Source: Thiosulfatihalobacter marinus (lineage in GTDB: Bacteria > Pseudomonadota > Alphaproteobacteria > Rhodobacterales > Rhodobacteraceae). From it: 64,000 nucleotides of DNA. Positions 1-64,000 of this stretch are shown here, piece by piece. Positions within the stretch are counted from its first letter, which is position 1. Each line of letters opens with the position of its first letter. The notes beneath the pieces were generated by a model. It did not search any database. It saw only the letters and a list, made by a program, of their open reading frames with translations, and was not told the DNA's origin. The DNA lies in the NCBI RefSeq assembly GCF_016019955.1, contig NZ_JAECRZ010000014.1, positions 1-64,000 on the forward strand, given 5' to 3'. A program made the translations under genes and the position numbers.

Positions 1-77
1 CGTTTCGCCATCTCGTATCCCTCCAAAAAGTTCGGGATACACCTTAGCTAACTGTCCGGATTTCCGGGACCACTTCA

Positions 78-260
78 GACTACAACACCGAACGACCCCA
101 TTCAGCCTTGGACTACCAAACCCCGGCTGACTATGCGCGGACCCCGACCACCGCAATCGCCCGCCCCGCTACGCGAGATGAAAGCTCCACGCGTCGGGCG
201 ATTGCTCAACCTGCGCCAATCGGCGTAAACACAAACCGGGCTCCGGTCGCGGCTGGATGA
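78..260 (+). pseudogene. IS3-family transposase, C-terminal remnant
   Basis: The frame from 78 reads DYNTERPHSALDYQTPADYA and then runs to a TGA at 258-260. The ERPHSAL..TPADYA block is the classic end of the IS3-family DDE integrase core. The frame is closed upstream by a TAG at 45-47, and nothing between 1 and 77 continues the domain, so only about the last 60 codons survive. The DDE catalytic residues are lost. It marks the left part of the window as former mobile DNA. Confidence 0.65.
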
Positions 261-521
261 AAGTTCAGTGGCAGGTCATACCCCACGGACGGCACGGAAC
301 AAAGTCTTCTGGGTGCGCCCTCGACATTGTGTCGGTGAAAAAATCTTGAAATGCATTGCCCTTGGCCTCAAGGAACTTTGTCTTGAAAACCGCCTCGAAA
401 TATTTGTCAAATCCGTTCGCCATACCCTGCTTACCCTAGCCCAATGCCTGCCGCGATTTCCGTGGTGCTGGACTCAATTTGTAAGGAGAACAGCACCAAG
501 AAGAGCCGCCGCTGAAAGCGA
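261..521. other. Gene-free stretch between transposase and integrase remnants
   Basis: I see no convincing gene here. Short open frames exist but show no recognisable protein motif or ribosome binding site. It probably holds the outer end of the IS element just after the transposase stop, plus unrelated debris. Confidence 0.4.
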
Positions 522-782
522 TTGAGACATCGGCGCAAGAACATGTATGCAACCAGCATCATCAACAGAAACCTGCGGGATAGTGGCATCGTGACCGATA
601 AGCGGCAGAGCCTCTATTCCTTGCGCCACTGGTTTCAGGATCAGCTGACCAAGCGTGATGTGGTGGACCGAGCGCAAGCGCAGTTGATGGGGAATAAATT
701 CCAGCGCCCCAAATGCGGCTATGGCAAGGATCTGGCAGAGTTGCGTGACATCATCGCCGATTTTGCGATCCCAACGCGATAA
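522..782 (+). pseudogene. Tyrosine recombinase (phage/island integrase), C-terminal fragment
   Basis: The frame gives about 86 residues ending in a normal stop. It contains YSLRHWFQDQL, which corresponds to the box II arginine region of tyrosine recombinases, and LMGNKFQRPKCGYGKD, which corresponds to the usual LMGHKxxRPKYGxG block around the second histidine and the catalytic tyrosine. The N-terminal SAM-like and core regions are absent, the expected histidine of LMGHK is Asn, and the tyrosine context is disturbed (KCGYG). It is therefore a dead remnant of the integrase that probably inserted this segment. The first good ATG in frame is at 543. The tRNA-Leu gene at 6598-6682 is the plausible original target. 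Confidence 0.6.
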
Positions 783-950
783 CGCGATCACGTCACGCGA
801 CGCATTCAAACCGGACTGTGCCTCGTAGATCACTTGCAGACGCGCGTGCAACTGCAAAAGCGCGGCCTCTTCCTCAGACCGCGTGTGCGGCAGCAGATCG
901 GCCAGCAGGCGCTCCATCTGCGCGAATTCTTGGGGTGTCAGCAACGTCAT
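773..950 (-). pseudogene. Truncated accessory protein, N-terminal 59 codons
   Basis: From the ATG at 950 the frame reads MTLLTPQEFAQMERLLADLL and continues as an amphipathic helical protein to about residue 59 (ALSRWD). From there the frame is only the antisense of the integrase fragment, so the gene was cut by the junction near 780. I do not recognise the family; the start looks like small accessory genes of plasmids and integrative elements. Confidence 0.4.
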
Positions 951-1192
951 ATCGGAACCATGCCGCGATCCGAGAGCGCGTCAGAGGGACGGAGGTCCGC
1001 TATGTGCAAAGCTGGCCGCTCATTTCGTTACCGATACGCTTGTAGCGATGGAAAACACGGGACGTGATCGGCTGGCGGAGTACCAAGAACACAAGACGAT
1101 GTGGCGGGACATCGAGCTGGAAATTCGTCATTGCCAGAACTGGTTGCCCAACACAGCATCACCGTTTGTAACGCAGCATCTCGAAATCCGCA

Positions 1193-1264
1193 GCCGTCAT
1201 GGTGTTGGTAGATGTCGAAGCTGGCTTGTTCATCGGCGATGGTGATGGTGGCTCGGGTGGACAT
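1193..1264 (-). pseudogene. Truncated small accessory protein beginning MSTRATITIADE
   Basis: The ATG at 1264 opens MSTRATITIADEQASFDIYQ followed by HHDG. This start is characteristic of a small protein common on alphaproteobacterial plasmids and integrative elements, whose function is unknown. After HHDG (about 1193) the expected continuation is lost and the frame becomes meaningless. It is another beheaded gene in the scrap zone. Confidence 0.4.
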
Positions 1265-1297
1265 GAAAAACGCGGGTGAAAAAGAAAAGCGGCGGGG

Positions 1298-1387
1298 CTA
1301 CCACCAGCACGAATAGTAGACTTTGTCGCGGGTTTTGAGCACGGTGCGCGCCCAGTCGCAGAAGGCGAGATCGGTTTGGTGAGCGCT
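1298..1387 (-). pseudogene. C-terminal fragment of an unidentified gene
   Basis: Directly after the arsR stop, and in the same leftward frame, lies an open stretch ending DWARTVLKTRDKVYYSCWW and a TAG at 1298-1300. It has no start codon or ribosome binding site of its own, so it looks like the tail of a deleted gene joined to the arsR end. The function is unknown. Confidence 0.3.
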
Positions 1388-1708
1388 TCAGGCATCTGAT
1401 AGTCTGGCCTCGAAGGGTTCGCAGTAAAGCCGATAGAGCAGCGAGATCACCTCACGCACGTAGGGATCGGCGAGCGAATAATGGATTGTCTGGGCTTCAC
1501 GCCGCACCGTGACCAGGCCATGATGACGCAGCTTTGCTAGGTGCTGAGACAGAGAAGACTGCCCGATTCCTACGGCTTTCTGCAACAAGCCCACGCTGCG
1601 TTCGCCCTCGAGCAGTTCGCACAGGATCATCAGCCGATGCGGGTTGGACAGCATCTTCATCAGATCCGCAACTTCGGTTGCACGTGATTTTAGGGTTGCT
1701 ATATACAT
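1388..1708 (-). CDS. ArsR-family repressor, BigR/SqrR (persulfide sensor) type
   Basis: A 106-residue winged-helix repressor. LSNPHRLMILCELLEGERSV and the recognition helix QSSLSQHLAKLRHHGLV are typical of ArsR proteins. Cys30 in MILC and Cys96 in LYRLYC occupy the places of the two conserved cysteines of the BigR/SqrR branch, which form a tetrasulfide or disulfide on exposure to sulfide or oxidant and release DNA. There is no metal-binding CXC motif of the ArsR/SmtB type. The frame is open further upstream, but the ATG at 1708 gives the normal family length; longer starts would run into the divergent pump gene. It is likely to repress itself and the RND operon. The inducer is inferred from family, not shown. 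Confidence 0.8.
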   Translation of the reverse strand: MYIATLKSRATEVADLMKMLSNPHRLMILCELLEGERSVGLLQKAVGIGQSSLSQHLAKLRHHGLVTVRREAQTIHYSLADPYVREVISLLYRLYCEPFEARLSDA

Positions 1709-1715
1709 GAAATGT

Positions 1716-1744
1716 AAATTAGGAATATCTAAATAACCTGTCAA
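1716..1744 (-). promoter_or_regulatory. arsR promoter with overlapping AT-rich operator
   Basis: On the minus strand TTGACA (1744-1739) and TAATTT (1721-1716) are separated by exactly 17 bases, a good sigma-70 promoter for the arsR gene. The spacer and -10 box contain the imperfect inverted repeat TTAGGAATATCTAA (1719-1732), much more AT-rich than its surroundings. This is where a BigR-like dimer would sit to block both divergent genes. Confidence 0.55.
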
Positions 1745-1841
1745 GGTCTGGTCTGCCGACTCGAGAACTTCACGATTGGCGCCGCCTGGAGGCACCCGGC
1801 CTCCGACAGACACTGACGTTTGGGAAAACGGGAACATTGAC

Positions 1842-4800
1842 GTGCTAAGCCGACTAATCGACATCTTCCTGCGTGGCAGCATGGCGCCTTTCATCATGAT
1901 TGTCTCGCTCGTTCTGGGCATCGGAGCCATCGCGCTTACCCCGCGCGAAGAGGAGCCGCAGATCGTCGTGCCAATGGCGGATGTCTTCATCCGGGCGCCG
2001 GGCCTGTCGGTGGAAGCGGTCGAACGTCAGATCGTCACGCCGCTTGAAAAGCTCCTGAACCAGATCGATGGTGTCGAGCATGTCTATTCCGCATCCTACG
2101 CCGGGCGTGCCGTTGTCACGGTTCGGTTTTTTGTCGGTGAGGATCGCGAGGACAGCCTGGTCAAGATCTACAACAAGCTCTACTCCAACACGGATATCGT
2201 CCCGCCCGATGTTACGTCCTGGGTGGTCAAGCCGATCGAGATCGACGACGTGCCGATCGTCAATGTCAGCCTGTGGAGCGACCGGCCCGAGGCGGTCGGG
2301 GATTTTGAATTGAGGCGCATTGCCGAAGAGCTTGAGATCGAACTCAAGGCTTTGCACGATACCAACAAGACTTCGATATACGGGGGGCGGCCGCGGGTGA
2401 TCCGGGTTGAACTTGATCCCGCCAGGCTGGCGGCGCGTCAGACCTCTGCGCTGGATGTCGCCTGGGCCCTTCGCGTGTCGAACGTTCAGCAGGTGGCCGG
2501 GTCGTTCGACCGTGCCGAGCGGTCATTCCCGGTAGAGGTGGGCGGCTTCTTTGATAGCGCCGAAGATCTGACACGGGCCGTAGTGAACGTGGTCGACGGC
2601 AATCCAGTCCTGCTTGGCGATGTTGCGCAGGTTATCGACGGTCCGGGTGAGCGCACAAGCTATACCTCGATCGGATTTGGCCCCGCCGATGACGGAGCTA
2701 CCAGACTGGAGCAAGGCACCTATTATCCCGTTGTCCATGTCGCCGTTGCCAAGCAAAAAGGCACCAACGCGGTCGAGGTCGCCGACCGGGTGATCGAACG
2801 GGTCGATGAACTGGCACCGGTTCTGTTTCCCGAAGGCGTTCAGGCCCGGATTACCCGCAACTACGGCGAGACGGCCAACGACAAGGTGAATGAACTGCTT
2901 GAGGCACTGCTTGTCGCGGTTATCATCGTCATTGCGCTGTTGGCCTATTCCCTGGGCTGGCGCGAGGGATTGATCGTGGCGACAGCTGTGCCGATCACCT
3001 TCGCTCTGACGCTCACGGTCAACTACTGGGCGGGCTATACGATCAACCGAGTCACTCTTTTCGCGCTGATTTTGTCGCTGGGAATGGTCGTGGATGACCC
3101 GGTTGTCGACGTGGAAAACATCCACCGCCATTTGAAGATGGGTCGGGAATCTGCGCTCGATGCCGTGCGCACGGCTGTCAACGAGGTCCGACCACCGATC
3201 CTGTTGGCCACGCTGGCTGTGATCGTGTCCTTCCTGCCGATGTATCTGATCACCGGCATGATGGGGCCATACATGAGCCCGATGGCCCTGAATGTTCCCG
3301 TCGCCATGCTGATGTCGATGGTCGTTGCGTTCACGATAACGCCCTGGATATCCTATCATGTGCTCGCCAGAAAAGCCGGCGGCGGTGACGAAACGGCGGT
3401 CGCGCCGATCCAGCAATCCATGCTTTACCGCGCCTATGCCGGGGTTCTGGGCCCTTTGGTTCGGCGTCCTGCTTATGCGTGGAGTTTCGGGGGGCTGCTT
3501 GTGATTCTGTTCGGGGTCGCGGCAATGCTGATGGCACTGCGCGACGTGCCGCTCAAGCTTCTGCCTTTCGACAACAAGAACGAATTCCAGATCGTTATCA
3601 ACCCGCCGGAAGGTACAACCCTTGAACGGACGGACGCCATTGCACGCGATCTGGCCGAGGTTCTGCGCCGCGCCCCCGAAGTACGCGATTTCCAGATATA
3701 TTCCGGCCTTGCATCGCCGATGGATTTCAATGGCATGGTCCGGCATTACGCCCTGCGTGAAGGTCCCAACGTCGCCGAGATACGGGTGAACCTGGTGGAC
3801 AAGGGCGAACGCGAAATGCAATCGCACGAGATCGCCCTGCGACTGCGCGACGAACTGGAAGCCGTGGCACATGCCGCCGGGGCACGAATCGCCATCGTCG
3901 AAGTGCCGCCGGGCCCACCCGTGCTGGCGACCATCACTGCCGAGGTCTATGGAGAGCCCGATCTACCCTATGAACGTATCCGCGGCGCCGCCCGCGCGCT
4001 CGAGGCGCGGTTGATCGCCGAACCGGGGGTCAGCGATGTTGATTCAACGGTCGAGGATGACAGCACGCGGCTGGTATTTGTGACCGACAAGGAAAAGGCC
4101 GCCCTGTCGGGCGTCGCGACCGACGATATTGTGCAGACTGTCACGATGGCGCTGTCAGGGTTAGACGTGGCGCGGCTTCAGCAGCCGCGCGAGGTGTCCC
4201 CGCTGCCGATCCGCCTGCAACTGGATCGGGCCGAACGGTCGGGTACCGAGGCGCTTGACGGCATGGCGGTGAAAGGGCGGCCCGGAGTGGTCAAGACCCG
4301 GACAAGCGGTGGCATCGCCGAAGCGCCGGTTCCGGTGGTTCGGCTGGGTGAATTGGGCACGTTTGAGCGTCGTCCCGCGGAAAAGGCAATCTATCACAAG
4401 AATTTGCGCCGTGTCGCCTATGTCTATGCCGAACCGGTGGGGCGGGCACCTGCCGACGTTGTCGCCGATATTGCGGCAGACCGCGTCGTACAGGCCAAAC
4501 CCGGAGATCAGGGAAATCCACGTCCGGTGTCCGACCGCAGCTTCCTGGACAATGGTGGCGGCCTTGCCTGGGCCCTGCCAGAGGGGATTTCGGTCGCGTG
4601 GTTCGGCGAAGGCGAACTGAATATCACGCGCGACGTGTTCCGCGATCTCGGCATCGCTTTTGGCGTCGCTCTGATCGGCATTTACCTGATCCTGGTGTAT
4701 CAGACGGCCAGCTACGCGATGCCGCTTATTCTCATGATCTCGATCCCGCTGACGATGATCGGTATCATGCCCGGCTTTTGGGTGCTGAACCTGCTTACCG

Positions 4801-5195
4801 GGGCGCCAATCGCGGGCTATGGGAACCCGGTGTTTTTTACAGCAACAGCAATGATAGGAATGATCGCGTTGTCCGGTATCGCGGTGCGCAATGCCATTCT
4901 GTTGATCGAATTCCTGCATGTGGGCCTGGCACGGGGGCAAACACTGCGCGATGCGTTGTTCGAAGCCGGTGCCGTGCGGATGCGCCCAATTCTCTTGACG
5001 GCCGGTCCTTCGGTTCTGGCCGCAATCCCGATCACGCTTGATCCTGTATTCTCGGGCCTTGCCTGGGCCTTGATTTTCGGGCTTTTCGTGTCCACGGCCT
5101 TCACCCTGCTTGTGGTGCCAATGACATATTTCTGGGTGTATCGAAACCGGCCGGGCCACGGGCTGCCCGCGCGGATGAAGGAGGCGTCTCAATGA
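1842..5195 (+). CDS. RND-family efflux permease
   Basis: About 1117 residues, the normal size of an inner-membrane RND proton-driven pump. TM1 begins near MAPFIMIVSLVLG, followed by TPREEEPQIVVPMADV, a large periplasmic porter domain, a central bundle of TM segments with SLGMVVDDPVVDVENI (the paired aspartates of the proton relay in TM4), a second porter domain and a final TM bundle. I chose the GTG at 1842 because it starts directly before the first TM segment; a TTG at 1776 would add 22 non-conserved residues. It overlaps the fusion protein gene by ATGA. No outer-membrane TolC partner is present, so one elsewhere must be used. The substrate is unknown; control by the adjacent sulfide/redox-type repressor is inferred. 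Confidence 0.88.
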   Translation: MLSRLIDIFLRGSMAPFIMIVSLVLGIGAIALTPREEEPQIVVPMADVFIRAPGLSVEAVERQIVTPLEKLLNQIDGVEHVYSASYAGRAVVTVRFFVGEDREDSLVKIYNKLYSNTDIVPPDVTSWVVKPIEIDDVPIVNVSLWSDRPEAVGDFELRRIAEELEIELKALHDTNKTSIYGGRPRVIRVELDPARLAARQTSALDVAWALRVSNVQQVAGSFDRAERSFPVEVGGFFDSAEDLTRAVVNVVDGNPVLLGDVAQVIDGPGERTSYTSIGFGPADDGATRLEQGTYYPVVHVAVAKQKGTNAVEVADRVIERVDELAPVLFPEGVQARITRNYGETANDKVNELLEALLVAVIIVIALLAYSLGWREGLIVATAVPITFALTLTVNYWAGYTINRVTLFALILSLGMVVDDPVVDVENIHRHLKMGRESALDAVRTAVNEVRPPILLATLAVIVSFLPMYLITGMMGPYMSPMALNVPVAMLMSMVVAFTITPWISYHVLARKAGGGDETAVAPIQQSMLYRAYAGVLGPLVRRPAYAWSFGGLLVILFGVAAMLMALRDVPLKLLPFDNKNEFQIVINPPEGTTLERTDAIARDLAEVLRRAPEVRDFQIYSGLASPMDFNGMVRHYALREGPNVAEIRVNLVDKGEREMQSHEIALRLRDELEAVAHAAGARIAIVEVPPGPPVLATITAEVYGEPDLPYERIRGAARALEARLIAEPGVSDVDSTVEDDSTRLVFVTDKEKAALSGVATDDIVQTVTMALSGLDVARLQQPREVSPLPIRLQLDRAERSGTEALDGMAVKGRPGVVKTRTSGGIAEAPVPVVRLGELGTFERRPAEKAIYHKNLRRVAYVYAEPVGRAPADVVADIAADRVVQAKPGDQGNPRPVSDRSFLDNGGGLAWALPEGISVAWFGEGELNITRDVFRDLGIAFGVALIGIYLILVYQTASYAMPLILMISIPLTMIGIMPGFWVLNLLTGAPIAGYGNPVFFTATAMIGMIALSGIAVRNAILLIEFLHVGLARGQTLRDALFEAGAVRMRPILLTAGPSVLAAIPITLDPVFSGLAWALIFGLFVSTAFTLLVVPMTYFWVYRNRPGHGLPARMKEASQ

Positions 5196-6259
5196 AGATG
5201 ATCATCAGGAGAACGATCGAGCTGGTGGTCGGCTTGGTTGTCATCGTGGGCGCAGTTCTGTGGCTGTCAGGTGGGTTCGACAAACGGATCGCGCCCACCC
5301 CGGCAGAAATAGCGAGCCCACGTGCGCCCGAAGACGCCCGGATCGCACAGGTTGAACGGACGGTGACTGACATTACCGAATGGACAAGTGGCGCTGTCGC
5401 ATCCGCCCTGGAAACCGAGGTTTCGTCGCAAATCCTGGCACGGATCGACGACGTGCGGGCATCAGCGGGCGAAGCCGTGCTTGCAGGCCAGATCCTGGTC
5501 GAACTGGACCGGAAGGAGCCGTTGGCACGGGCGGCCCAGGCGCGTCAGGCAATGTCTGCGGCCAAGGCCCGGCTCGACCTGGCCAAGAGCGAATTGGATC
5601 GCTTCCAGGAGTTGTTTACCCGCAACGTTATCGCCCGCCAGCGCCTTGACCAGGCCACCGCCGAGTTTAATGGCGCCAAGGCGGATGTCGATCGTCTGGA
5701 AAGGGCGCTGGACGCGGCCGAGGCGGCGCTTGCTTATACGGAAATCCGCGCCCCAATGGCGGGCATTGTCGTGGATCGGCTGGCAGAACCGGGCGAGATG
5801 GCATCGCCTGGCCGTCCGCTTCTGCGGATTTACGATCCGTCTGCACTGCGGGTCGAAGTTCCGGTGCGGGAAACCCTGGCCGTCCATCTGTCCATTGGTC
5901 AGAGCCTCGAAATCGACGTACCGGCGCGCGGTATGACCTTCGAAGGCATCATTGAGGAAATCGTGCCCTTTGCAGAGCCCGGCGCGCGGACGTTGTTGGT
6001 CAAGGTCGGGCTTCCGGGCGATCCACAGCTTTATGCCGGCCTGTTCGCGCGGGTCGCGATACCGGCGGGGCAACGCACCAAGCTGTTGGTCCCGATTTCC
6101 GCGATCAGTCAGGTTGGCCAGCTCGATTTTGCCACCACTGTCGGTCCCGAACGCCGTCTAAGCCGACGCTTTGTCACGCTGGGAGAGCCGGAGGCCAACA
6201 ACCGGATCGAAGTTTTAAGCGGCCTTGATGTCAACGAAACCGTGCTGCTTCGGCAGTAA
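5192..6259 (+). CDS. RND efflux periplasmic adaptor (membrane fusion protein)
   Basis: A 355-residue HlyD/AcrA-type adaptor that links the RND permease to an outer-membrane channel. An N-terminal membrane anchor (about residues 7-27) is followed by a split biotinyl-lipoyl domain (VSSQILARIDDVRASAGEAV and TEIRAPMAGIVVDRLAEPGE), a coiled-coil hairpin rich in Ala, Arg, Glu and Asp between them, and a beta-barrel domain (EVPVRETLAVHLSIGQ). There is no lipobox, so it is held by the N-terminal helix. Its ATG overlaps the permease stop, which means co-translation with the pump. Confidence 0.88.
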   Translation: MKMIIRRTIELVVGLVVIVGAVLWLSGGFDKRIAPTPAEIASPRAPEDARIAQVERTVTDITEWTSGAVASALETEVSSQILARIDDVRASAGEAVLAGQILVELDRKEPLARAAQARQAMSAAKARLDLAKSELDRFQELFTRNVIARQRLDQATAEFNGAKADVDRLERALDAAEAALAYTEIRAPMAGIVVDRLAEPGEMASPGRPLLRIYDPSALRVEVPVRETLAVHLSIGQSLEIDVPARGMTFEGIIEEIVPFAEPGARTLLVKVGLPGDPQLYAGLFARVAIPAGQRTKLLVPISAISQVGQLDFATTVGPERRLSRRFVTLGEPEANNRIEVLSGLDVNETVLLRQ

Positions 6260-6597
6260 CTGGCGATTGACAAAAGGTTTTCCAAAGGCGGCACAGCAAG
6301 CTACTCGCCATTGCCGAGACCGGAATTGACCAGTGACCTGTTGGATAGGGACCACGTAGCAGACCTGCCCAATCAGAATGGGGTTGGAGATCCCCCGGTT
6401 TGGTGGATACTTTTCACTTGATGAAGAGGCGTATTCTTCATGCCAAGAACGAGAAACCCTCAAACGCTATTCAACGGGAACTGGGCCAGCTCAGGAGCGC
6501 AATTCGGTCGAACCGACGAGTCCTCGAAAGTCCTTGGGCACCCTCAAACCGCCCAACCCCTTGCTTGCACGGTTTTTCTGATTTCAAAAGGAGAGTG
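6260..6597. other. Gene-free stretch between pump operon and tRNA-Leu
   Basis: No convincing gene is visible. Around 6390-6450 there is a stretch resembling the left end of an IS element followed by a possible ATGCCAAGAAC start, but the frame has no transposase motif beyond the first residues. I treat it as debris at the island/tRNA junction. Confidence 0.4.
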
Positions 6598-6682
6598 TGG
6601 TGCGGGTGAAGGGACTCGAACCCCCACGCCTCGCGGCGCTTGGACCTAAACCAAGTGCGTCTACCAATTCCGCCACACCCGC
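6598..6682 (-). tRNA. tRNA-Leu (anticodon UAG)
   Basis: Read on the minus strand this is an 85-nt class II tRNA. The acceptor stem GCGGGTG pairs with CACCCGC. The D-arm contains AATTGGTAGACGC, the anticodon stem CTTGG/CCAAG encloses TTTAGGT (anticodon TAG), the long variable arm CGCC-GCGA-GGCG is diagnostic for Leu, and the T-arm contains GTTCGAGTCCC. The CCA is encoded. The gene's 3' end faces the decayed mobile segment, the usual polarity for islands that insert into tRNA 3' ends. Confidence 0.97.
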
Positions 6683-7100
6683 ATCCGAACGCGGTGATAC
6701 ATGGCAGCGCTCTGGGTCGCAAGCATTCCCGCCGTAATGCCGAAGTATAATTGCATGTAAAATGAAATGGTTTCCGGCTTGTCGAAATCGGGAATGCGCA
6801 TGCATCACAAGCCCCATTGATGGGCCTGATGAGACATACTCCGGATGCATTGCAAAAGCCTGGAATGCAAATTGTGGAGTGCGGCAACCCGGCACAGCAA
6901 GCCGTCTGCCAAGCCGCCCTGGTGAGAAATCGCAGGTTTTTTCGTCCGGCAACTCGTTCCACGGGCAGTGCCGATCTCCGGTCACGTTCAGCGAGCGCCC
7001 GGCGCACTTTTGCGCCCTGTGGCAATCGTGTTTCGCGGGGCCGCAACGCCGCACCCTGTTTTCCGTGTCCGCGCGGAACCGTGAATCAAGGCGAAGATTC
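6683..7100. other. Gene-free stretch upstream of tRNA-Leu
   Basis: About 420 bases with no gene I can support. The open frames on both strands lack start signals and protein-like composition. It must contain the tRNA-Leu promoter (leftward), but I could not identify convincing -35 and -10 boxes. Confidence 0.4.
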
Positions 7101-7128
7101 GCCTCCTGAGCAGACAGCCTCAGGAGGC
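7101..7128 (-). terminator. Hairpin after the ABC ATPase gene
   Basis: GCCTCCTGA (7101-7109) and TCAGGAGGC (7120-7128) form a perfect 9-bp stem just past the end of the leftward sugar operon. A second short palindrome, GGCGAAGATTCGCC, abuts it at 7090-7103. There is no clear T-run, so it may stabilise the mRNA end rather than act as a classical terminator. Confidence 0.5.
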
Positions 7129-7138
7129 AGCGCCATGT

Positions 7139-8140
7139 CTATGTCGGTGAAACACGCTGACCGTCCCGATCAAAGGCATAGGTCTTTGCGGGATCAAAGC
7201 CCAGGCGAACAGTGTCCCCCGCTTCGATTGCGTGCTGGCCGAAAAGGCGTGCGGTGATCTGATGATCCTGGACATGCGCGATGACGTTGGTGTCGCCGCC
7301 AAGCTGTTCGACATGGCTGACCTGTGCGGTCAGCGCGCCGGTGTCGCTCAGGAACAGGTCCTCGGGGCGAATGCCGATCGTGCGTTCATCGCCCCCTTGC
7401 AGAAGGTCGCCGGGCAGGAAGTTCATAGAGGGCGACCCCAGAAAACCGGCCACAAACTGGTTGGCGGGGTTGTTGTAAAGCTCCATGGGCGAGCCGATCT
7501 GTTCGACCCGGCCGTCACGCAGCACGACGATCTTGTCGGCCAGTGTCATCGCTTCGGTCTGATCGTGGGTCACGTAGATCATCGAAGCGGCAAGTTGGCG
7601 GTGCAGGTTGGCGATCTCGATACGGGTGTTCATGCGCAGCGCGGCATCGAGATTCGAGAGCGGTTCGTCAAACAGAAACAGTTTCGGTTCGCGCACGATG
7701 GCGCGCCCGATGGCCACCCGCTGGCGCTGTCCGCCCGAAAGCTCGGACGGGTAGCGATCCAGATAGGAGGTTAGATCAAGCATCCGGCTGGCTTTGGCCA
7801 CGCGGTCTTCGATGACGGATTTGGGCTGGCGTTCCTGTTTCAGGGCCAGCGTCATGTTGCCCCGCACGGTCAGATGGGGATAAAGCGCGTAGCTTTGGAA
7901 CACCATCGCGATGCCACGTTTTGACGGGGGTGTGGTGTTGACGAGGTCGCCGCCGATCCGCACCTCGCCGGAACTGGCATCTTCCAGCCCGGCGATCACG
8001 CGCAGCAAGGTGGACTTGCCACAGCCCGACGGGCCGACAAAAACGACAAATTCGCCGTCTTCCACCTCAAGGCTGATGTCCTTGAGGACATGCACCTTGC
8101 CAAAGGTCTTGTTTACGTTGGTCAGGGTCAGCGCGGTCAT
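7139..8140 (-). CDS. Sugar ABC transporter ATP-binding protein (MalK/UgpC type)
   Basis: A 333-residue CUT1-type ATPase that powers sugar uptake. Walker A is GPSGCGKST, the Q-loop lies in MVFQSYALYPH, the signature is LSGGQRQRVAIGRAIVREP, Walker B is LFLFDEPLSNLD and the switch His is in YVTHDQTEAM. After the nucleotide-binding domain comes a C-terminal OB/TOBE regulatory region (from about residue 235) with IGIRPEDL. It is the last gene of the leftward amino-sugar operon and overlaps the upstream oxidoreductase by ATGA. The substrate is inferred from neighbours: GlcNAc, MurNAc or muropeptide-derived sugars. Confidence 0.93.
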   Translation of the reverse strand: MTALTLTNVNKTFGKVHVLKDISLEVEDGEFVVFVGPSGCGKSTLLRVIAGLEDASSGEVRIGGDLVNTTPPSKRGIAMVFQSYALYPHLTVRGNMTLALKQERQPKSVIEDRVAKASRMLDLTSYLDRYPSELSGGQRQRVAIGRAIVREPKLFLFDEPLSNLDAALRMNTRIEIANLHRQLAASMIYVTHDQTEAMTLADKIVVLRDGRVEQIGSPMELYNNPANQFVAGFLGSPSMNFLPGDLLQGGDERTIGIRPEDLFLSDTGALTAQVSHVEQLGGDTNVIAHVQDHQITARLFGQHAIEAGDTVRLGFDPAKTYAFDRDGQRVSPT

Positions 8141-9171
8141 TGCGGAGTCTCCTCAAGGGTCACGATGCAGCCGGTGCGGATGCTTTCATCGGCTGCCAGG
8201 CAGATGGCCAGCGATTGCACGGCGTCGCTCATATGGCGGGTCAGGTCGATGTCTTCGGCGATGGCACGCAACATGAAATCCTGCTCGGCATCGCATAATT
8301 CCTGATGGCCCGGTTCGCCGGGCATGTCGATCAGGGTGTCGCCGGCCGGTCGATGAACCAGAATACCACCGACACGTGTATGCCCGTCCACATCGGCCGA
8401 GGCGCCCTTGTCGGCATCGCTGATCGAGACAGAACCGTTCGGGCTGATGATATCCTTCACGAAAAACGCGGTCTCGGACATCATCGGCCCCCAACCTGCC
8501 TCGTACCAGCCGACCGAACCGTCGGAAAACGTCACCTGGAACTGGCCGTAATTGTACATGTCCTCGGCGATTTCGTCGCTCAGGCGCAGGCCGATGCCAT
8601 GCACGCGCACCGGCGCGGCGTCGGTGATCTGACACATCACGTCGACATAATGCACACCACAATCGACGATGGGTGACGTGGTTTGCATGAGCGATTTATG
8701 GGTGTCCCATTCCGGTCCGCTGGACTGCTGATTGAGGTTCAGACGGAACACGTATGGCCCGCCAAGCCCGCGTGCCTCGGCGATCAGGCGCTGCCAGGAC
8801 GGGTGGTGGCGCAGGATATAGCCGATCACGAGCTTGCGCCTTGTTTCCCGCGCCACGGTAACAACCTGGCGCGCGTCGGACACGGTGGTGGCCAGCGGTT
8901 TTTCCACAAAGACATGCGCCCCGGCCCGCATCGCGGCTATGGCAAAGTCCGCGTGGCTGTCGGAATAAGTGGCCACGACCACAAGATCCGGGCGCGTTTC
9001 CGCCAGCGCCGTGTGGAAATCGTCAAAGGCCGGATAGTGGCCAAGCTCGGGGTGGTCAACCACGCCAGAGCGGTTCACTAGCCCAACTATTTCGGCGCCG
9101 GGGTGGCGATGATGAGCCAGGGCATGGGACAGGCCCATATTGCCCAGCCCGGCGATCAGAACGCGGGTCAT
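8137..9171 (-). CDS. Gfo/Idh/MocA-family oxidoreductase in the amino-sugar operon
   Basis: A 344-residue NAD(P)-dependent sugar oxidoreductase. The Rossmann motif GLGNMG is at residues 8-13, EKPLATT holds the family's conserved lysine, and the C-terminal alpha/beta domain contains DCGVHYVDVM. The ATG at 9171 overlaps the permease stop by ATGA and gives the normal family length; the longer open frame upstream is a shadow of the permease. Its place between the transport genes implies that it converts the imported sugar or a derivative, for example oxidation or epimerisation of an amino sugar, but the step is not predictable from sequence. Confidence 0.85.
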   Translation of the reverse strand: MTRVLIAGLGNMGLSHALAHHRHPGAEIVGLVNRSGVVDHPELGHYPAFDDFHTALAETRPDLVVVATYSDSHADFAIAAMRAGAHVFVEKPLATTVSDARQVVTVARETRRKLVIGYILRHHPSWQRLIAEARGLGGPYVFRLNLNQQSSGPEWDTHKSLMQTTSPIVDCGVHYVDVMCQITDAAPVRVHGIGLRLSDEIAEDMYNYGQFQVTFSDGSVGWYEAGWGPMMSETAFFVKDIISPNGSVSISDADKGASADVDGHTRVGGILVHRPAGDTLIDMPGEPGHQELCDAEQDFMLRAIAEDIDLTRHMSDAVQSLAICLAADESIRTGCIVTLEETPQ

Positions 9172-10007
9172 TTGACGGCTCCCGATGTGATGCCGCGGAT
9201 CAGTTGCCGCGAGAAGATGACATACAGGATCAGCACCGGCAGGATCGCCATGGACAGCGCGGAAAGCACGGCGTTCCAATCGGTCACGAACTGCCCGATA
9301 AAGACCTGGCTGCCCAATGTCAGGGTTTTGACTTCTTCGGCCGGGGCCAGGATGAGCGGGAACCACAGGTCGTTCCAGATCGGGATCATGTTGAACACCG
9401 CCACCGTGGCCATGGCCGGGCGGACCAGTGGCAGGACAAGGCGGAAAAAGATCGTGTATTCGCTAAGCCCGTCGATGCGCCCGGCGTTCTTGAGATCGTC
9501 CGATACCTGGCGCATGAATTCAGACAGGATGAAGACAGCCAGCGGCAGGCCCTGAGCGGTATAGACCAGGATCAGCGCCCAAAGCGTGTTCACCAATCCG
9601 GTGGCGACCATCATTTCCAGAATGGCGACGGTGCCGATGCGGATCGGAATCATGATCCCCAGCGCCAGGTAAAGCCCCATGATCATGTTGCCGCGAAAGC
9701 GATATTCGCTAAGCGCATAGGCCGCCATTGCTCCGAACAACAAGACAAGGAACAGCGATCCGACGGTGACAATCATCGAGTTCTGGAAGTAGAGAAAGAA
9801 GTCCCCCTGCTTCATCACCGTCTGATAGCCGACCATGGAAAAACTGTCGGCATCGGGCAGGGCCAGAGGCTCGCGAAAGATCGCCTTGCGGGTCTTGAAG
9901 CTGTTGATCAGGATGACGAACACGGGGAACAGCGCGATCAGCGTATAGAAAATCAGCGCGCCGTGCATGGCGAGTGTGTTGAACGGGTTTGTACGGGCCT
10001 TGTTCAT
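9168..10007 (-). CDS. Sugar ABC transporter permease (MalG/UgpE type)
   Basis: A 279-residue inner-membrane permease with six predicted TM segments. The cytoplasmic EAA loop that docks on the ATPase is AGRIDGLSEYTIFFRLVLP. I took the ATG at 10007 (MNKARTNP), which leaves the first TM at LIFYTLIALFPVFVILI; the longer frame adds residues overlapping the preceding permease gene. It works as a heterodimer with the product of 10018-10932. Confidence 0.9.
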   Translation of the reverse strand: MNKARTNPFNTLAMHGALIFYTLIALFPVFVILINSFKTRKAIFREPLALPDADSFSMVGYQTVMKQGDFFLYFQNSMIVTVGSLFLVLLFGAMAAYALSEYRFRGNMIMGLYLALGIMIPIRIGTVAILEMMVATGLVNTLWALILVYTAQGLPLAVFILSEFMRQVSDDLKNAGRIDGLSEYTIFFRLVLPLVRPAMATVAVFNMIPIWNDLWFPLILAPAEEVKTLTLGSQVFIGQFVTDWNAVLSALSMAILPVLILYVIFSRQLIRGITSGAVK

Positions 10008-10017
10008 GGTCGAGTCC

Positions 10018-10932
10018 TTACAGCTGGTACCGGCGCATCCGGGTCTGGATGCCGAACAGGTAGATGCAGACACCAATCAGGATGATCGCGAACATGGCGC
10101 CTGCAATCGCCGAGCCCATATGCGGATCGCCCAGTTGCAGCTGGAAACCAAAGAATGTCCGATACATGAACGTGCCCAGGATGTCGGTTGAGAAATCCGG
10201 CCCGGCCAAGGCGCCCTGCGCGGCATAGATCAGATCGAACGCGTTGAAATTGCCAACGAATGTCAGGATCGAAATGATCCCGATCGACGGCAGGATCAGC
10301 GGCAGTTTGATTTTCCAGAAGGCCGAGGCCCCCGTGATGCCGTCCACCTCGCCGGCCTCCAGGATCTCTTCGGGGATCGACAGGAGCGCGGCATAGATCA
10401 GCATCATCGGAATGCCGACAAACTGCCAGACCGAAATCAGAGCCAGCGTGGTCAGGGCGTATTCCTCTTTGCCCAGCCAGGGCGCGAACAGGGATTTCAG
10501 GCCAACCGCATCCAGCATCGACGGGGCTATCCCCCAGATTGGCGACAGGATCAGTTTCCATGCAAAGCCGACAATCACAAAGGACATGATCGTGGGAATG
10601 AAGATGGCCGAACGGTACAGGGCGGCGAACCGCAGGCGCGGATGGCTGAGGATCGCGGCCAGCGCGATGCCGATCGGGTTCTGCACCAGCATGTGAACAA
10701 TGAAGAACCAGAAATTGTTGCCCAGCGCGTTCCAGAACTGTTCGGACCAGATCGGATCAAAGAACAGGGTCTGGAAATTCTGCAATCCGACAAAGACACG
10801 TTCCTGATCGACCTTGGAATAAAGCGCCAGTCGCAGCGTGTTGAATAGCGGAAAGATCATCACCGCCGAATAGATCAGGACGGCGGGCGCGAGGAATACG
10901 GCAATATGCCAGCGGATACGGGCGCGATGCAT
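10018..10932 (-). CDS. Sugar ABC transporter permease (MalF/UgpA type)
   Basis: A 304-residue permease with six TM segments. TM1 is FLAPAVLIYSAVMIFPLF, and the EAA loop reads EAGEVDGITGASAFWKIKLP. It is placed directly after the solute-binding protein gene, separated from it by a GC-rich hairpin, and is followed by the second permease 10 bases later. Confidence 0.9.
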   Translation of the reverse strand: MHRARIRWHIAVFLAPAVLIYSAVMIFPLFNTLRLALYSKVDQERVFVGLQNFQTLFFDPIWSEQFWNALGNNFWFFIVHMLVQNPIGIALAAILSHPRLRFAALYRSAIFIPTIMSFVIVGFAWKLILSPIWGIAPSMLDAVGLKSLFAPWLGKEEYALTTLALISVWQFVGIPMMLIYAALLSIPEEILEAGEVDGITGASAFWKIKLPLILPSIGIISILTFVGNFNAFDLIYAAQGALAGPDFSTDILGTFMYRTFFGFQLQLGDPHMGSAIAGAMFAIILIGVCIYLFGIQTRMRRYQL

Positions 10933-10957
10933 GGGGAGGCCTCCGGTTCAGGGTTCC

Positions 10958-10979
10958 CCGGGCGGACAGGCCCGCCCGG
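10958..10979 (-). promoter_or_regulatory. Intercistronic hairpin after the solute-binding protein gene
   Basis: CCGGGCGG (10958-10965) and CCGCCCGG (10972-10979) form a perfect 8-bp GC stem between the binding-protein stop (11000) and the permease start (10932). Such stems commonly protect the 3' end of binding-protein mRNA and cause partial termination, so the binding protein is made in excess of the permease. That role is inferred from position. Confidence 0.5.
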
Positions 10980-10999
10980 AGAGATGCAGTAGGGGAGAG

Positions 11000-12253
11000 T
11001 TACTGCTGAGGCGCGTACCAGCTTGCCAGGCCGTCTTGCAGCTTCTGGCCCAGTTCCTCGGGTGTTGCGGTACCCTTGATGGCCGCGACGGAAGCGCCCC
11101 AGGTCTCGTTTTCGAGGTTGGGCGTGCCGCGTGACAGGATCTGATAGGTAGAGCGGATGGTCGATTCACATTCGCCGCGCCATGAAGCAAACTCTCTGGC
11201 CAGCGGATCCTGCAATTCGACAGGTGCCTTGGACAACGGGAAAAAGCCGGGCAGCGCGTTGCCGAAGATCTCGGCGAATTCCGGGCTTGCAACCCAGGAC
11301 AGGAAGGTTTTGGCCGCTTCGGGATTGTCGGTGGCGGCATTCATGCCGATGCCGATATCGGTGTGGTCCGAAATATAGCACGTGTCGCCGGCCTTCTGCA
11401 CCGGCGGCTTGAAGGCGCCCATTTCAAAATCAGCCTGGGCGTTGAAGCCCGAGATTTCCCACGAACCCGCCGGATAGATTGCCGCGCGACCCAGGGTAAA
11501 GATGTTCTGGCTGTCGGGATAGGTCTGTGCCTCGTATCCGTCGCCCAGATAGTCGGCCCAGCGTGCCAGCGTGGCATAGGGGGCAACCCATTGCGGATCG
11601 GTCAGTTTTTGTTCGCCACTGATCAGCGCATTGCGGCCTTCCTCGCCCTTCCAGTAATTCGGGCCGATATTGTTGTAGCCCATGGTCGCGGCTTCCCACT
11701 GGTCGTTGGTGCCCATCGCCATCGGGATATAGCTGCCATCTTCCTTGATCGCGTCCAAAGCCGCAAAGAATTCGTCCTCGGTTTGTGGCACGGACAGGCC
11801 CAGTTCGTCGAAGGCATCCTTGTTATAGATGAATCCATGGATCACGGACGCCATGGGAACGCAGAATGTCACCGAGCCGTCATCGGTCGTCCAGGCGGAT
11901 TTCGCAACGTCCGAAAAGTTGTTCATGGCTTCAAGATCGTTCAGGCCGGCCAGGCGGCCCGAATCATAAAGCGCCAGCGATGCGTCGAAGGGGCGGCAGG
12001 TGATCAGGTCGCCCGCAGATCCCGCGTCGAGCTTGGAGTTCAGCACCGCGTTATATTCCGCCGGAGCAGAGGGGGTGAATTTCACCTTGATGCCGGGGTT
12101 CTTGGCCTCGAAAGCGGGGATGATCTTGTCCTGCCAGAGCGTCAGGTCGTCGTTGCGCCAGCTTTCGATGGTCAGTGTTGCGTCCTGCGCCAGCGCGCCG
12201 GTGGCGATCAGGGTCGAGCCCATCAGCGCCAGGATCAGTGATTTTTGTGACAT
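11000..12253 (-). CDS. Extracellular sugar-binding protein of the ABC transporter
   Basis: A 417-residue family 1 (MalE/UgpB-like) periplasmic binding protein. A Sec signal peptide (MSQKSLILALMGSTLIATGA, cleavage probably after LAQ) is followed by TLTIESWRNDDLTLWQDKII, PAFEAKNPGIKVKF and the two-lobe fold. NIFTLGRAAIYPAGSWEIS is a typical hinge-region motif of the family. It precedes the two permeases and follows murQ, which suggests N-acetylated amino sugars as ligand. Confidence 0.92.
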   Translation of the reverse strand: MSQKSLILALMGSTLIATGALAQDATLTIESWRNDDLTLWQDKIIPAFEAKNPGIKVKFTPSAPAEYNAVLNSKLDAGSAGDLITCRPFDASLALYDSGRLAGLNDLEAMNNFSDVAKSAWTTDDGSVTFCVPMASVIHGFIYNKDAFDELGLSVPQTEDEFFAALDAIKEDGSYIPMAMGTNDQWEAATMGYNNIGPNYWKGEEGRNALISGEQKLTDPQWVAPYATLARWADYLGDGYEAQTYPDSQNIFTLGRAAIYPAGSWEISGFNAQADFEMGAFKPPVQKAGDTCYISDHTDIGIGMNAATDNPEAAKTFLSWVASPEFAEIFGNALPGFFPLSKAPVELQDPLAREFASWRGECESTIRSTYQILSRGTPNLENETWGASVAAIKGTATPEELGQKLQDGLASWYAPQQ

Positions 12254-12280
12254 GGTTGTCCTCCCAGTTGGATCAAAGTG

Positions 12281-13168
12281 TCAGGTTGCACGCGCCAGGG
12301 CGGCGCGCAGGTTGCCTTGGGTGTCAAAAAGCAGGTCTTCTGCCTCGGACGGTGAAAGATTCGCGGCGGCGACAAGAATGGCCGGTTTGACCGCGCCGCC
12401 AGTTGCCTCAAGCGCCGCTTGTGCGGCGACTTCGCTCACGCCGGCGATGCGGCGCACGATTCCGGCCGCGCGGGCGCGCAGCTTGATATTGTCGGCGCGC
12501 AGGTTGACCATCATGCCATCATGAACGTGCCCCAGCTCCACCGCCATGAGTGTGGAAAGCATGTTGAGGGCAATCTTTTGCGCCGTGCCCGCTCCCATGC
12601 GTGTGGAACCGGACAAAAGTTCCGGCGGCGTGTCCAGCAGGATCGGATGATCGGCGATTTCCAGGAGTGGCGTATCCGCATTGTTGGCGATGCCGATGAC
12701 TGTTGCACCCTGCGCCCTGGCGATCCGGACGGCGGTCACGGTGAAGGGCGTGGACCCGCTTGCCGAGATGGCGATGACGGTGTCGCGCGCGGCGACATCC
12801 TTCAGCGCACCTGCCAGCCCGGCCGCGTCGTCCTCGGTGTCTCCGGGCATTTCGACGCCGCTGGGCAAGCCGCCCGCCATGTGAATGCGGATGTTTCTTG
12901 GCGGGATGGAGAAGGTACCGCCCAATTCCTGTGCATCGGCCGCGGCCATCAGGCCAGAGGATCCAGCGGCCACATAATGCAGTACGCCGCCGGTCCGTAT
13001 GCTGTTTGCCATGGACGGGGCGGCGCGCGAAATTGCCGTGGCGGCGCGCCGTACGCTGGATGCGGCGGCGATCTGCCCCTCGACCAGCAGTGCGGCAGAC
13101 TCGGCCAGCGGGCGCTGGTCCAGCCCCCTGGCGTTCGGATGCAACTGTTCGGTCGCGCGGTGTTCCAA
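12281..13168 (-). CDS. murQ: N-acetylmuramic acid 6-phosphate etherase-like SIS protein
   Basis: About 295 residues with a SIS fold. GSTRMGAGTAQKIALNMLST, the ISASGSTPF phosphate loop, the glutamate in DAQELGGTF and GDTEDDAAG match MurQ, which cleaves the lactyl ether of MurNAc-6-phosphate to GlcNAc-6-phosphate. An AGGGGG sits six bases before a TTG at 13168 (giving MEHRATEQLHPNARGLD), and this start fits the family length. An in-frame ATG at 13183 is possible but has no good ribosome binding site. It is the first gene of the leftward operon and feeds GlcNAc-6-P to the NagA/deaminase pair of the divergent operon. Confidence 0.85.
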   Translation of the reverse strand: MEHRATEQLHPNARGLDQRPLAESAALLVEGQIAAASSVRRAATAISRAAPSMANSIRTGGVLHYVAAGSSGLMAAADAQELGGTFSIPPRNIRIHMAGGLPSGVEMPGDTEDDAAGLAGALKDVAARDTVIAISASGSTPFTVTAVRIARAQGATVIGIANNADTPLLEIADHPILLDTPPELLSGSTRMGAGTAQKIALNMLSTLMAVELGHVHDGMMVNLRADNIKLRARAAGIVRRIAGVSEVAAQAALEATGGAVKPAILVAAANLSPSEAEDLLFDTQGNLRAALARAT

Positions 13169-13195
13169 GTGATTCCCCCTCATGGATGTCAATAC

Positions 13196-13212
13196 AATAC
13201 CTTTTTAATACC
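13196..13212 (-). promoter_or_regulatory. Operator-like direct repeat upstream of murQ
   Basis: On the minus strand GGTATT occurs twice, at 13212-13207 and 13201-13196, with start points exactly 11 bases apart and an A-run between. The same arrangement flanks the divergent kinase gene (13318-13334). It is a candidate site for the GntR regulator encoded at 14212. Confidence 0.5.
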
Positions 13213-13317
13213 TTTTGTCCAGCCCTGAGCTTTTTCGCCAAAAATGCGTTGATATTGCTGAGGTAACTGCCGAGTCACGCACATGCGGCCCCACTTTGGT
13301 CTTTCAATCCCCTCATA

Positions 13318-13334
13318 GGTATTATAAAGGTATC
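13318..13334 (+). promoter_or_regulatory. Operator-like direct repeat upstream of the sugar kinase gene
   Basis: GGTATTATAAA followed by GGTATC places two half-sites 11 bases apart, ending four bases before the kinase ATG at 13338. The layout mirrors the site at 13196-13212, so binding would cover both divergent start regions. It also overlaps where a ribosome binding site would lie. Confidence 0.5.
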
Positions 13335-13337
13335 ACT

Positions 13338-14225
13338 ATGAGTGAATCGTCAAATACTGCCGTCCTGGCGCTTGATGGGGGTGGAACCCGCTGTCGCCTG
13401 GCGTATCATTCCGGGGCCGGCGTGATTTCGGTCGAGGCTGGGTCCGCAAATGTGTCGACGGATTTCGACGGCGCCATCCGGCAGATCAAGGACGGGTTAA
13501 GCGCATTGGCGCAGAAGGTCGGGTGCCCGGTTACAGACCTGATGCGCGCGCCGTGTTTCCTGGGGCTTGCCGGCGTCACCGGCGCAGAGATGGCCCTGCG
13601 TTTGCAGCACGCATTGCCTTTTGAATTTTCGCGTATCGCGGATGACAGGCCGGCGGCCTTGCGCGGCGCGCTTGGCCTGCGCGACGGAGTAGTGGCCCAC
13701 TGCGGTACCGGATCGTTTTTCGCGGCCCAGATTGATGGACATATGCGGTTCGTCGGCGGCTGGGGACCGGTTTTGGGGGATGAGGCATCGGCCCAGTGGA
13801 TCGGCCGGCATGCATTGCGGGCCGTTCTGGATTGTGTGGATGATCTGCGCGCGCCGACGCCCCTGTCGGACCGCCTGTTGGCCGATCATGGGGGTGCGGC
13901 GGGAATTGTCCGGTTTGCCGGAACGGCATCGCCCGCCGCGCTTGGGGGCCTGGCCCCGCTGGTCACACAGTTTGCGGATGCGGGCGACGATCTGGCTATG
14001 GCCGTGATGCGCCTCGGGGCGGAAGAGATCGCGCACCTGGTGCCGGTGTTGGGCTGGAGGCCGGGCATGGCGCTGTGTCTGACAGGTGGAATCGCGCCGC
14101 ATTTTGCCCCTTTCCTGCCGCATGACCTGCGGGCGAGCGTGGTGGCGCCGGATGGCGCGCCATTGGCGGGCGCCCTGGCGCTGGCGCGGGAATTCGCAGA
14201 GGAGCTTGCCAATGAATGCAACTGA
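13338..14225 (+). CDS. BadF/BadG-type amino-sugar kinase (GlcNAc or MurNAc kinase)
   Basis: A 295-residue actin-fold ATPase of the BadF/BadG family. The phosphate-1 loop LALDGGGTRCRLAY lies near the N-terminus, GLAGVTG and AHCGTGSFF are further ATP-site loops, GGWGPVLGDEAS is the family hallmark and LTGGIAPHF the adenosine loop. Members of this family phosphorylate GlcNAc or MurNAc at C6. With MurQ and NagA next door, either or both substrates make sense. The ATG at 13338 follows the operator directly; the longer open frame has no support. It overlaps the GntR gene by 14 bases. Confidence 0.85.
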   Translation: MSESSNTAVLALDGGGTRCRLAYHSGAGVISVEAGSANVSTDFDGAIRQIKDGLSALAQKVGCPVTDLMRAPCFLGLAGVTGAEMALRLQHALPFEFSRIADDRPAALRGALGLRDGVVAHCGTGSFFAAQIDGHMRFVGGWGPVLGDEASAQWIGRHALRAVLDCVDDLRAPTPLSDRLLADHGGAAGIVRFAGTASPAALGGLAPLVTQFADAGDDLAMAVMRLGAEEIAHLVPVLGWRPGMALCLTGGIAPHFAPFLPHDLRASVVAPDGAPLAGALALAREFAEELANECN

Positions 14226-14961
14226 ATTTCTGCGCCCGGAAGGTTGGTTGGGACAGGGCAGCGGCCCGCGCTATGTTCAATTGCGCCGCCGTCTGGAAGA
14301 GGGAATCGAGACAGGAATCCTTCCGCCGAATTCCTCTTTGCCACCGGAACGCGAGATTGCCGATATCACCGAATTGTCCCGCGTGACCGTGCGCAAGGCC
14401 ATTCATGAACTGGTGCAGAACGGGCTGGTGGAGCAGCGCCAGGGCTCTGGGTCGTTCGTGCGCGAGCCGCTGACCCGGGTGGAGCAATCGCTCTCTCACC
14501 TGACATCCTTTACCGAGGACATGCTGAGCCGGGGCATGGAAACCACGTCCAAATGGCTGGAACGTGGCCTGTTCATGCCCACCGCTGCCGAGGTTGCCGC
14601 ATTGGGAATCGCCGAGGGCGAACAGGTGGCACGTATTTACCGGCTGCGCGAGGCAGGCGGACGCCCGATGGCGCTGGAACGGGCCGCGCTGCCGCTGGAT
14701 TTGCTGCCCAACCCGATCGAGGTGACAACCTCGCTGTACGAAGTGCTGGATCGGCTCGGGCACCGCCCGGTGCGGGCGGTTCAGAAGATTTCCGCCGTCA
14801 ATCTGCAAGCGCGCGAGGCCGACCTGTTGGGTGTTGCAGAAGGAGATGCCGGTTTGTCAATCGAACGTACGTCCTTTCTGGCGGATGGCCGGGTGGCCGA
14901 ACTGACCCGCTCCCTGTATCGCGGCGACGCCTACGATTTCGTAGCCGAACTGCGCCTGTAA
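14212..14961 (+). CDS. GntR-family (HutC/UTRA) transcriptional regulator
   Basis: A 249-residue regulator. The N-terminal winged helix spans about residues 20-85 with SLPPEREIADITELSRVTVR and GLVEQRQGSGSFV. The C-terminal UTRA ligand domain (about 100-245) resembles those that bind amino-sugar phosphates (NagR/DasR branch). It is encoded between the kinase and the deaminase and so is the obvious local regulator of both divergent operons. The nearby direct repeats are its likely sites, although the HutC group usually uses palindromes. Confidence 0.88.
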   Translation: MNATEFLRPEGWLGQGSGPRYVQLRRRLEEGIETGILPPNSSLPPEREIADITELSRVTVRKAIHELVQNGLVEQRQGSGSFVREPLTRVEQSLSHLTSFTEDMLSRGMETTSKWLERGLFMPTAAEVAALGIAEGEQVARIYRLREAGGRPMALERAALPLDLLPNPIEVTTSLYEVLDRLGHRPVRAVQKISAVNLQAREADLLGVAEGDAGLSIERTSFLADGRVAELTRSLYRGDAYDFVAELRL

Positions 14962-14978
14962 TCTGAGAAGGCTGAATC

Positions 14979-16007
14979 ATGGTATCTGAAACAACCCAAA
15001 TGCATCGCGAAATCCGGGAAATCCCGGACGCTGTGGAGCGGCTTTTGACCAGAGGTGCGGCAGCGATCCAGACCACGGCCAGCCGCGCGCGCGATCTGGA
15101 TCCGCCGTTTTTGCTTTCGGTGGCGCGCGGCTCTTCGGATCATGCCTGTACCTATTTGAAATACGCCAGCGAGCTTGTCCTGGGGCGCGCCATGGCCTCG
15201 GTCGGGCCATCGGTGAATTCGGTATACGGGGCGCAGCTGGCCGCCAATGGGGCCATGTGTCTTTCTGTCTCGCAATCCGGCCAGAGCCCGGACATCGTGT
15301 CGATGACAGAATCGCTGCGTGGTTCCGGCGCCCTGACCGTTGCAATCACAAATGACGAAGGTTCGCGCCTGGCAGCGGTTTCCGACGCGACGTTGCCGAT
15401 CCATGCCGGTCCGGAACTGAGTGTCGCGGCCACGAAGACTTTCGTGACATCGCTTGTCGCGGGGCTTTGGCTGGTGGCCGAAATCCGGCAGGATACTGCG
15501 CTTTTGACCGCTATCCGCGCGCTGCCGGGCCATTTGGACGGTGCGACGCGTTGTGACTGGTCCGAGGCGGCGGGCGTGATGGATGGGCGTTCGCTGTTTA
15601 CATTGGGCCGTGGCCCGTCCTGGGCGATCTCGAACGAAGCGGCCCTGAAATTCAAGGAAACCTGCCTGATCCACGCGGAAAGCTACAGTTCCGCCGAGGT
15701 GCTGCACGGACCGGTGTCGATCGTGGAACAGGGCTTTCCGGTGATCGCATTCGCCGCAGGCGATGCGGCAGAGGACAGCCTGGCCGGCACCGCGGATGCA
15801 TTGGCGGGCAAGGGCGCGCGCGTCTTCGCCACGACGGACCGGGTCAGCGCCGCGTCGCGGTTGCCACATGTGCGCACCGGCCACTGGCTGACCGACCCGG
15901 TGGCAGCTATCGTTTCTTTCTACGGTATGGTTGAAAACGTGGCCGTGGCGCGCGGGATCAATCCCGACGCCCCCCGGCATCTGCGCAAGGTGACGGAAAC
16001 GGTATGA
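14979..16007 (+). CDS. SIS-domain glucosamine-6-phosphate deaminase (NagB-II type)
   Basis: A 342-residue protein with two SIS domains, like the isomerase half of GlmS but without the glutaminase domain. VARGSSDHACTYLKY and SVSQSGQSPDIV form the first sugar-phosphate site, LGRGPSWAISNEAALKFKE and ESYSSAEVLHGP the second. Such proteins act as NagB-II deaminases, converting glucosamine-6-phosphate to fructose-6-phosphate and ammonia, and their genes sit beside nagA as here. The stop overlaps the nagA start by four bases. Confidence 0.87.
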   Translation: MVSETTQMHREIREIPDAVERLLTRGAAAIQTTASRARDLDPPFLLSVARGSSDHACTYLKYASELVLGRAMASVGPSVNSVYGAQLAANGAMCLSVSQSGQSPDIVSMTESLRGSGALTVAITNDEGSRLAAVSDATLPIHAGPELSVAATKTFVTSLVAGLWLVAEIRQDTALLTAIRALPGHLDGATRCDWSEAAGVMDGRSLFTLGRGPSWAISNEAALKFKETCLIHAESYSSAEVLHGPVSIVEQGFPVIAFAAGDAAEDSLAGTADALAGKGARVFATTDRVSAASRLPHVRTGHWLTDPVAAIVSFYGMVENVAVARGINPDAPRHLRKVTETV

Positions 16008-17158
16008 CGCGAACCATTACGACATTCCGGAACGGGCAGGTGTTTGACGGCCATCAATTGCACAAGCGTGTCGCCGTTCAGTTTGTTCAGGGGCGGCTGG
16101 CCCGGATCGGCCCGGAACGGGACATCGGCGCGCATGGGGACGTGATCGATCTTGCCGGCGATATTCTGAGCCCCGGCTATGTCGACTTGCAGGTCAATGG
16201 CGGCGGTGGGGTCATGCTGAACGACGATCCTTGCCCGGATGTCTTGCGGCGGATCGCGCGGGCACATCGGGGCCTGGGTGTGGCCGCGTTCTTGCCGACC
16301 CTGATCACGGATACGCCGGACAAAACCCGCGCCGCGATTGGCGCGGTTCAGGAGGCCATTCGGCTTGGTGTGCCCGGCATCGCGGGATTGCATCTGGAGG
16401 GGCCGCATCTGTCGGTTGCGCGCAAGGGGGCGCATGATGCCGCCCTGATCCGCGCAATGACAAATGAGGATTTGAATCTGCTTCTGGCCGCCGCCCGGTC
16501 ATTGCCCCTGCTCAAGGTGACGGTGGCGCCGGAGAATGTGAGCGAGGCGCAGGTATCGCAGCTGGCCAGCGCCGGGGTGCTTGTTTCATTGGGGCACACG
16601 GACGCGGATTTTGCCACGTGCCAACGCTATGCCGGGGCTGGCGCGACATGTGTGACGCATCTTTTCAATGCGATGAGCCAGATGGGCAACCGCGAACCCG
16701 GCGTTGTCGGCGCGACGTTGGAAAACGGCGCCCTTTCAGCGGGCTTGATCGCGGATGGCGTGCATGTTCATCCCGCCACCATGCGGGCGGCCTGGCGGGC
16801 GAAAGCCGGACCGGGCCGGATTTACCTGGTCAGCGACGCGATGGCCGTGGCCGGAAGTGACGAGACGGAATTCCGGCTTGGGGAGCGGGTGATCCAGAGA
16901 AAAAACGGGCGTTTGACCCTGAGAGACGGGACGCTGGCGGGCGCGGATCTGGACCTGACGACAGCGGTGCGGGTGCTGGTGGAGCAAGCCGGGGCGCGAA
17001 CGGCGGATGCTCTTGCCGCCGCGACACGCGTGCCCGCCTCTTTGATCGGGCGGTGGAATGGTCTGGCGGAAGGCAGCGGTTATCCGATTGACGAGATGAT
17101 CGTGATTTCCGCGGGCCTGGATCAGGTGACACCGGCTGATGCCCTGACGGGGGCCTGA
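16004..17158 (+). CDS. nagA: N-acetylglucosamine-6-phosphate deacetylase
   Basis: A 384-residue amidohydrolase-superfamily enzyme that removes the acetyl group from GlcNAc-6-phosphate. PGYVDLQVNGGGGVMLND is the NagA form of the first metal region, GLHLEGPHLS carries the metal-binding glutamate, LGHTDADF and THLFNAMSQM carry the two histidines, and YLVSDAMAVAG carries the catalytic aspartate. It ends the rightward operon and supplies the substrate for the deaminase encoded just upstream. Confidence 0.93.
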   Translation: MTRTITTFRNGQVFDGHQLHKRVAVQFVQGRLARIGPERDIGAHGDVIDLAGDILSPGYVDLQVNGGGGVMLNDDPCPDVLRRIARAHRGLGVAAFLPTLITDTPDKTRAAIGAVQEAIRLGVPGIAGLHLEGPHLSVARKGAHDAALIRAMTNEDLNLLLAAARSLPLLKVTVAPENVSEAQVSQLASAGVLVSLGHTDADFATCQRYAGAGATCVTHLFNAMSQMGNREPGVVGATLENGALSAGLIADGVHVHPATMRAAWRAKAGPGRIYLVSDAMAVAGSDETEFRLGERVIQRKNGRLTLRDGTLAGADLDLTTAVRVLVEQAGARTADALAAATRVPASLIGRWNGLAEGSGYPIDEMIVISAGLDQVTPADALTGA

Positions 17159-17269
17159 TAGCTGCCCTCTCCCGATGAGTCGCGAGGTTGCGGGGCGTTG
17201 AAATTACCCCTGATTTAGGTCTGTCCCATCCCGACCCCGACCGGGTTTCGGACCGGAAAAATCCGCATC

Positions 17270-17303
17270 GGTATCACGTCGGTATTACGTCCGCATCACG
17301 TCG
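17270..17303 (+). repeat. Three tandem 11-bp repeats after nagA
   Basis: Three adjoining 11-mers, GGTATCACGTC, GGTATTACGTC and CGCATCACGTC (17270-17302), are followed by a G. The GGTATC/GGTATT half-sites and the 11-bp spacing are the same as in the two operator-like sites at 13196 and 13318. It lies between the convergent nagA and the CpsD-like gene, where no promoter is expected. Confidence 0.6.
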
Positions 17304-17322
17304 GCGCAAAAAGCCGGGCCTT

Positions 17323-18093
17323 TCAGAAGGAAAGTTTGCCGTCTGCGCGGTTCAGCATGACCCCCAAAAGCGGTGTGACCTCGCTCAGCATCTGCTCGAC
17401 CTTGGCGACATCCTCTGCCGTGGAAACCCCGCCACCGGCCACGACCAGCACGCCATCGACATTGGGCAACACCGCAAGAACATCGTCATGTTCCAGTGCC
17501 GGGGGCAGATCGAACAGCATCAGATCGGGACAAAGCAGATCCGACAATTCGTCAAGCACGTCGGCCGTCATCGTATCCTGGAACAGTTCGGCGGCGTTGT
17601 TCTGCGGAGTGGCATTCAGACCGAACGCCAGGTTGGGATGGGTGCGCAGCAGAAATTCCTCGGGGGCAAAGGCACCCTGAAGGTAATCGGCCATGCTGTG
17701 CGGCGGCCGAATCCCCAAAACCTCGTGCAGGGACGGGGTGCGCAGGTCAAGATCCAGCACCACGCTGCGGGTCGCCTCAAGCCGGGCCACGGAAAAGGCA
17801 AGGTTGGCGGTGACAAAGCTGCTGCCGCAGCCGCGCGTGGGCGCGGTGATGGCGACACGGGACCAGCCCTGTTCCGCCAGTGCCTGCAAAAGCCTTGTGC
17901 GCAGCATGTCAAAGGCGGCGTGAGCGGGATCGGTCCGCGCCGCCGTGATCACGTGTTGGCGGGCCAGAACCTCCGGGTCCGGCGTGGTCAGCAACAGGCT
18001 TTCCCAATAGACATCGGGATCGTGCACCGCCGGGAGCCTTTCTACGGGCGCGTCGGCGACGATCTTGTCGTCCTGTTGATGATCCTCGGTCAT
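17323..18093 (-). CDS. CpsD/CapB-like ParA-type protein of polysaccharide cluster, Walker A lysine missing
   Basis: A 256-residue protein related to the cytoplasmic domain of bacterial tyrosine kinases that control exopolysaccharide chain length. The Walker A region is APTRGCGSS (residues 84-92), where the usual GKGKS/T lysine is Ser. The A' motif VVLDLDLRTPSLH (111-123) and FDLPPALEHDDV are kept. There is no tyrosine-rich C-terminal tail and no Wzz-like membrane domain. It may bind nucleotide weakly or act as a regulatory partner. Leftward, at the edge of the surface polysaccharide region. Confidence 0.7.
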   Translation of the reverse strand: MTEDHQQDDKIVADAPVERLPAVHDPDVYWESLLLTTPDPEVLARQHVITAARTDPAHAAFDMLRTRLLQALAEQGWSRVAITAPTRGCGSSFVTANLAFSVARLEATRSVVLDLDLRTPSLHEVLGIRPPHSMADYLQGAFAPEEFLLRTHPNLAFGLNATPQNNAAELFQDTMTADVLDELSDLLCPDLMLFDLPPALEHDDVLAVLPNVDGVLVVAGGGVSTAEDVAKVEQMLSEVTPLLGVMLNRADGKLSF

Positions 18094-18178
18094 GGGGTGT
18101 CTTTCGAGCTGCTCTTGAGGGGTAGTCTAGCAGGGAAAAGCGGACAAAAGAATGGCGTGAATCGGGTCTTTGCGCCTC

Positions 18179-20296
18179 TCAGAATCCTAACAGATCCGCT
18201 GCGTCGATGGCTTTTAGAAGGAATATGTCGCGGCGCGGTTCGGGCGCCCAGCCAAGCACGCGCCTGGGGTGGCTGTTGTCGAAGGGCGAGAAATGCGCGC
18301 GGCTTTTCCAATCCGCCAGCGACGGGTTGGAAAAGCCGCCCCGGCGCAGCACGTTTTTCTTGAGCGCGTATTTGACCGACGCCGAGAGGTAAAAGCCCGC
18401 CAGATTGCCCGGCCTGACCCTGATCCGTGCGCCCAGCCGGGCATGGATCGCATCGAAATAGTCGCGCGCCGACAGCATCGGATCCCCGACAAGGTTGAAG
18501 CTTTGCCCGATCGCCGCGTCGTTTTCGGCCATCAGGATCAGCGCCTCGGCCACGTCCTCGTTCAGAACAAACGGCAGCGTATGTTTGCCGTTGCCCCAGA
18601 GGCGCACCGCCCCCGCGCCGTGCCAACGGCCAATGCCCCAATGTTGCAGCGGCCCGCCCTTGCCCACCACGATGCCGGGGCGGGCGATGGTCAGCGGAAG
18701 CGAATATCTGCGGTGCATCTCCAGAAGCCGGGCTTCGCATTCGGCCTTGGAGCGGGCATAGATATTGCGGTCGGTCATGTCGTCGGCAAAGCCGGTTTGC
18801 TCGGTGATCGTCACCTTGGGGTCGGACATGTCATAGCTGGCGATGGTGCCGGTATAGATGAAGCGCCGCACGCCGGCGGCATTGGCGGCGCGGGCGATGG
18901 TTTCGGTCACGCCGACATCGTTTTTCAGCGCCGCGTCCCAGGTGGCGTCCGTGGATTTGCCAAGGTGATAGACAATTTCGATCCCGTTCATGGCGGCGGC
19001 GAGCTGATCCGGGTTGGACGGCGAGGCGGGAAACAGTTCGACGTGATCGGCAATATCGTCAAACGGGCCGGACTGCCCCCGGCTCAGGACGCGCACATCC
19101 TGCCCCCGCGTGACCCAGGCGCGGGTCAGGTCGCGCCCGATGAACCCGGTGCCGCCAATTATCAGAATGGTTGGTTTGGGCGTCTTGCGGGAGGCGGGTT
19201 TGGGTTTCTTTTCCGGTTTCGGCAAGTGGGTCAGGGCGGCGTCGATGGCTGTCATGACCTGAATGGCGCTGTCGCCCGAAAACCGTGCATCCAGCGGTCG
19301 GCCAGTGCGAATGGCGGTGTAGAATGCGTTTGCAAGGCCGCCAAAACTTAGCCCATAGGGGGATTTCCGGTTCAGCGACACCAGTTGCCGCGCCCCGTTC
19401 ACCACGCCTTCGCGCAGGTGCTGGGCCGACAGGGAAAGCTGACGCAGCAGAGGGTTGGCCACGATATCGGTGGCGTTTTCGGCGTCGATGACAAGAACGT
19501 CGCTGGCATAATCATAGCGCGCCGTTGCGGCCGAGCCATGCAGCGTGAGCGACCGGTCGTCCATCGTTTCGACAAGGGACAGGTTGATGGTGATCGCCAC
19601 GTCGCCTGCCGTGGCAATGATGCGCCAGCTTTGCGGGCGCGTCGTGTCGCCGGGCAGGGCGATGGGTTTGGACAGGCTGACATGGTCAATGTCCAGCGGG
19701 CCGAACAGATCGACGCCAAAGGCAAACAGATGCGGGCCAAGCTCCAGCAGCAGGTTCTGCGGTTCTTGCAACAGCCACAGGCCGAAAGGCCCGGAGCGCA
19801 GCGGCGCCAGCGGAAAATGCCAGTTGATTTCGGCAGCGGCGATACGGCCAATGCGCCCGGTTTCCACCGCATCCTTGAGCCGCAAATACCCCGGCGTGCC
19901 CATGAAATTATGCCCGGCGGCAAAGACGCGGTCATTCGCCAGGGCCGTATCATGGATTGCCCGGGTGTCGTGGCCGGACAGGGCGACGGGCTTTTCCACC
20001 AGAACATGCAGGCCCGCGTTCAGGCAGGTTTCGGCCAGCGCGCGATGGGTTTGGGGCGGGGTGACGATGTGAACGGCGTCACATATGCCAGCCGCCAACA
20101 TGGTCTCCAGATCCGTATAGGGCGCAATGCCATAGGTTTCGGCCAGTGCCGCGGCGGCGGATTGCGAGCTGTCGCAAACGGCGACGAGTTCCACGCCGTG
20201 TGTGGCCTGAATGGCCCCGGCATGCCAGTCGGCGATATAGCCCGCGCCCAGCAACGCGGCGCGGATCGGACGGTCGGTGTTGAGGTCTGTGATCAT
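18179..20296 (-). CDS. Fusion of Gfo/Idh/MocA oxidoreductase and NAD-dependent epimerase/dehydratase
   Basis: A 705-residue two-domain protein. Residues 1-355 are a Gfo/Idh/MocA oxidoreductase (Rossmann GAGYIADWH at 17-25, EKPVALS at 101-107). A Lys/Pro-rich linker covers about 359-376. Residues 377-705 are an extended SDR with GGTGFIG at 381-387 and the catalytic YARSK at 513-517. Both halves appear intact. The reading frame is continuous, with no sign of a sequencing artefact. The fusion suggests successive redox and epimerisation steps on one sugar intermediate. Its start abuts the stop of the upstream GT2 gene. Confidence 0.85.
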   Translation of the reverse strand: MITDLNTDRPIRAALLGAGYIADWHAGAIQATHGVELVAVCDSSQSAAAALAETYGIAPYTDLETMLAAGICDAVHIVTPPQTHRALAETCLNAGLHVLVEKPVALSGHDTRAIHDTALANDRVFAAGHNFMGTPGYLRLKDAVETGRIGRIAAAEINWHFPLAPLRSGPFGLWLLQEPQNLLLELGPHLFAFGVDLFGPLDIDHVSLSKPIALPGDTTRPQSWRIIATAGDVAITINLSLVETMDDRSLTLHGSAATARYDYASDVLVIDAENATDIVANPLLRQLSLSAQHLREGVVNGARQLVSLNRKSPYGLSFGGLANAFYTAIRTGRPLDARFSGDSAIQVMTAIDAALTHLPKPEKKPKPASRKTPKPTILIIGGTGFIGRDLTRAWVTRGQDVRVLSRGQSGPFDDIADHVELFPASPSNPDQLAAAMNGIEIVYHLGKSTDATWDAALKNDVGVTETIARAANAAGVRRFIYTGTIASYDMSDPKVTITEQTGFADDMTDRNIYARSKAECEARLLEMHRRYSLPLTIARPGIVVGKGGPLQHWGIGRWHGAGAVRLWGNGKHTLPFVLNEDVAEALILMAENDAAIGQSFNLVGDPMLSARDYFDAIHARLGARIRVRPGNLAGFYLSASVKYALKKNVLRRGGFSNPSLADWKSRAHFSPFDNSHPRRVLGWAPEPRRDIFLLKAIDAADLLGF

Positions 20297-21262
20297 CTAC
20301 TTGTACTCGATAATGCGCATGGCGCGGCCGCGCAGGCGGCGCCAGTGGAACAGGGCCATGCCGATCATGTTGGGAATTTTGGACAGGGTCAGCAGGCGGG
20401 CGTGGCGGCGGGATTCCCAATAGGGCAGCCCCTGGGCCACCAGGCCGCGCTTGGTGCGGATATAGGACATCAGATAGGCCGCGAGCACCGCAAGAAACAG
20501 CCAGCCCGAGGCGAAGAGGCCAAGAATGGCCAGCAGCGGCAGGATCAGGCCATAGGCCAGCACGCGCAGCTGTTCGCGCCGGAAATAGGGCGGGTGCATC
20601 CAGCCAACCTGGGCAAAGCCATGGCCCGAGCGCACGGCGCGTTGCCACCACTGGCCGAAATGCAGCATGGCGGCGTCGTGCCGGGTCATTTCCAGCGGCA
20701 GGCGGCGCAGTTTCCAGCCCGCCCTGGCCAGACGCACGCAGAATTCGTCATCCTCGGCGGCGATAACTGAACCATCGAAACCGCCAGCTGCCTCGAATGC
20801 GGCGCTGCGCACCAGCATGTCGCCGCCACAGGTGGCGATGTCGCCGGCCGGGCGATGCCATTCGAAATCACAAAGCGCGTTGTAGATCGAGCGTTCGGGG
20901 TAAAGCTCGACACGCCAGCCGGTGACAAGGCCAAGCGTCGGATCGTCGCGCAGCGCGGTCTCGGCGGCGGCGATCCAGCCGGGAACGACAATGCAATCGC
21001 CGTCGACGAATTGCATGAATTCCGGCAGGTCGCCGGTGGCGTTGAGCGCGTCGAATCCGGCCTGCCGGGCGCGGGCGGCGGTGAAAGGCAGGCTGGCATC
21101 CAGTTCGACCACCAGCGCCCCGGCGGCGCGGGCCTCGGCCACGGAATTGTCCCAGCTGCCGCTGTCGACATAGACGATTTCCACCCCCTGCCCGGTCAGG
21201 GATTTCAGGCAGGCGATCAGGCGTTTGCCCTCGTTGCGGCCAATGACGATGGCGGTGGTCAT
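20297..21262 (-). CDS. Family 2 glycosyltransferase with C-terminal membrane segments
   Basis: A 321-residue GT-A enzyme. The N-terminus TTAIVIGRNEGKRLIACLKS is typical of GT2 and FVDGDC (residues 85-90) is the DXD-type nucleotide-sugar/metal site. Residues about 230-275 are strongly hydrophobic and anchor the protein in the membrane. Overlaps the upstream GT4 gene by four bases. The sugar transferred cannot be read from sequence. Confidence 0.85.
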   Translation of the reverse strand: MTTAIVIGRNEGKRLIACLKSLTGQGVEIVYVDSGSWDNSVAEARAAGALVVELDASLPFTAARARQAGFDALNATGDLPEFMQFVDGDCIVVPGWIAAAETALRDDPTLGLVTGWRVELYPERSIYNALCDFEWHRPAGDIATCGGDMLVRSAAFEAAGGFDGSVIAAEDDEFCVRLARAGWKLRRLPLEMTRHDAAMLHFGQWWQRAVRSGHGFAQVGWMHPPYFRREQLRVLAYGLILPLLAILGLFASGWLFLAVLAAYLMSYIRTKRGLVAQGLPYWESRRHARLLTLSKIPNMIGMALFHWRRLRGRAMRIIEYK

Positions 21263-22479
21263 GACGATGCCTTGTCGATCAGCCGGCCCAGCCGGAGCGC
21301 CTCGTTTGAGATGTCAAAGGCGCTTTGTACGGTAGTGCGCCCGACGATGCCCATGGCGGTGGCGCGGGACGGGTTGCCGATTACCTTGGCGATGGCGGCG
21401 GCCAGCGACTTGGGATCGCCGGCGGGCACCAGAAGGCCAGACGCCCCATCGGTGACAAGTTCGGGGATGCCCGCGACATGGGTTGCCACCACCGGGCGGG
21501 CGGCGGCCATGGCCTCCATCAGGACGACGGGCACGCCTTCGGCAAAGCTGGGCAACACAAAGAGATCGGCGGCTATCAGCGCGTCGGCCACTTCGGATTG
21601 GGATTTGTAACCTGCAAACGTGACGTGCCCGGCCAGTCCCGCGCCCGCGACCTGATGTTCCAGCGCGGCGCGGCTGGGGCCGTCGCCGATCACGGTCAGG
21701 TGCAGGTCAGGGTAATCCGGCACCAGCGTTTCAAGCGCCCGGAACAGGATCGGCAGGCCCTTGACCGGTGCCAGCCGCCCGACAAACAGCAGGTTGTGGC
21801 CCATCGGGTCTTCGTCGCTGTGATAGCGGCGCGGATGCACGCCGCAATGGATGATGTGTAGCTTGTGCCAATGGGCCGGATCGGAAAACGTCATCGCCTG
21901 CGACCGGCAGAAATGGCTGATGCAGGCGACAAAGCTGGCACGGGCGATTTTTGTGTCAAGCCGCCACTGGGCAGGTGCAAAGAAGATGTCCGGCCCGTGC
22001 AGCGTAAAGCTGAAGGGGATGCCTGTCAGTTCAGAGGCAAGCATCGCCACGGTACACGAGGATTTGGCGATATGGTTGTGCAGGTGGCGCACGTTGTTCC
22101 TGTGCAGATGTGCGGCAAGCACCCCGGCCTCGGCAAAGTAGAACAGTTGAAACAGCAGCGCGCGCAGGCCCCCCGGCGCGGTGCGGATGGCCAGCCCAAG
22201 CGCCCGCAGATAGCGCAGGGGCGCGCGCAGGAACGTGCCGGCATGGCAGGCAATCAGGTGCAGCGGGCGGGCGGCGGACAGGATGTAAAAGGTGTTGGCG
22301 GCCTCGGTCTTTTGTTCCTCGCCCACCAGATGCTCGGCGCCGGTGCGGCGTACCGAGCAGGTGAGCACGGTTTTGCCATGGCTGCGCAGCTCGGCCACCT
22401 CGCGCTGGATGAACGTGTCGGTGGCACGGGGGTATTCGCCCGTCAGATAGGCGATGGGCTGATCGTTGGTGTCGCTCAC
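21259..22479 (-). CDS. Family 4 glycosyltransferase
   Basis: A 406-residue GT-B enzyme. The N-terminal lobe starts IAYLTGEYPRATDTFIQREV, which is typical of colanic-acid-type transferases. The C-terminal UDP-sugar lobe has FVGRLAPVKGLPILFRAL and the EX7E motif (EGVPVVLME). It probably adds a sugar to a lipid-linked surface polysaccharide intermediate at the inner face of the membrane. ATGA overlaps on both sides place it firmly in the operon. Confidence 0.87.
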   Translation of the reverse strand: MSDTNDQPIAYLTGEYPRATDTFIQREVAELRSHGKTVLTCSVRRTGAEHLVGEEQKTEAANTFYILSAARPLHLIACHAGTFLRAPLRYLRALGLAIRTAPGGLRALLFQLFYFAEAGVLAAHLHRNNVRHLHNHIAKSSCTVAMLASELTGIPFSFTLHGPDIFFAPAQWRLDTKIARASFVACISHFCRSQAMTFSDPAHWHKLHIIHCGVHPRRYHSDEDPMGHNLLFVGRLAPVKGLPILFRALETLVPDYPDLHLTVIGDGPSRAALEHQVAGAGLAGHVTFAGYKSQSEVADALIAADLFVLPSFAEGVPVVLMEAMAAARPVVATHVAGIPELVTDGASGLLVPAGDPKSLAAAIAKVIGNPSRATAMGIVGRTTVQSAFDISNEALRLGRLIDKASS

Positions 22480-23441
22480 GGGGTCTGATCCTGCTCGATC
22501 TGGATGGCCTGCTGCATAGCCTGCTCAAAGGGCATCATTGTGACCGGCCCAAGGCGTTCGTGCATCAATGCGTTGCTGTAGCGCAGCGGCTTGTGCCGCG
22601 CTTCCAGAACGTCCGAGCGCAACAGGCCGGGCATGGCGGTGCTATCGGGGGTGATCCGCGCCAGCAGCCGCATCAGCCCAAGGGGCATGAACAGCGCCAG
22701 CCTGGGCCAGCCGCATTGCCGAAAAGCGGACAGGAAATGATCCCGGTCGGGCAGGGCATCGTCAAAAATATTGATGGTTTCAATACCGTTCGGGCGCCGG
22801 GCCGCGTGGACCAGGCACTGAGCCAGCAAACCGACCTGGCACAGCGGCACCGTGCCGCCGCCGTCGACCATCACCATGACGGCGCCAAGGGACGGGCCGA
22901 TATGGGCGTTGAAGGCGCGCCCCGGGCCATAGACGGCGCCGGGGCGCAGAATGGTCAGGGTAAAGCCGTGCTGTGCCGCGCCGTCGCGAAACAAGTGTTC
23001 CTGTTCCAGCTTGGCCTGGGCATAGGCATCCCGCCCCCTGGCGCAGGACGGGCAATCCTCGCACAGGGTTTCGTGATCCGCGAGGGTGCTCACGTCACAG
23101 ACAGAGAGCGAACTGACCAGCACGACATGCCCCACGCCGGATGCGGCGATCTGCGCAATCAGGTTGCGGCTGGCCCGGATTGTATCGCGGTCGTGATTTC
23201 CTGTCATTGCGGCGGCGGCATGGATGACCGCGCCCGCGTGTTCGAGCATGTCGGCAAGGGGGGTGTCCCCGGCGAGATCGGCCTTGTACACGGTGATGCC
23301 GGGATCGTTCGGCCAGTCCGAAGGAACGGTGGAACCGGGACGCACGAGGGCGCGGACATCAAGGCCGGACTGACGTGCATACGCAACCGTATGTCGGCCG
23401 ACAAAACCGCCGGCTCCGGTGATGACGACGGGCGCGCTCAT
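22476..23441 (-). CDS. NAD-dependent epimerase/dehydratase family protein
   Basis: A 321-residue extended SDR with the GAGGFVG nucleotide motif near the N-terminus, LVSSLSV, and YAQAK as catalytic YXXXK. A CEDCPSCARG stretch with three cysteines precedes the catalytic tyrosine and is unusual. I use the ATG at 23441 (MSAPVVITGAGG), which overlaps the upstream Gfo/Idh gene by ATGA; the longer open frame is a shadow of that gene. Likely acts on a nucleotide-sugar or polyprenol-linked sugar. Confidence 0.82.
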   Translation of the reverse strand: MSAPVVITGAGGFVGRHTVAYARQSGLDVRALVRPGSTVPSDWPNDPGITVYKADLAGDTPLADMLEHAGAVIHAAAAMTGNHDRDTIRASRNLIAQIAASGVGHVVLVSSLSVCDVSTLADHETLCEDCPSCARGRDAYAQAKLEQEHLFRDGAAQHGFTLTILRPGAVYGPGRAFNAHIGPSLGAVMVMVDGGGTVPLCQVGLLAQCLVHAARRPNGIETINIFDDALPDRDHFLSAFRQCGWPRLALFMPLGLMRLLARITPDSTAMPGLLRSDVLEARHKPLRYSNALMHERLGPVTMMPFEQAMQQAIQIEQDQTP

Positions 23442-24571
23442 GAGGCCCACGGCATCGGGTGAACCGGGTCGCAGCGGGTGGTCATTTCTTGCGCGCCGGT
23501 GCTGTCGCGGGCGTTCTGGATCGCCAGTGTCACCTCGTTGAGGTGCAGCGCGAAATCCGCAGACAGACGGCAGGGGCGGTTTTCGGCAAGCGCATCCAGC
23601 ATCTCGACCGGTCCCAGCGCAAAATTCATCGCCGCCGCGCCCCAGCGCTCTACCTTTGGATGGCTGGGGCCGGGCAGGCGGATGCGTTTGCCGATCGGGT
23701 GTTCCATCAGGCGGCGGCGCAGCACGAAACGGCGAAAGAACCGTACCGGCGCGGCGTTGTCCCACGCCTTTTTCACCTCGAGCACGCCATTGTCGCCAAA
23801 AACCCGGATGCGGTGATCGTGGGAGGCGACGATTGAGCAAGTCAGCCGCGCCGTAAGGCCGCTTTCAAAGAACAGGATCGCGGTAGAGAAATCGGGCGCG
23901 CCGGAGGCGGGTTTCTGCGGCAAGGTTTCGGCCGAGGCCGCCACCACGCGCCGAACCGGCCCGAACATGCCGATCAGCCAGGTGAGGTAATACCCGGCAT
24001 GTTCCAGCGTGCACCCGACGGTAAATTCATCCTCGGCCGGCCACACCGCGCCCGAGGTGCTGCGCCAGTCCTGATAGGGCGCCTGCGGGATAAAACCGTC
24101 GTCCAGTTCGGCATAGATCAGGCGAACCGGGCCGCATACGTCGTCGCGGATCGCCCGGGCCAGGGTCTGTGCGGATTCGCCCAGAACCGAACAGGGGGCG
24201 GATGCCAGCAACACCCCCTTTTCGCGGGCCAGATCATGCAGGTCGCGGGCGTGATCCATTTGCAGGGCCAGCGGTTTTTCGGAATAGACATGGTGCCCCG
24301 CCGTCAGGCAGGCGCGGGTGATCGGGTAATGAGCGGCAGGATTGGTGAGGTTGAGAATCAGCGAACCGGCAGGCAGGTTGCCGAGAAACCGATCCAGCGT
24401 TTGCGCGCCTTGCAGATTCCAATGCTTGCAGAATGCCGCCAACCGGGCGGGATCGTGATCGTGCACCTGCGTTACGGCAATATCGGGATGGGCCGCGAAG
24501 GACCGCATGTAAAGATCGGCCACGAAGCCGCAACCGATAATCGACACAGCCCTTTTTGTGCTGCCGCCCAT
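23438..24571 (-). CDS. Gfo/Idh/MocA-family oxidoreductase of the polysaccharide operon
   Basis: A 377-residue oxidoreductase: SIIGCGFVADLYMRSF is the Rossmann motif (alanine/valine variant), YSEKPLALQ holds the conserved lysine, and a C-terminal sugar-binding domain follows. It is the first gene of a coupled five-gene leftward operon (24571 to 18179). Probably converts a nucleotide-linked sugar for the polysaccharide built by the adjacent transferases. Confidence 0.82.
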   Translation of the reverse strand: MGGSTKRAVSIIGCGFVADLYMRSFAAHPDIAVTQVHDHDPARLAAFCKHWNLQGAQTLDRFLGNLPAGSLILNLTNPAAHYPITRACLTAGHHVYSEKPLALQMDHARDLHDLAREKGVLLASAPCSVLGESAQTLARAIRDDVCGPVRLIYAELDDGFIPQAPYQDWRSTSGAVWPAEDEFTVGCTLEHAGYYLTWLIGMFGPVRRVVAASAETLPQKPASGAPDFSTAILFFESGLTARLTCSIVASHDHRIRVFGDNGVLEVKKAWDNAAPVRFFRRFVLRRRLMEHPIGKRIRLPGPSHPKVERWGAAAMNFALGPVEMLDALAENRPCRLSADFALHLNEVTLAIQNARDSTGAQEMTTRCDPVHPMPWAS

Positions 24572-24778
24572 GCCAAATGCCCTTTGCCCGAATATGTGCT
24601 GGCGAGTATAGGCGAAGCCGGGAAAGAGGCCAGCGTCTGGCAGGGACGGTGGTGGATTTGTGGCCTGTGTGTTTCACTTTGGCGTACAATTGCGCAGAGC
24701 CGATGGCCCGGCGGGGCACAGGTGCTAGGGTTGCGGGTGAAGGGGCCGCGAAAAGCGGCCGAACAGAGGGGCGGACAG

Positions 24779-25552
24779 GTGCAGTTTCTGTCGGTGGACG
24801 GGCCGGTGACGGTGAATATCGCAGATGCCGGTGCGTTGAAAGCCGCGGTGGTGGCGCGCTGGCGCGCCGGCGAAGGGTTCGCGCTGGCGACGCTGAACCT
24901 GGATCATCTGGTCAAGCTGCACCGCGATCCGGCATTTGCTGCCGCCTATCGCGCGCAGGAGTTCGTGGTTGCCGACGGCAACCCGGTGGTATGGCTGTCG
25001 CGGCTGGCGGGGCGGCCCGTGGACCTGTTGCCGGGGGCAAACCTGGTGGTGCCGCTGGCCGAATGGGCCGCGGCAGAGGGTGTCGCGGTGGCGTTGATCG
25101 GCTCTACTCAGGATGCGCTGGAGGCGGCTGCAGCAGCATTGCAAAGCCGGGTTCCGGGCCTGCGCATAACAGCCCGGATCGCACCGCCGATGGGTTTTGA
25201 CCCGGACAGCGCGGCGGCCAACACGGTTCTGAAACAGGCCGCCGAAACCGGGGCGGGGCTGGCGTTTCTGGCGCTGGGCGCCCCCAGGCAGGAGGCGCTG
25301 GCCGCACGGGGGCGCGTGGTAACGCCGGGCATGGGGTTTGCCTCGATCGGGGCGGGGCTGGATTTTCTGGCCGGCACACAGACACGGGCGCCGCAATGGG
25401 TACGAAAACTGGCGCTGGAATGGCTGTGGCGCGTGGCGAGTAATCCGGCGCGGCTGGCCGGGCGCTATGCGCGCTGCGCCCTGGCCTTGCCACGGCTGAC
25501 GCGGGAGGCGCTGCGCCTGCGGCGTGATCAGGGGGCGATGCGCCGGGGCTGA
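24779..25552 (+). CDS. WecG/TagA/CpsF-family glycosyltransferase
   Basis: A 257-residue GT26 enzyme. The family signature is visible as TLNLDHLVKLHRDPAFAAAY followed by VVADGNPVVW, and LALGAPRQEALA near the C-terminus. Such enzymes transfer N-acetylmannosamine-type sugars to lipid-linked GlcNAc. The GTG at 24779 has AGAGGGG seven bases upstream and starts the conserved domain; GTG codons at 24722 and 24737 are less likely. It is the only rightward gene in this part of the polysaccharide region and its end overlaps the convergent SDR gene by 25 bases. Confidence 0.85.
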   Translation: MQFLSVDGPVTVNIADAGALKAAVVARWRAGEGFALATLNLDHLVKLHRDPAFAAAYRAQEFVVADGNPVVWLSRLAGRPVDLLPGANLVVPLAEWAAAEGVAVALIGSTQDALEAAAAALQSRVPGLRITARIAPPMGFDPDSAAANTVLKQAAETGAGLAFLALGAPRQEALAARGRVVTPGMGFASIGAGLDFLAGTQTRAPQWVRKLALEWLWRVASNPARLAGRYARCALALPRLTREALRLRRDQGAMRRG

Positions 25553-26292
25553 CGGCGACGCAGCAAAAGCGCATCCCTGAGCCGGGATTTCATCCCGCGC
25601 GGCGGCAGAATTTCGCGATCCATCTCGAATACCGCACCATTCAGCGACGGGTCCTGCCACAACGCCAGCGCGGCGCCCCATGTCGCGGCCAGGGCGGGAT
25701 CAAGCCCATCGGGCACCCCCATGTCGGTGGCCAGCATTCCGGGCATCCAGGTGGACACGACGATGCCGGGGAAGCGGTCTCCCAGATCGGCCACAAGCGC
25801 GCGGGAAAAGATCGTGCAGGCGCCCTTGGACACGGAATAGGCGGCGCTGCATGGCGGCGGTGCGATGTCGGAAAAGCTCGAAACATTGAGGATGCGCCCG
25901 GTCCCGATTTCCGCCATGTCGTTCAGCGCGGCGCGGGTACAGGCCACGGTGCCGCCAAGGTTGATGGCAAGCGTCTGCATAAAGCTGTCCGGGCTTTCGT
26001 CCATGATATCCCGGTGCGGATACACGCCTGCATTGTTGATCAGGATCGAAACCGTGCCGTGCTTGCCGATGGCATCAAAGGCTGCCGCAACCGATGCCGG
26101 ATCGGACACATCGCACGGGATTGGAAAAAAGTCGTCCCCGGCCAATGCCGCGGTTTCGTCCAGAGCGTCGGCGCGCCGGCCCAGCCCTGCCACTGGCACG
26201 CCGCGCCTGCACAGCTCGATCGCCAGCGCGCGGCCCAGGCCCGAGCCGGCGCCGGTGATCACTGCCATACGGGTGCGAATGGTATCAGGCAT
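25528..26292 (-). CDS. Short-chain dehydrogenase/reductase
   Basis: A 254-residue classical SDR with TGAGSGLGRA (cofactor), NNAGVYPH, and the YSVSK catalytic motif. The ATG at 26292 (MPDTIRTRMAVITGAG) gives the normal length; the longer frame overlaps the upstream gene. It follows the GMC oxidoreductase with an 8-base overlap, and both probably act on the same surface sugar or alcohol substrate. Substrate unknown. Confidence 0.82.
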   Translation of the reverse strand: MPDTIRTRMAVITGAGSGLGRALAIELCRRGVPVAGLGRRADALDETAALAGDDFFPIPCDVSDPASVAAAFDAIGKHGTVSILINNAGVYPHRDIMDESPDSFMQTLAINLGGTVACTRAALNDMAEIGTGRILNVSSFSDIAPPPCSAAYSVSKGACTIFSRALVADLGDRFPGIVVSTWMPGMLATDMGVPDGLDPALAATWGAALALWQDPSLNGAVFEMDREILPPRGMKSRLRDALLLRRRQPRRIAP

Positions 26293-27847
26293 CGCGGGTC
26301 TCCTTCCCTTGCAGAAGATCGGCCAGCCTGTCGCCCACGCGCAGCGCGTTGGCGGCAATGGTCAGGCTGGGATTCACCCCCATCGACGTAGGCATGAAGC
26401 TGGCATCGGCGACCCACAGGTTGTCAAGCGCATGGGCGCGGCAGTCCGCATTCAGAACGCTGGATTTCGGGTCATGCCCAAAGCGCAGCGTGCCACAGGG
26501 ATGGCCGTAGTTCAGATCCGGGCCGACCCCCAAAAAGACGCGGCGCAACCCCTTGAGGGATCTGTGAATGGCACGGCGAAACTGTTTGCGGCGTGCGCGC
26601 AGCTCTGGCGGGATGTCATACGTGATGGCCAGCTTGCGGGGGTCGCCGGGATCAAAAAGCACGCGGTTTTCGGCGCGCGGCAGGTCTTCGAGGATACCGA
26701 CGAATATCTTGGCCTCGCCAAACAGCCGGGCCGCCACCAGCGCGGGCAGCCGGGTGAACGGGCGCAGTACCCGGACCCGGCGCAGCAACGAACGGTCATA
26801 GGCCAGGTTCAGGTAATGCACGATTTCGCCATAGCGGGCGGTGATGCCCATGGCCTGCACCATACCATAGCGTATGTTGCCCTGCCGATATAGGTCGCGA
26901 AAGGCCAGCGCCTTGGTGGGGCCGCTGCCCCGGTGCGTTCTTCCCGGCCACAGGGCAAACATCTCGGACAGGTGGAACATCAGGTTGCGCCCCACCAGGC
27001 CGGAATCGTTGGCAAGATCGTCAGACGCCATCAGCAGGCGCGGCGAGGCAAGCGCACCGGCGGCCAGGACATAGGCACGCGCCCGCAGCGTCAGGTCGCG
27101 GCCGCCATGCCGGGCCTCGATGGCGTGGATTGTGCCGCGCTCTGCCCGCAGCCGCGTAACCTCGCACAGGTCTAGAAGCTGTGCATTGCCGGTGGCCAGC
27201 GCCGGTTCTACCCCGGCAGAGCGCCCGTCCATCTTGCAGGCGCGCGGGCATTTGCGGCCAAGGCAGCTTGCGCAGCCTTCCAGATGACGCAGGGCGGTGT
27301 GGCCCTGATAGGGGTGCAACCCGGCGCGCTGCATCGCGTCGAACAGGGCCTTGTCGGCGGCGGGCATCTGTGGCGCGGTGGCCAAATTCACCGGTTCGCC
27401 CAGCGGGTCCGGTGTGCCGCTGACGTGAAACAGGCGCCCGGCCTCTTCAAGAAAGGGCTGCATCGCGGCATAGCTGACCGGCCAGCCGCCGGTGGGGTGC
27501 GGCATGTCGGGGCTGTCATCAAGATCATGGGGTTCGGGCCGTTCAAGCGTGGCGGCATAGAACACCGACGAGCCGCCGACACCCGCGCCCAGCGGCGCAT
27601 TGAAGACGGCGTCGACCCCGTCAACGCGGGCGTGCAGCGGTTCGGGCCAGTAGCCGCGCACCAGCCGGGCCTGCGGGTTCCAGATATCGCCGTTCAGCTC
27701 CTGCGCCTCGCGGCGAAAGCCGGCCGGACCACGCTCGACAAACAGCACCGACAGGCCGCGCTCTGCCAGCCGCCGCCCGATGGTGCCACCGCCCATGCCC
27801 GTGCCGATCACGATCACGTCCCATATCTTGTCCTGAGGCGCGGTCAT
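26285..27847 (-). CDS. GMC-family FAD oxidoreductase with a four-cysteine motif
   Basis: A 520-residue flavoprotein. The FAD-binding loop is VIVIGTGMGGGTIGRRLAER, GAGVGGSSVFY is the second FAD motif, LNYGHPCGTLRFG and GVNPSLTIAANAL form the C-terminal active-site region. Cysteines 192, 195, 200 and 204 (CASCLGRKCPRAC) are spaced like a small metal or Fe-S site. The ATG at 27847 overlaps the acyltransferase stop. Oxidises an alcohol or sugar; the link to polysaccharide building is by context only. Confidence 0.83.
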   Translation of the reverse strand: MTAPQDKIWDVIVIGTGMGGGTIGRRLAERGLSVLFVERGPAGFRREAQELNGDIWNPQARLVRGYWPEPLHARVDGVDAVFNAPLGAGVGGSSVFYAATLERPEPHDLDDSPDMPHPTGGWPVSYAAMQPFLEEAGRLFHVSGTPDPLGEPVNLATAPQMPAADKALFDAMQRAGLHPYQGHTALRHLEGCASCLGRKCPRACKMDGRSAGVEPALATGNAQLLDLCEVTRLRAERGTIHAIEARHGGRDLTLRARAYVLAAGALASPRLLMASDDLANDSGLVGRNLMFHLSEMFALWPGRTHRGSGPTKALAFRDLYRQGNIRYGMVQAMGITARYGEIVHYLNLAYDRSLLRRVRVLRPFTRLPALVAARLFGEAKIFVGILEDLPRAENRVLFDPGDPRKLAITYDIPPELRARRKQFRRAIHRSLKGLRRVFLGVGPDLNYGHPCGTLRFGHDPKSSVLNADCRAHALDNLWVADASFMPTSMGVNPSLTIAANALRVGDRLADLLQGKETRDA

Positions 27848-29841
27848 GACGGCGCCTTTCCAAAGACCGGGGCGAATATCGTGCGCAACCGGCGCGCGGC
27901 GGTGTTGGTGATGTGGTTGTTGTCGAAATACTGTCCCTGACCGCCCTGGATCGCCTCGCACAGGAACGCATCGCACAGGAGGGGCCATGGATCGAGTACC
28001 TGCGCGCCGCTGGCCGCCACCGCCGCCTGCGCCGAAGCGGCGCGGCGCTTGGCCTGGGCGGTGGGCACCTGCCCAAGGCGGCGGGCGGCGTCGGGTGTCA
28101 GGCGGCGATGGGCGAGATCGCGAGCGATTTCCGGGGCGGCATATTGCGGGATTTCGGGGGGCTGACGCAGGAGGAACACGTTCCTGTCCCGCGCGGACAG
28201 CGTGTCAACGGTGGACCGGAGCGCGTCGGCCAGGATTGTGGCCTGCGGCGCCTGGGGGCCGTCGCGGGTCAGGGTGATGGTGTTTTGCGCGTCGATGCCG
28301 GAGCCGGTGCCGGTGGCATAATAGGCCCAGCGCCCGATCAGCAGCACGTCGCGGATATCGGGCATCTGGTCAAGCGCGTCGCGAATTTGGTCGTTGGCGC
28401 TGCGGCAGGCGGCATTCTGTGCGGCGGTGGCGCTGTTTTCCGTTTTGCCGATGCCGAAAAGCGGCGGGCACCCGGCGCGCCAGATCACCAGCGCGGCCCG
28501 GTTCTTTTCCATCGCTGCCAGGGCAAGGCCCTCGTAAAAGGCGCGCAGGTGGCTGTCGCCCCAGATCAGCAGCGTCGGGGTTTGGCCGGCAGGGCCGATC
28601 GGGCAGATCTCGATGCCTTTCAGGGGGCCGTCAGCGGGGACATTGCAACGCGAGAAATCCTGAAGGAAATCGCCGGACGCGGCGATGTGCACCTGGGTTT
28701 GCGCCCCAAAGCGCCCGGGCAGGCCATCCGAGCGAAAGATCACCGCCGACGTACCAAGCAATAGCACCGAGACCAGTACCGCCGCCCCCAGAAGCGCCCT
28801 GCCCGACAGGGCCTGGGCGCGGCGCACGGGTTGTTCGATGAACCGCCAGGACAACCAGCTGACCACGACGGACAGCGCCAGCCACAGACCGGTTTCAACC
28901 GGGCTCATGCTGTCGCCCCGCACATATCGGGACAGGGTGACGATGGGCCAGTGCCATAGGTAGAGCGAATAGGAAATCAGGCCGAAAAACACCGGGCCGC
29001 GCATCGACAGCAGGCGGTTGGCCATGTTTGTATCGCGCCCGTTGATCAAGAGCAGAACAGTGCCCGCAACCGGAATGATCGCCTGCCAGCCGGGAAAACC
29101 CGCGTCGGGCCGGATCATGGTGATTGCGCCCAGCACCAGCGCCAGACCGATCCAGCTTGGGGCCGCGCCCAGCCGCCAGTCGGTGCCACGTTCGTGGCGC
29201 CAGATGGCAAGCAGCACTCCGGCCAGCAGTTCCCATGCGCGAAACGGGAACAGGTAAAACGCAGCCGGCTGCGCGCGGGCGGTGATCGGGATGGACGAAA
29301 CCAGCGAGGCAACGAACAGTGCAACGAAGGCCAGGATCATGCCGCGCCGGGACCGGCCCAGCAACAGGAACACCAGCGGCAGGAAGACGTAGAACTGTTC
29401 CTCGACCGACAGCGACCAGGTGTGCAGCAGAACCTTGTCTTCGGCGGCGCTGTCGAAATAGCCGGACTGGCGAAAGAACAGCACGTTGGAAAGATAGACC
29501 GTGGCGGCGATCACACCCTTGGCGGTTTCTCGAAAATCATACGGCAAAAGCACAAGCCAGCCCACCGCCAGTACCGCCAGCGACATCGCGCCATAGGCCG
29601 GGGCCAGGCGGCGAATGCGGCGCAGATAGAACCGGCCCAGCGACAGGCGCCCGGTGGCCGTTTTTTCACGCCACAGGATCCCGCCGATCAGAAAGCCGGA
29701 AATGACAAAGAAGACATCCACACCGACAAAGCCCCCCGGCAAACCGGGCAGGCCGAAATGGTAAAGCACCACCGCCAGCACGGCGATGGCGCGCAGCCCG
29801 TCGATTTCGGCCCGGTGGGGCGGTGGGGGTGTCTGGGTCAT
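27844..29841 (-). CDS. OafA/YrhL-type acyltransferase fused to an SGNH domain
   Basis: A 665-residue membrane protein. Residues about 10-350 form an acyltransferase-3 bundle of roughly ten TM segments (IDGLRAIAVLAVVLYHFG with the conserved His; HTWSLSVEEQFYVFLPL). The C-terminal periplasmic SGNH domain has LLIWGDSHLRAF near its start and DNNHITNTAA near its end, giving the Ser and the Asp-His of the triad. Such two-domain proteins O-acetylate surface polysaccharides: the membrane part passes acetyl groups across, the SGNH part transfers them. First gene of the three-gene leftward unit. Confidence 0.88.
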   Translation of the reverse strand: MTQTPPPPHRAEIDGLRAIAVLAVVLYHFGLPGLPGGFVGVDVFFVISGFLIGGILWREKTATGRLSLGRFYLRRIRRLAPAYGAMSLAVLAVGWLVLLPYDFRETAKGVIAATVYLSNVLFFRQSGYFDSAAEDKVLLHTWSLSVEEQFYVFLPLVFLLLGRSRRGMILAFVALFVASLVSSIPITARAQPAAFYLFPFRAWELLAGVLLAIWRHERGTDWRLGAAPSWIGLALVLGAITMIRPDAGFPGWQAIIPVAGTVLLLINGRDTNMANRLLSMRGPVFFGLISYSLYLWHWPIVTLSRYVRGDSMSPVETGLWLALSVVVSWLSWRFIEQPVRRAQALSGRALLGAAVLVSVLLLGTSAVIFRSDGLPGRFGAQTQVHIAASGDFLQDFSRCNVPADGPLKGIEICPIGPAGQTPTLLIWGDSHLRAFYEGLALAAMEKNRAALVIWRAGCPPLFGIGKTENSATAAQNAACRSANDQIRDALDQMPDIRDVLLIGRWAYYATGTGSGIDAQNTITLTRDGPQAPQATILADALRSTVDTLSARDRNVFLLRQPPEIPQYAAPEIARDLAHRRLTPDAARRLGQVPTAQAKRRAASAQAAVAASGAQVLDPWPLLCDAFLCEAIQGGQGQYFDNNHITNTAARRLRTIFAPVFGKAPS

Positions 29842-29985
29842 GCCCGCTCGTGATGTTTATGTCTGCCCCAGAGAACACCGGGGCGGGAATGGCATCAAGT
29901 CTAGGGCGCGTGCAGTCCGAAGTTGCGAAACAACAGAGGTTTTGCGACAACCATTTCAGGGCGAAATCATGGCAGGGAGCCGCCG

Positions 29986-30498
29986 GTGAGAATGGATCAG
30001 GACGTTTCGGCGCAGGTGCCGGATTGGTCGCGCGAGACCATAAGCCGGATTTGGGATCCCGGTCCCAAGCTGATCCGCGCGTTGCGGCGCTATCAGGCGG
30101 CGCGGGATCGTGGCGGATTTACGGGCAAGTTGACCGCGAAATACTGGGTTGCGGTGCATCGGTTCTGGTCGGTGATCACGCAATCCGAGCTGCACCTGAA
30201 CATGCAGGTCGATGGCGGGCTGCGGTTGCCTCATCCGACAGGCATCGTGGTGCATCCGCAGGCGGTGATCGGACCGAATTGCATGTTGATGCACCAGGTC
30301 ACTTTGTCCGGCGCGGTGCGCCTGGGCGGGCATGTGGACGTTGGGGCGGGGGCCAAGCTTCTGGGGCAGATCACCATCGGGGATGATGTCGAGATCGGGG
30401 CCAATGCCGTGGTCACGCGGGATGTACCGGCCGGCGCGGTGGTGGTCGGAATCCCGGCCCGTGTGATTCGCATGAAGGGCGACCCGGCAGAGGAATAG
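29986..30498 (+). CDS. Serine-acetyltransferase-like hexapeptide protein (polysaccharide type)
   Basis: A 170-residue left-handed beta-helix acetyltransferase. GLRLPHPTGIVVHPQAVIG and MHQVTLSG hold the histidines of the SAT active site, and VGAGAKLLGQITIGDDVEIG is a run of hexapeptide turns. It lacks the helical N-terminal domain of housekeeping CysE and so resembles the short acetyltransferases of exopolysaccharide clusters. AGGGAG lies six bases before a GTG at 29986; an in-frame ATG at 29992 is the alternative start. Confidence 0.82.
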   Translation: MRMDQDVSAQVPDWSRETISRIWDPGPKLIRALRRYQAARDRGGFTGKLTAKYWVAVHRFWSVITQSELHLNMQVDGGLRLPHPTGIVVHPQAVIGPNCMLMHQVTLSGAVRLGGHVDVGAGAKLLGQITIGDDVEIGANAVVTRDVPAGAVVVGIPARVIRMKGDPAEE

Positions 30499-30504
30499 CC
30501 AGGT

Positions 30505-31248
30505 CTACAGCCCGGTCCGGTTCAGCGTATCGGTCAGCACACTGGCCAGCCGTTCGGCCCAATGGGCCTGGCCTTCTTCTGTGGCGATCACGTCCTGACG
30601 CAGTTCGATCAGGGCGTTCAGCCGTTTCTGTCGCAGCGCGTGCTGATCCACGCTGTCGCCCGGCAAGTGCCCGGCATAAGGTTCGTTGTCGCCCACGGTC
30701 AGATCGCTTTCCTCGCGCAGCCGGTCGATCATGGCCAGGCCGAACCGGTCCTCCTGCGGGGCGTGCAGAATGCCGATTTCCCAGGGCCGGGGCGAGCGGC
30801 CGTTGAGCTTTGGCGAGAAAGAGTGCATCGCGACAAGGATCACGTCCGGGCGGGCATCGGCGAGCTGTGCAAGTGCATCGTGATAGGGTTGGTAATACGT
30901 GTCGACGCGGCGTTGGACTTCTGCCGCATCCACGTGGCGGTTTGCCGGAATGATCGTGCCATCGTAAAGCCGCATGACCAGCGTGGGATCATCCGTGCCC
31001 CGGTTGGGATCGATCACAAGGCGCGAAAAATTCGAGCAGATCACCGGCGCGTTCAACAATTCGCCAAGGATCAGGGAAGTGCCCCGGGCGCCGATATCAT
31101 AGGCGATATGGCGGTTCATGTCGGCCGGACCGATGCCCAGATCGCCGCCATTGATTTCGGGCGGCACAAAATTCGAGGCATGATCGCACGTGATCAGCCA
31201 GCGCGCGGGCCGGTCCGCGCCATAAACGGTGTAGGGTTGGTAAGTCAT
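30505..31248 (-). CDS. N-formylglutamate amidohydrolase family protein
   Basis: A 247-residue enzyme. LITCDHASNFVP, RHIAYDIGA, SRLVIDPNR and LVAMHSFSP are the conserved blocks of the family, which hydrolyses N-formylglutamate to glutamate and formate in histidine breakdown. No other hut genes are nearby. It lies convergent with the acetyltransferase and divergent from pyk. Confidence 0.87.
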   Translation of the reverse strand: MTYQPYTVYGADRPARWLITCDHASNFVPPEINGGDLGIGPADMNRHIAYDIGARGTSLILGELLNAPVICSNFSRLVIDPNRGTDDPTLVMRLYDGTIIPANRHVDAAEVQRRVDTYYQPYHDALAQLADARPDVILVAMHSFSPKLNGRSPRPWEIGILHAPQEDRFGLAMIDRLREESDLTVGDNEPYAGHLPGDSVDQHALRQKRLNALIELRQDVIATEEGQAHWAERLASVLTDTLNRTGL

Positions 31249-31318
31249 ATGCCTGTCATATCCTTGGCAAATCCATTAGGAAAGCAGGTCATGACAGGGA
31301 AGTGCACAAAACCGTAAC

Positions 31319-31347
31319 TTGACCTTGTTAGCGTTAACATCTAGGAA
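31319..31347 (+). promoter_or_regulatory. Candidate pyk promoter with LacI-type operator in the spacer
   Basis: TTGACC (31319-31324) and TAGGAA (31342-31347) are 17 bases apart. The spacer carries TGTTAGCGTTAACA (31326-31339), an almost perfect palindrome with the central CG typical of LacI-family operators. In Rhodobacter-type bacteria the LacI regulator CceR controls central carbon genes through a site of this kind. Whether CceR binds here is inference. Confidence 0.5.
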
Positions 31348-31413
31348 AACGGCAAAATTGCCGCAAGGGAACGCATGGCCGTTTCCGGCCATATCCGGGC
31401 GAAAGGTGAAACT

Positions 31414-32859
31414 ATGCGACGTTTGAGAAATGTAAAGATCGTGGCCACGCTGGGCCCGTCTTCTGAAACATATGAAATGATCCGGGCTTTGCACGAGGCC
31501 GGGGCGGATGTGTTCCGGCTGAACATGAGCCACGGCACCCATGACGAGATCCGCGAGAAACACCGCTTCATTCGCCAGGTCGAGAAAGACCTGCAAAGCC
31601 CGATTGCCATTCTGGCCGATCTCCAGGGGCCAAAGCTGCGTGTCGGGGTCTTTGCCAACGGTTCCGAAGAACTGACGGAAGGCGCATTGTTCCGGCTTGA
31701 TCTGGACAAGGCCGAAGGCGATCAGTCCCGCGTGTGTTTGCCCCATCCGGAAATATTCGAGGCACTGGAACCGGGCGCGCGTCTGTTGGTGAATGACGGC
31801 AAGATCCGGCTGAAGGTGGAAAGCTGTGGCGCCGACCATGCCAATTGTGTGGTGGTGACCGGCGGCACGATTTCCAACCGCAAGGGAGTGAACGTGCCCG
31901 ACGTGGTACTGCCGCTGGCCGCGCTAAGTGAAAAAGACCGGGACGATCTGGAATTTGCCTGCGGTCTGGGCGTGGACTGGCTGGCGCTCAGCTTTGTGCA
32001 GCGCGCCGCCGATGTGGAAGAGGCCCGCGCGCTGGCGCAGGGGCGTGCCGCGATCCTGTCCAAGATCGAAAAGCCTTCGGCGGTTGACGCATTTGACGAG
32101 ATCCTGTCGGCCAGCGACGGGATCATGGTGGCCCGTGGCGATCTGGGTGTGGAACTACCGGTTTCGGCGGTGCCGCCGATCCAGAAACGCCTGGTGCGCA
32201 AGTGCCGCCATGCGGCCAAACCGGTGATCGTGGCCACGCAGATGCTTGAAAGCATGATCGAAAGCCCGATGCCGACGCGCGCCGAAGTCAGCGATGTGTC
32301 CGGCGCCATTTACGAAGGCGCCGATGCGGTGATGCTGTCGGCGGAATCGGCGGCCGGGCAATACCCGATCGAGGCCGTTTCGACAATGAACGATGTGGCC
32401 ATCGAAGTGGAACACGATCCCACCTACCGGGAGGTGATCGAAGCGTCGCGCACCGCGCCCCGGTCGGGCGTGGCCGACGCGATTGTTGCTGCCGCCCGCG
32501 AAGTGGCCGAAACCACCGAGGTGGCGGCCATTTGCTGTTTCTCGCAATCGGGGACCACCGCGCTGCTTATTGCACGCGAGCGGCCCCGCGTTCCGATCAT
32601 CGCAATGACTTCGCTGCGCGGCACCGCGCGCCGGCTTGCGCTGAGCTGGGGCACGAACTGTGTGATGACCAGCGATGTGAGCCGGTTCAAGATGGCTGTT
32701 GTTGCCTCGGCCCGTGCGGCGCGCGACCTGGGTTATGCCGATCACGACGATCAGATCGTCGTAACCGCGGGCCTGCCGTTCAATGTCCCCGGCACCACCA
32801 ATATCCTGCGCGTCGCGCCATGCGATGAGCGTTTGATTTTCAATATGGAAAACGAGTAA
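31414..32859 (+). CDS. pyk: Pyruvate kinase
   Basis: A 481-residue glycolytic enzyme forming pyruvate and ATP from phosphoenolpyruvate and ADP. VATLGPSS, FRLNMSHGTHDE, DLQGPKLRVG, ILSKIEKPSAV (catalytic Lys and metal Glu), MVARGDLGVELP, VIVATQMLESM and GADAVMLSAESAAGQYP are all present, and the C-terminal allosteric domain is complete. The ATG at 31414 is preceded by AAAGGTG. A GC-rich hairpin (32866-32882) separates it from the next small gene. Confidence 0.96.
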   Translation: MRRLRNVKIVATLGPSSETYEMIRALHEAGADVFRLNMSHGTHDEIREKHRFIRQVEKDLQSPIAILADLQGPKLRVGVFANGSEELTEGALFRLDLDKAEGDQSRVCLPHPEIFEALEPGARLLVNDGKIRLKVESCGADHANCVVVTGGTISNRKGVNVPDVVLPLAALSEKDRDDLEFACGLGVDWLALSFVQRAADVEEARALAQGRAAILSKIEKPSAVDAFDEILSASDGIMVARGDLGVELPVSAVPPIQKRLVRKCRHAAKPVIVATQMLESMIESPMPTRAEVSDVSGAIYEGADAVMLSAESAAGQYPIEAVSTMNDVAIEVEHDPTYREVIEASRTAPRSGVADAIVAAAREVAETTEVAAICCFSQSGTTALLIARERPRVPIIAMTSLRGTARRLALSWGTNCVMTSDVSRFKMAVVASARAARDLGYADHDDQIVVTAGLPFNVPGTTNILRVAPCDERLIFNMENE

Positions 32860-32892
32860 TGTCGCCCCCGGAGCAGCCGGGGAAAAAACGAC

Positions 32893-33117
32893 ATGGTCAC
32901 GGACTATCTGATCACGATCGGATTGGTGGTCGGCCTGTTTTCCATACCCGCAATGCTTTCGGCCTATGCCGATGAACGGTTCCCGCGCGCGCCGATGGCG
33001 GCCTTTATCCTGTCGGCGGCGACCATCGCCCTGGCCTGGGCGATGAACCCGGCGGTCTACAGCCTGGCGGAACTGCCCAACGTGGTGGTGCGGGTGATCG
33101 CGGATGTCGTGAAATAA
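32893..33117 (+). CDS. Small membrane protein downstream of pyk
   Basis: A 74-residue protein with two predicted TM helices (about residues 5-24 and 34-52) and no other motif. It starts 33 bases after pyk and is probably cotranscribed. I do not recognise a function; small proteins in this place appear to be a regular part of the pyk neighbourhood in related bacteria. Confidence 0.7.
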
Positions 33118-33227
33118 GCGCTTGCGCGGCGCGGGTATGCCGACTATATGGCGCGTCTATTCGCGCGACCGGCCTGAAGGGCATGCCGAGTCGCGTTTGT
33201 CACCGACCGAATACAAAGGAGACGGAA

Positions 33228-33428
33228 ATGCCTAAGATGAAGACCAAGTCGAGCGCCAAGAAGCGCTTCAAGGTCACTGCCACTGGCAAGGTACTGGCCG
33301 GTCAGGCCGGCAAGCGCCACGGCATGATCAAACGCACCAAGAAATTCATCCGTGACGCCCGTGGCAACACGACCCTGTCCGCCCCCGACGCCAAGATCGT
33401 CAAGGGCTACATGCCCTACGACCGCTAA
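33228..33428 (+). CDS. rpmI: 50S ribosomal protein L35
   Basis: A 66-residue basic protein, [20 protein letters not shown], with the usual [12 protein letters not shown] block. An AAAGGAGACGG sequence precedes the ATG at 33228. It is followed after 14 bases by rplT, the conserved order; infC is not adjacent here. Confidence 0.97.
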
Positions 33429-33442
33429 GAGGAGATTGAGAT

Positions 33443-33808
33443 ATGTCCCGCGTTAAAGGTGGTACCGTAACCCACGCCCGTCACAAGAAAGTCGTCAAGG
33501 CCGCAAAAGGCTATTATGGCCGTCGCAAGAACACCTTCAAGGTGGCGCGTCAGGCTGTCGACAAGGCCAATCAGTACGCAACCCGCGACCGCAAGAACCG
33601 CAAGCGGAATTTCCGCGCGCTGTGGATCCAGCGGATCAACGCGGCCGTGCGCGCGCATGACGACGCGCTGACCTATTCGCGCTTCATCAACGGCCTGAAC
33701 CTGGCTGGCATCGAAGTGGACCGCAAGGTTCTGGCCGATCTGGCCGTGCACGAGCCCGAAGCATTTGCCGCGATCGTGGATCAGGCCAAGGGCGCGCTGG
33801 CTGCCTGA
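33443..33808 (+). CDS. rplT: 50S ribosomal protein L20
   Basis: A 121-residue protein with [34 protein letters not shown] and [20 protein letters not shown], all typical of L20. It binds 23S rRNA early in 50S assembly. Cotranscribed with rpmI and followed by a strong terminator. Confidence 0.97.
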
Positions 33809-33832
33809 GCCAGACCCTTTGAAGAATTGAAA

Positions 33833-33868
33833 CCCCCGTCAGCATCGCTGGCGGGGATTTCTTTTTTT
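33833..33868 (+). terminator. Rho-independent terminator of rpmI-rplT
   Basis: CCCCCGTCAGC pairs with GCTGGCGGGG across a three-base loop (one G-U pair), followed by ATTTCTTTTTTT. This is the clearest intrinsic terminator in the window. A run of nine G follows. Confidence 0.88.
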
Positions 33869-34022
33869 GGGGGGGGGAGGCCGCAAAGATCAACCACAAT
33901 GTCTGATACGCGGGCGAAGCGAACCTGGCAATCTGTCGGCTGAAACATCGTTTTTTCACCCCGTAAGGTCGAAACACGATATGCCTCCATATGACTAAAT
34001 TTTCGGAATGGAGGTCGCTACA

Positions 34023-34445
34023 TTGTCTGAAAGAGAAATCACTGATCTGATCGAGACCTATCTTTTGGCGTGGAACGCTCGTGACTTCGGAAAGATGGCG
34101 TCGCTCTTTTCAGAGCCCGCCACGTATATTGTGCCTGGCGGCAATCTCCACATACCTGACAGAGCCGCGCTTATATCGAAGCTGCGGCGGCAGTTTGCCG
34201 AACTGGAAGCCGAAGGTTTCGATTACACAGAGATCGGTGAGGTCGTTGTGACCTTTTGCAACGAGTACGCGGCATTGGCGGAGCTCAGAAACTTGCGACG
34301 CCTGAATTCCAGCGGAGCGGAAATTGCCAAAATCGATGCCCTGTACATATGTGTTTTGGAGCATGGAAATTGGCGACTTAGTGTTGCGATGGCTGGGCAG
34401 TGCGGCTGGAACGAGAAGAGCGGATCGCCAGCCGCGGCCTCGTGA
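34023..34445 (+). CDS. SnoaL/NTF2-like protein of unknown role
   Basis: About 140 residues with the NTF2-like fold pattern: an N-terminal helix EREITDLIETYLLAWNARD, MASLFSEPATYIVPGG, and a C-terminal strand LYICVLEHGNWRLSVAMAG. A GGAGG at 34010-34014 sits eight bases before a TTG at 34023 and favours that start over the ATG at 34008, which overlaps the ribosome binding site. It is less GC-rich than its neighbours and stands alone, so recent acquisition is possible. Catalytic role unknown. Confidence 0.65.
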   Translation: MSEREITDLIETYLLAWNARDFGKMASLFSEPATYIVPGGNLHIPDRAALISKLRRQFAELEAEGFDYTEIGEVVVTFCNEYAALAELRNLRRLNSSGAEIAKIDALYICVLEHGNWRLSVAMAGQCGWNEKSGSPAAAS

Positions 34446-34634
34446 CCAGTGATGTGCCGGGAAGACTCATTCTTGGCGCGCGCCTGGTAGCAACCAAAGT
34501 GACCAGGCCAACTTGACGCGCATAGCCTGGGACATCTCGGCGCAGACGTGGCGTGCGCTGCGCAGGGGCAACAAGCAGGATATTCCCAAGGAGCACCGCG
34601 CCGGTCAATGTGGGCTCCAACCAGGGTTTTCCGC

Positions 34635-35834
34635 TCAGGCGTCACGCTTGAGGGGCCTTTGCAACAGCGCCAGCGCAGCCCCGGCCAGCAAGATACCAGC
34701 CGCCGCCGCAAGGCTGATGCCGATATTGCCGAACAGATCGCCCAACAGCCCCGCCCCATATGGGCCTATTGTCTGCGCCACGGCAAAGACCACGGTAAAC
34801 AGGCTGATCGCCTTGCCCCAGCTTTCGGGCGGCAGGTTCTGGCGCGCGAAATTGGTCACGGCCCCCGGTGACATGAACACCGACAGGCCGAACACCACCG
34901 CTGAGACCAGCAGGACGGGGCCTCCGGGCAACACCACCGGCAAAGCCGACCCGGTGGCGATTCCGGTCAGGATCAACGCCAGCGGCAACCCGGAAGCATG
35001 ACGCGCCAGAACCGGTCGCCAGACCAGAGGCGACACCAGAATGCTCAGGCCGAGGATAACCCAGACCAGGGCAATGAACCCGGCGCTTGCCGCCTGTTCC
35101 GTCATCCAGGCCGACAGGAACGTCAGGTAAACGATATATCCAAGCCCGAACCCGGCATAGCCGCCGATCTCCGGCAACATGGCGCGAAGCGGCAAGGGCG
35201 CGGTGCTGACGCGACCCAGGGGCGGAGCGCGCATCTGGAACGCGCTCCATAATCCGAGGGGAAGAAACGACAGGCTGATCCCGCCAATCACGATCCATCC
35301 CCACAGCCAGGCACCGTTGCCAAAGGTGTCAAGCATCAGGGGCAACGCGGCGCCTGCCAGCATGATCCCCAATCCGCCGCCCGAGCCAAACAGAATCGCG
35401 ATTGCCAAAGCATTGCTGCGCGGATCGTCACGAAACAGTCCCGCCGCAAGCGCGCCAGCCGTGGCAAACGACATGGCCCCGAAAAGCCCTGCCAGAATGC
35501 GCCACACCGTCTGCCACCACAACGCGCCCTCCAACCCGGTAGCCAACAGCGACAGCGTTGTTGTCGTGAGGCCAAACGCGAAAAGCCGCGCCGGCGACAC
35601 CCGGCGGATCAACAGCATCGTGATCACCGCTCCGATGACATAGCCCAGCGCGTTGGCGGTGTTCAGCCAGCCGGATTGCGCATAGGTCCAGCCCAGCTCC
35701 GATTTCATGGCCGGAAGCAGAAGCCCGTATGCGAACCGCGCGAACCCGTTTGTCACGGTCACGCCCAGCGCAAGCCCGGCAAGCACAAGCCAGGGTCGAT
35801 TGACGGGACGAGTGTGGGACACGTGGGTGTTCAT
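34635..35834 (-). CDS. MFS transporter, YbfB/YjiJ type
   Basis: A 399-residue major facilitator with twelve predicted TM segments. TNGFARFAYGLLLPAMKSE in the first helices is the signature of the YbfB/YjiJ group. No substrate is known for the group. It is a single leftward gene with no operon partner. Confidence 0.83.
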   Translation of the reverse strand: MNTHVSHTRPVNRPWLVLAGLALGVTVTNGFARFAYGLLLPAMKSELGWTYAQSGWLNTANALGYVIGAVITMLLIRRVSPARLFAFGLTTTTLSLLATGLEGALWWQTVWRILAGLFGAMSFATAGALAAGLFRDDPRSNALAIAILFGSGGGLGIMLAGAALPLMLDTFGNGAWLWGWIVIGGISLSFLPLGLWSAFQMRAPPLGRVSTAPLPLRAMLPEIGGYAGFGLGYIVYLTFLSAWMTEQAASAGFIALVWVILGLSILVSPLVWRPVLARHASGLPLALILTGIATGSALPVVLPGGPVLLVSAVVFGLSVFMSPGAVTNFARQNLPPESWGKAISLFTVVFAVAQTIGPYGAGLLGDLFGNIGISLAAAAGILLAGAALALLQRPLKRDA

Positions 35835-35990
35835 GCGACATTCCTGATCTGCCTTTCCTCCCTAACGCGCGCGACAACCGCAGATCAACGGGTCGGATGC
35901 GTTGGGCGCCTTTTGGGCGGCCAGTGCGCCGGGTCTTTCCTTTTGCGAAATTGCATGGCTTGGTGATACGCGACCTGTCGAGGAAGCCGC

Positions 35991-36722
35991 ATGTCTCAGG
36001 ACCCATTTTGCCATCACCCGCGTCTTGCCGCGCTGATCACACCGCCGGAGGAGTCTGATTTCCGGCACTTTGATCCTGCGGCAATTGATCCGATCGTGCG
36101 TGCCAACGGCGGGCCAGACAGCTGGCGGCTGAGCGAGGCAGAGCGCGAAGCGGACCGGCGCGCGGCGTTGAGCGGGCGTGTTGGTGATCTCTGGGTGTTC
36201 GCCTATGGGTCGCTGATGTGGAACCCCGGAATCCACTTTGCCGAGGTCCGGCGCGGGTTCGCCCCTCGCGTGGCGCGCCGTTTCATCCTGCGCGACCGGT
36301 TTGGCGGACGCGGGACGCGCGACGCGCCCGGCGTAATGGCGGCGCTGCAATGGGGGGAAGGGTGCAACGGGCTGGTGTTCCGCATTGCGCGCGAGACGCT
36401 GGATGCGGAAACCACGCTGTTATGGCGGCGCGAACGGGTGGGCGATGCCTATACCCCCGAGTTCATTCCCGTCGAAACCGATCATAGCACGGTCGAGGCG
36501 CTGGCGTTCATGGCCAATCCCGAGGCCGAGCTGATCGAGCCCGGACTGAGCCACGAAGAGCAGGTCCGGTGTTGCGCCACAGGTGCTGGCTGGCTGGGGA
36601 GCAGTTTCGATTATGTCGCCAATCTGGCGGCGCATTTCGAAACGATGGGGATCGAAGATGCGGGCGTGGCGCGCCTATTGGCGGATGCGCGGGCTTATCG
36701 CGCCAGCCAGTCAGACCGCTGA
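35991..36722 (+). CDS. chaC: Glutathione-specific gamma-glutamylcyclotransferase (ChaC)
   Basis: A 243-residue protein. VFAYGSLMWNPGIHFAE contains the YGSL substrate loop of the cyclotransferase fold, and the catalytic glutamate is expected in the CNGLVFRIARE region. ChaC proteins split glutathione into 5-oxoproline and Cys-Gly in the cytoplasm. The N-terminal 55 residues before the domain are proteobacterial ChaC-like. Single gene upstream of pheS. Confidence 0.87.
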   Translation: MSQDPFCHHPRLAALITPPEESDFRHFDPAAIDPIVRANGGPDSWRLSEAEREADRRAALSGRVGDLWVFAYGSLMWNPGIHFAEVRRGFAPRVARRFILRDRFGGRGTRDAPGVMAALQWGEGCNGLVFRIARETLDAETTLLWRRERVGDAYTPEFIPVETDHSTVEALAFMANPEAELIEPGLSHEEQVRCCATGAGWLGSSFDYVANLAAHFETMGIEDAGVARLLADARAYRASQSDR

Positions 36723-36784
36723 GCGCCTCTTGCTTTCGTGCGTCCATGTGGTAGCAGGGCGCAAGCAGAATTTGAGGGGCCGTC

Positions 36785-37855
36785 ATGGACGATCTGAAGG
36801 CAAAATTCCTTGGCCAGATTTCTCAGGCCGACGACGAGGCCGCGCTGGAAGCGATCCGCGTGACCGCCGTGGGCAAGAAGGGCGAAGTTGCGCTGAAGAT
36901 GCGCGAATTGGGCAAGATGACGCCCGAAGAGCGCCAGATCATGGGGCCGCGCCTGAACGCGCTCAAGGACGAGATCAACAGCGCGCTGGCGGCCAAGAAG
37001 GCGGCGTTGGCCGATGCGGCGCTGGACGCGCGGCTGAAAACCGAATGGCTTGACGTGACCCTGCCGGCGCGCGCGCGGCGCACCGGTTCGATCCACCCGA
37101 TCAGCCAGGTGACAGAGGAAGTGACCGCGATCTTCGCCGATATGGGCTTTGCCGTGGCCGAGGGCCCGCAGATCGAGACCGACTGGTACAATTTCGACGC
37201 GCTCAACATTCCCGGACACCATCCGGCGCGGGCCGAGATGGATACGTTCTACACCCACCGGGCCGAAGGCGATAACCGCCCACCGCATGTGCTGCGCACG
37301 CATACGTCGCCGGTACAGATCCGGTCGATGGAAAAGCAGGGTGCCCCGATCCGCATCATTTGCCCGGGCCGCGTGTATCGTGCCGACTATGACCAGACCC
37401 ATACACCGATGTTCCATCAGGTCGAGGGCCTGGCCATCGACAAGGACATCTCCATGGCGAACCTGAAATGGGTGCTGGAAGAGTTCTTTTCGGCCTTTTT
37501 CGGAACCCATGTGGAAACCCGATTCCGCGCCTCGCATTTCCCGTTTACGGAACCTTCCGCCGAGGTGGATATTCAGTGCAGCTGGGAAGGTGGCACCGTG
37601 AAAGTGGGCGAAGGTGACGATTGGCTGGAAGTGCTTGGCTCGGGCATGGTGCATCCCAAGGTGCTCGAAGCTGGCGGTATTGACCCGAACGAGTGGCAGG
37701 GCTTTGCCTTTGGGATCGGGATCGACCGTCTGGCGATGCTGAAATACGGCATTCCCGATTTGCGCGCCTTTTTCGACAGCGATCTGCGCTGGCTGCGCCA
37801 CTATGGGTTTGCGTCGCTGGATCAGCCGACTTTGCATGGTGGGTTGAGCCGCTGA
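36785..37855 (+). CDS. pheS: Phenylalanine-tRNA ligase alpha subunit
   Basis: A 356-residue catalytic subunit. The N-terminal coiled-coil tRNA-binding arm (residues 1-90) is followed by the class II core: [19 protein letters not shown] (motif 1), [12 protein letters not shown] and [20 protein letters not shown] (motif 2), [17 protein letters not shown] (motif 3). It forms the alpha2beta2 enzyme with PheT. The gap to pheT is unusually long and contains a large hairpin repeat. Confidence 0.96.
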
Positions 37856-38092
37856 GGCAGGCGCCATGGTGCCAACAGACGAATTCGTGCCGTGACTGCG
37901 ACGCGGGAGCGCCGGTGAGGCGGACGCGAACGTGGCTCTCGCCGATACTGACACGACGGCGGCGGAGCGGTTGTGCCTTTCGGTTGCGGACATGGCTCTG
38001 CCCGCCCGCGCGCGCGAACTGGTGATCTGGCGAGCGCTTGTCCGTGCGCAAGATATCTGACAGATTTCGCTTGCCTGCCGCCAGTCATTTTT

Positions 38093-38193
38093 GAGTATTT
38101 TGGGAACAATGAAAGCGGGAAACGGCCGCCCTTTCATTGTTCCTCAAATACTCCGGGGGAGTCGCGGCCAGCCGCGGCGGGGGCAGCGCCCCC
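38093..38193. repeat. Large hairpin repeat between pheS and pheT
   Basis: GAGTATTT (38093-38100) and GGAACAATGAAAG (38103-38115) pair with CTTTCATTGTTCC (38131-38143) and AAATACTC (38146-38153), a stem of over 20 bp with a 15-base loop. Directly after it come CGCGGCCAGCCGCG (38163 onward) and GGGGGCAGCGCCCCC (38179-38193), two more hairpins. This modular layout resembles a repetitive extragenic palindrome of Rhodobacteraceae genomes. The rest of 37856-38289 holds no gene that I can support. Confidence 0.7.
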
Positions 38194-38289
38194 AATTTGC
38201 CGCCGGTCCGCGTCAATGCGCCCTTTCCCCTTTGGCGCATATCCGATAAACGCCTGTCTGACCCCTTGTTTGACTGGCGGACCGGCACA

Positions 38290-40689
38290 ATGAAATTCAC
38301 CCTTTCCTGGTTGAAAGATCACCTTGAAACCGACGCAAGCGTGGACGAGATCGTCTATGCGCTGACCGACCTTGGGCTGGAGGTGGAAGAGGTTTCCAAT
38401 CCCGCCGATCGCCTGTCGGACTTCACCATCGGCAAGGTGCTTCATGCCGAGAAGCACCCGGATGCCGACAAGCTGCGGGTCTGCAAGGTGGCCACCGACG
38501 AGGGCGAGTTGCAGATCATCTGCGGTGCGCCGAATGCACGGACCGGCATCACCGTGGTTGTGGCCAAGCCGGGTGTCTATGTGCCCGGTATCGACACGAC
38601 CATCGGCGTGGGCAAGATCCGCGGCATCGAAAGCTTCGGCATGATGGCCTCCGAGCGTGAGATGGAGCTGAGCGATGAGCATGATGGTATCATCGAGCTG
38701 CCGTCGGGTGAGGTGGGCGATAGATTTGTCGACTGGCTGGCCGAAAACGACCCGGCCAAGGTGGACCCGGTGATCGAAATCGCGATCACGCCGAACCGCC
38801 CCGATGCGCTGGGTGTGCGCGGCATCGCGCTGGATCTGGCGGCGCGTGGGCTGGGCACCATGAAACCGGCGCGGACCGCGCAGATCACCGGTACCGGCCC
38901 CTGCCCGATCACGGTGACAATCAACGAAGACGCCCGCGCCGGCGGTTGCGACGTGTTTGCCGGGCGTCTGATCAGGGACGTGAAGAACGGCCCCAGCCCG
39001 CAATGGCTTCAGGATCGGCTCAAGGCGATTGGCCTGCGTCCGATTTCCGCGCTGGTAGATATCACGAACTTCTTCACTTTCGATCGCAACCGCCCGCTAC
39101 ATGTCTTTGACGCCGACAAGGTCAAGGGCAACCTGAGGGTACACCGGGCGCTGGGCGGTGAAACATTGGTTGGTCTTGACGAAAAGGAATACAGCTTTGC
39201 GCCCGGCATGGTGGTGATTTCAGACAATGAGGGTGTCGAATCCATCGGCGGCATCATGGGGGGGCTGGCCACGGGCTGTACCGAGTACACCACCAACGTG
39301 TTTCTTGAGGCCGCCGTGTGGGATCATATCCAGATCGCCTATACGGGGCGTGGGCTCAAGATCAACTCGGACGCGCGTTATCGCAACGAGCGGGGCATCG
39401 ATCCGGCCTACAACATTCAGGCCGTGGACGACGCGACGCAGATGATCCTCGATCTGTGCGGTGGAGAGCCGACAGACGTTGTGGTTGCGGGCGAAGTACC
39501 CGATGTTGGCCGCGCCTACAAGCTGGATACAGACCGCGTGCAATCTCTGGTCGGCATGGATATCCCGGCTGAAGAACAGATCAGAACACTGACCGCTCTG
39601 GGCTTTGTCATGCAGGGCGACATGGCGCAGGTGCCAAGCTGGCGCCCGGATGTGCGTGGCGAGGCGGATCTGGTGGAAGAGGTGGCGCGCGTCGCCTCTC
39701 TGACCAGGCTGGAAGGCAGGCCGCTGGCGCGTGCTTCGGCCGGTTTGCCGGAAATGATCCTGTCGCCGATGCAGAAACGCGAACAGGTTGCGCGGCGCAC
39801 AACGGCAGGTCTGGGTTACAATGAATGCGTGACCTATTCCTTCATCGACAAGGCCGCGGCCACGCTGTTTGGCGGTGGCGGCGACGCGACGATGCTGGAA
39901 AACCCGATTTCTTCGGAAATGTCCCATATGCGGCCCGATCTGCTGCCCGGCCTGTTGCGGGCCGCGGCGCGCAATCAGGCGCGGGGTTTCATGGATATGG
40001 CGCTGTTTGAATGCGGCGCTGCGTTTCAGGGCGGCGAGCCGGGAGAGCAGCATGTGCAGGTGACAGGCCTTCTGGTGGGGAAAACTGTGCAAAAGGACGT
40101 GCATGGCGAAAGCCGGAGCGTGGATCTGTTTGACGCCAAGGCGGATGCCGAGGCGGTGCTGGCCGCCATCGGCGCTCCGGACAAGGTGCAGATTTTGCGC
40201 GGCGGTGCGCCCTGGTGGCATCCGGGGCGGCATGGCCGTATCTGCCTGGGGCCGAAGAAAGTGCTGGGCGTATTTGGCGAGTTGCATCCCAAGGTGCTAA
40301 GCGCGCTGGACGTGAAGGGACCGGCAGTGGCGTTCACGCTCTTCCCCGAAGAAATCCCCATGCCCCGCAAGAAAACCGCCAGCAAGGGGGCGCTGGAACT
40401 GCGCGATCTGCAAGCGGTGGAACGGGATTTTGCCTTTGTCGTGGATGCGGAAGTCGAGGCGCTGAACCTTGTCAATGCCGCCGCCGGGGCCGACAAGGCG
40501 CTGATCGAAGGCGTGCGCGTGTTTGACGAATTTGTCGGCGGCTCGCTGGGCGAGGGCAAGAAATCCATCGCTGTGACCGTGCGCCTGCAACCCACTGACA
40601 AAACGCTGAAAGAAGCGGATATCGAGGCGGTGGCGGCGAAGATTGTCGAAAAGGTCGGCAAGGCCACCGGTGGCACATTGCGGGGCTGA
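38290..40689 (+). CDS. pheT: Phenylalanine-tRNA ligase beta subunit
   Basis: A 799-residue subunit of normal length. Residues about 40-150 are the EMAP/OB tRNA-binding domain (FTIGKVLHAEKHPDADKLRV). The B3/B4 editing domain follows, then B5, the catalytic-like core, and a C-terminal anticodon-binding FDX-ACB domain (VERDFAFVVDAEVEALNLV). The ATG at 38290 begins MKFTLSWLKDHLETDAS, the usual start; the longer open frame runs through the hairpin repeat and is not real. Confidence 0.96.
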   Translation: MKFTLSWLKDHLETDASVDEIVYALTDLGLEVEEVSNPADRLSDFTIGKVLHAEKHPDADKLRVCKVATDEGELQIICGAPNARTGITVVVAKPGVYVPGIDTTIGVGKIRGIESFGMMASEREMELSDEHDGIIELPSGEVGDRFVDWLAENDPAKVDPVIEIAITPNRPDALGVRGIALDLAARGLGTMKPARTAQITGTGPCPITVTINEDARAGGCDVFAGRLIRDVKNGPSPQWLQDRLKAIGLRPISALVDITNFFTFDRNRPLHVFDADKVKGNLRVHRALGGETLVGLDEKEYSFAPGMVVISDNEGVESIGGIMGGLATGCTEYTTNVFLEAAVWDHIQIAYTGRGLKINSDARYRNERGIDPAYNIQAVDDATQMILDLCGGEPTDVVVAGEVPDVGRAYKLDTDRVQSLVGMDIPAEEQIRTLTALGFVMQGDMAQVPSWRPDVRGEADLVEEVARVASLTRLEGRPLARASAGLPEMILSPMQKREQVARRTTAGLGYNECVTYSFIDKAAATLFGGGGDATMLENPISSEMSHMRPDLLPGLLRAAARNQARGFMDMALFECGAAFQGGEPGEQHVQVTGLLVGKTVQKDVHGESRSVDLFDAKADAEAVLAAIGAPDKVQILRGGAPWWHPGRHGRICLGPKKVLGVFGELHPKVLSALDVKGPAVAFTLFPEEIPMPRKKTASKGALELRDLQAVERDFAFVVDAEVEALNLVNAAAGADKALIEGVRVFDEFVGGSLGEGKKSIAVTVRLQPTDKTLKEADIEAVAAKIVEKVGKATGGTLRG

Positions 40690-40691
40690 CG

Positions 40692-41123
40692 ATGACGCCG
40701 CGCCTTGCAAACTCTGACGAGGCAGAGGCGCTGGCGCAATTGATCGACAACGCCTATCAGCCCTATCGCGACCGGAGTGTTTCCCTGCCCGATGTCAGTG
40801 GCGGCGTGGCCGATTTAATTGCAGCGGGCGAAGCCTGGGTGATCGGCGCCGCGCCACCGCTGGGCGTGTTGATGCTGCGCCTGACCCCGCCGGACGCGCA
40901 TTTGATGAATGTCGCCGTGGCCCCGAAGGGACATGGCCAGGGCATTGGCGGGGCGTTGATCCGCCATGCCGTGCGGCTCGCGCAAGATGCCGGTTGCACT
41001 GGAATCGTGTTGGCGACACATGAAGATTTACACGAAAACATCGCGTTGTATCAGCACCTTGGCTGGAGCGAAACCGGGCGAGAGGGCGCGCGCGTTCTGA
41101 TGCGCAAATCCCTGAAAACCTGA
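40692..41123 (+). CDS. GNAT-family N-acetyltransferase
   Basis: A 143-residue acetyltransferase. VAPKGHGQGIGGALIRHAV is motif A, which binds acetyl-CoA, and LYQHLGWSETGRE is motif B. It starts two bases after the pheT stop and is likely cotranscribed with it. The acceptor is unknown. Confidence 0.85.
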   Translation: MTPRLANSDEAEALAQLIDNAYQPYRDRSVSLPDVSGGVADLIAAGEAWVIGAAPPLGVLMLRLTPPDAHLMNVAVAPKGHGQGIGGALIRHAVRLAQDAGCTGIVLATHEDLHENIALYQHLGWSETGREGARVLMRKSLKT

Positions 41124-41131
41124 ACCCGCGC

Positions 41132-42025
41132 CTAAGGTTTGCCGCTCAGATGTGCGGCGAGATGATCGAACACCAGACGTATCCTGCGGCTGGTGTGCAA
41201 TTCGCGATGCGTGGTCAGCCAGATCGGAAACACGATCGGGTCCATGTCGGGCAAGACCCGTTCCAGCCCGGTGGCCCCGGCCGCGACCGTGTCGGACATG
41301 GGCGCGATGCCAAGGCCCTGCCGCACCATTTCCCACGCCACCACCCCGCTTTGCGAGCCGACGCGGAAATTGGTCTCTGTCACCGGGATACCCAGAGGGT
41401 TCAGGTGGGTCAGCATCTGGTCGGTGTCACCAAAGCTGACAAAATCGTGGCGGGCCAGATCGGCCAGCGTTTCGGGGCGCCCGGCGCGTTCCAGATAGGA
41501 TTTTGAGGCATAAAAATGCGCCGTTTCCTCGCGCAGCAGACGCGCGATCAGGTCGGGCTGATCCGGGCGCACATGGCGAATGGCGATATCGGCCTCGCGG
41601 CGCATCAGGTCGCGGATGTCATTGGCGGCGACGATGTCGATCGTGAGTTTCGGGGCGCGCAGGCGTAGCTTGCGCAAGGCTTCGGGCAGCAGAAAGGCCG
41701 AATAGACATCGCTGGCGGTGATCGCCACCCGGCCTTCGATGGATTGGGATTGCGCCGAGGCCGCAAGCGCCACACGATCCGCCGCGGCGCCCATGGCGCG
41801 GACCTCCGCAAGCAGTTCGGCCCCGGCGGCTGTCAATCGCAGGGTGCGGCCCGGACGCTCGAACAACAACAGCCCCAGATCCTGCTCCAGCGCGGCCACC
41901 TGCCGCCCCAGCGTGGGTTGGGTCAGACCCAGGTGGCGCGCGGCGGCCGAAAGCGAGCCGCCTTCGGCGGTGGCCAGAAACGCGCGGATGTGGTTCCAGT
42001 CAAAAGGTGTTTGCGGGTGTTTCAT
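41132..42025 (-). CDS. LysR-family regulator
   Basis: A 297-residue regulator. The N-terminal helix-turn-helix is SLSAAARHLGLTQPTLGRQV; the C-terminal two-lobe effector domain spans about residues 95-295. The ATG at 42025 (MKHPQTPFDWNHIRAFL) fits the family; an upstream extension would enter the promoter region. It is divergent from the methyltransferase at 42112, and the 86-base gap contains TGCAAATATTGGCA, a T-N11-A type imperfect dyad. The methyltransferase gene is the likely target. Confidence 0.87.
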   Translation of the reverse strand: MKHPQTPFDWNHIRAFLATAEGGSLSAAARHLGLTQPTLGRQVAALEQDLGLLLFERPGRTLRLTAAGAELLAEVRAMGAAADRVALAASAQSQSIEGRVAITASDVYSAFLLPEALRKLRLRAPKLTIDIVAANDIRDLMRREADIAIRHVRPDQPDLIARLLREETAHFYASKSYLERAGRPETLADLARHDFVSFGDTDQMLTHLNPLGIPVTETNFRVGSQSGVVAWEMVRQGLGIAPMSDTVAAGATGLERVLPDMDPIVFPIWLTTHRELHTSRRIRLVFDHLAAHLSGKP

Positions 42026-42111
42026 GCAAAAATGTATAAAGATCCTGCAAATATTGGCAATTCTTGACGCCAAATGCATGGGTTATCCTGTGCCCAAAGG
42101 AGACCAAATTG

Positions 42112-42744
42112 ATGAGTGACGCAAGGTTCTGGGACGGCATTGCCGAGAAATACGCCCGTTCGCCGATCAAGGACATGGCCAGCTATGAATTCACGCTGGA
42201 GCGCACACGCGCGTATCTGGGGCCGGATGACACGGTTCTTGAACTGGGGTGCGGCACCGGGTCAACGGCGCTGTTGCTGGCCAATTCGGCCCGGCGAATC
42301 CTGGCGTCGGATATTTCCGGCGGGATGCTGGATGTCGGTCGGCGCAACGCACAGGCACAGGGGATCGACAACCTGCATTTCCTGCATGGCGATGCCTTTG
42401 CCCCGGCGCTGGACGGTCAAACATTCGACGTGGTGATGGCGATGAACCTGTTGCATCTGGTCGAAGACCTGGACGCGGTTCTGGCCCGCGCGCATGAATT
42501 GCTGAAACCGGGTGGCGTGTTGATCTCGAAAACCCCGTGCCTGGGCGATTTCAACCTTTTCATGCGGGGTGTGTTCCGGGTGGTGATCCCGGCCATGCAG
42601 CTTGTGCGCCGCGCGCCATTTGTTTCGTTCCTGGACACGCCTGAACTGGAGCGCAAGACCGAAGCGGCCGGGTTCCGGCTGATCGAACGTGTTTCGGTTC
42701 CGGCCAAAAAGGGCCACCCCTACCTTGTGGCGCGGCGTGACTGA
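42112..42744 (+). CDS. Class I SAM-dependent methyltransferase
   Basis: A 210-residue enzyme. VLELGCGTGSTALLLA is motif I (SAM binding), ILASDISGGMLDVGR is motif II and LKPGGVLISKTPC is motif III. The C-terminal half resembles methyltransferases acting on small molecules or lipids. AAAGGAGACC precedes the ATG. Divergent from a LysR gene that may control it. Substrate unknown. Confidence 0.85.
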   Translation: MSDARFWDGIAEKYARSPIKDMASYEFTLERTRAYLGPDDTVLELGCGTGSTALLLANSARRILASDISGGMLDVGRRNAQAQGIDNLHFLHGDAFAPALDGQTFDVVMAMNLLHLVEDLDAVLARAHELLKPGGVLISKTPCLGDFNLFMRGVFRVVIPAMQLVRRAPFVSFLDTPELERKTEAAGFRLIERVSVPAKKGHPYLVARRD

Positions 42745-42851
42745 CAGCCTTTGCCGGTGTCTGCCTGAAACGGCTTCTTGTCGGGCCGGGGTGGCCCCCC
42801 GGGCCGGTTTTGCGTAAGCAAGGCAGTGACCTATCGAACAGGAGAGACCGT

Positions 42852-43301
42852 ATGACCCTCAGGATTTACCTATCCGGCGAGATCCACACCGACTGGCGCG
42901 AACAGATCGTTGACGGCGCAAAGGGGCTGGATGTCAGTTTTGACAGCCCGGTCACGGATCACGGTGCCAGCGATGATTGCGGGGTGGCCATTCTGGGCGC
43001 CGAGCCGGATAAGTTCTGGCATGACCACAAAGGCGCCAAGGTGAACGCGATCCGTACCCGCAAGGGCATTGCGGATGCCGATATCGTCGTGGTGCGGTTT
43101 GGCGAGAAATACAAACAGTGGAACGCCGCGTTCGATGCGGGCTATGCGGCGGCGCTGGGCAAGTCGGTGATCGTGCTGAACCCGCCCGAGCATCAGCACG
43201 CGCTAAAGGAGGTGCACGCCGCGGCACTGGCCGTCGCGCAAGACCCCAAACAGGTGGTGGACATTCTGCGCTATGTGCTGACCGGTGCAATGCCGGGCTG
43301 A
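42852..43301 (+). CDS. ytoQ: YtoQ family protein
   Basis: A 149-residue protein: LRIYLSGEIHTDWREQIVDG, SPVTDHGASDDCG, ADADIVVVRFGEKYKQWNAA and ALGKSVIVLNPPEHQHALKE are the family blocks. It is related to nucleoside 2-deoxyribosyltransferase-like folds, but the biochemical role is not known. AACAGGAGAG precedes the ATG at 42852. A perfect inverted repeat overlaps its stop codon. Confidence 0.85.
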   Translation: MTLRIYLSGEIHTDWREQIVDGAKGLDVSFDSPVTDHGASDDCGVAILGAEPDKFWHDHKGAKVNAIRTRKGIADADIVVVRFGEKYKQWNAAFDAGYAAALGKSVIVLNPPEHQHALKEVHAAALAVAQDPKQVVDILRYVLTGAMPG

Positions 43302-43319
43302 CCCGACGCCGGGTCAGCC
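43296..43319. terminator. Hairpin overlapping the ytoQ stop
   Basis: GGCTGACCCG (43296-43305) and CGGGTCAGCC (43310-43319) form a perfect 10-bp stem with a four-base loop; the ytoQ TGA lies in the left arm. There is no T-run, so termination is probable but not certain. Confidence 0.5.
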
Positions 43320-43372
43320 TTGCCCGAAACGCAGAGCGCCCCCTAATCTTTCCCGCATGTGGGAGAGAGATC

Positions 43373-44977
43373 ATGGCCTATGATTATGTGATTGCCGGCG
43401 GCGGTTCTGCGGGCTGCACCATGGCGGCAAGGCTGAGCGAGGATCCGGATATCACCGTCTGCCTGATCGAGGCGGGCGGGCCGGGCGACGACATCTTCAT
43501 CCGCGCGCCCGCGTTGGTGGCGGCGATGGTGTCGGGACGGCCGAAAATCAACAACTGGGCCTTTCAGACGGTTCCACAGCCCGGTCTGAACGGGCGGCGC
43601 GGGTTTCAGCCGCGCGGCAAGGCTTTGGGCGGGTCTTCGGCGATCAATGCGATGCTGTATGTGCGTGGCCATCCCGGCGACTATGACGATTGGGCCAATC
43701 TTGGCTGTGCGGGCTGGGACTGGCAATCGGTGCTGCCCTATTTCCTGAAATCCGAGGGCAATCAGAACGGCGCCGAGGCGCTGCACGGCGCGGACGGCCC
43801 GCTGCAAGTTTGCGATCAATCGGCGCCGCGCCCGATCAACGAAGCGTTTTTCGACGCCAGTGAACAACAGCAGTTGCGCCGAAATCCGGATTTCAACGGC
43901 GCCGAACAAGAGGGTGTTGGCCTGTATCAGGTCACACAATTTTGCGACGGCCCGCGCAAGGGCGAACGGTGCTCTGCGGCGGCGGCCTATCTTTCCGGTG
44001 TCCGAAACCGGCCCAACCTGACGATCCTGACCCGCGCCTTGGCCGAGAGGCTGGTTTTTGACGGCAAGCGGGCGGCTGGTGTGCGGTACCGGCAGCGGGG
44101 GCGGGTGAAGCTGGCCGAGGCGCGACGCGAAGTGATCCTGTGCGGTGGGGCGTTCGGCTCGCCGCAGCTATTGATGCTGTCCGGCATCGGGCCGCGTGAC
44201 GAACTGAGCGCCCATGGCATCGAAACCCGCCAAGACTTGCCCGGAGTCGGACAGAACCTTCAGGACCATCTTGATTATGTGATCAGCTATACCAGCAAAC
44301 GGCGTGATGTGACGGGGCTTGGCCCGGTCGGCCTGTGGGATCTTGGCAAGGCCGCGCGGCGCTGGAAGCGCCACGGGGATGGCGCGTTTTCAACCCCGTA
44401 TGCGGAAAGTGGCGGGTTCCTCAAATCCGATCCGGGCCTGTCGCGGCCCGATCTGCAATTGCACATGGTTGCGGGAATTGTCGACCAACACATGCGCAGG
44501 ATCCATCTGGCGCACGGGTTTTCCTGCCATGTCTGCGTGCTGCGGCCCCAAAGCCGCGGCCATGTCGGGCTGGTCTCGGACCGTGCGGCGGATGCGCCCC
44601 GCATCGATCCGGCCTATTTGAGCGATCCGCGCGACCTGCCCGTTCTGATGCGCGGCGCCCGCCTGATGGAGGCGATCATGGAGGCGCCGCCGCTTGCCCC
44701 GTGGCGCCACAAGCGGCTTTATCCGCATGATGGCAGCGACACGGCGCTGGAGGCGGATATCCGCAACCGGGCCGATACGATCTATCACCCGGTCGGAACC
44801 TGCAAGATGGGCGTGGATGACATGGCCGTCACCGATACGGCCGGACGCGTCCATGGGGTGACATCTCTGCGGGTGGTGGATGCTTCGCTGATGCCAACAC
44901 TGATCGGCGGCAACACCAACGCGCCGGTCATCATGATGGCCGAAAAGATCGCCGACGGGATGCGGACAGCCAGGTGA
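43373..44977 (+). CDS. GMC-family choline dehydrogenase-like oxidoreductase
   Basis: A 534-residue FAD enzyme. DYVIAGGGSAGCTMAARLSE binds the ADP part of FAD, PRGKALGGSSAINAMLYVRG is GMC signature 1, and GAFGSPQLLMLSGIGP is signature 2. The active-site His and Asn are in YHPVGTCKMG and GGNTNAPVIMMAE. It oxidises primary alcohols such as choline, but no bet genes are adjacent, so the substrate is open. GGGAGAG lies upstream of the ATG at 43373. Confidence 0.88.
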   Translation: MAYDYVIAGGGSAGCTMAARLSEDPDITVCLIEAGGPGDDIFIRAPALVAAMVSGRPKINNWAFQTVPQPGLNGRRGFQPRGKALGGSSAINAMLYVRGHPGDYDDWANLGCAGWDWQSVLPYFLKSEGNQNGAEALHGADGPLQVCDQSAPRPINEAFFDASEQQQLRRNPDFNGAEQEGVGLYQVTQFCDGPRKGERCSAAAAYLSGVRNRPNLTILTRALAERLVFDGKRAAGVRYRQRGRVKLAEARREVILCGGAFGSPQLLMLSGIGPRDELSAHGIETRQDLPGVGQNLQDHLDYVISYTSKRRDVTGLGPVGLWDLGKAARRWKRHGDGAFSTPYAESGGFLKSDPGLSRPDLQLHMVAGIVDQHMRRIHLAHGFSCHVCVLRPQSRGHVGLVSDRAADAPRIDPAYLSDPRDLPVLMRGARLMEAIMEAPPLAPWRHKRLYPHDGSDTALEADIRNRADTIYHPVGTCKMGVDDMAVTDTAGRVHGVTSLRVVDASLMPTLIGGNTNAPVIMMAEKIADGMRTAR

Positions 44978-45168
44978 GGCGGCGATTGAGGGAAATGCGA
45001 TTGGTTTTTCCCATTTCACGGCGCCCCGGAGCGGTTAAAACGGCCAGACCTCCGGTGTGGGGTGCTGGACGATCTTTGATGTATGCGAAATGATCGCTGA
45101 CGAAAGCACCGGCGTGATGCAGGCAGGCCCGCCGCGACGCCGGGCGCGCAAAAGGAGTAAAGAGGGAC

Positions 45169-45975
45169 ATGGAACAGATATTGGAACAAAGCGGGTGGGT
45201 GATGCCCCTGTTGATCGCGACGGCCAAGGCGCTGCTGGTGATCGTCGTGGGCTGGATGGTGGCCGGAACGGTCAGCCGTCTGGTGCGCAAGCGGGTGAAT
45301 GCCAATCCCGAAATCGACGCGACGCTGGGCAATTTCGCGGCTTCCATCGTGAAATGGATCATCCTGTTGATGGTGCTGGTGGCGGTGCTGTCGCTTTACG
45401 GGATCGAGGCGACCTCGCTGGTGGCCATGATGGGCGCGGCGACGCTGGCGATCGGGCTGGCATTGCAGGGCACGCTTTCGGATCTGGCGGCGGGGTTCAT
45501 GCTGATTCTGTTCCGCCCCTACAAGCTGGGCCAATATGTCGATATTGGCGGCACGGCCGGCACCGTCAAGGATATCAACCTGTTCGTGACCGAACTGGCG
45601 ACCCCGGACAACGTGCAGATCATCGTGCCCAACGGGCAGGCCTGGGGCTCGATCATCACCAATTTCAGCCACCACGACACCCGGCGCGTGGATCTTGTTT
45701 TTGGCATCGATTATGAGGACGACGCGGAAAAGGCGATGCAGATCGTGCTGGACTGGGCCAGGGCCGATTCCCGTGTGATGGGCGATCCCGAACCCTGGGT
45801 GCGCGTGACCAACCTGGGCGGTAGCTCGGTGGATATCACCTCGCGCATCTGGGTGCAGGCGGCGGATTTCTGGGACGTGAAATTCGACATGACCAAGGGC
45901 GTCAAGGAAGCCTTTGACAAGGGCGGCGTGTCGATCCCCTATCCGCACACCGTCATGGTGCAGCGCGCGGGCTAA
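45169..45975 (+). CDS. Small-conductance mechanosensitive channel (MscS)
   Basis: A 268-residue channel with three TM helices. TM3, LVAMMGAATLAIGLALQGTL, has the Gly/Ala packing pattern of the MscS pore, followed by GFMLILFRPYKLGQYVDIGG of the beta domain and a C-terminal cage domain. It releases solutes on hypo-osmotic shock. AAAGGAGTAAAGAGGG precedes the ATG. A bidirectional terminator follows. Confidence 0.9.
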   Translation: MEQILEQSGWVMPLLIATAKALLVIVVGWMVAGTVSRLVRKRVNANPEIDATLGNFAASIVKWIILLMVLVAVLSLYGIEATSLVAMMGAATLAIGLALQGTLSDLAAGFMLILFRPYKLGQYVDIGGTAGTVKDINLFVTELATPDNVQIIVPNGQAWGSIITNFSHHDTRRVDLVFGIDYEDDAEKAMQIVLDWARADSRVMGDPEPWVRVTNLGGSSVDITSRIWVQAADFWDVKFDMTKGVKEAFDKGGVSIPYPHTVMVQRAG

Positions 45976-45981
45976 GCCAAG

Positions 45982-46013
45982 GGGGCCAGGGCGTATCCAA
46001 ACGCCCTGGCCCC
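45982..46013. terminator. Bidirectional hairpin terminator between mscS-type gene and ald
   Basis: GGGGCCAGGGCGT (45982-45994) pairs perfectly with ACGCCCTGGCCCC (46001-46013) over a six-base loop. It lies between two convergent genes and can serve both; T-runs are absent, so the stem itself must do the work. Confidence 0.7.
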
Positions 46014-46047
46014 GGCAATTTCAGCTTCGCGATCGCCCGTCGACTGA

Positions 46048-47169
46048 TCAGGCGGCCTTCAGGGCCAGGCTGGGCGACAGAACGTCAATGCCCAGCGCCT
46101 TGCCCACCGCGTAATAGGTCAGCTGGCCGGCATGAATGTTCAGCCCGTTCAGCAGGTGGGGATCATCCTCGCATGCCTGGCGCCAGCCCTTGTCGGCCAG
46201 GTTCAGCAGGAACGGCAGCGTTGCGTTGCCCAGGGCCTGTGTCGAGGTGCGGGCCACGGCGCCTGGCATATTGGCCACGCAGTAATGCATGATCCCGTCC
46301 ACCTCGTAGATCGGATCAGCGTGGGTGGTTGCCTTTGAGGTCTCGAAACAGCCGCCCTGGTCAATCGCCACATCCACCAGCGCCGCGCCGGGCTTCATCT
46401 CGGAAAGCTGGTCGCGGCTGATCAGCTTGGGCGCTGCGGCGCCGGGGATCAGCACCGCGCCGATCACCATGTCGGCCTCGCGCACCAGTTCGGCCGTGGC
46501 GCCAGCAGTGGAATAGAGGTTCTTGAACGTGCCGCCAAAAACATCGTCAAGGTATTTCAGGCGCGGCAGCGAGCGGTCCAGCACGGTTACATCCGCCCCC
46601 ATGCCGGCGGCGATCTTGGCGGCGTGGGTGCCGACAACGCCGCCCCCGATTACCACCACTTTGGCCGGGGCCACGCCCGGCACGCCGCCCATCAACACGC
46701 CGCGCCCGCCATTGGCCTTTTGCAGCGTCCACGCGCCGACCTGCGGCGCCAGACGCCCGGCAACCTCGGACATCGGCGCAAGCAGCGGCAAGCCGCCGCG
46801 CGCATCGGTGACGGTCTCATAGGCAATCGCGGTGCAACCGCTGGCCAGCAGGTCCCGGGTTTGCTCCGGGTCCGGCGCAAGGTGCAGGTAAGTGAACAGC
46901 AATTGCCCTTCGCGCAGCATCTGGCGTTCCACGGCCTGGGGTTCCTTCACCTTCACGATCATGTCGGCGGTGGCAAAGATTTCTTCGGCGCTGTCCAGAA
47001 TGACGGCCCCTGCGGCGATGTAATCATCGTCGGTAAAACCCGCGCCCATCCCGGCGCCCGCCTGGATCAGCACGGTATGACCATGGGCCACTGCCTCGCG
47101 CGCGGCGTCCGGGGTCATGCCCACGCGGAATTCCTGAGGTTTGATTTCGGTTGGGCAACCAATTTTCAT
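46048..47169 (-). CDS. ald: Alanine dehydrogenase
   Basis: A 373-residue NAD-dependent enzyme interconverting L-alanine and pyruvate plus ammonia. MKIGCPTEIKPQEFRVGMTP, VKVKEPQ with the substrate lysine, LFTYLHLAPD with the catalytic histidine, and VIGGGVVGTHAAKIAAGMGA of the NAD site are all present. It is divergent from a Lrp-type regulator gene (47312), the usual pairing for alanine-induced ald expression. Confidence 0.95.
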   Translation of the reverse strand: MKIGCPTEIKPQEFRVGMTPDAAREAVAHGHTVLIQAGAGMGAGFTDDDYIAAGAVILDSAEEIFATADMIVKVKEPQAVERQMLREGQLLFTYLHLAPDPEQTRDLLASGCTAIAYETVTDARGGLPLLAPMSEVAGRLAPQVGAWTLQKANGGRGVLMGGVPGVAPAKVVVIGGGVVGTHAAKIAAGMGADVTVLDRSLPRLKYLDDVFGGTFKNLYSTAGATAELVREADMVIGAVLIPGAAAPKLISRDQLSEMKPGAALVDVAIDQGGCFETSKATTHADPIYEVDGIMHYCVANMPGAVARTSTQALGNATLPFLLNLADKGWRQACEDDPHLLNGLNIHAGQLTYYAVGKALGIDVLSPSLALKAA

Positions 47170-47311
47170 GACACGAGTCTCCCTGGGTGTCTGCTTTGCC
47201 CCAGTATGCGGAGATGTGCGGGGAATTTGCTTGTTTTTTAGGCGGATTGGAAACTGGTGAAGTGTAGAATCTTCGACTAGTATGACAAGAAGCGCAAGGA
47301 ATGATCACAAT

Positions 47312-47770
47312 ATGTCTCTGGATCAAACGGATCATCGGATTCTTCGGGTGTTGCAAAAGCAGGGCCGCATTTCAAACGCCGAGCTTTCGGAGAAGGTGAA
47401 TCTTTCGCCTTCGGCCTGCCACCGCCGTGTCCATCGGCTGGAGACTGCGGGCTATGTGCGCGATTACGTGGCGCTGCTGGATCCGCGCAAGATGAACCTG
47501 CCGACCACTGTTTTTGTCGAGATCACGTTGTCAGCGCAGGCCGACGAGGTGCTGGACGCCTTCGAAAAGGCCGTGGCGCGCGTGCCGCATGTGCTGGAAT
47601 GCCACCTGATGGCGGGGACGGCGGACTATATCCTCAAGGTCGTGGTCGCGGACACCGACGATTTTGCCCGCATCCACCGCCAGCAGCTGGCCCGCCTGCC
47701 GGGCGTGGCCCAGATGCAATCCTCCTTTGCGCTGCGCACCGTGTTCAAGACAACGGCTCTGCCCGTCTGA
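47312..47770 (+). CDS. Lrp/AsnC-family regulator, likely activator of ald
   Basis: A 152-residue regulator. The N-terminal helix-turn-helix (LDQTDHRILRVLQKQGRISN, then LSPSACHRRVHRLE) is followed by an RAM ligand domain (FVEITLSAQADEVLDAF, HLMAGTADYILKVVV). The ATG at 47312 gives the normal length; an in-frame ATG at 47282 would add ten residues. The 142-base gap to ald probably holds the shared control region; ligand alanine is inferred from the neighbour. Confidence 0.87.
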   Translation: MSLDQTDHRILRVLQKQGRISNAELSEKVNLSPSACHRRVHRLETAGYVRDYVALLDPRKMNLPTTVFVEITLSAQADEVLDAFEKAVARVPHVLECHLMAGTADYILKVVVADTDDFARIHRQQLARLPGVAQMQSSFALRTVFKTTALPV

Positions 47771-47873
47771 CCAGCCGCGGGGCGCGCGCAATGGCGGATA
47801 TGTCAGACATTCGCGTTGACGGGGCGATCCCGGCAGCGGCACTATCCAGCAGGGTTTATGGGGCAAGGAACGC

Positions 47874-49454
47874 ATGGATTGGGATCATATTGTCATTGGC
47901 GCGGGCAGTGCGGGCTGTGTGGTGGCGAACCGTTTGGCGCGCGCAGGCCGCAAGGTGCTTTTGCTGGAGGCCGGCGGGCGCGACAATTACCACTGGATCC
48001 ACATTCCGATGGGCTATCTGTACTGCATCGGCAATCCGCGCACTGACTGGATGTACAAGACCGCGCCGGACAAGGGGCTGAACGGGCGGTCGCTGATCTA
48101 TCCGCGCGGCAAGGTTCTGGGCGGCTGTTCGTCGATCAACGGAATGCTGTATCTGCGCGGTCAGGCGGCGGATTATGACGGATGGCGGCAGATGGGCAAT
48201 CCCGGCTGGGGCTGGGACGATGTGTTGCCGTTGTTCAAGGTGGCCGAGGATTACGTGGATGGCCCCGGCGAGATGCATGGTGCGGGCGGCGAGTGGCACG
48301 TGGACAACCAACGCCTGCACTGGGACGTTCTGGACGACTGGATGGCAGCGGCACAGGCGGCCGGGGTGCCGCGCACGGATGATTTCAACACCGGCAACAA
48401 CGAGGGCGTGGGCTATTTCAAGGTGAACCAGTCCGGCGGATGGCGGCTGAACACCGCCCGGGCGTTCTTGCGCCCGATGAAAGACCGCGCGCTGAAAGTC
48501 GAGGTGCACGCGCTGACAGAGCGCCTGCTGATCGAGGCGGGGCGCGTCGTGGGCGTGGCCTATCGTCAGGGCGGCACGCTGAAGCAGGCGCGTTGCGGCG
48601 GTGATGTGGTGCTTTGCGCGGGGGCGGTGAACTCGCCCCAGATCTTGCAGGTGTCGGGCATCGGCCCGGGCGCGCTTTTGCAGGAGCATGGCATCGCCGT
48701 GCAGCATGAGGTGGCGCAGATTGGCGAAAATCTGCAAGACCACCTGCAACTGCGCTGTGCATGGAAGCTGGACGGGGCCAGGACGCTGAACACAATGGCA
48801 AACTCGCTGATCGGCAAGGCCCGGATCGGTCTGGAATACCTGCTCAGACGCACGGGGCCGATGTCCATGTCGCCAAGTCAGCTGGGGGCCTTCACCAGGT
48901 CGCGCCCCGATCTGGAAACGCCCGATCTGGAATACCATGTTCAGCCCCTTACGCTGGAGGCGTTTGGCCAGCCGCTGCATGATTTTCCCGCCATGACCGC
49001 CAGCGTGTGCAATCTGCGCCCCGAAAGCCGGGGGCACGTGCGCATCACATCCCTCGACCCGGCAACACCGCCCGAGATCGCGCCGAACTACCTTGCGACC
49101 GAGGGCGACCGCGCGGTTGCTATGGCCGCGATCCGGCAGGCGCGCGCGATCATGGGACAGGCACCAATGGCGAAATACAGCCCCGAAGAGATGAAGCCGG
49201 GGATCGGCGCGCAGACCGATGCCGAACTGGCCCGCGCGGCCGGCGATATCGGCACCACGATCTTTCATCCGGTCGGCACCGTGCGCATGGGTGCGGATGA
49301 GGCGGCGCCGCTGGATGCGCGGCTGCGGATGAAGGGGTTGGGCGGGCTGCGCGTGGCGGATGCCTCGATCATGCCGGCAATCACCAGCGGCAACACCAAC
49401 TCGCCCGTCATCATGATCGGCGAAAAAGCCGCGCAAATGATGCTGGAAGAGTAA
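47874..49454 (+). CDS. GMC-family choline dehydrogenase-like oxidoreductase
   Basis: A 526-residue FAD enzyme. DHIVIGAGSAGCVVANRLAR is the FAD loop, YPRGKVLGGCSSINGMLYLR is signature 1, and GAVNSPQILQVSGIGP is signature 2. The catalytic pair is in IFHPVGTVRMG and GNTNSPVIMIGE. It is not closely similar to the GMC gene at 43373, so this is not a recent duplication. Substrate unknown. Confidence 0.88.
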   Translation: MDWDHIVIGAGSAGCVVANRLARAGRKVLLLEAGGRDNYHWIHIPMGYLYCIGNPRTDWMYKTAPDKGLNGRSLIYPRGKVLGGCSSINGMLYLRGQAADYDGWRQMGNPGWGWDDVLPLFKVAEDYVDGPGEMHGAGGEWHVDNQRLHWDVLDDWMAAAQAAGVPRTDDFNTGNNEGVGYFKVNQSGGWRLNTARAFLRPMKDRALKVEVHALTERLLIEAGRVVGVAYRQGGTLKQARCGGDVVLCAGAVNSPQILQVSGIGPGALLQEHGIAVQHEVAQIGENLQDHLQLRCAWKLDGARTLNTMANSLIGKARIGLEYLLRRTGPMSMSPSQLGAFTRSRPDLETPDLEYHVQPLTLEAFGQPLHDFPAMTASVCNLRPESRGHVRITSLDPATPPEIAPNYLATEGDRAVAMAAIRQARAIMGQAPMAKYSPEEMKPGIGAQTDAELARAAGDIGTTIFHPVGTVRMGADEAAPLDARLRMKGLGGLRVADASIMPAITSGNTNSPVIMIGEKAAQMMLEE

Positions 49455-49457
49455 GCG

Positions 49458-49481
49458 CGCCCCGAAAACTGATCCGGGGCG
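49458..49481 (+). terminator. Hairpin after the GMC gene
   Basis: CGCCCCG (49458-49464) pairs with CGGGGCG (49475-49481), four bases after the stop. The stem is short and there is no T-run. Confidence 0.4.
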
Positions 49482-49525
49482 ACAGGGTATGTTTTCCGGT
49501 CCCGGAACCGGCCCGGGCGCGGGTT

Positions 49526-50404
49526 TCAGGCGTTGTCTTCGTCCGTTGGGCCGATCTTGTCCCAGGTCCGGGTGTCGAAATCCGCCGCATCATGGCGTTC
49601 GCGCAGCTGGCTGGACGGCTCGCCAAAGGCGCGGTTCACCATGCGGCCACGTTGCACCGCCGGGCGCGCGTCGATCTCATTTGCCCAGCGCAGCACATGG
49701 TCATAGCTCTGCACGTCCAGGAACTCTCCGGCGCTGTAAAGCCGGCCCAGAACCAGTTGCCCGTACCAGGCCCAGATCGCCATATCCGCGATGGTATAGT
49801 CCTCGCCCGCGATATAGCGCGTATCGGCCAGTTGCCGGTTCAGCACATCCAGCTGGCGCTTGGCTTCCATGGCAAAGCGGTTGATCGGGTATTCCCATTT
49901 CTCGGGTGCATAGGCATAGAAATGGCCGAACCCGCCGCCCAGATAGGGTGCGCTGCCCATCTGCCAGAACAGCCAGCTGAGCATTTCGGCCCGGCGCTCT
50001 TTGGGGCCAAGGAATGCGTCAAAGGTTTCGGCCAGGTGCAGCAGGATGGCACCGCTTTCAAACACCCGCACCGGCGCGTCGCCGGACCGGTCCATCAGGG
50101 CCGGGATCTTGGAATTCGGGTTCACGTCCACAAAGCCCGAGCCAAACTGATCGCCGTCGCCGATATTGATCAGCCATGCGTCATATTCGGCCCCCTTATG
50201 CCCGGCGGCCAGCAATTCCTCGAACAGGACCGTCACCTTGACGCCGTTGGGCGTGGCCAGTGAATAAAGCTGGTAGGGGTGTTGGCCCACAGGCAGATCC
50301 TTGTCATGGGTCGGGCCGGCAATGGGCCGGTTGATACTGGCAAACTGCCCGCCGCTTTCGCGGTCCCATGTCCAGACTTGCGGGGGGGTGTAGGTGTCAC
50401 TCAT
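49526..50404 (-). CDS. yghU: YghU-type glutathione S-transferase / disulfide-bond oxidoreductase
   Basis: A 292-residue GST-like protein. The long N-terminal extension (YTPPQVWTWDRESGGQFASI) before the thioredoxin fold, then HPYQLYSLATPNGVKVTVLF and ESGAILLHLAE, are typical of the Nu-class YghU/YfcG enzymes, which reduce disulfides and peroxides with two bound glutathiones. Single leftward gene. Confidence 0.88.
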   Translation of the reverse strand: MSDTYTPPQVWTWDRESGGQFASINRPIAGPTHDKDLPVGQHPYQLYSLATPNGVKVTVLFEELLAAGHKGAEYDAWLINIGDGDQFGSGFVDVNPNSKIPALMDRSGDAPVRVFESGAILLHLAETFDAFLGPKERRAEMLSWLFWQMGSAPYLGGGFGHFYAYAPEKWEYPINRFAMEAKRQLDVLNRQLADTRYIAGEDYTIADMAIWAWYGQLVLGRLYSAGEFLDVQSYDHVLRWANEIDARPAVQRGRMVNRAFGEPSSQLRERHDAADFDTRTWDKIGPTDEDNA

Positions 50405-50482
50405 GTGTTGCGCCCTGTCGATATTGTTTGCGTCGCGGACAGCTTAGACATTGTCGCGGCGGATTACACGGGCTGTTGCAGA

Positions 50483-51541
50483 TCACGCTGCGTCGGCGCG
50501 TGGTTCCAGGGCCAGAACGTCTGTTTCTCCGGTCCTGCCACGCAACAAAACCCGGCCCCTTGCGGTTGCGATCAAACGGTCCGGTATGGCCATCATGGCG
50601 GCTGTTTCCGCGTCAATCAGCGCCGGAGTTCCCATGCCCCGGCACGCGTCCTGTAGCCGCTTGGCGCGGTTGATCGTATCGCCGATATAGATCACCTGAG
50701 GTTTCTCCCAACCGCATTCGCCTACCGCTACATGCCCGCCCGAAATGCCAATGCGCAACTCGGGCACGACCCCATACTGTTCCAGATAATGCGCGCGTCT
50801 GGACTGTGCGATATCCAGTATTTCCGCGACACAGGCCAGGGCGCGTCCGTTTCGTGCCGCTCTTTCGCGGGGCCAGCTGATCACCACCTCGTCGCCCACA
50901 TAGGCATGAATTTCCCCACCATGGTGCTGGATTGCCGGGTCGATATCCAGAAAGAATTCGGCAATCATGCTTAGCGCGGTTTCGTCGCCCAGCTTTTCGG
51001 CCATCGCGGTCGAGCCGACCATATCGGCCAGCACGAATATCCGTTCTTCATGGGTGGGGCGCTTGTAGCGACCGAGGACGAAATTGCGCAATGTGCGCCC
51101 GCCGATCAGGCGCCGCGCGGTCATCAGAACCTGAATGAGCATGGCCGTGACGACCACAAACAGAAAGTCGCGCGGCATCCCGAATTTCAGCCAGTCCTCG
51201 TAAAGCTGGCGGTCTTGAATCAGGATGAGGATCAGGTGAGAGCTGGACAGCGCCACGAAAAGAATGCCCGTGGTCAGCAACACGCGTGCAATCAATGAAG
51301 GCGCAAACGGCAGGCGGCGCAACCACTGACCGACCGGTCCTGTACTGACCCAGATTTCCAGCACGCCCGCCACCGAGGCAACCGCCACGCCACGGGCCCC
51401 CCCGCGCACAAGCGCCTGTGCAAGGGTGCCTCCATGCGCGCGCATCCGCACCCCCATCTGGTCGAGCATCACGCCATAGAACGCCCCCAGGACCGCCCCG
51501 GCGATGACAATGAATAAAAAGGTGCTGGTGCTCCGGCTCAT
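50483..51541 (-). CDS. Membrane-anchored class III adenylate/guanylate cyclase
   Basis: A 352-residue protein. Residues about 1-160 contain four to five TM helices. The class III catalytic domain follows with FVLADMVGSTAMAEKLG (first metal Asp), IHAYVGDEVVISWP (second metal Asp) and GDTINRAKRLQDA (transition-state Asn and Arg). Catalytic residues appear complete, so it should make a cyclic nucleotide. There is no HAMP domain. Neighbours give no clue to the signal sensed. Confidence 0.85.
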   Translation of the reverse strand: MSRSTSTFLFIVIAGAVLGAFYGVMLDQMGVRMRAHGGTLAQALVRGGARGVAVASVAGVLEIWVSTGPVGQWLRRLPFAPSLIARVLLTTGILFVALSSSHLILILIQDRQLYEDWLKFGMPRDFLFVVVTAMLIQVLMTARRLIGGRTLRNFVLGRYKRPTHEERIFVLADMVGSTAMAEKLGDETALSMIAEFFLDIDPAIQHHGGEIHAYVGDEVVISWPRERAARNGRALACVAEILDIAQSRRAHYLEQYGVVPELRIGISGGHVAVGECGWEKPQVIYIGDTINRAKRLQDACRGMGTPALIDAETAAMMAIPDRLIATARGRVLLRGRTGETDVLALEPRADAA

Positions 51542-51820
51542 GACGGTCCCTGAATGGCTTTTGATGCTACGTTGTCCGTCCGCGACACCGTCGGTTTTCG
51601 GAGTGTGGGTTTGGGAGCGACCGAAATGGCGACCGCGATACCGAACCTAAGTGGTGGCGGGGCCAATTTCAAACGCTGCCGGGGCGATCTTTCGAAGCGA
51701 TGGTTTGATTTGGCGCATTTTGGCGCGCGCGGTTGCATCGGGCTGTGCGAGGGGTTGTGGACTCCGATCCAAGGTTAAGGCAGGCTCAAGACGTGGCGGC
51801 AGGTTTCAGGGGGGCTGAAG

Positions 51821-52708
51821 TTGGCGATCAAGCTTGAAATGCTGAAATGCTTTGCCACGGTGGCGCAACAGGGAAGCCTGTCCGCCGCGGCCGAGGAACT
51901 GGGCCGCACGCCATCGGCGGTATCCATGATGCTCAAACAGTTCGAAGACCATGTTGGATCGCCCCTGTTCGAGACAGCGCGCAAGTCCCGGCTGACGGCG
52001 GTGGGCGAATTGATTTTCGAAGAGGCGCGACGTGGCGTGGGCCATTTCGAAAACACCGTACAGGTGATCGGGGGCATCGCGCGGGCGGATCTGGGGTATC
52101 TGCGGCTGGCCGTCACGCCCTCTGTCGCCGCCACGATCCTGCCAACGGTCATCCGCAGCTTTATCGCGGCGCATCCCAGGGTTCAGGTGGACATCCGCGA
52201 CATGGAGTCCACGGCCATTGCCCACGAACTGATCCGGGAACGGGCCGATATCGGCATCGGGTCGGTGCCGCAGATCGAAGGGACGGTACGGCAAAACCTG
52301 TTCAGCGATGCGTTCGGGGTTGTGTGCCGCAAGGATGATCCGCTGGTCGAAAACTGGGATCAACTGACCTGGCGCAATATGGGCGATGTCATCCTGATCG
52401 CCAACGGGCTGTGCGATATGATCACCGATCCCGATTTTGCCCCGATCCTTGCCGGGTCGCGGCTTCGGGTGGCGAACACCACGTCGCTGTTGTCGCTTGT
52501 GCGGCAGGGTGTCGGCATCACGGTTCTGCCGCGCATGGCGGTCGAAGATCACCGGCGCGAACTGGCGTTCCTGCCGCTGGCGGACCTGTCCGCGCGCCGG
52601 AAGGTGGAAATGGTGTTTGCGCCCCGGCATTTGCTGATGCCCGCCGCGCGGGCTTTTGTGGATACGGTTGCGGAGCTGCAACGGGACCACAGGCTGCTGA
52701 CCGATTAA
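51821..52708 (+). CDS. LysR-family regulator of the unknown catabolic operon
   Basis: A 295-residue regulator starting at a TTG with AGGGGGG upstream. The helix-turn-helix is SLSAAAEELGRTPSAVSMML; the effector domain covers about residues 90-290. Unusually for the family it is in the same direction as its putative target operon, which starts 99 bases further on. A perfect dyad with T-N11-A spacing lies right after its stop codon. Confidence 0.87.
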   Translation: MAIKLEMLKCFATVAQQGSLSAAAEELGRTPSAVSMMLKQFEDHVGSPLFETARKSRLTAVGELIFEEARRGVGHFENTVQVIGGIARADLGYLRLAVTPSVAATILPTVIRSFIAAHPRVQVDIRDMESTAIAHELIRERADIGIGSVPQIEGTVRQNLFSDAFGVVCRKDDPLVENWDQLTWRNMGDVILIANGLCDMITDPDFAPILAGSRLRVANTTSLLSLVRQGVGITVLPRMAVEDHRRELAFLPLADLSARRKVEMVFAPRHLLMPAARAFVDTVAELQRDHRLLTD

Positions 52709-52710
52709 AA

Positions 52711-52725
52711 TTCAGAAATTCTGAA
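52711..52725 (+). promoter_or_regulatory. Perfect palindrome, candidate LysR operator
   Basis: TTCAGAAATTCTGAA is a perfect 7-bp dyad around a central A and contains the T-N11-A core of LysR-type sites. It is two bases past the LysR gene and about 80 bases before the aldehyde dehydrogenase start, a suitable position for activation. Confidence 0.55.
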
Positions 52726-52807
52726 ACTACTGTCAGATAATTGCGAGTGCTTGAAGCCTCGGGATCACCTATCCTGTTGGTGACATTGTGTATTCACAGG
52801 AGCCATC

Positions 52808-54256
52808 ATGCCTGACCTTGGACGCAACCTGATCGCAGGAGAGTGGGCAGGCGGTGTTGCGGAGATCGAAAACCGCAACCCATCCGATTTGAACGACATG
52901 ATCGGCATGTTTGCACAGGCCGGCGCCGATCAGGTGGATGCAACGCTGGACATGGCGCAGCGGGCGCAAAGGGCATGGGCCGGCTATGGGGTTGAACGCA
53001 AACAGACGGTTCTGATGGCGATCGGCACCGAACTCATGGCCCGCGCCGAAGAGCTGGGCACGCTTCTGAGCCGCGAAGAAGGCAAGCCGCTGGCCGAAGG
53101 CAAGGGCGAAGTGTACCGGGCCGGGCAGTTCTTTACCTACTACGCGGCAGAGTGCCTCCGCCAGTTGGGCGAGAATGCCGATTCCGTGCGTGACGGTGTG
53201 GAGATCGACATGCGCCGCGAACCGGTGGGAACGGTTGCGATCATATCGCCCTGGAACTTCCCCACCGCCACCGCGTCCTGGAAAATCGCGCCCGCGCTTT
53301 GCTATGGCAACGCGGTGGTCTGGAAGCCTGCCAATATCACACCCGCCTCTGCCGTGGCGCTGGCCGAGATTATCAACCGGCAGGATATTCCAAAAGGGTT
53401 GTTCAGCCTGGTGATGGGATCGGGCGGCGGCATCGGCCAGCATCTGGTGGAAAGCCCCAAGGTGAATGCGATCTCCTTTACCGGGTCTGTTCCGGTGGGC
53501 AAGGCCATTGCCGTGGCCGCCATCGCGAACCTGACAAAGGTGCAGATGGAGATGGGATCCAAGAATGCGCTGGCGGTGATGGAGGATTGCGATCTTGATC
53601 TGGCGGTCACGCTGGCGCTGGGCGGCGCTTTTGGCGGCTCTGGCCAGAAATGCACGGCGTCCTCGCGGCTTGTGGTCCACGAGGCGGTGCATGATGCGTT
53701 TGTCGAAAAACTGGTGGCCGGGGCGCGGTTGATGAAAGTGGGCCACGCGCTGGCGGAGGGGACCGAAATGGGGCCGGTCGTCAGCCAGCAGCAGCTGGAC
53801 GAGAACCTGGCCTATGTCACGCTGGGCACGTCCGAAGGGGCCGAACTGGCCTGTGGCGGTGCGCGGCTGGAGATGCCGCACAAAGGGTATTACATGTCGC
53901 CGGGTGTTTTCGTGAACACCACGAATGACATGCGTATCAACCGTGAAGAAATGTTCGCCCCGCTGACCGGCGTCATCAGGGTTGGCAGCTATGACGAGGC
54001 CCTGAGCGTGGTGAACGACACCAGGTTTGGCCTGACCTCGGGCATCGTTACGCGCAGCCTGGCCCGCGCCACCCATTTCCGACGCAATGCACGCACCGGC
54101 GTTGTCACGGTGAACCTGCCGACAGCGGGCACGGATTACCACGTTCCGTTCGGCGGACGCGGCGAAAGCTCTTACGGACCGCGCGAACAGGGCCGGGCCG
54201 CGGCCGAGTTCTATACGACGGTCAAGACCGCCTATATCAGCGCGGGCCCGGTGTGA
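52808..54256 (+). CDS. NAD(P)-dependent aldehyde dehydrogenase
   Basis: A 482-residue ALDH-superfamily enzyme that oxidises an aldehyde to the acid. IISPWNFPTATASWKIAPAL, SFTGSVPVGKAI, the general-base Glu in QMEMGSKNALAV and the catalytic Cys in GGSGQKCTASSRL are present. The nearest well-known relatives by motif are semialdehyde dehydrogenases (for example 2-oxoglutarate semialdehyde). First structural gene of the operon; its TGA overlaps the next ATG by one base. Confidence 0.9.
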   Translation: MPDLGRNLIAGEWAGGVAEIENRNPSDLNDMIGMFAQAGADQVDATLDMAQRAQRAWAGYGVERKQTVLMAIGTELMARAEELGTLLSREEGKPLAEGKGEVYRAGQFFTYYAAECLRQLGENADSVRDGVEIDMRREPVGTVAIISPWNFPTATASWKIAPALCYGNAVVWKPANITPASAVALAEIINRQDIPKGLFSLVMGSGGGIGQHLVESPKVNAISFTGSVPVGKAIAVAAIANLTKVQMEMGSKNALAVMEDCDLDLAVTLALGGAFGGSGQKCTASSRLVVHEAVHDAFVEKLVAGARLMKVGHALAEGTEMGPVVSQQQLDENLAYVTLGTSEGAELACGGARLEMPHKGYYMSPGVFVNTTNDMRINREEMFAPLTGVIRVGSYDEALSVVNDTRFGLTSGIVTRSLARATHFRRNARTGVVTVNLPTAGTDYHVPFGGRGESSYGPREQGRAAAEFYTTVKTAYISAGPV

Positions 54257-55230
54257 TGCGCATAGATTGCCTGCAATATGCGAACTGGTCCGAAAAGATT
54301 TTCCGGCAATTGCGCGAAGGACAGGTGGACGCGATTCACGTCACGATTGCCTATCACGAGGGATTTCGCGAAACGGTCCTGAATTTCGAACGCTGGAACC
54401 GGTGGTTCGAACAATACCCGGATCTGATCATCAAAGGGCTTCGCGCAGATGATATCGACCTCGCCCGCCAAACCGGGCGGACGGCGGTGTTTTTCGGGTT
54501 CCAGAATCCCAGCCCGATGGAAGACGATATCGGATTGATCGAAATCCTGCACACGCTTGGCGCGCGGTTCATGCAGCTGACCTACAACAACCAGTCCCTG
54601 CTGGCGACAGGGTGCTACGAGGATTACGACAGCGGCCTGACCCGCATGGGCCGACAGGTGATCCGGGAAATGAACCGCGTCGGGCTGGTGGTGGATATGA
54701 GCCATTCCGGCGATCGGTCGACAATCGAGGCGGCTGAATTCTCCGACCGCCCCATTGCGATCACCCATGCCAACCCGCATGACTGGCACCCGGCATTGCG
54801 CAACAAGCGCGCGCCCGTGATCCGCGCGGTGACGGAGAATGGCGGGATGCTGGGGTTTTCGGTTTATCCTCACCATCTGAAGAACAAGTCAGACTGCGCG
54901 CTGACCGAATTCTGCGACATGATCGCCCGCGCCGCCGAAACCTATGGCGCGCGCCATCTTGGGATCGGCACCGACCTGTGCCAGGATCAGCCCGACAGTG
55001 TCGTGGAATGGATGCGCGTGGGCCGCTGGACCAAGGAGATCGACTATGGCGAGGGGTCGTCGGCAGCCCCCGGATTTCCGCCGATGCCACCGTGGTTTCA
55101 GGACAATCGGGACTTTGGCAATATCGAAGCCGGATTGCGCGCGACGGGGCTGAGCGATGACGAGGTTGCCGGCATCATGGGCGAGAACTGGTACCGGTTC
55201 TTTGCCGAAAACTTTGGACCCGAAGAGTAA
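54256..55230 (+). CDS. Membrane-dipeptidase-like (peptidase M19) protein with incomplete metal site
   Basis: A 324-residue TIM-barrel protein. DMSHSGDRS (His150), IAITHANPHDWHPALRNK (His171 and the substrate arginine) and GIGTDLCQDQPDS (Asp240) follow M19 renal dipeptidases. The usual N-terminal DxHxDL is replaced by IDCLQYANWS, and the bridging glutamate region reads FFGFQNP. A binuclear zinc site of the normal kind is therefore unlikely. It may hydrolyse a different amide or lactam, or perform another reaction, within this operon. ATG 54256 chosen over the GTG at 54253. Confidence 0.75.
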   Translation: MRIDCLQYANWSEKIFRQLREGQVDAIHVTIAYHEGFRETVLNFERWNRWFEQYPDLIIKGLRADDIDLARQTGRTAVFFGFQNPSPMEDDIGLIEILHTLGARFMQLTYNNQSLLATGCYEDYDSGLTRMGRQVIREMNRVGLVVDMSHSGDRSTIEAAEFSDRPIAITHANPHDWHPALRNKRAPVIRAVTENGGMLGFSVYPHHLKNKSDCALTEFCDMIARAAETYGARHLGIGTDLCQDQPDSVVEWMRVGRWTKEIDYGEGSSAAPGFPPMPPWFQDNRDFGNIEAGLRATGLSDDEVAGIMGENWYRFFAENFGPEE

Positions 55231-55235
55231 CACCG

Positions 55236-56924
55236 ATGAAAACTTCCCCGCAAACCGTCCCCCCGTTGCGCCCGCCATCCCAGGTCATGCGGCTGTCGCG
55301 GCTGGGGTCCATGCATCAGTGCCGCCTGAGTTTCATGCGGGTGCTGACCCGGCGCATGGCCGCCGAAGGCTGGGCGTTTTCGCGCCCGGTCTTTGACATC
55401 GACGACAAGGGTGTCGGCCATGCTGTCTATGTCGCCACGGGGCCGGAGCGGGCCTATTCGCTTGTGGCCTTTGCGCATGATCTGCCGCCCGGGCAACGCT
55501 CGGACCGGGTGATTGCCACCGCATGGGATGCAACATTCACCCTGTTCGATGGCATCCCCACACAGGCCGACATCGACCGCCTGTCACAGAACATCCCCCT
55601 TCAGGAGGCGGGCCGCGTCAACGAGAAAAGCCTGAGCGTCAGCCGGGCCAACCGTTCCGTGCGCCTGTGGGAGCATGTTGTCGACACCCTGTCACAGGGC
55701 CGCCAGCCGGATCCCGGAATGATCGACGCTGTCGGTTATCTGATGCGCACCACCGCTGTTTATGGATCCGGCAAACTGGGGGCATCCGATTACGAGGCGG
55801 TCTCCGAGCGGCCCGAACTGCGGGTGCCGTTTCAGGCCGAAATGCTGTCGGTATACCTGACCCGCACCTTCGTGCGCGATCTGGTCAACCACATGGCGCG
55901 CGCGCGTGGCGGTAACATGGCCGTGGACATGGCCCCCGAAATCGCCCGGCGGCTTGGCATCGGCAATTCAACCGGGCTGGGCCTGGGGCCGTTCATCATC
56001 AATCACCCCCGGCTGTTCAACAACTGGATCATGGCACGCGAAACCGCGATTCAGCGCGTCCGCGCCATCGAGACCGCGACCGCCCGGCAGATCGCGGATT
56101 TCAATGACATCCTGCACCGCAGCCGCGCCCTGGTAGAGACCTGGCGGTCCCAACACCCGGTCCAGGTGGCCAGGCTGGCCCGGCTGCGCGCCGATCTTGA
56201 TGTCTTGCAGGCGCATCTGGCGGGCGACGGGCTGAGTGCGGCTTTCCCCTGGGACCATCTGATACGCTGGAGCGAACCCGCGCTCAGCCAGGAGGGGCAG
56301 GAATTGCTGGCCTCGCTGATCCTGGAGCCTCATGCCGCGCTGGTGGACGATCTTGCCCAATCCATGGCCGATACCGATTTCGACGTGACCTTCATTGACG
56401 GCGCGATGCCGGTGTCCCGCGTGCGCGCGCTGATCGAGGCGCGCTTTGGCTGGGCGCTGGCGCTTGACTGGAGCGCGCGGGAAAACTGTGCACGCGCTTG
56501 GTATGTGTCCGAAGCCAAGCTGGAGCCACGGGTCGGCGAGCGTTTCGAAGAGCCGATCGCCCCCTACGAAACGCCTCTGGCACCTGCGCGCGATGCGGTC
56601 GCGGCCCATGTTGCCCTGCGTGACTGGGCGGATGGCAAGCCGGTTGCCGCTTTCCTGCTGCGCCACCCCGAACATCGCCAGTCCATCCGGCGCGCCCAGA
56701 TCAGCGCCACGGCGCCCTATTGCGAAATCCAGGACAATACGATCGCCGCCGATATGTTTCCGGTAGATCTCTTGCGGGTCAAGCTTGCCTTTTTTGGTGC
56801 CACGCATTTTGACCCGCGCTCGGACCGGTGGGTGCGCATCTGCATGTTCGGCAATGCACCCTATCCCGAGGATTTGGCACCGGAGAATGCCGATTTCTGG
56901 GTCTATCCGGAGGTGCGGCCATGA
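55236..56924 (+). CDS. Conserved-looking protein of unknown function (562 residues)
   Basis: I do not recognise the family. The protein is soluble, without signal peptide or TM helices. A Gly-rich stretch GIGNSTGLGLGPFIINHP (241-258), followed by LFNNWIMARETAIQRVRAIE, looks like a ligand-binding loop leading into a long helix; near the C-terminus ENCARAWYVSEAKLEPRVGE and APYCEIQDNTIAADMFPVD also look constrained. It begins five bases after the dipeptidase-like gene and overlaps the next gene by ATGA, so it works in the same pathway, possibly as the enzyme of the key step. Confidence 0.8.
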   Translation: MKTSPQTVPPLRPPSQVMRLSRLGSMHQCRLSFMRVLTRRMAAEGWAFSRPVFDIDDKGVGHAVYVATGPERAYSLVAFAHDLPPGQRSDRVIATAWDATFTLFDGIPTQADIDRLSQNIPLQEAGRVNEKSLSVSRANRSVRLWEHVVDTLSQGRQPDPGMIDAVGYLMRTTAVYGSGKLGASDYEAVSERPELRVPFQAEMLSVYLTRTFVRDLVNHMARARGGNMAVDMAPEIARRLGIGNSTGLGLGPFIINHPRLFNNWIMARETAIQRVRAIETATARQIADFNDILHRSRALVETWRSQHPVQVARLARLRADLDVLQAHLAGDGLSAAFPWDHLIRWSEPALSQEGQELLASLILEPHAALVDDLAQSMADTDFDVTFIDGAMPVSRVRALIEARFGWALALDWSARENCARAWYVSEAKLEPRVGERFEEPIAPYETPLAPARDAVAAHVALRDWADGKPVAAFLLRHPEHRQSIRRAQISATAPYCEIQDNTIAADMFPVDLLRVKLAFFGATHFDPRSDRWVRICMFGNAPYPEDLAPENADFWVYPEVRP

Positions 56925-57565
56925 CATATGCCCTGACCGAGGTAGAAACCGCCGTCAGAAAAGCCGCCCGTGGCGCGGGATACCACTGGGGCATGGCGGA
57001 TGACGCCGCCCGGGCCACGCGCTGGCTGTGCGCCGCCGGGCTGGACGGTGTTGGCGCTGTGGCCGCGTTGCTTTCCCGGGTGGACGGGCAGGACCGCGCA
57101 GCGCTGGCGCCCGCCACCCTTGGGGGCGACTGGCGGGGACTGTCCGGTGCGCTGTGTCCGATCGCGGCGGGCACCGCTTTGTCCGACAGTGCTCCGTTCT
57201 GGGCCGATGACGGAAAACGCATGGCCGGTGTCATCCTGCCCCTTCTGCTCCTGCCCTTCGCGGCCAGCGCCGCCCGCCGGCTTGGCACCCCTGTTTGCGT
57301 GGAATGGGACGGGGTGCGGGCCGTGACCAGCGGTCACAGCACCGGCCTTGTGAGCGATGATCGCGCGATGACAATGGCGACGGCGGGCGAGCTGCGCGTT
57401 CACATATCGGGCGCGGTGGAGCCCCCCTTGCCGACCAAGGCGCGCGCGGCGCCAAGCCAGGCCGATTGGGCGCTTCTCAACCGCTTCGCGCAGCGCACCT
57501 ATGCCCCCGAAACCGAAGAATCACGCCTCAAGGGCGCCGGTGCCGGGCTGAGCGACAATGATTGA
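56921..57565 (+). CDS. DUF3726-like protein of the unknown operon
   Basis: A 214-residue protein whose start, YALTEVETAVRKAARGAGYH, and WGMADDAARATRWLCAAGLD recall the DUF3726 family; this attribution is from memory. It has a hydrophobic central segment (VILPLLLLPFAASAAR) but no clear TM topology, and no catalytic motif that I can name. Translationally coupled to the 562-residue protein, which suggests that the two products act together, perhaps as subunits. Confidence 0.65.
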   Translation: MTYALTEVETAVRKAARGAGYHWGMADDAARATRWLCAAGLDGVGAVAALLSRVDGQDRAALAPATLGGDWRGLSGALCPIAAGTALSDSAPFWADDGKRMAGVILPLLLLPFAASAARRLGTPVCVEWDGVRAVTSGHSTGLVSDDRAMTMATAGELRVHISGAVEPPLPTKARAAPSQADWALLNRFAQRTYAPETEESRLKGAGAGLSDND

Positions 57566-57632
57566 GGGCCGGGGTGCCGCAACGGCCATGAACCTGCCGC
57601 GCCCGCCCGCCCCACAGGAAGGATGAACCTTG

Positions 57633-58619
57633 ATGCCGAACATATCGCTGGATGACATCGAAGATGCCGCTCGGGCGGCGCTGGAACGGCATGGCGCCCG
57701 GCCCTGGATTGCCGGGGAAGTTGCCGGCGCGATCCGCAAGGCCGAGGCGGTGGGGAATCGGATTTGCGGCCTCTACTATCTGGAAAGCTATTGCCGGCAG
57801 CTGCAAACCGGACGTGTCGACGGAACTGCCGAGCCGGTCGTGTCGCGCCCGCGCCCCGGCGCGGTTTTCGTTGATGCGAAGTTTGGCTTTGCCCAACCCG
57901 CTTTTGCGCGCGGCCTGCCCGAAGCGGTTGCCGCCGCGCGGGAAAACGGCGTGGCGAGCCTTGCCGTGGGCCACGCCCATACCTGCACGTCGCTTGGATA
58001 TTTCACCGAACATATCGCGCGTCAGGGTCTGATCGGGCTTGGGCTGACCAACGCCTCTCCGATTGTTGCACCGCCGGGGGGCAGGTCGCGTGTGATCGGC
58101 ACCAATCCGATCGCCTTTTCGGTCCCTGACGGAACCGGCGGAATTGCCATGCAGTTCGATCAGTCCACAACCACCGTCGCGCTGGGCAAGATTACCATGG
58201 CAAAGGCCGCCGGCGAACCCATTCCGGAAGGCTGGGCCCTGGACGCGCAAGGGTTCCCCACAACCGATCCCGCGGCGGCGCTTGGCGGTACCCTGGTCAG
58301 CGCCGGGGGCTACAAGGGCTGGGGGTTTGGCCTGATGGCCGAAGTGCTGGCCGCCGGTATGACAGGCAGTGTCGTCAGCCGTGACGTGCACCCGCTAAAG
58401 GCGCCGACAGGGCCGCCCCATGACCTGGGGCAATACTACCTGTTGATTGACCCGGGCGGCGCCACGGCGTTCCTTGACCGGCTCCAAAGCGTTGTCGATG
58501 CCGTAGCCCTGGACGAAGGAGGGCGCCTGCCCGGTCAGGGGAAGCGGGAACTGAACCCTGTCCAGATCGAACCGGCAGTGTGGGATCAGGTGTCGTGGCT
58601 GGCGGGGCGGGCACCGTGA
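57633..58619 (+). CDS. Ldh2-family malate/lactate/ureidoglycolate-type dehydrogenase
   Basis: A 328-residue NAD(P)-dependent oxidoreductase of the Ldh2 (not Rossmann) superfamily. The catalytic-His region is ASLAVGHAHTCTSLGYF, and LGLTNASPIVAPPGG, RVIGTNPIAFSVP and the glycine-rich KGWGFGLMAEVLA are family blocks. Members reduce 2-oxo acids or cyclic imino acids such as pyrroline- or piperideine-2-carboxylate. AGGAAGG is upstream of the ATG at 57633. Last gene of the operon; a MITE-like element lies after it. Confidence 0.85.
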   Translation: MPNISLDDIEDAARAALERHGARPWIAGEVAGAIRKAEAVGNRICGLYYLESYCRQLQTGRVDGTAEPVVSRPRPGAVFVDAKFGFAQPAFARGLPEAVAAARENGVASLAVGHAHTCTSLGYFTEHIARQGLIGLGLTNASPIVAPPGGRSRVIGTNPIAFSVPDGTGGIAMQFDQSTTTVALGKITMAKAAGEPIPEGWALDAQGFPTTDPAAALGGTLVSAGGYKGWGFGLMAEVLAAGMTGSVVSRDVHPLKAPTGPPHDLGQYYLLIDPGGATAFLDRLQSVVDAVALDEGGRLPGQGKRELNPVQIEPAVWDQVSWLAGRAP

Positions 58620-58715
58620 ACGGTTGCGCATGCGCGCCCGGATTGGCCATACCCAAAATCGGGGCGCGTGCGACCTCCTGGAAAATCGCCCCGGGCGCAA
58701 CCGCCACCAATGGAC

Positions 58716-58985
58716 CTTAGGGTCAGGACCCATTAATCCTGCGCCACTGGCGCCAAATCCACGAAATATCGGGGGTTTTGCGCGCGCCGGACATAGTGGC
58801 TCTATTTCCAAGCGTGCCAAGCCGCTGAGATGAAGTGGATTTGGCGTCCTACGGATTTGACGGATTTGCCGCCTGACGTCCTTTCAATGCCTTGAAATAG
58901 AACCACTATCCCTGCGGCATTGTACGTAGTCAGACAGCAAATCTGTTAAACCAGTGGCGCAGGATTAATGGGTCCTGACCCTAAG
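58716..58985. mobile_element. MITE-like element with perfect 35-bp terminal inverted repeats
   Basis: The left end (58716-58750, starting CTTAGGGTCAGGACCCATTA) and the right end (58951-58985, ending GGGTCCTGACCCTAAG) are perfect 35-bp inverted repeats. The 270-bp element has no open frame of note. Inside, CGCCAAATCCAC (58751-58762) matches GTGGATTTGGCG (58835-58846), and 58793-58812 matches 58891-58909 inverted with one mismatch and one extra base. It sits between convergent genes. The remaining bases of 58620-59037 hold nothing else that I recognise. Confidence 0.8.
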
Positions 58986-59037
58986 TAGCCCATCCGCCAG
59001 TTCATGTCTGGTGTCTCGCTGGAAAACAACGGACGCC

Positions 59038-59841
59038 TCATGACAACGGTAGAAATTTCCCCGTGAGACCCACGTCCAGGCGATGGATATGGTCGGCCAT
59101 TGCGGTTGGGAAATGCCGGCGCACCAGCGGGTCATGGCCGGGTACAATCAGTTCGGGCGCCGAGGCGAGCCTCTCCAACCTGTCAAAGCCGTCGAGCATG
59201 TTTTGCAGGTCGACCACGATGGGAAAAGGTTTGCGGGCAAAGACGTTTTCGTAGAAATGCGCGGCATCCGAGGCCAGCACCAGCCAACCTGCCTGCGTAC
59301 GCACCCGCACACATTGCAGCCCGCGGCTGTGTCCGCCGATACAGTGGACGGTCACGCCTTCCGCAACCTGTGCATCCCCGTCATGAAAGATCACCTGACC
59401 GGAGTAAAGCCGCTTGACCGTCTCGCAGACATGCCTGGCCGTGAAAGGCATCCGCAACGTGTCGTGGCACATGCACGGACCGGTGGCAAAGGCCATTTCC
59501 GCTGCCTGAAGGTGCAACGTTGCATTGGGGAAAAGATGAAGGCCACCAGCGTGATCGTAATGCAGATGCGTAACGATAATCGTCGTTACCTCTTCGGGCG
59601 CGATGCCAAAGGGGGCCAGGGCCGACACCGGATCAAGACGGATCGGGCGTGCCCGTCCGGTGGCCTCGGCCTTGTCATAACCGGTGTCCACAAGGATCAC
59701 GTCACGCCCACGCCGCAAGAGCCACATGAAGTAGTCCATGGCGTGGGGTGCATCGTGGTTGTCATCAAATATGAAGCTGTCCGCCCGCGTCCGGGCGTTT
59801 CGGTCGGCGTATTTGATCGCGTAGACTTCCCAGTCATTCAT
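59038..59841 (-). CDS. Metallo-beta-lactamase-fold hydrolase, N-acyl-homoserine-lactonase-like
   Basis: A 267-residue MBL-fold enzyme. The dinuclear metal motif is THLHYDHAGG (His92, His94, Asp96, His97); GGHSRG, ASDAAHFYEN and VPGHDP supply the remaining ligands. Overall pattern is that of lactonases of the AiiA/AttM type. Given the neighbouring tricarboxylate transporter, a lactone or ester intermediate of a nutrient is as likely a substrate as a quorum signal. It overlaps the ABM gene by ATGA; ATG 59841 chosen because upstream residues overlap that gene. Confidence 0.83.
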   Translation of the reverse strand: MNDWEVYAIKYADRNARTRADSFIFDDNHDAPHAMDYFMWLLRRGRDVILVDTGYDKAEATGRARPIRLDPVSALAPFGIAPEEVTTIIVTHLHYDHAGGLHLFPNATLHLQAAEMAFATGPCMCHDTLRMPFTARHVCETVKRLYSGQVIFHDGDAQVAEGVTVHCIGGHSRGLQCVRVRTQAGWLVLASDAAHFYENVFARKPFPIVVDLQNMLDGFDRLERLASAPELIVPGHDPLVRRHFPTAMADHIHRLDVGLTGKFLPLS

Positions 59842-60131
59842 GATGCGACCCTGTCGTAGCAACGTACGTTCTTGTCTTTTATCAGGGATGCCACCTGTAG
59901 GTCGAACGCCTTGAAATGGTCGCTCTCCAGATGAGCGTGAAAGGCCGAGGCGTCCGCATAAAGCTCGTACAGGAAAACTTCGTTCGCGCGGTCACCATCC
60001 GTGCACACGTCAAAACGGCGGCAACCCGGTTCCACTGCAAGCGATGTTCGTGCGTTTTCGGTCATGGCGGGCAGGAAATCCGCCATCTTGCCGTCCTGAA
60101 TCTGAAATGTCACCACAACTGCGTACATCAT
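59838..60131 (-). CDS. Antibiotic-biosynthesis-monooxygenase (ABM) domain protein
   Basis: A 97-residue ferredoxin-like-fold protein: VVTFQIQDGKMADFLPAMTE, EPGCRRFDVCTD, VFLYELYADASAFHAHLESD are typical of small quinol monooxygenases such as YgiN. Such proteins dimerise and oxidise or protect small aromatics or quinols without a metal. Coupled by ATGA overlaps to both the transporter gene upstream and the lactonase-like gene downstream. Confidence 0.82.
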   Translation of the reverse strand: MMYAVVVTFQIQDGKMADFLPAMTENARTSLAVEPGCRRFDVCTDGDRANEVFLYELYADASAFHAHLESDHFKAFDLQVASLIKDKNVRCYDRVAS

Positions 60132-61639
60132 GCCACCTTTCCGCGCAGGCGTCTGACCGCCCGCTTCATCATCGGCACCTGGCTGAGAACCAGCCCAAGA
60201 TTCAATGTCAGCAGGATGGCAGCAACCGGGCGCGAGGCAAAGACTGCCAGATCGCCGCCGGAAATCAACAGCGACCGGCGGAAAGTCTCGTCGAACAACC
60301 CGCCCAGAATGACACCGATGACCAACGGCGCGATCGGGTATTTCAGCAGGTTCATGAAATAGGCCACGAATCCCACACCCAGCATCAGATAAAGATCGTT
60401 GATACCGCCGCCAACGCTGAACGAGCCGATTGTCGTCAACACCATGACGACCGGCAGAAAGATCATCTGGGGTATGCGCAGGATCCTGATGAAGATGCGC
60501 GCCGTGAACAACCCCATCACGAACATCGTCAACGACGCCAGGACCATGATTGCAACGACACGCAGGATGATCGCGGGATCGATCGTGGGGCCGGGAATGA
60601 TGTTGTTGATCTTGAACGCCCCCATAAGCGCCGCCGCGGGCGGAGATCCCGGAATGCCCAGAACCAGCAATGGAATCAAGGCACCGCCGATACAGGCGTT
60701 ATTCGCGGTTTCCGACGACAGCAGGCCTTCAATCGAGCCTTTTCCGAATTTGTCACCCTCCTTGCTCACGGTCTTTCCCACGCCATAGCTGACCCATCCG
60801 GCGACATCTTCGCCGACGCCGGGCAGAGCGCCGACACCCGTCCCGATCACGCCGGATCGCGTGATTGTCGGCAGATACCGCCGGATTGCCGCCAGGTTGG
60901 GAAGGATACGCCCCTTGAGCTGAACCATCTGGCCAATCTCCATATGGCGCATTCCTTCGATGATCTGCGGCACGGCGAAGGCGCCCATCAGAACCGGAAC
61001 GACCTGAAAGCCGCTGAGCATATAGGACCAGCCAAACGTATAGCGTGGCTCGCTCAGAAGGGGGTCAAGCCCGACCATGGCCATTGCCAGCCCGATCAAC
61101 CCCGCGATCCAGCCCTTGATCACAAGATCTTCGGACATCAGCGTTCCCGAAAGAAGGATCCCGAAAAGCGCAAGCAAGGCCTTTTCCGGGCTGGCAATGT
61201 TCTGTGACAGAAGCAGAAGGAGCCAGACGAAGATCAACAGCGCAAAGGTGCCGATCAGGGTGCCGATGAAGCTGGCCGTGGTGGTCAGGCCAAGCGCCTC
61301 GCCGCCACGCCCGGCCTTGGCCAGGGGGTAGCCATCCATCGCCGTGGCCGCACTTGCGGCCGTGCCTGGAATGTTCAGCAGGATCGACGGGTAGGAACCG
61401 CCGTAAATCGCGCCAACATAGGCCCCCAACAAGGCTATCAACGAGTAGTCCAGCGGGATCTTGTTGCCGAAGAACCCGGTCAGGATTGTCACCGCCAGCG
61501 TCGCCGTAAGGCCCGGCAAGGCGCCAAAGGTGATTCCCAGGAACACGGACACGATCAGATACGCATAGGTCAGCGGATCAAGTGCAAGCGAGGCAAAGGC
61601 CGCGCCGAACCCGGAAAGTTGTGTGAAAACGAATTCCAA
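60128..61639 (-). CDS. tctA: Tripartite tricarboxylate transporter, large membrane subunit
   Basis: A 503-residue protein with about twelve TM helices. FGALPGLTATLAVTILTGFF, GAIYGGSYPSILLNIPGTAA and GIPGSPPAAALMGAFKI are TctA hallmarks. It forms the proton- or sodium-driven channel with TctB and receives substrate from TctC. Starts one base after tctB ends. The substrate is a carboxylate of unknown type. Confidence 0.93.
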   Translation of the reverse strand: MEFVFTQLSGFGAAFASLALDPLTYAYLIVSVFLGITFGALPGLTATLAVTILTGFFGNKIPLDYSLIALLGAYVGAIYGGSYPSILLNIPGTAASAATAMDGYPLAKAGRGGEALGLTTTASFIGTLIGTFALLIFVWLLLLLSQNIASPEKALLALFGILLSGTLMSEDLVIKGWIAGLIGLAMAMVGLDPLLSEPRYTFGWSYMLSGFQVVPVLMGAFAVPQIIEGMRHMEIGQMVQLKGRILPNLAAIRRYLPTITRSGVIGTGVGALPGVGEDVAGWVSYGVGKTVSKEGDKFGKGSIEGLLSSETANNACIGGALIPLLVLGIPGSPPAAALMGAFKINNIIPGPTIDPAIILRVVAIMVLASLTMFVMGLFTARIFIRILRIPQMIFLPVVMVLTTIGSFSVGGGINDLYLMLGVGFVAYFMNLLKYPIAPLVIGVILGGLFDETFRRSLLISGGDLAVFASRPVAAILLTLNLGLVLSQVPMMKRAVRRLRGKVA

Positions 61640-61640
61640 T

Positions 61641-62384
61641 TCAGGACCTCCAGAGCGGACGGATTGTTACGTAGTAGTGATATTCGATTTGCTTGAAGAG
61701 CAGCCCTCCCCGGTTCGGCACGTTCTGCCGGAACCCAAAGGCCATGGCACATACCAGCAGCACGGGGGCAAGGACGGCGATGACCGGGACCGTTTTCAAA
61801 ACCCGGTCAGCGCGCGCGCGTGTCAACATCCAGATCGTCAGGCCCACCCAGGCGCCAAGCGTAACCCAGTCGTCGTCATGGGCCCCCCATTCTGACTGTG
61901 GAAGATGCGCAATCATGGCATACCCGCCGGACAGGGCTATTGCGCCGGCCGCGAGGATCATGCGCCCCCGCAGGCCCTTGTGGAAGCCAAAGGTCAGCGC
62001 GGTGATCAACAATCCGCTGCTCAGAATGAAATCGACACGCGGCACCAGACCGGCGACGTAGAAGAACAGGATCACACCGATGGTGAGAAACCGCAGGGCT
62101 TCGTCCGCGTTCCAGCCGACCCCGATCGCAGACAGGGCGCGCCGTGCGCCACCAGCCCGGATCGAAATGCCCAGCATGACGATCGACAGGACAAGCAGAG
62201 CCGAGAAAAGGCCCAATGGGACAATAGCGGCCGAATTGTACCAGGATGCAGAGCTGACACCGGCCCGGTTCCCGCCCCAAAGCGGAATATCGAAGGTCCG
62301 CCACAAGAAGAATACTGATACCGCTGTCAAGACAAGCGCGCCCCAGAAATCACGCGCCCGCAGAATGTCCGTTTCGTCGTCCAT
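61641..62384 (-). CDS. tctB: Tripartite tricarboxylate transporter, small membrane subunit
   Basis: A 247-residue membrane protein, longer than the usual TctB (about 150-180). Predicted TM helices include FWGALVLTAVSVFFLWRTF, IVPLGLFSALLVLSIVMLGI and FLTIGVILFFYVAGLVPRV; a C-terminal pair of extra TM segments (about residues 185-225) accounts for the length. The identification rests mainly on its position between tctA and tctC. Confidence 0.8.
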   Translation of the reverse strand: MDDETDILRARDFWGALVLTAVSVFFLWRTFDIPLWGGNRAGVSSASWYNSAAIVPLGLFSALLVLSIVMLGISIRAGGARRALSAIGVGWNADEALRFLTIGVILFFYVAGLVPRVDFILSSGLLITALTFGFHKGLRGRMILAAGAIALSGGYAMIAHLPQSEWGAHDDDWVTLGAWVGLTIWMLTRARADRVLKTVPVIAVLAPVLLVCAMAFGFRQNVPNRGGLLFKQIEYHYYVTIRPLWRS

Positions 62385-62413
62385 GTCCCGAAAGTTCCCT
62401 GGAATAAAAGCAA

Positions 62414-62445
62414 GTCCGGGCACGGGGTTGAACCCGCGCCCGGAC
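62414..62445 (-). promoter_or_regulatory. Intercistronic hairpin after tctC
   Basis: GTCCGGGC (62414-62421) and GCCCGGAC (62438-62445) form a perfect 8-bp stem between the binding-protein gene and tctB. The placement is the same as at 10958-10979 and suggests excess production of TctC. Confidence 0.55.
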
Positions 62446-62461
62446 AGATTTCAGCCCACAA

Positions 62462-63469
62462 TCAAGGGCGCTCGATCCCGAGGCTTGCCGGATCCACCGT
62501 TGTGGCGCCAAGCTCTTGCAACGTATAGGCAAAGTTGCTTTCCAGCTTGGTAAAGATCGCTTGAGCTTCCGCGCCATAGGCCCCGCTGACAGTGTAGTTG
62601 TTGGCTGCCGCCCATTGGGCAACCACATCCGAGGCGATGGCCTTTTCGAACGCGGCGCCAAGCGCGGCTTTCACGTCGTCGGAGGCGCTGTCGTGGACGG
62701 CAAAACCGATGGCCTGTGTCAGCGGCAGGTATTTGTCGAGCCCGTCATAGATGTCAAATGCGGACGGAACGGTCATACCGGCGATGTCGGCGCTGTCGGG
62801 TGTCAGCATTGCCAGCGGTTTCAACTGTCCGCCTTCGATCAAGGGGGCCTGTTCCGCCAGAGATGTCACGACCAGTTGGACCTCGCCCGCGATGGCGGCT
62901 TCCTGACCGGGAGCCGAGCCCTTGTAGGGAACAAAGAGGAACTCTGCGCCTGTGCCGTTCTGAATGGCCAGAAGGTTCAGGTGGTGGATAGATCCGGCGC
63001 CGGATGCCGCGGCCGGAATGGACCCGGGTGCTGCCTTGGCGGCGTCAACCAGCTCTTGCAGGGTGTTGTAGGGACTGTTGGCCGGTACCGAGATCAGCAG
63101 GGGCGAGCCGCCGACAATGAACGGATACCAATAGTCGAATTTCTGGTCCCACCCACCCTGTACTGCGGCTGTGACGTTGGACTCGGACAGGCCGACCAGA
63201 GTGTACCCGTCGTCGGGCTGGTTCATGACATAGACCATGCCGTTCGACCCGGCCACACCGCCGGTCTGGTTGATCACATTGATGGATACGGGCAGATGTT
63301 TTTCCATTTCCGCCATGATCATGCGGTTGATGGTGTCGGTGCCGCCGCCCGCACCCCAGACAACCGCCGTCGTAATGTCGCGGAACGGGTATTCCTGCGC
63401 GATGGCGGAACTCCCCAGTCCGGTCGCAAGTGCGGCAATCGCCGCCAGTTTTCCAAGATTGAGTTTCAT
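62462..63469 (-). CDS. tctC: Tripartite tricarboxylate transporter substrate-binding protein
   Basis: A 335-residue periplasmic binding protein (Bug family). A Sec signal peptide (MKLNLGKLAAIAALATGLGS, cleavage after AIAQ) precedes YPFRDITTAVVWGAGGGTD, whose glycine-rich loop, together with NQTGGVAGSNG, binds the ligand carboxylate. ATG 63469 is used; the longer frame lacks a ribosome binding site. First gene of the leftward operon, divergent from the dehydrogenase at 63603. Confidence 0.92.
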   Translation of the reverse strand: MKLNLGKLAAIAALATGLGSSAIAQEYPFRDITTAVVWGAGGGTDTINRMIMAEMEKHLPVSINVINQTGGVAGSNGMVYVMNQPDDGYTLVGLSESNVTAAVQGGWDQKFDYWYPFIVGGSPLLISVPANSPYNTLQELVDAAKAAPGSIPAAASGAGSIHHLNLLAIQNGTGAEFLFVPYKGSAPGQEAAIAGEVQLVVTSLAEQAPLIEGGQLKPLAMLTPDSADIAGMTVPSAFDIYDGLDKYLPLTQAIGFAVHDSASDDVKAALGAAFEKAIASDVVAQWAAANNYTVSGAYGAEAQAIFTKLESNFAYTLQELGATTVDPASLGIERP

Positions 63470-63535
63470 TTGGATGGTCCTCCCATAGGTTAACATTCTC
63501 TATTGTATTTCTTTGCGTATGCATTAAATAATCAA

Positions 63536-63566
63536 TTGTCAACTTTTCGATTGGACAAGTCGAAAA
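63536..63566. promoter_or_regulatory. Nested inverted repeats in the tctC/dehydrogenase divergent promoter
   Basis: TTGTC (63536-63540) pairs with GACAA (63554-63558), and TTTTCGA (63544-63550) pairs with TCGAAAA (63560-63566). The two dyads overlap in an AT-rich stretch between divergent starts. The regulator is not encoded within the window; it may lie beyond the right edge. Confidence 0.45.
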
Positions 63567-63602
63567 ATTGGCGCACATCTGTCGAAGGAAGAGGCCTACA
63601 TA

Positions 63603-64000
63603 ATGAACCAGACTTTCAGCATCGCCGTGTTCCACGGAGACGGAATTGGCCCTGAAATCATGGCCCCGACGCTCGCGATCCTTGAGCGCATGGCCGAGGC
63701 CTCGGGCGGCTATGACCTTGTATTCCAGGATGCGCCCGCAGGGGCGGCGCATTACGCCAGAACCGGCGAATCCCTGCCTGAAAGGTCGATTCAGATTGCA
63801 CGCTCTTCGGATGCGATTTTGTTGTCTGCCATGGGTCTGCCGGATGTCCGCTATGACGACGGCACCGAAATCTCGCCGCAGATTGAACTGCGCAAGGTGC
63901 TCACGCTTTTCGCGGGTATCCGGCCTGTCACTGTCAGGAAGGGGCAAAAGACTCCCCTCAATATGCCTGCGGATCGGGAAATCGACTTTGTCCTGGTGCG
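63603..64000 (+). CDS. Isopropylmalate/tartrate dehydrogenase-like enzyme, N-terminal part (runs off the window)
   Basis: The ATG at 63603, after GGAAGAGG, opens NQTFSIAVFHGDGIGPEIMA, the conserved beginning of the isocitrate/isopropylmalate dehydrogenase family. LLSAMGLPDVRYDDGTEISP and LRKVLTLFAGIRPV follow as in 3-isopropylmalate or tartrate dehydrogenase-type enzymes; the usual AVGGPKW is replaced by SAMGLPD. The frame is open to the last base. These enzymes oxidatively decarboxylate 2-hydroxy acids. Divergence from the transporter operon suggests that it acts on the imported carboxylate rather than in leucine synthesis. Confidence 0.85.
   Translation, partial: MNQTFSIAVFHGDGIGPEIMAPTLAILERMAEASGGYDLVFQDAPAGAAHYARTGESLPERSIQIARSSDAILLSAMGLPDVRYDDGTEISPQIELRKVLTLFAGIRPVTVRKGQKTPLNMPADREIDFVLV

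Follow-up and report, generated by a model that had tools for sequence, protein, structure and literature searches.

The locus studied here poses two questions: what is the short element with perfectly matching ends that lies between two convergent genes, and why do the inverted repeats inside it interleave? In an initial annotation of the window, the whole 64,000-nucleotide stretch of DNA that was analyzed, it was described as a 270-bp MITE-like element with identical 35-bp ends, recently active and perhaps a terminator for both flanking operons, whose interleaved repeats suggested either a composite of two elements or a folded structure. The reading that we prefer, at a probability of about two in three, is that the element is a MITE mobilized by an IS5-family transposase and that it supplies REP-like structured RNA 3′ ends to genes transcribed into either of its sides; the RNA role is what we infer from the features set out below.

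The element, its copies, and its partner

The element proved slightly shorter than first drawn. The arms at 58716-58750 and 58951-58985 are indeed 100% complementary, but only 31 of the 35 nt in each arm are element sequence; beyond these come 2 nt of TA target duplication and then 2 outermost nt of flank that pair by chance. This leaves a body of 262 bp (Table 1), with 31-bp terminal repeats that are perfect in the window copy. The features that define a MITE are all present, in that the element is short, lacks a coding gene, and has terminal inverted repeats, a target duplication, and multiple copies. Because 20 further full-length copies occur in the genome, chance is ruled out as the source of the window element, and the original observation is real.

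Table 1. Features of the element and its flanks in the window
Feature	Position	Strand	Remarks
Left neighbor, Ldh_2 family dehydrogenase	57630..58619	+	ends 99 bp before element
Left TA target duplication	58718..58719	.	target TTAA at window copy
Element body, 262 bp	58720..58981	.	GGGTCAGG...CCTGACCC; from sequence; edge is where homology among the 21 genomic copies stops, at TA
Left terminal inverted repeat, 31 bp	58720..58750	+	
HP1 hairpin	58751..58846	+	apical stem-loop ATAG-TGGCT-CTAT in window copy; covariation, model R1, G-U/A-C asymmetry
Linker	58847..58855	.	TCCTACGGA; 3-bp mini-hairpin
HP2, homologous hairpin	58856..58950	-	apical stem-loop ATAG-TGGTT-CTAT; covariation, model R2, asymmetry
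Right terminal inverted repeat, 31 bp	58951..58981	-	
Right TA target duplication	58982..58983	.	
Right convergent neighbor, metallo-beta-lactamase-fold hydrolase	59038..59862	-	ends 55 bp after element

The genome is a 4.16-Mb draft in 66 contigs, and its 21 full-length copies are 93.6 to 99.6% identical in pairwise comparison (mean, 97.2%). It also holds a partial copy with HP2 only (C44:149819-149974), a copy truncated at the end of a contig (C13:1-76), two copies of which nothing but the two ends is left (C11:578860-578918 and C60:112000-112058), and some single ends. Elsewhere, and always counting the genome itself, a DNA search detected the element in 6 of 25 genomes from the genus and (at E ≤ 1e-10) in 15 of 295 genomes of the family, while covariance model R2 found it in 26 of 394 family genomes (E ≤ 1e-7). 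The DNA search also recovered it from 10 plasmid records, belonging to Phaeobacter and Pseudosulfitobacter, and the phage records searched gave no match. A class-wide search with model R1 (E ≤ 1e-6) returned 2 of 385 genomes, the present one included and both within the family, although this search used strict filters and scored 10 candidates per genome, so that absence elsewhere is unproved. The spread detected is thus that of one bacterial family, and the named carriers are Roseobacteraceae.

The copies vary in form. Shortened elements include one with HP2 alone between the ends (L022, 1501-1656), one with HP1 alone (L112, 101-262), and one consisting of the two ends alone, about 60 bp in all (L029, 1499-1567). 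In 3 of 34 aligned elements (L085, 1501-1812; L106, 3001-3314; L108, 3001-3311), an insert of some 45 bp lies between the hairpins and itself contains, as judged by eye, two short hairpins with 3-nt loops. At least three elements or end pieces cluster within about 1 kb in genome G317 (L089, 1320-2307), and in G027 a tRNA gene directly adjoins an element (L086, 1411-1492). Two loci of G208, L110 (G208:C1:1482638-1484958; 501-1821) and L111 (501-1938), had been taken for autonomous partners, a view since dropped: each is a copy of the element interrupted by a foreign IS, which, judged by eye from the open reading frames, is IS630-like in one and IS3-like in the other, so that the element itself can be a target.

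A candidate mover is found in relatives. Genome G027, a single contig, contains four copies of an 851-bp IS (both TA counted) with the ends TAGGGTCAGGACCCATTAAT / TAGGCTCAGGACTCATTGAT, and its two reading frames match PF13340 and PF01609, as well as NF033580 (IS5 transposase); its subgroup we take to be IS427-like. The outer 18 bp of the element's left terminal repeat, together with the TA, are identical to one end of this IS. Its first frame was matched in 9 of 25 genomes of the genus (E ≤ 1e-8). When up to 6 mismatches in 20 were allowed per end, both IS ends lay 834 to 923 bp apart at 10 of 25 loci examined (19 of the 20 in one locus set, 5 of the 12 in another, and L118), L118 and L163 being the same IS. 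Seven of these 10 loci are in five genomes of the window's genus, where the IS measures 834 to 844 bp and differs from the element's 20-letter end by 1 to 3 mismatches on the left and 4 to 6 on the right. From the common ends we infer that the 262-bp element is a nonautonomous MITE moved by an IS5-family transposase. IS630, first suggested as the mover by the TA ends, was discarded, since the IS with matching ends is of the IS5 family. In G309, many contigs are broken off some 75 bp within the same end sequence (for example, C1:57-76, C3:55-74, and C7:56-75); these breaks, with the end variant ATTGAT, are probably copies of a multicopy IS with these ends.

A full-length IS with the element's ends, for which a search had been proposed, therefore occurs in relatives, but none of the partner type, IS or transposase, was found in the genome's own assembly, which may reflect a gap in the draft. 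The suggestion of recent activity fares similarly: it is supported in part, by the near identity of the copies, but no partner-type transposase was found in the draft. The element, then, is a genuine but ordinary IS5-type MITE; what is not ordinary is its pair of covarying, strand-specific hairpins.

Insertion sites and gene ends

All 21 copies in the genome occupy a YTAR target, the right TA being mutated in L019. Genes were called by a simple hexamer method trained on 464 kb of this genome (400 genes). By these calls, a gene's stop codon is formed at the element's edge in 17 of the 21 copies, and 15 of the 21 lie between convergent genes, compared with 60 of 379 adjacent gene pairs. The window copy itself has convergent neighbors yet no stop at its edge. 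An earlier gene model, for which the window was the sole training sequence, placed 13 of 21 copies between convergent genes (it differs for L003 and L014), and an earlier scoring of stops gave 15 of 19, with L003 and L011 unplaced. In other genomes, under the gene model trained on this one, an edge stop was found in 14 of 28 placed copies (L084 and L102 unplaced), and among the IS copies of G027 in none of 4.

The match between stops and edges arises because the target is YTAR, in which the TA and the element's own first G restore a TAG. How much of the enrichment exceeds this was judged against background YTAR sites, which fall at stops in 55 of 310 cases, or 55 of 179 outside coding sequence. 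With context matched, 13 of 15 copies between convergent genes have a stop at the edge versus 26 of 45 background sites (p 0.06), and in tandem context the figures are 4 of 5 versus 29 of 87 (p 0.05; combined p 0.01). The excess is modest, so that YTAR and selection explain most of the enrichment, leaving a weak residual for active targeting of stops.

We had considered that the edge stops arose as premature stops, but dropped this idea: with YTAR as the target, any frame now reading TAG at the edge must already have read TAA or TAG there. The empty site that we found agrees: in G002, the site occupied elsewhere by copy L017 lies between convergent genes whose two stops overlap in TTAA, and the C termini of both proteins are about equally long at the empty and occupied sites. 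Relatives thus do yield an empty site of the kind that had been proposed as a check, although not for the window copy, whose two flanks match on different contigs in G001; the plasmid flanks that were checked gave none that was clear. To the right of the lactonase-like neighbor, at 60128-63496 of the window, there appears by eye to be a tripartite tricarboxylate transporter set on the - strand.

Covariation, strand asymmetry, and interleaving of the hairpins

The strand folds far more stably than dinucleotide-preserving shuffles, at -163.3 kcal/mol (z, -14.8), and without the terminal repeats the same comparison still gives z of -8.3 on the + strand and -5.3 on the - strand. For comparison across genomes, 40 loci were reduced by 6 fragments to 34 full-length elements, which were aligned, and by 8 elements at ≥92% identity to the 26 that were kept. 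Identity to the window copy falls to about 66%, or to 62% counting an insert, while length and layout hold. On MAFFT alignments made without structure, HP1 (96 nt) had 91.7% of cells paired and 22 of 35 pairs changed on both sides, and HP2 (95 nt) had 91.0% of cells paired and 24 of 32 pairs so changed. Cells changed on both sides numbered 105 in HP1 versus a shuffled mean of 28, and 122 in HP2 versus 41; for neither hairpin did any of 500 shuffles reach any of five covariation measures, and slid-structure controls gave 30 to 55% paired and 13 to 34 both-sides-changed cells. The HP2 structure is the RNAalifold consensus, while that of HP1 comprises 31 predicted pairs and four neighboring pairs added by hand, with poor pairing at two of them (columns 3-96 and 5-94). 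The window copy matches model R1 in HP1 at E 3e-27 and model R2 in HP2 at E 4e-22, being itself in both training sets.

Certain unpaired positions are also constrained. In HP1, columns 13-15 / 84-86 (alignment A1) form a strongly conserved internal loop with GAA facing GAA, and in HP2 an AAGGA / GACGCA-like internal loop is strongly conserved around columns 23-27 / 70-75 (alignment A2). Such loops are as expected for protein-bound sites or nonstandard pairs. Rfam 15 gave no match to positions 58600-59100 of the window at E ≤ 1, and at 10 loci that carry divergent elements it gave 4 matches at E ≤ 0.1, to tRNA, SorX, and SorY, all of them outside the elements.

Consensus folding prefers HP1 on the + strand and HP2 on the - strand, where the G-U:A-C counts are 90:13 and 107:24. 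When only Watson-Crick-majority pairs were counted, a filter used so that pairs were not picked by the G-U rule itself, the ratios were 64:24 for HP1(+), 59:22 for HP2(-), and 17:16 for the terminal repeats. Counted per pair position, they were 18:5 (p 0.01), 20:5 (p 0.004), and 8:10, respectively, the p values being only a guide since the sequences are related by descent. Single-sequence folds point the same way, with HP1 more stable on + in 25 of 26 elements and HP2 more stable on - in 24 of 26. At 13 loci outside the training set, HP1 was more stable on + at 12 (L199 was contrary, and L197, among the 12, has no recognizable HP1) and HP2 was more stable on - at 10, with two contrary and one tie; three of the 13 are near-copies (94 to 99% in HP2) of training elements, and leaving these three out gives 9 of 10 and 7 of 10. 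Asymmetry of this kind would be compatible with RNA and with single-stranded DNA alike, and RNA is not proved by it because G-T pairs are favored in single-stranded DNA hairpins too.

This last point allows an alternative in which the hairpins serve transposition at the DNA level: as strand-specific structures, either extruded or single-stranded, they would be recognized by the transposase or a host factor, and the location at gene ends would be a matter of survival only. The asymmetry would be equally expected there, and two inverted hairpins resemble a REPIN; REP-type hairpins occur as inverted pairs, and REP hairpins are recognized by RAYT proteins. We nonetheless consider it unlikely. The same-ended IS has no such hairpins (models R1 and R2 gave no match at E ≤ 0.1 at 12 loci holding it), and its transposase therefore needs none for its own movement. 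There are also elements that have a single hairpin (L112 and L022) or none at all (L029), and IS5-type DDE transposases work on double-stranded ends.

It seems improbable that the element is a plain MITE whose internal structure is a functionless by-product of palindrome formation and template switching, with the arms matched by intrastrand correction. Template-switch correction can make compensatory changes in palindromes. However, correction should give perfect palindromes, whereas these hairpins keep conserved internal loops and, at one position, a U-G pair in 20 of 26 elements; moreover, HP1 and HP2 show the asymmetry in opposite directions, and the terminal repeats show none.

The role first proposed for the element, that of a bidirectional intrinsic terminator for two convergent genes, suits its position between such genes and the strong hairpin on each strand. 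Yet there is no T-run directly after either hairpin, which makes intrinsic termination unlikely, and the number of terminator-like sites is 1 versus 0.5 expected, the sole site (- strand, 58918-58902) lying inside HP2 and not after it. We therefore hold out little prospect for this proposal. The elements may still form a Rho-dependent or processed 3′ end, and a 3′-end role for both neighbors is our best guess.

Why, then, do the internal repeats interleave? The two inverted repeat pairs that had been noticed are present, and they trace to the tops of HP1 and HP2. One pair, 58751-58762/58835-58846, forms the outer portion of an imperfect hairpin that extends over 58751-58785/58812-58846, and the other, 58793-58812/58891-58909, is readable in the sequence, although the repeat finder gave it no separate entry. 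At 10 of 30 loci, model R1 picks up HP2 in its working orientation, with E from 6e-7 to 7e-3, and none of the matches listed at E ≤ 0.01 is to the opposite strand of HP2; R2 matches the place of HP1 on its working strand in 5 of the 30; and HP1 is at the expected inverted place in 27 of them (the 30 loci were found by HP2 and include training genomes). Judged by these sequence matches, a single hairpin, with AATAG-TGGTT-CTATT as its apical motif, underlies both HP1 and HP2, which are diverged copies of it in inverted orientation, and the arms interleave because they are the apices of the two copies. Of the two readings offered at the outset, the folded structure thus stands, while two nested elements are ruled out by an interior that aligns end to end across genera. 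That the arms instead pair with each other as a kissing loop or pseudoknot in a folded transcript is very improbable: they do interleave, and the loops TGGTT and AACCA are complementary in many elements, but apical loop-loop pairing is no better than shuffled (91 of 130 cells versus a mean of 92), and the interleaved helix has 75.6% of cells paired and 2 changed on both sides, against 91 to 92% paired and 15 and 8 so changed in the local apical stems.

A proposed 3′-end role and known systems

Our preferred reading, in which the hairpins work as RNA at gene ends, would run as follows. An IS5-family transposase, encoded in two reading frames, would recognize the GGGTCAGGACCCATTRAT ends and insert the element at the TA of YTAR. 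This target is the sequence of overlapping tail-to-tail stops, and the TA with the element's first G remakes a TAG. Given an interior made of two diverged inverted copies of one RNA hairpin, HP1 read on + and HP2 on -, a transcript from either side, in either orientation, would meet the TAG, 30 more nt of terminal repeat, and then a hairpin in its working sense. Copies would in this way survive at gene ends, mostly where two genes converge, and would then form the 3′ untranslated region of one gene or of both. There the hairpins would serve as REP-like structures that protect or set the mRNA 3′ end, or insulate it from the convergent transcript, and such an action may keep the insertions harmless or useful.

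A broader and more tentative possibility, which we would not yet favor, is that of a family-wide mobile RNA: by transposing, the element would deliver a single hairpin to the 3′ ends of many unrelated genes, there to be read by an RNase or an RNA-binding protein of the host, and the two inverted copies would let it work in whichever direction the element landed. The element would then be an orientation-independent, portable 3′ untranslated region that rebuilds the stop it lands in. If the hairpins act as RNA, one type of element would set the 3′ ends of many genes at once across the family, and one could then test directly whether small repeats behave as parasites or as regulatory parts, the 21 near-identical insertions in one genome being ready-made replicates.

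Bacterial MITEs with folded transcripts are already known. In the passages and search results covered, which are of open-licence papers, no MITE appears with a homologous pair of hairpins under selection on opposite strands and covarying over many genera; nor did the searches yield a report on this element, its end sequence, or "miniature inverted" elements of Roseobacter/Rhodobacteraceae. The IS5-family IS of relatives (NF033580) and their MITEs share the GGGTCAGGACCCATTRAT ends and TA duplication with the element, which has no coding gene; what differs is its 200-bp interior, which is unrelated to the IS and contains the two covarying hairpins.

Like REP, BIME, and REPIN sequences, the element places hairpins at gene ends; unlike them, it has hairpins of about 95 nt with internal loops, IS5-type ends, and a TA duplication. 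REPs are reported, in the portion of the account available, to block 3′-5′ decay or to act in termination (PMC5082802), and by analogy the present hairpins may block 3′-5′ decay or aid termination. Correia/NEMIS, ERIC, and RUP are likewise described in part as small elements with TA ends whose transcripts fold (PMC2229807), and effects on RNase processing or decay are reported, in excerpt, for Correia and ERIC (PMC10969869). According to the same partial description, however, Correia/NEMIS, ERIC, and RUP fold by pairing of their ends (PMC2229807), whereas the element has two local, strand-specific hairpins inside its end repeats.

The nearest description that we found, in the available portion of the source, is that of the CIR repeats of Caulobacter and Brucella (Chen and Shapiro 2003, as described in PMC2229807), which are about 110 bp long, lack terminal inverted repeats, and carry a conserved GANTC. 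The CIR repeats, known to us by this description, differ from the element in that the latter has 31-bp terminal repeats and contains any GANTC in only 2 of 26 cases. Like them, however, it is an alphaproteobacterial intergenic repeat with two hairpin arms, a linker, and TA ends (PMC2229807, in the part available).
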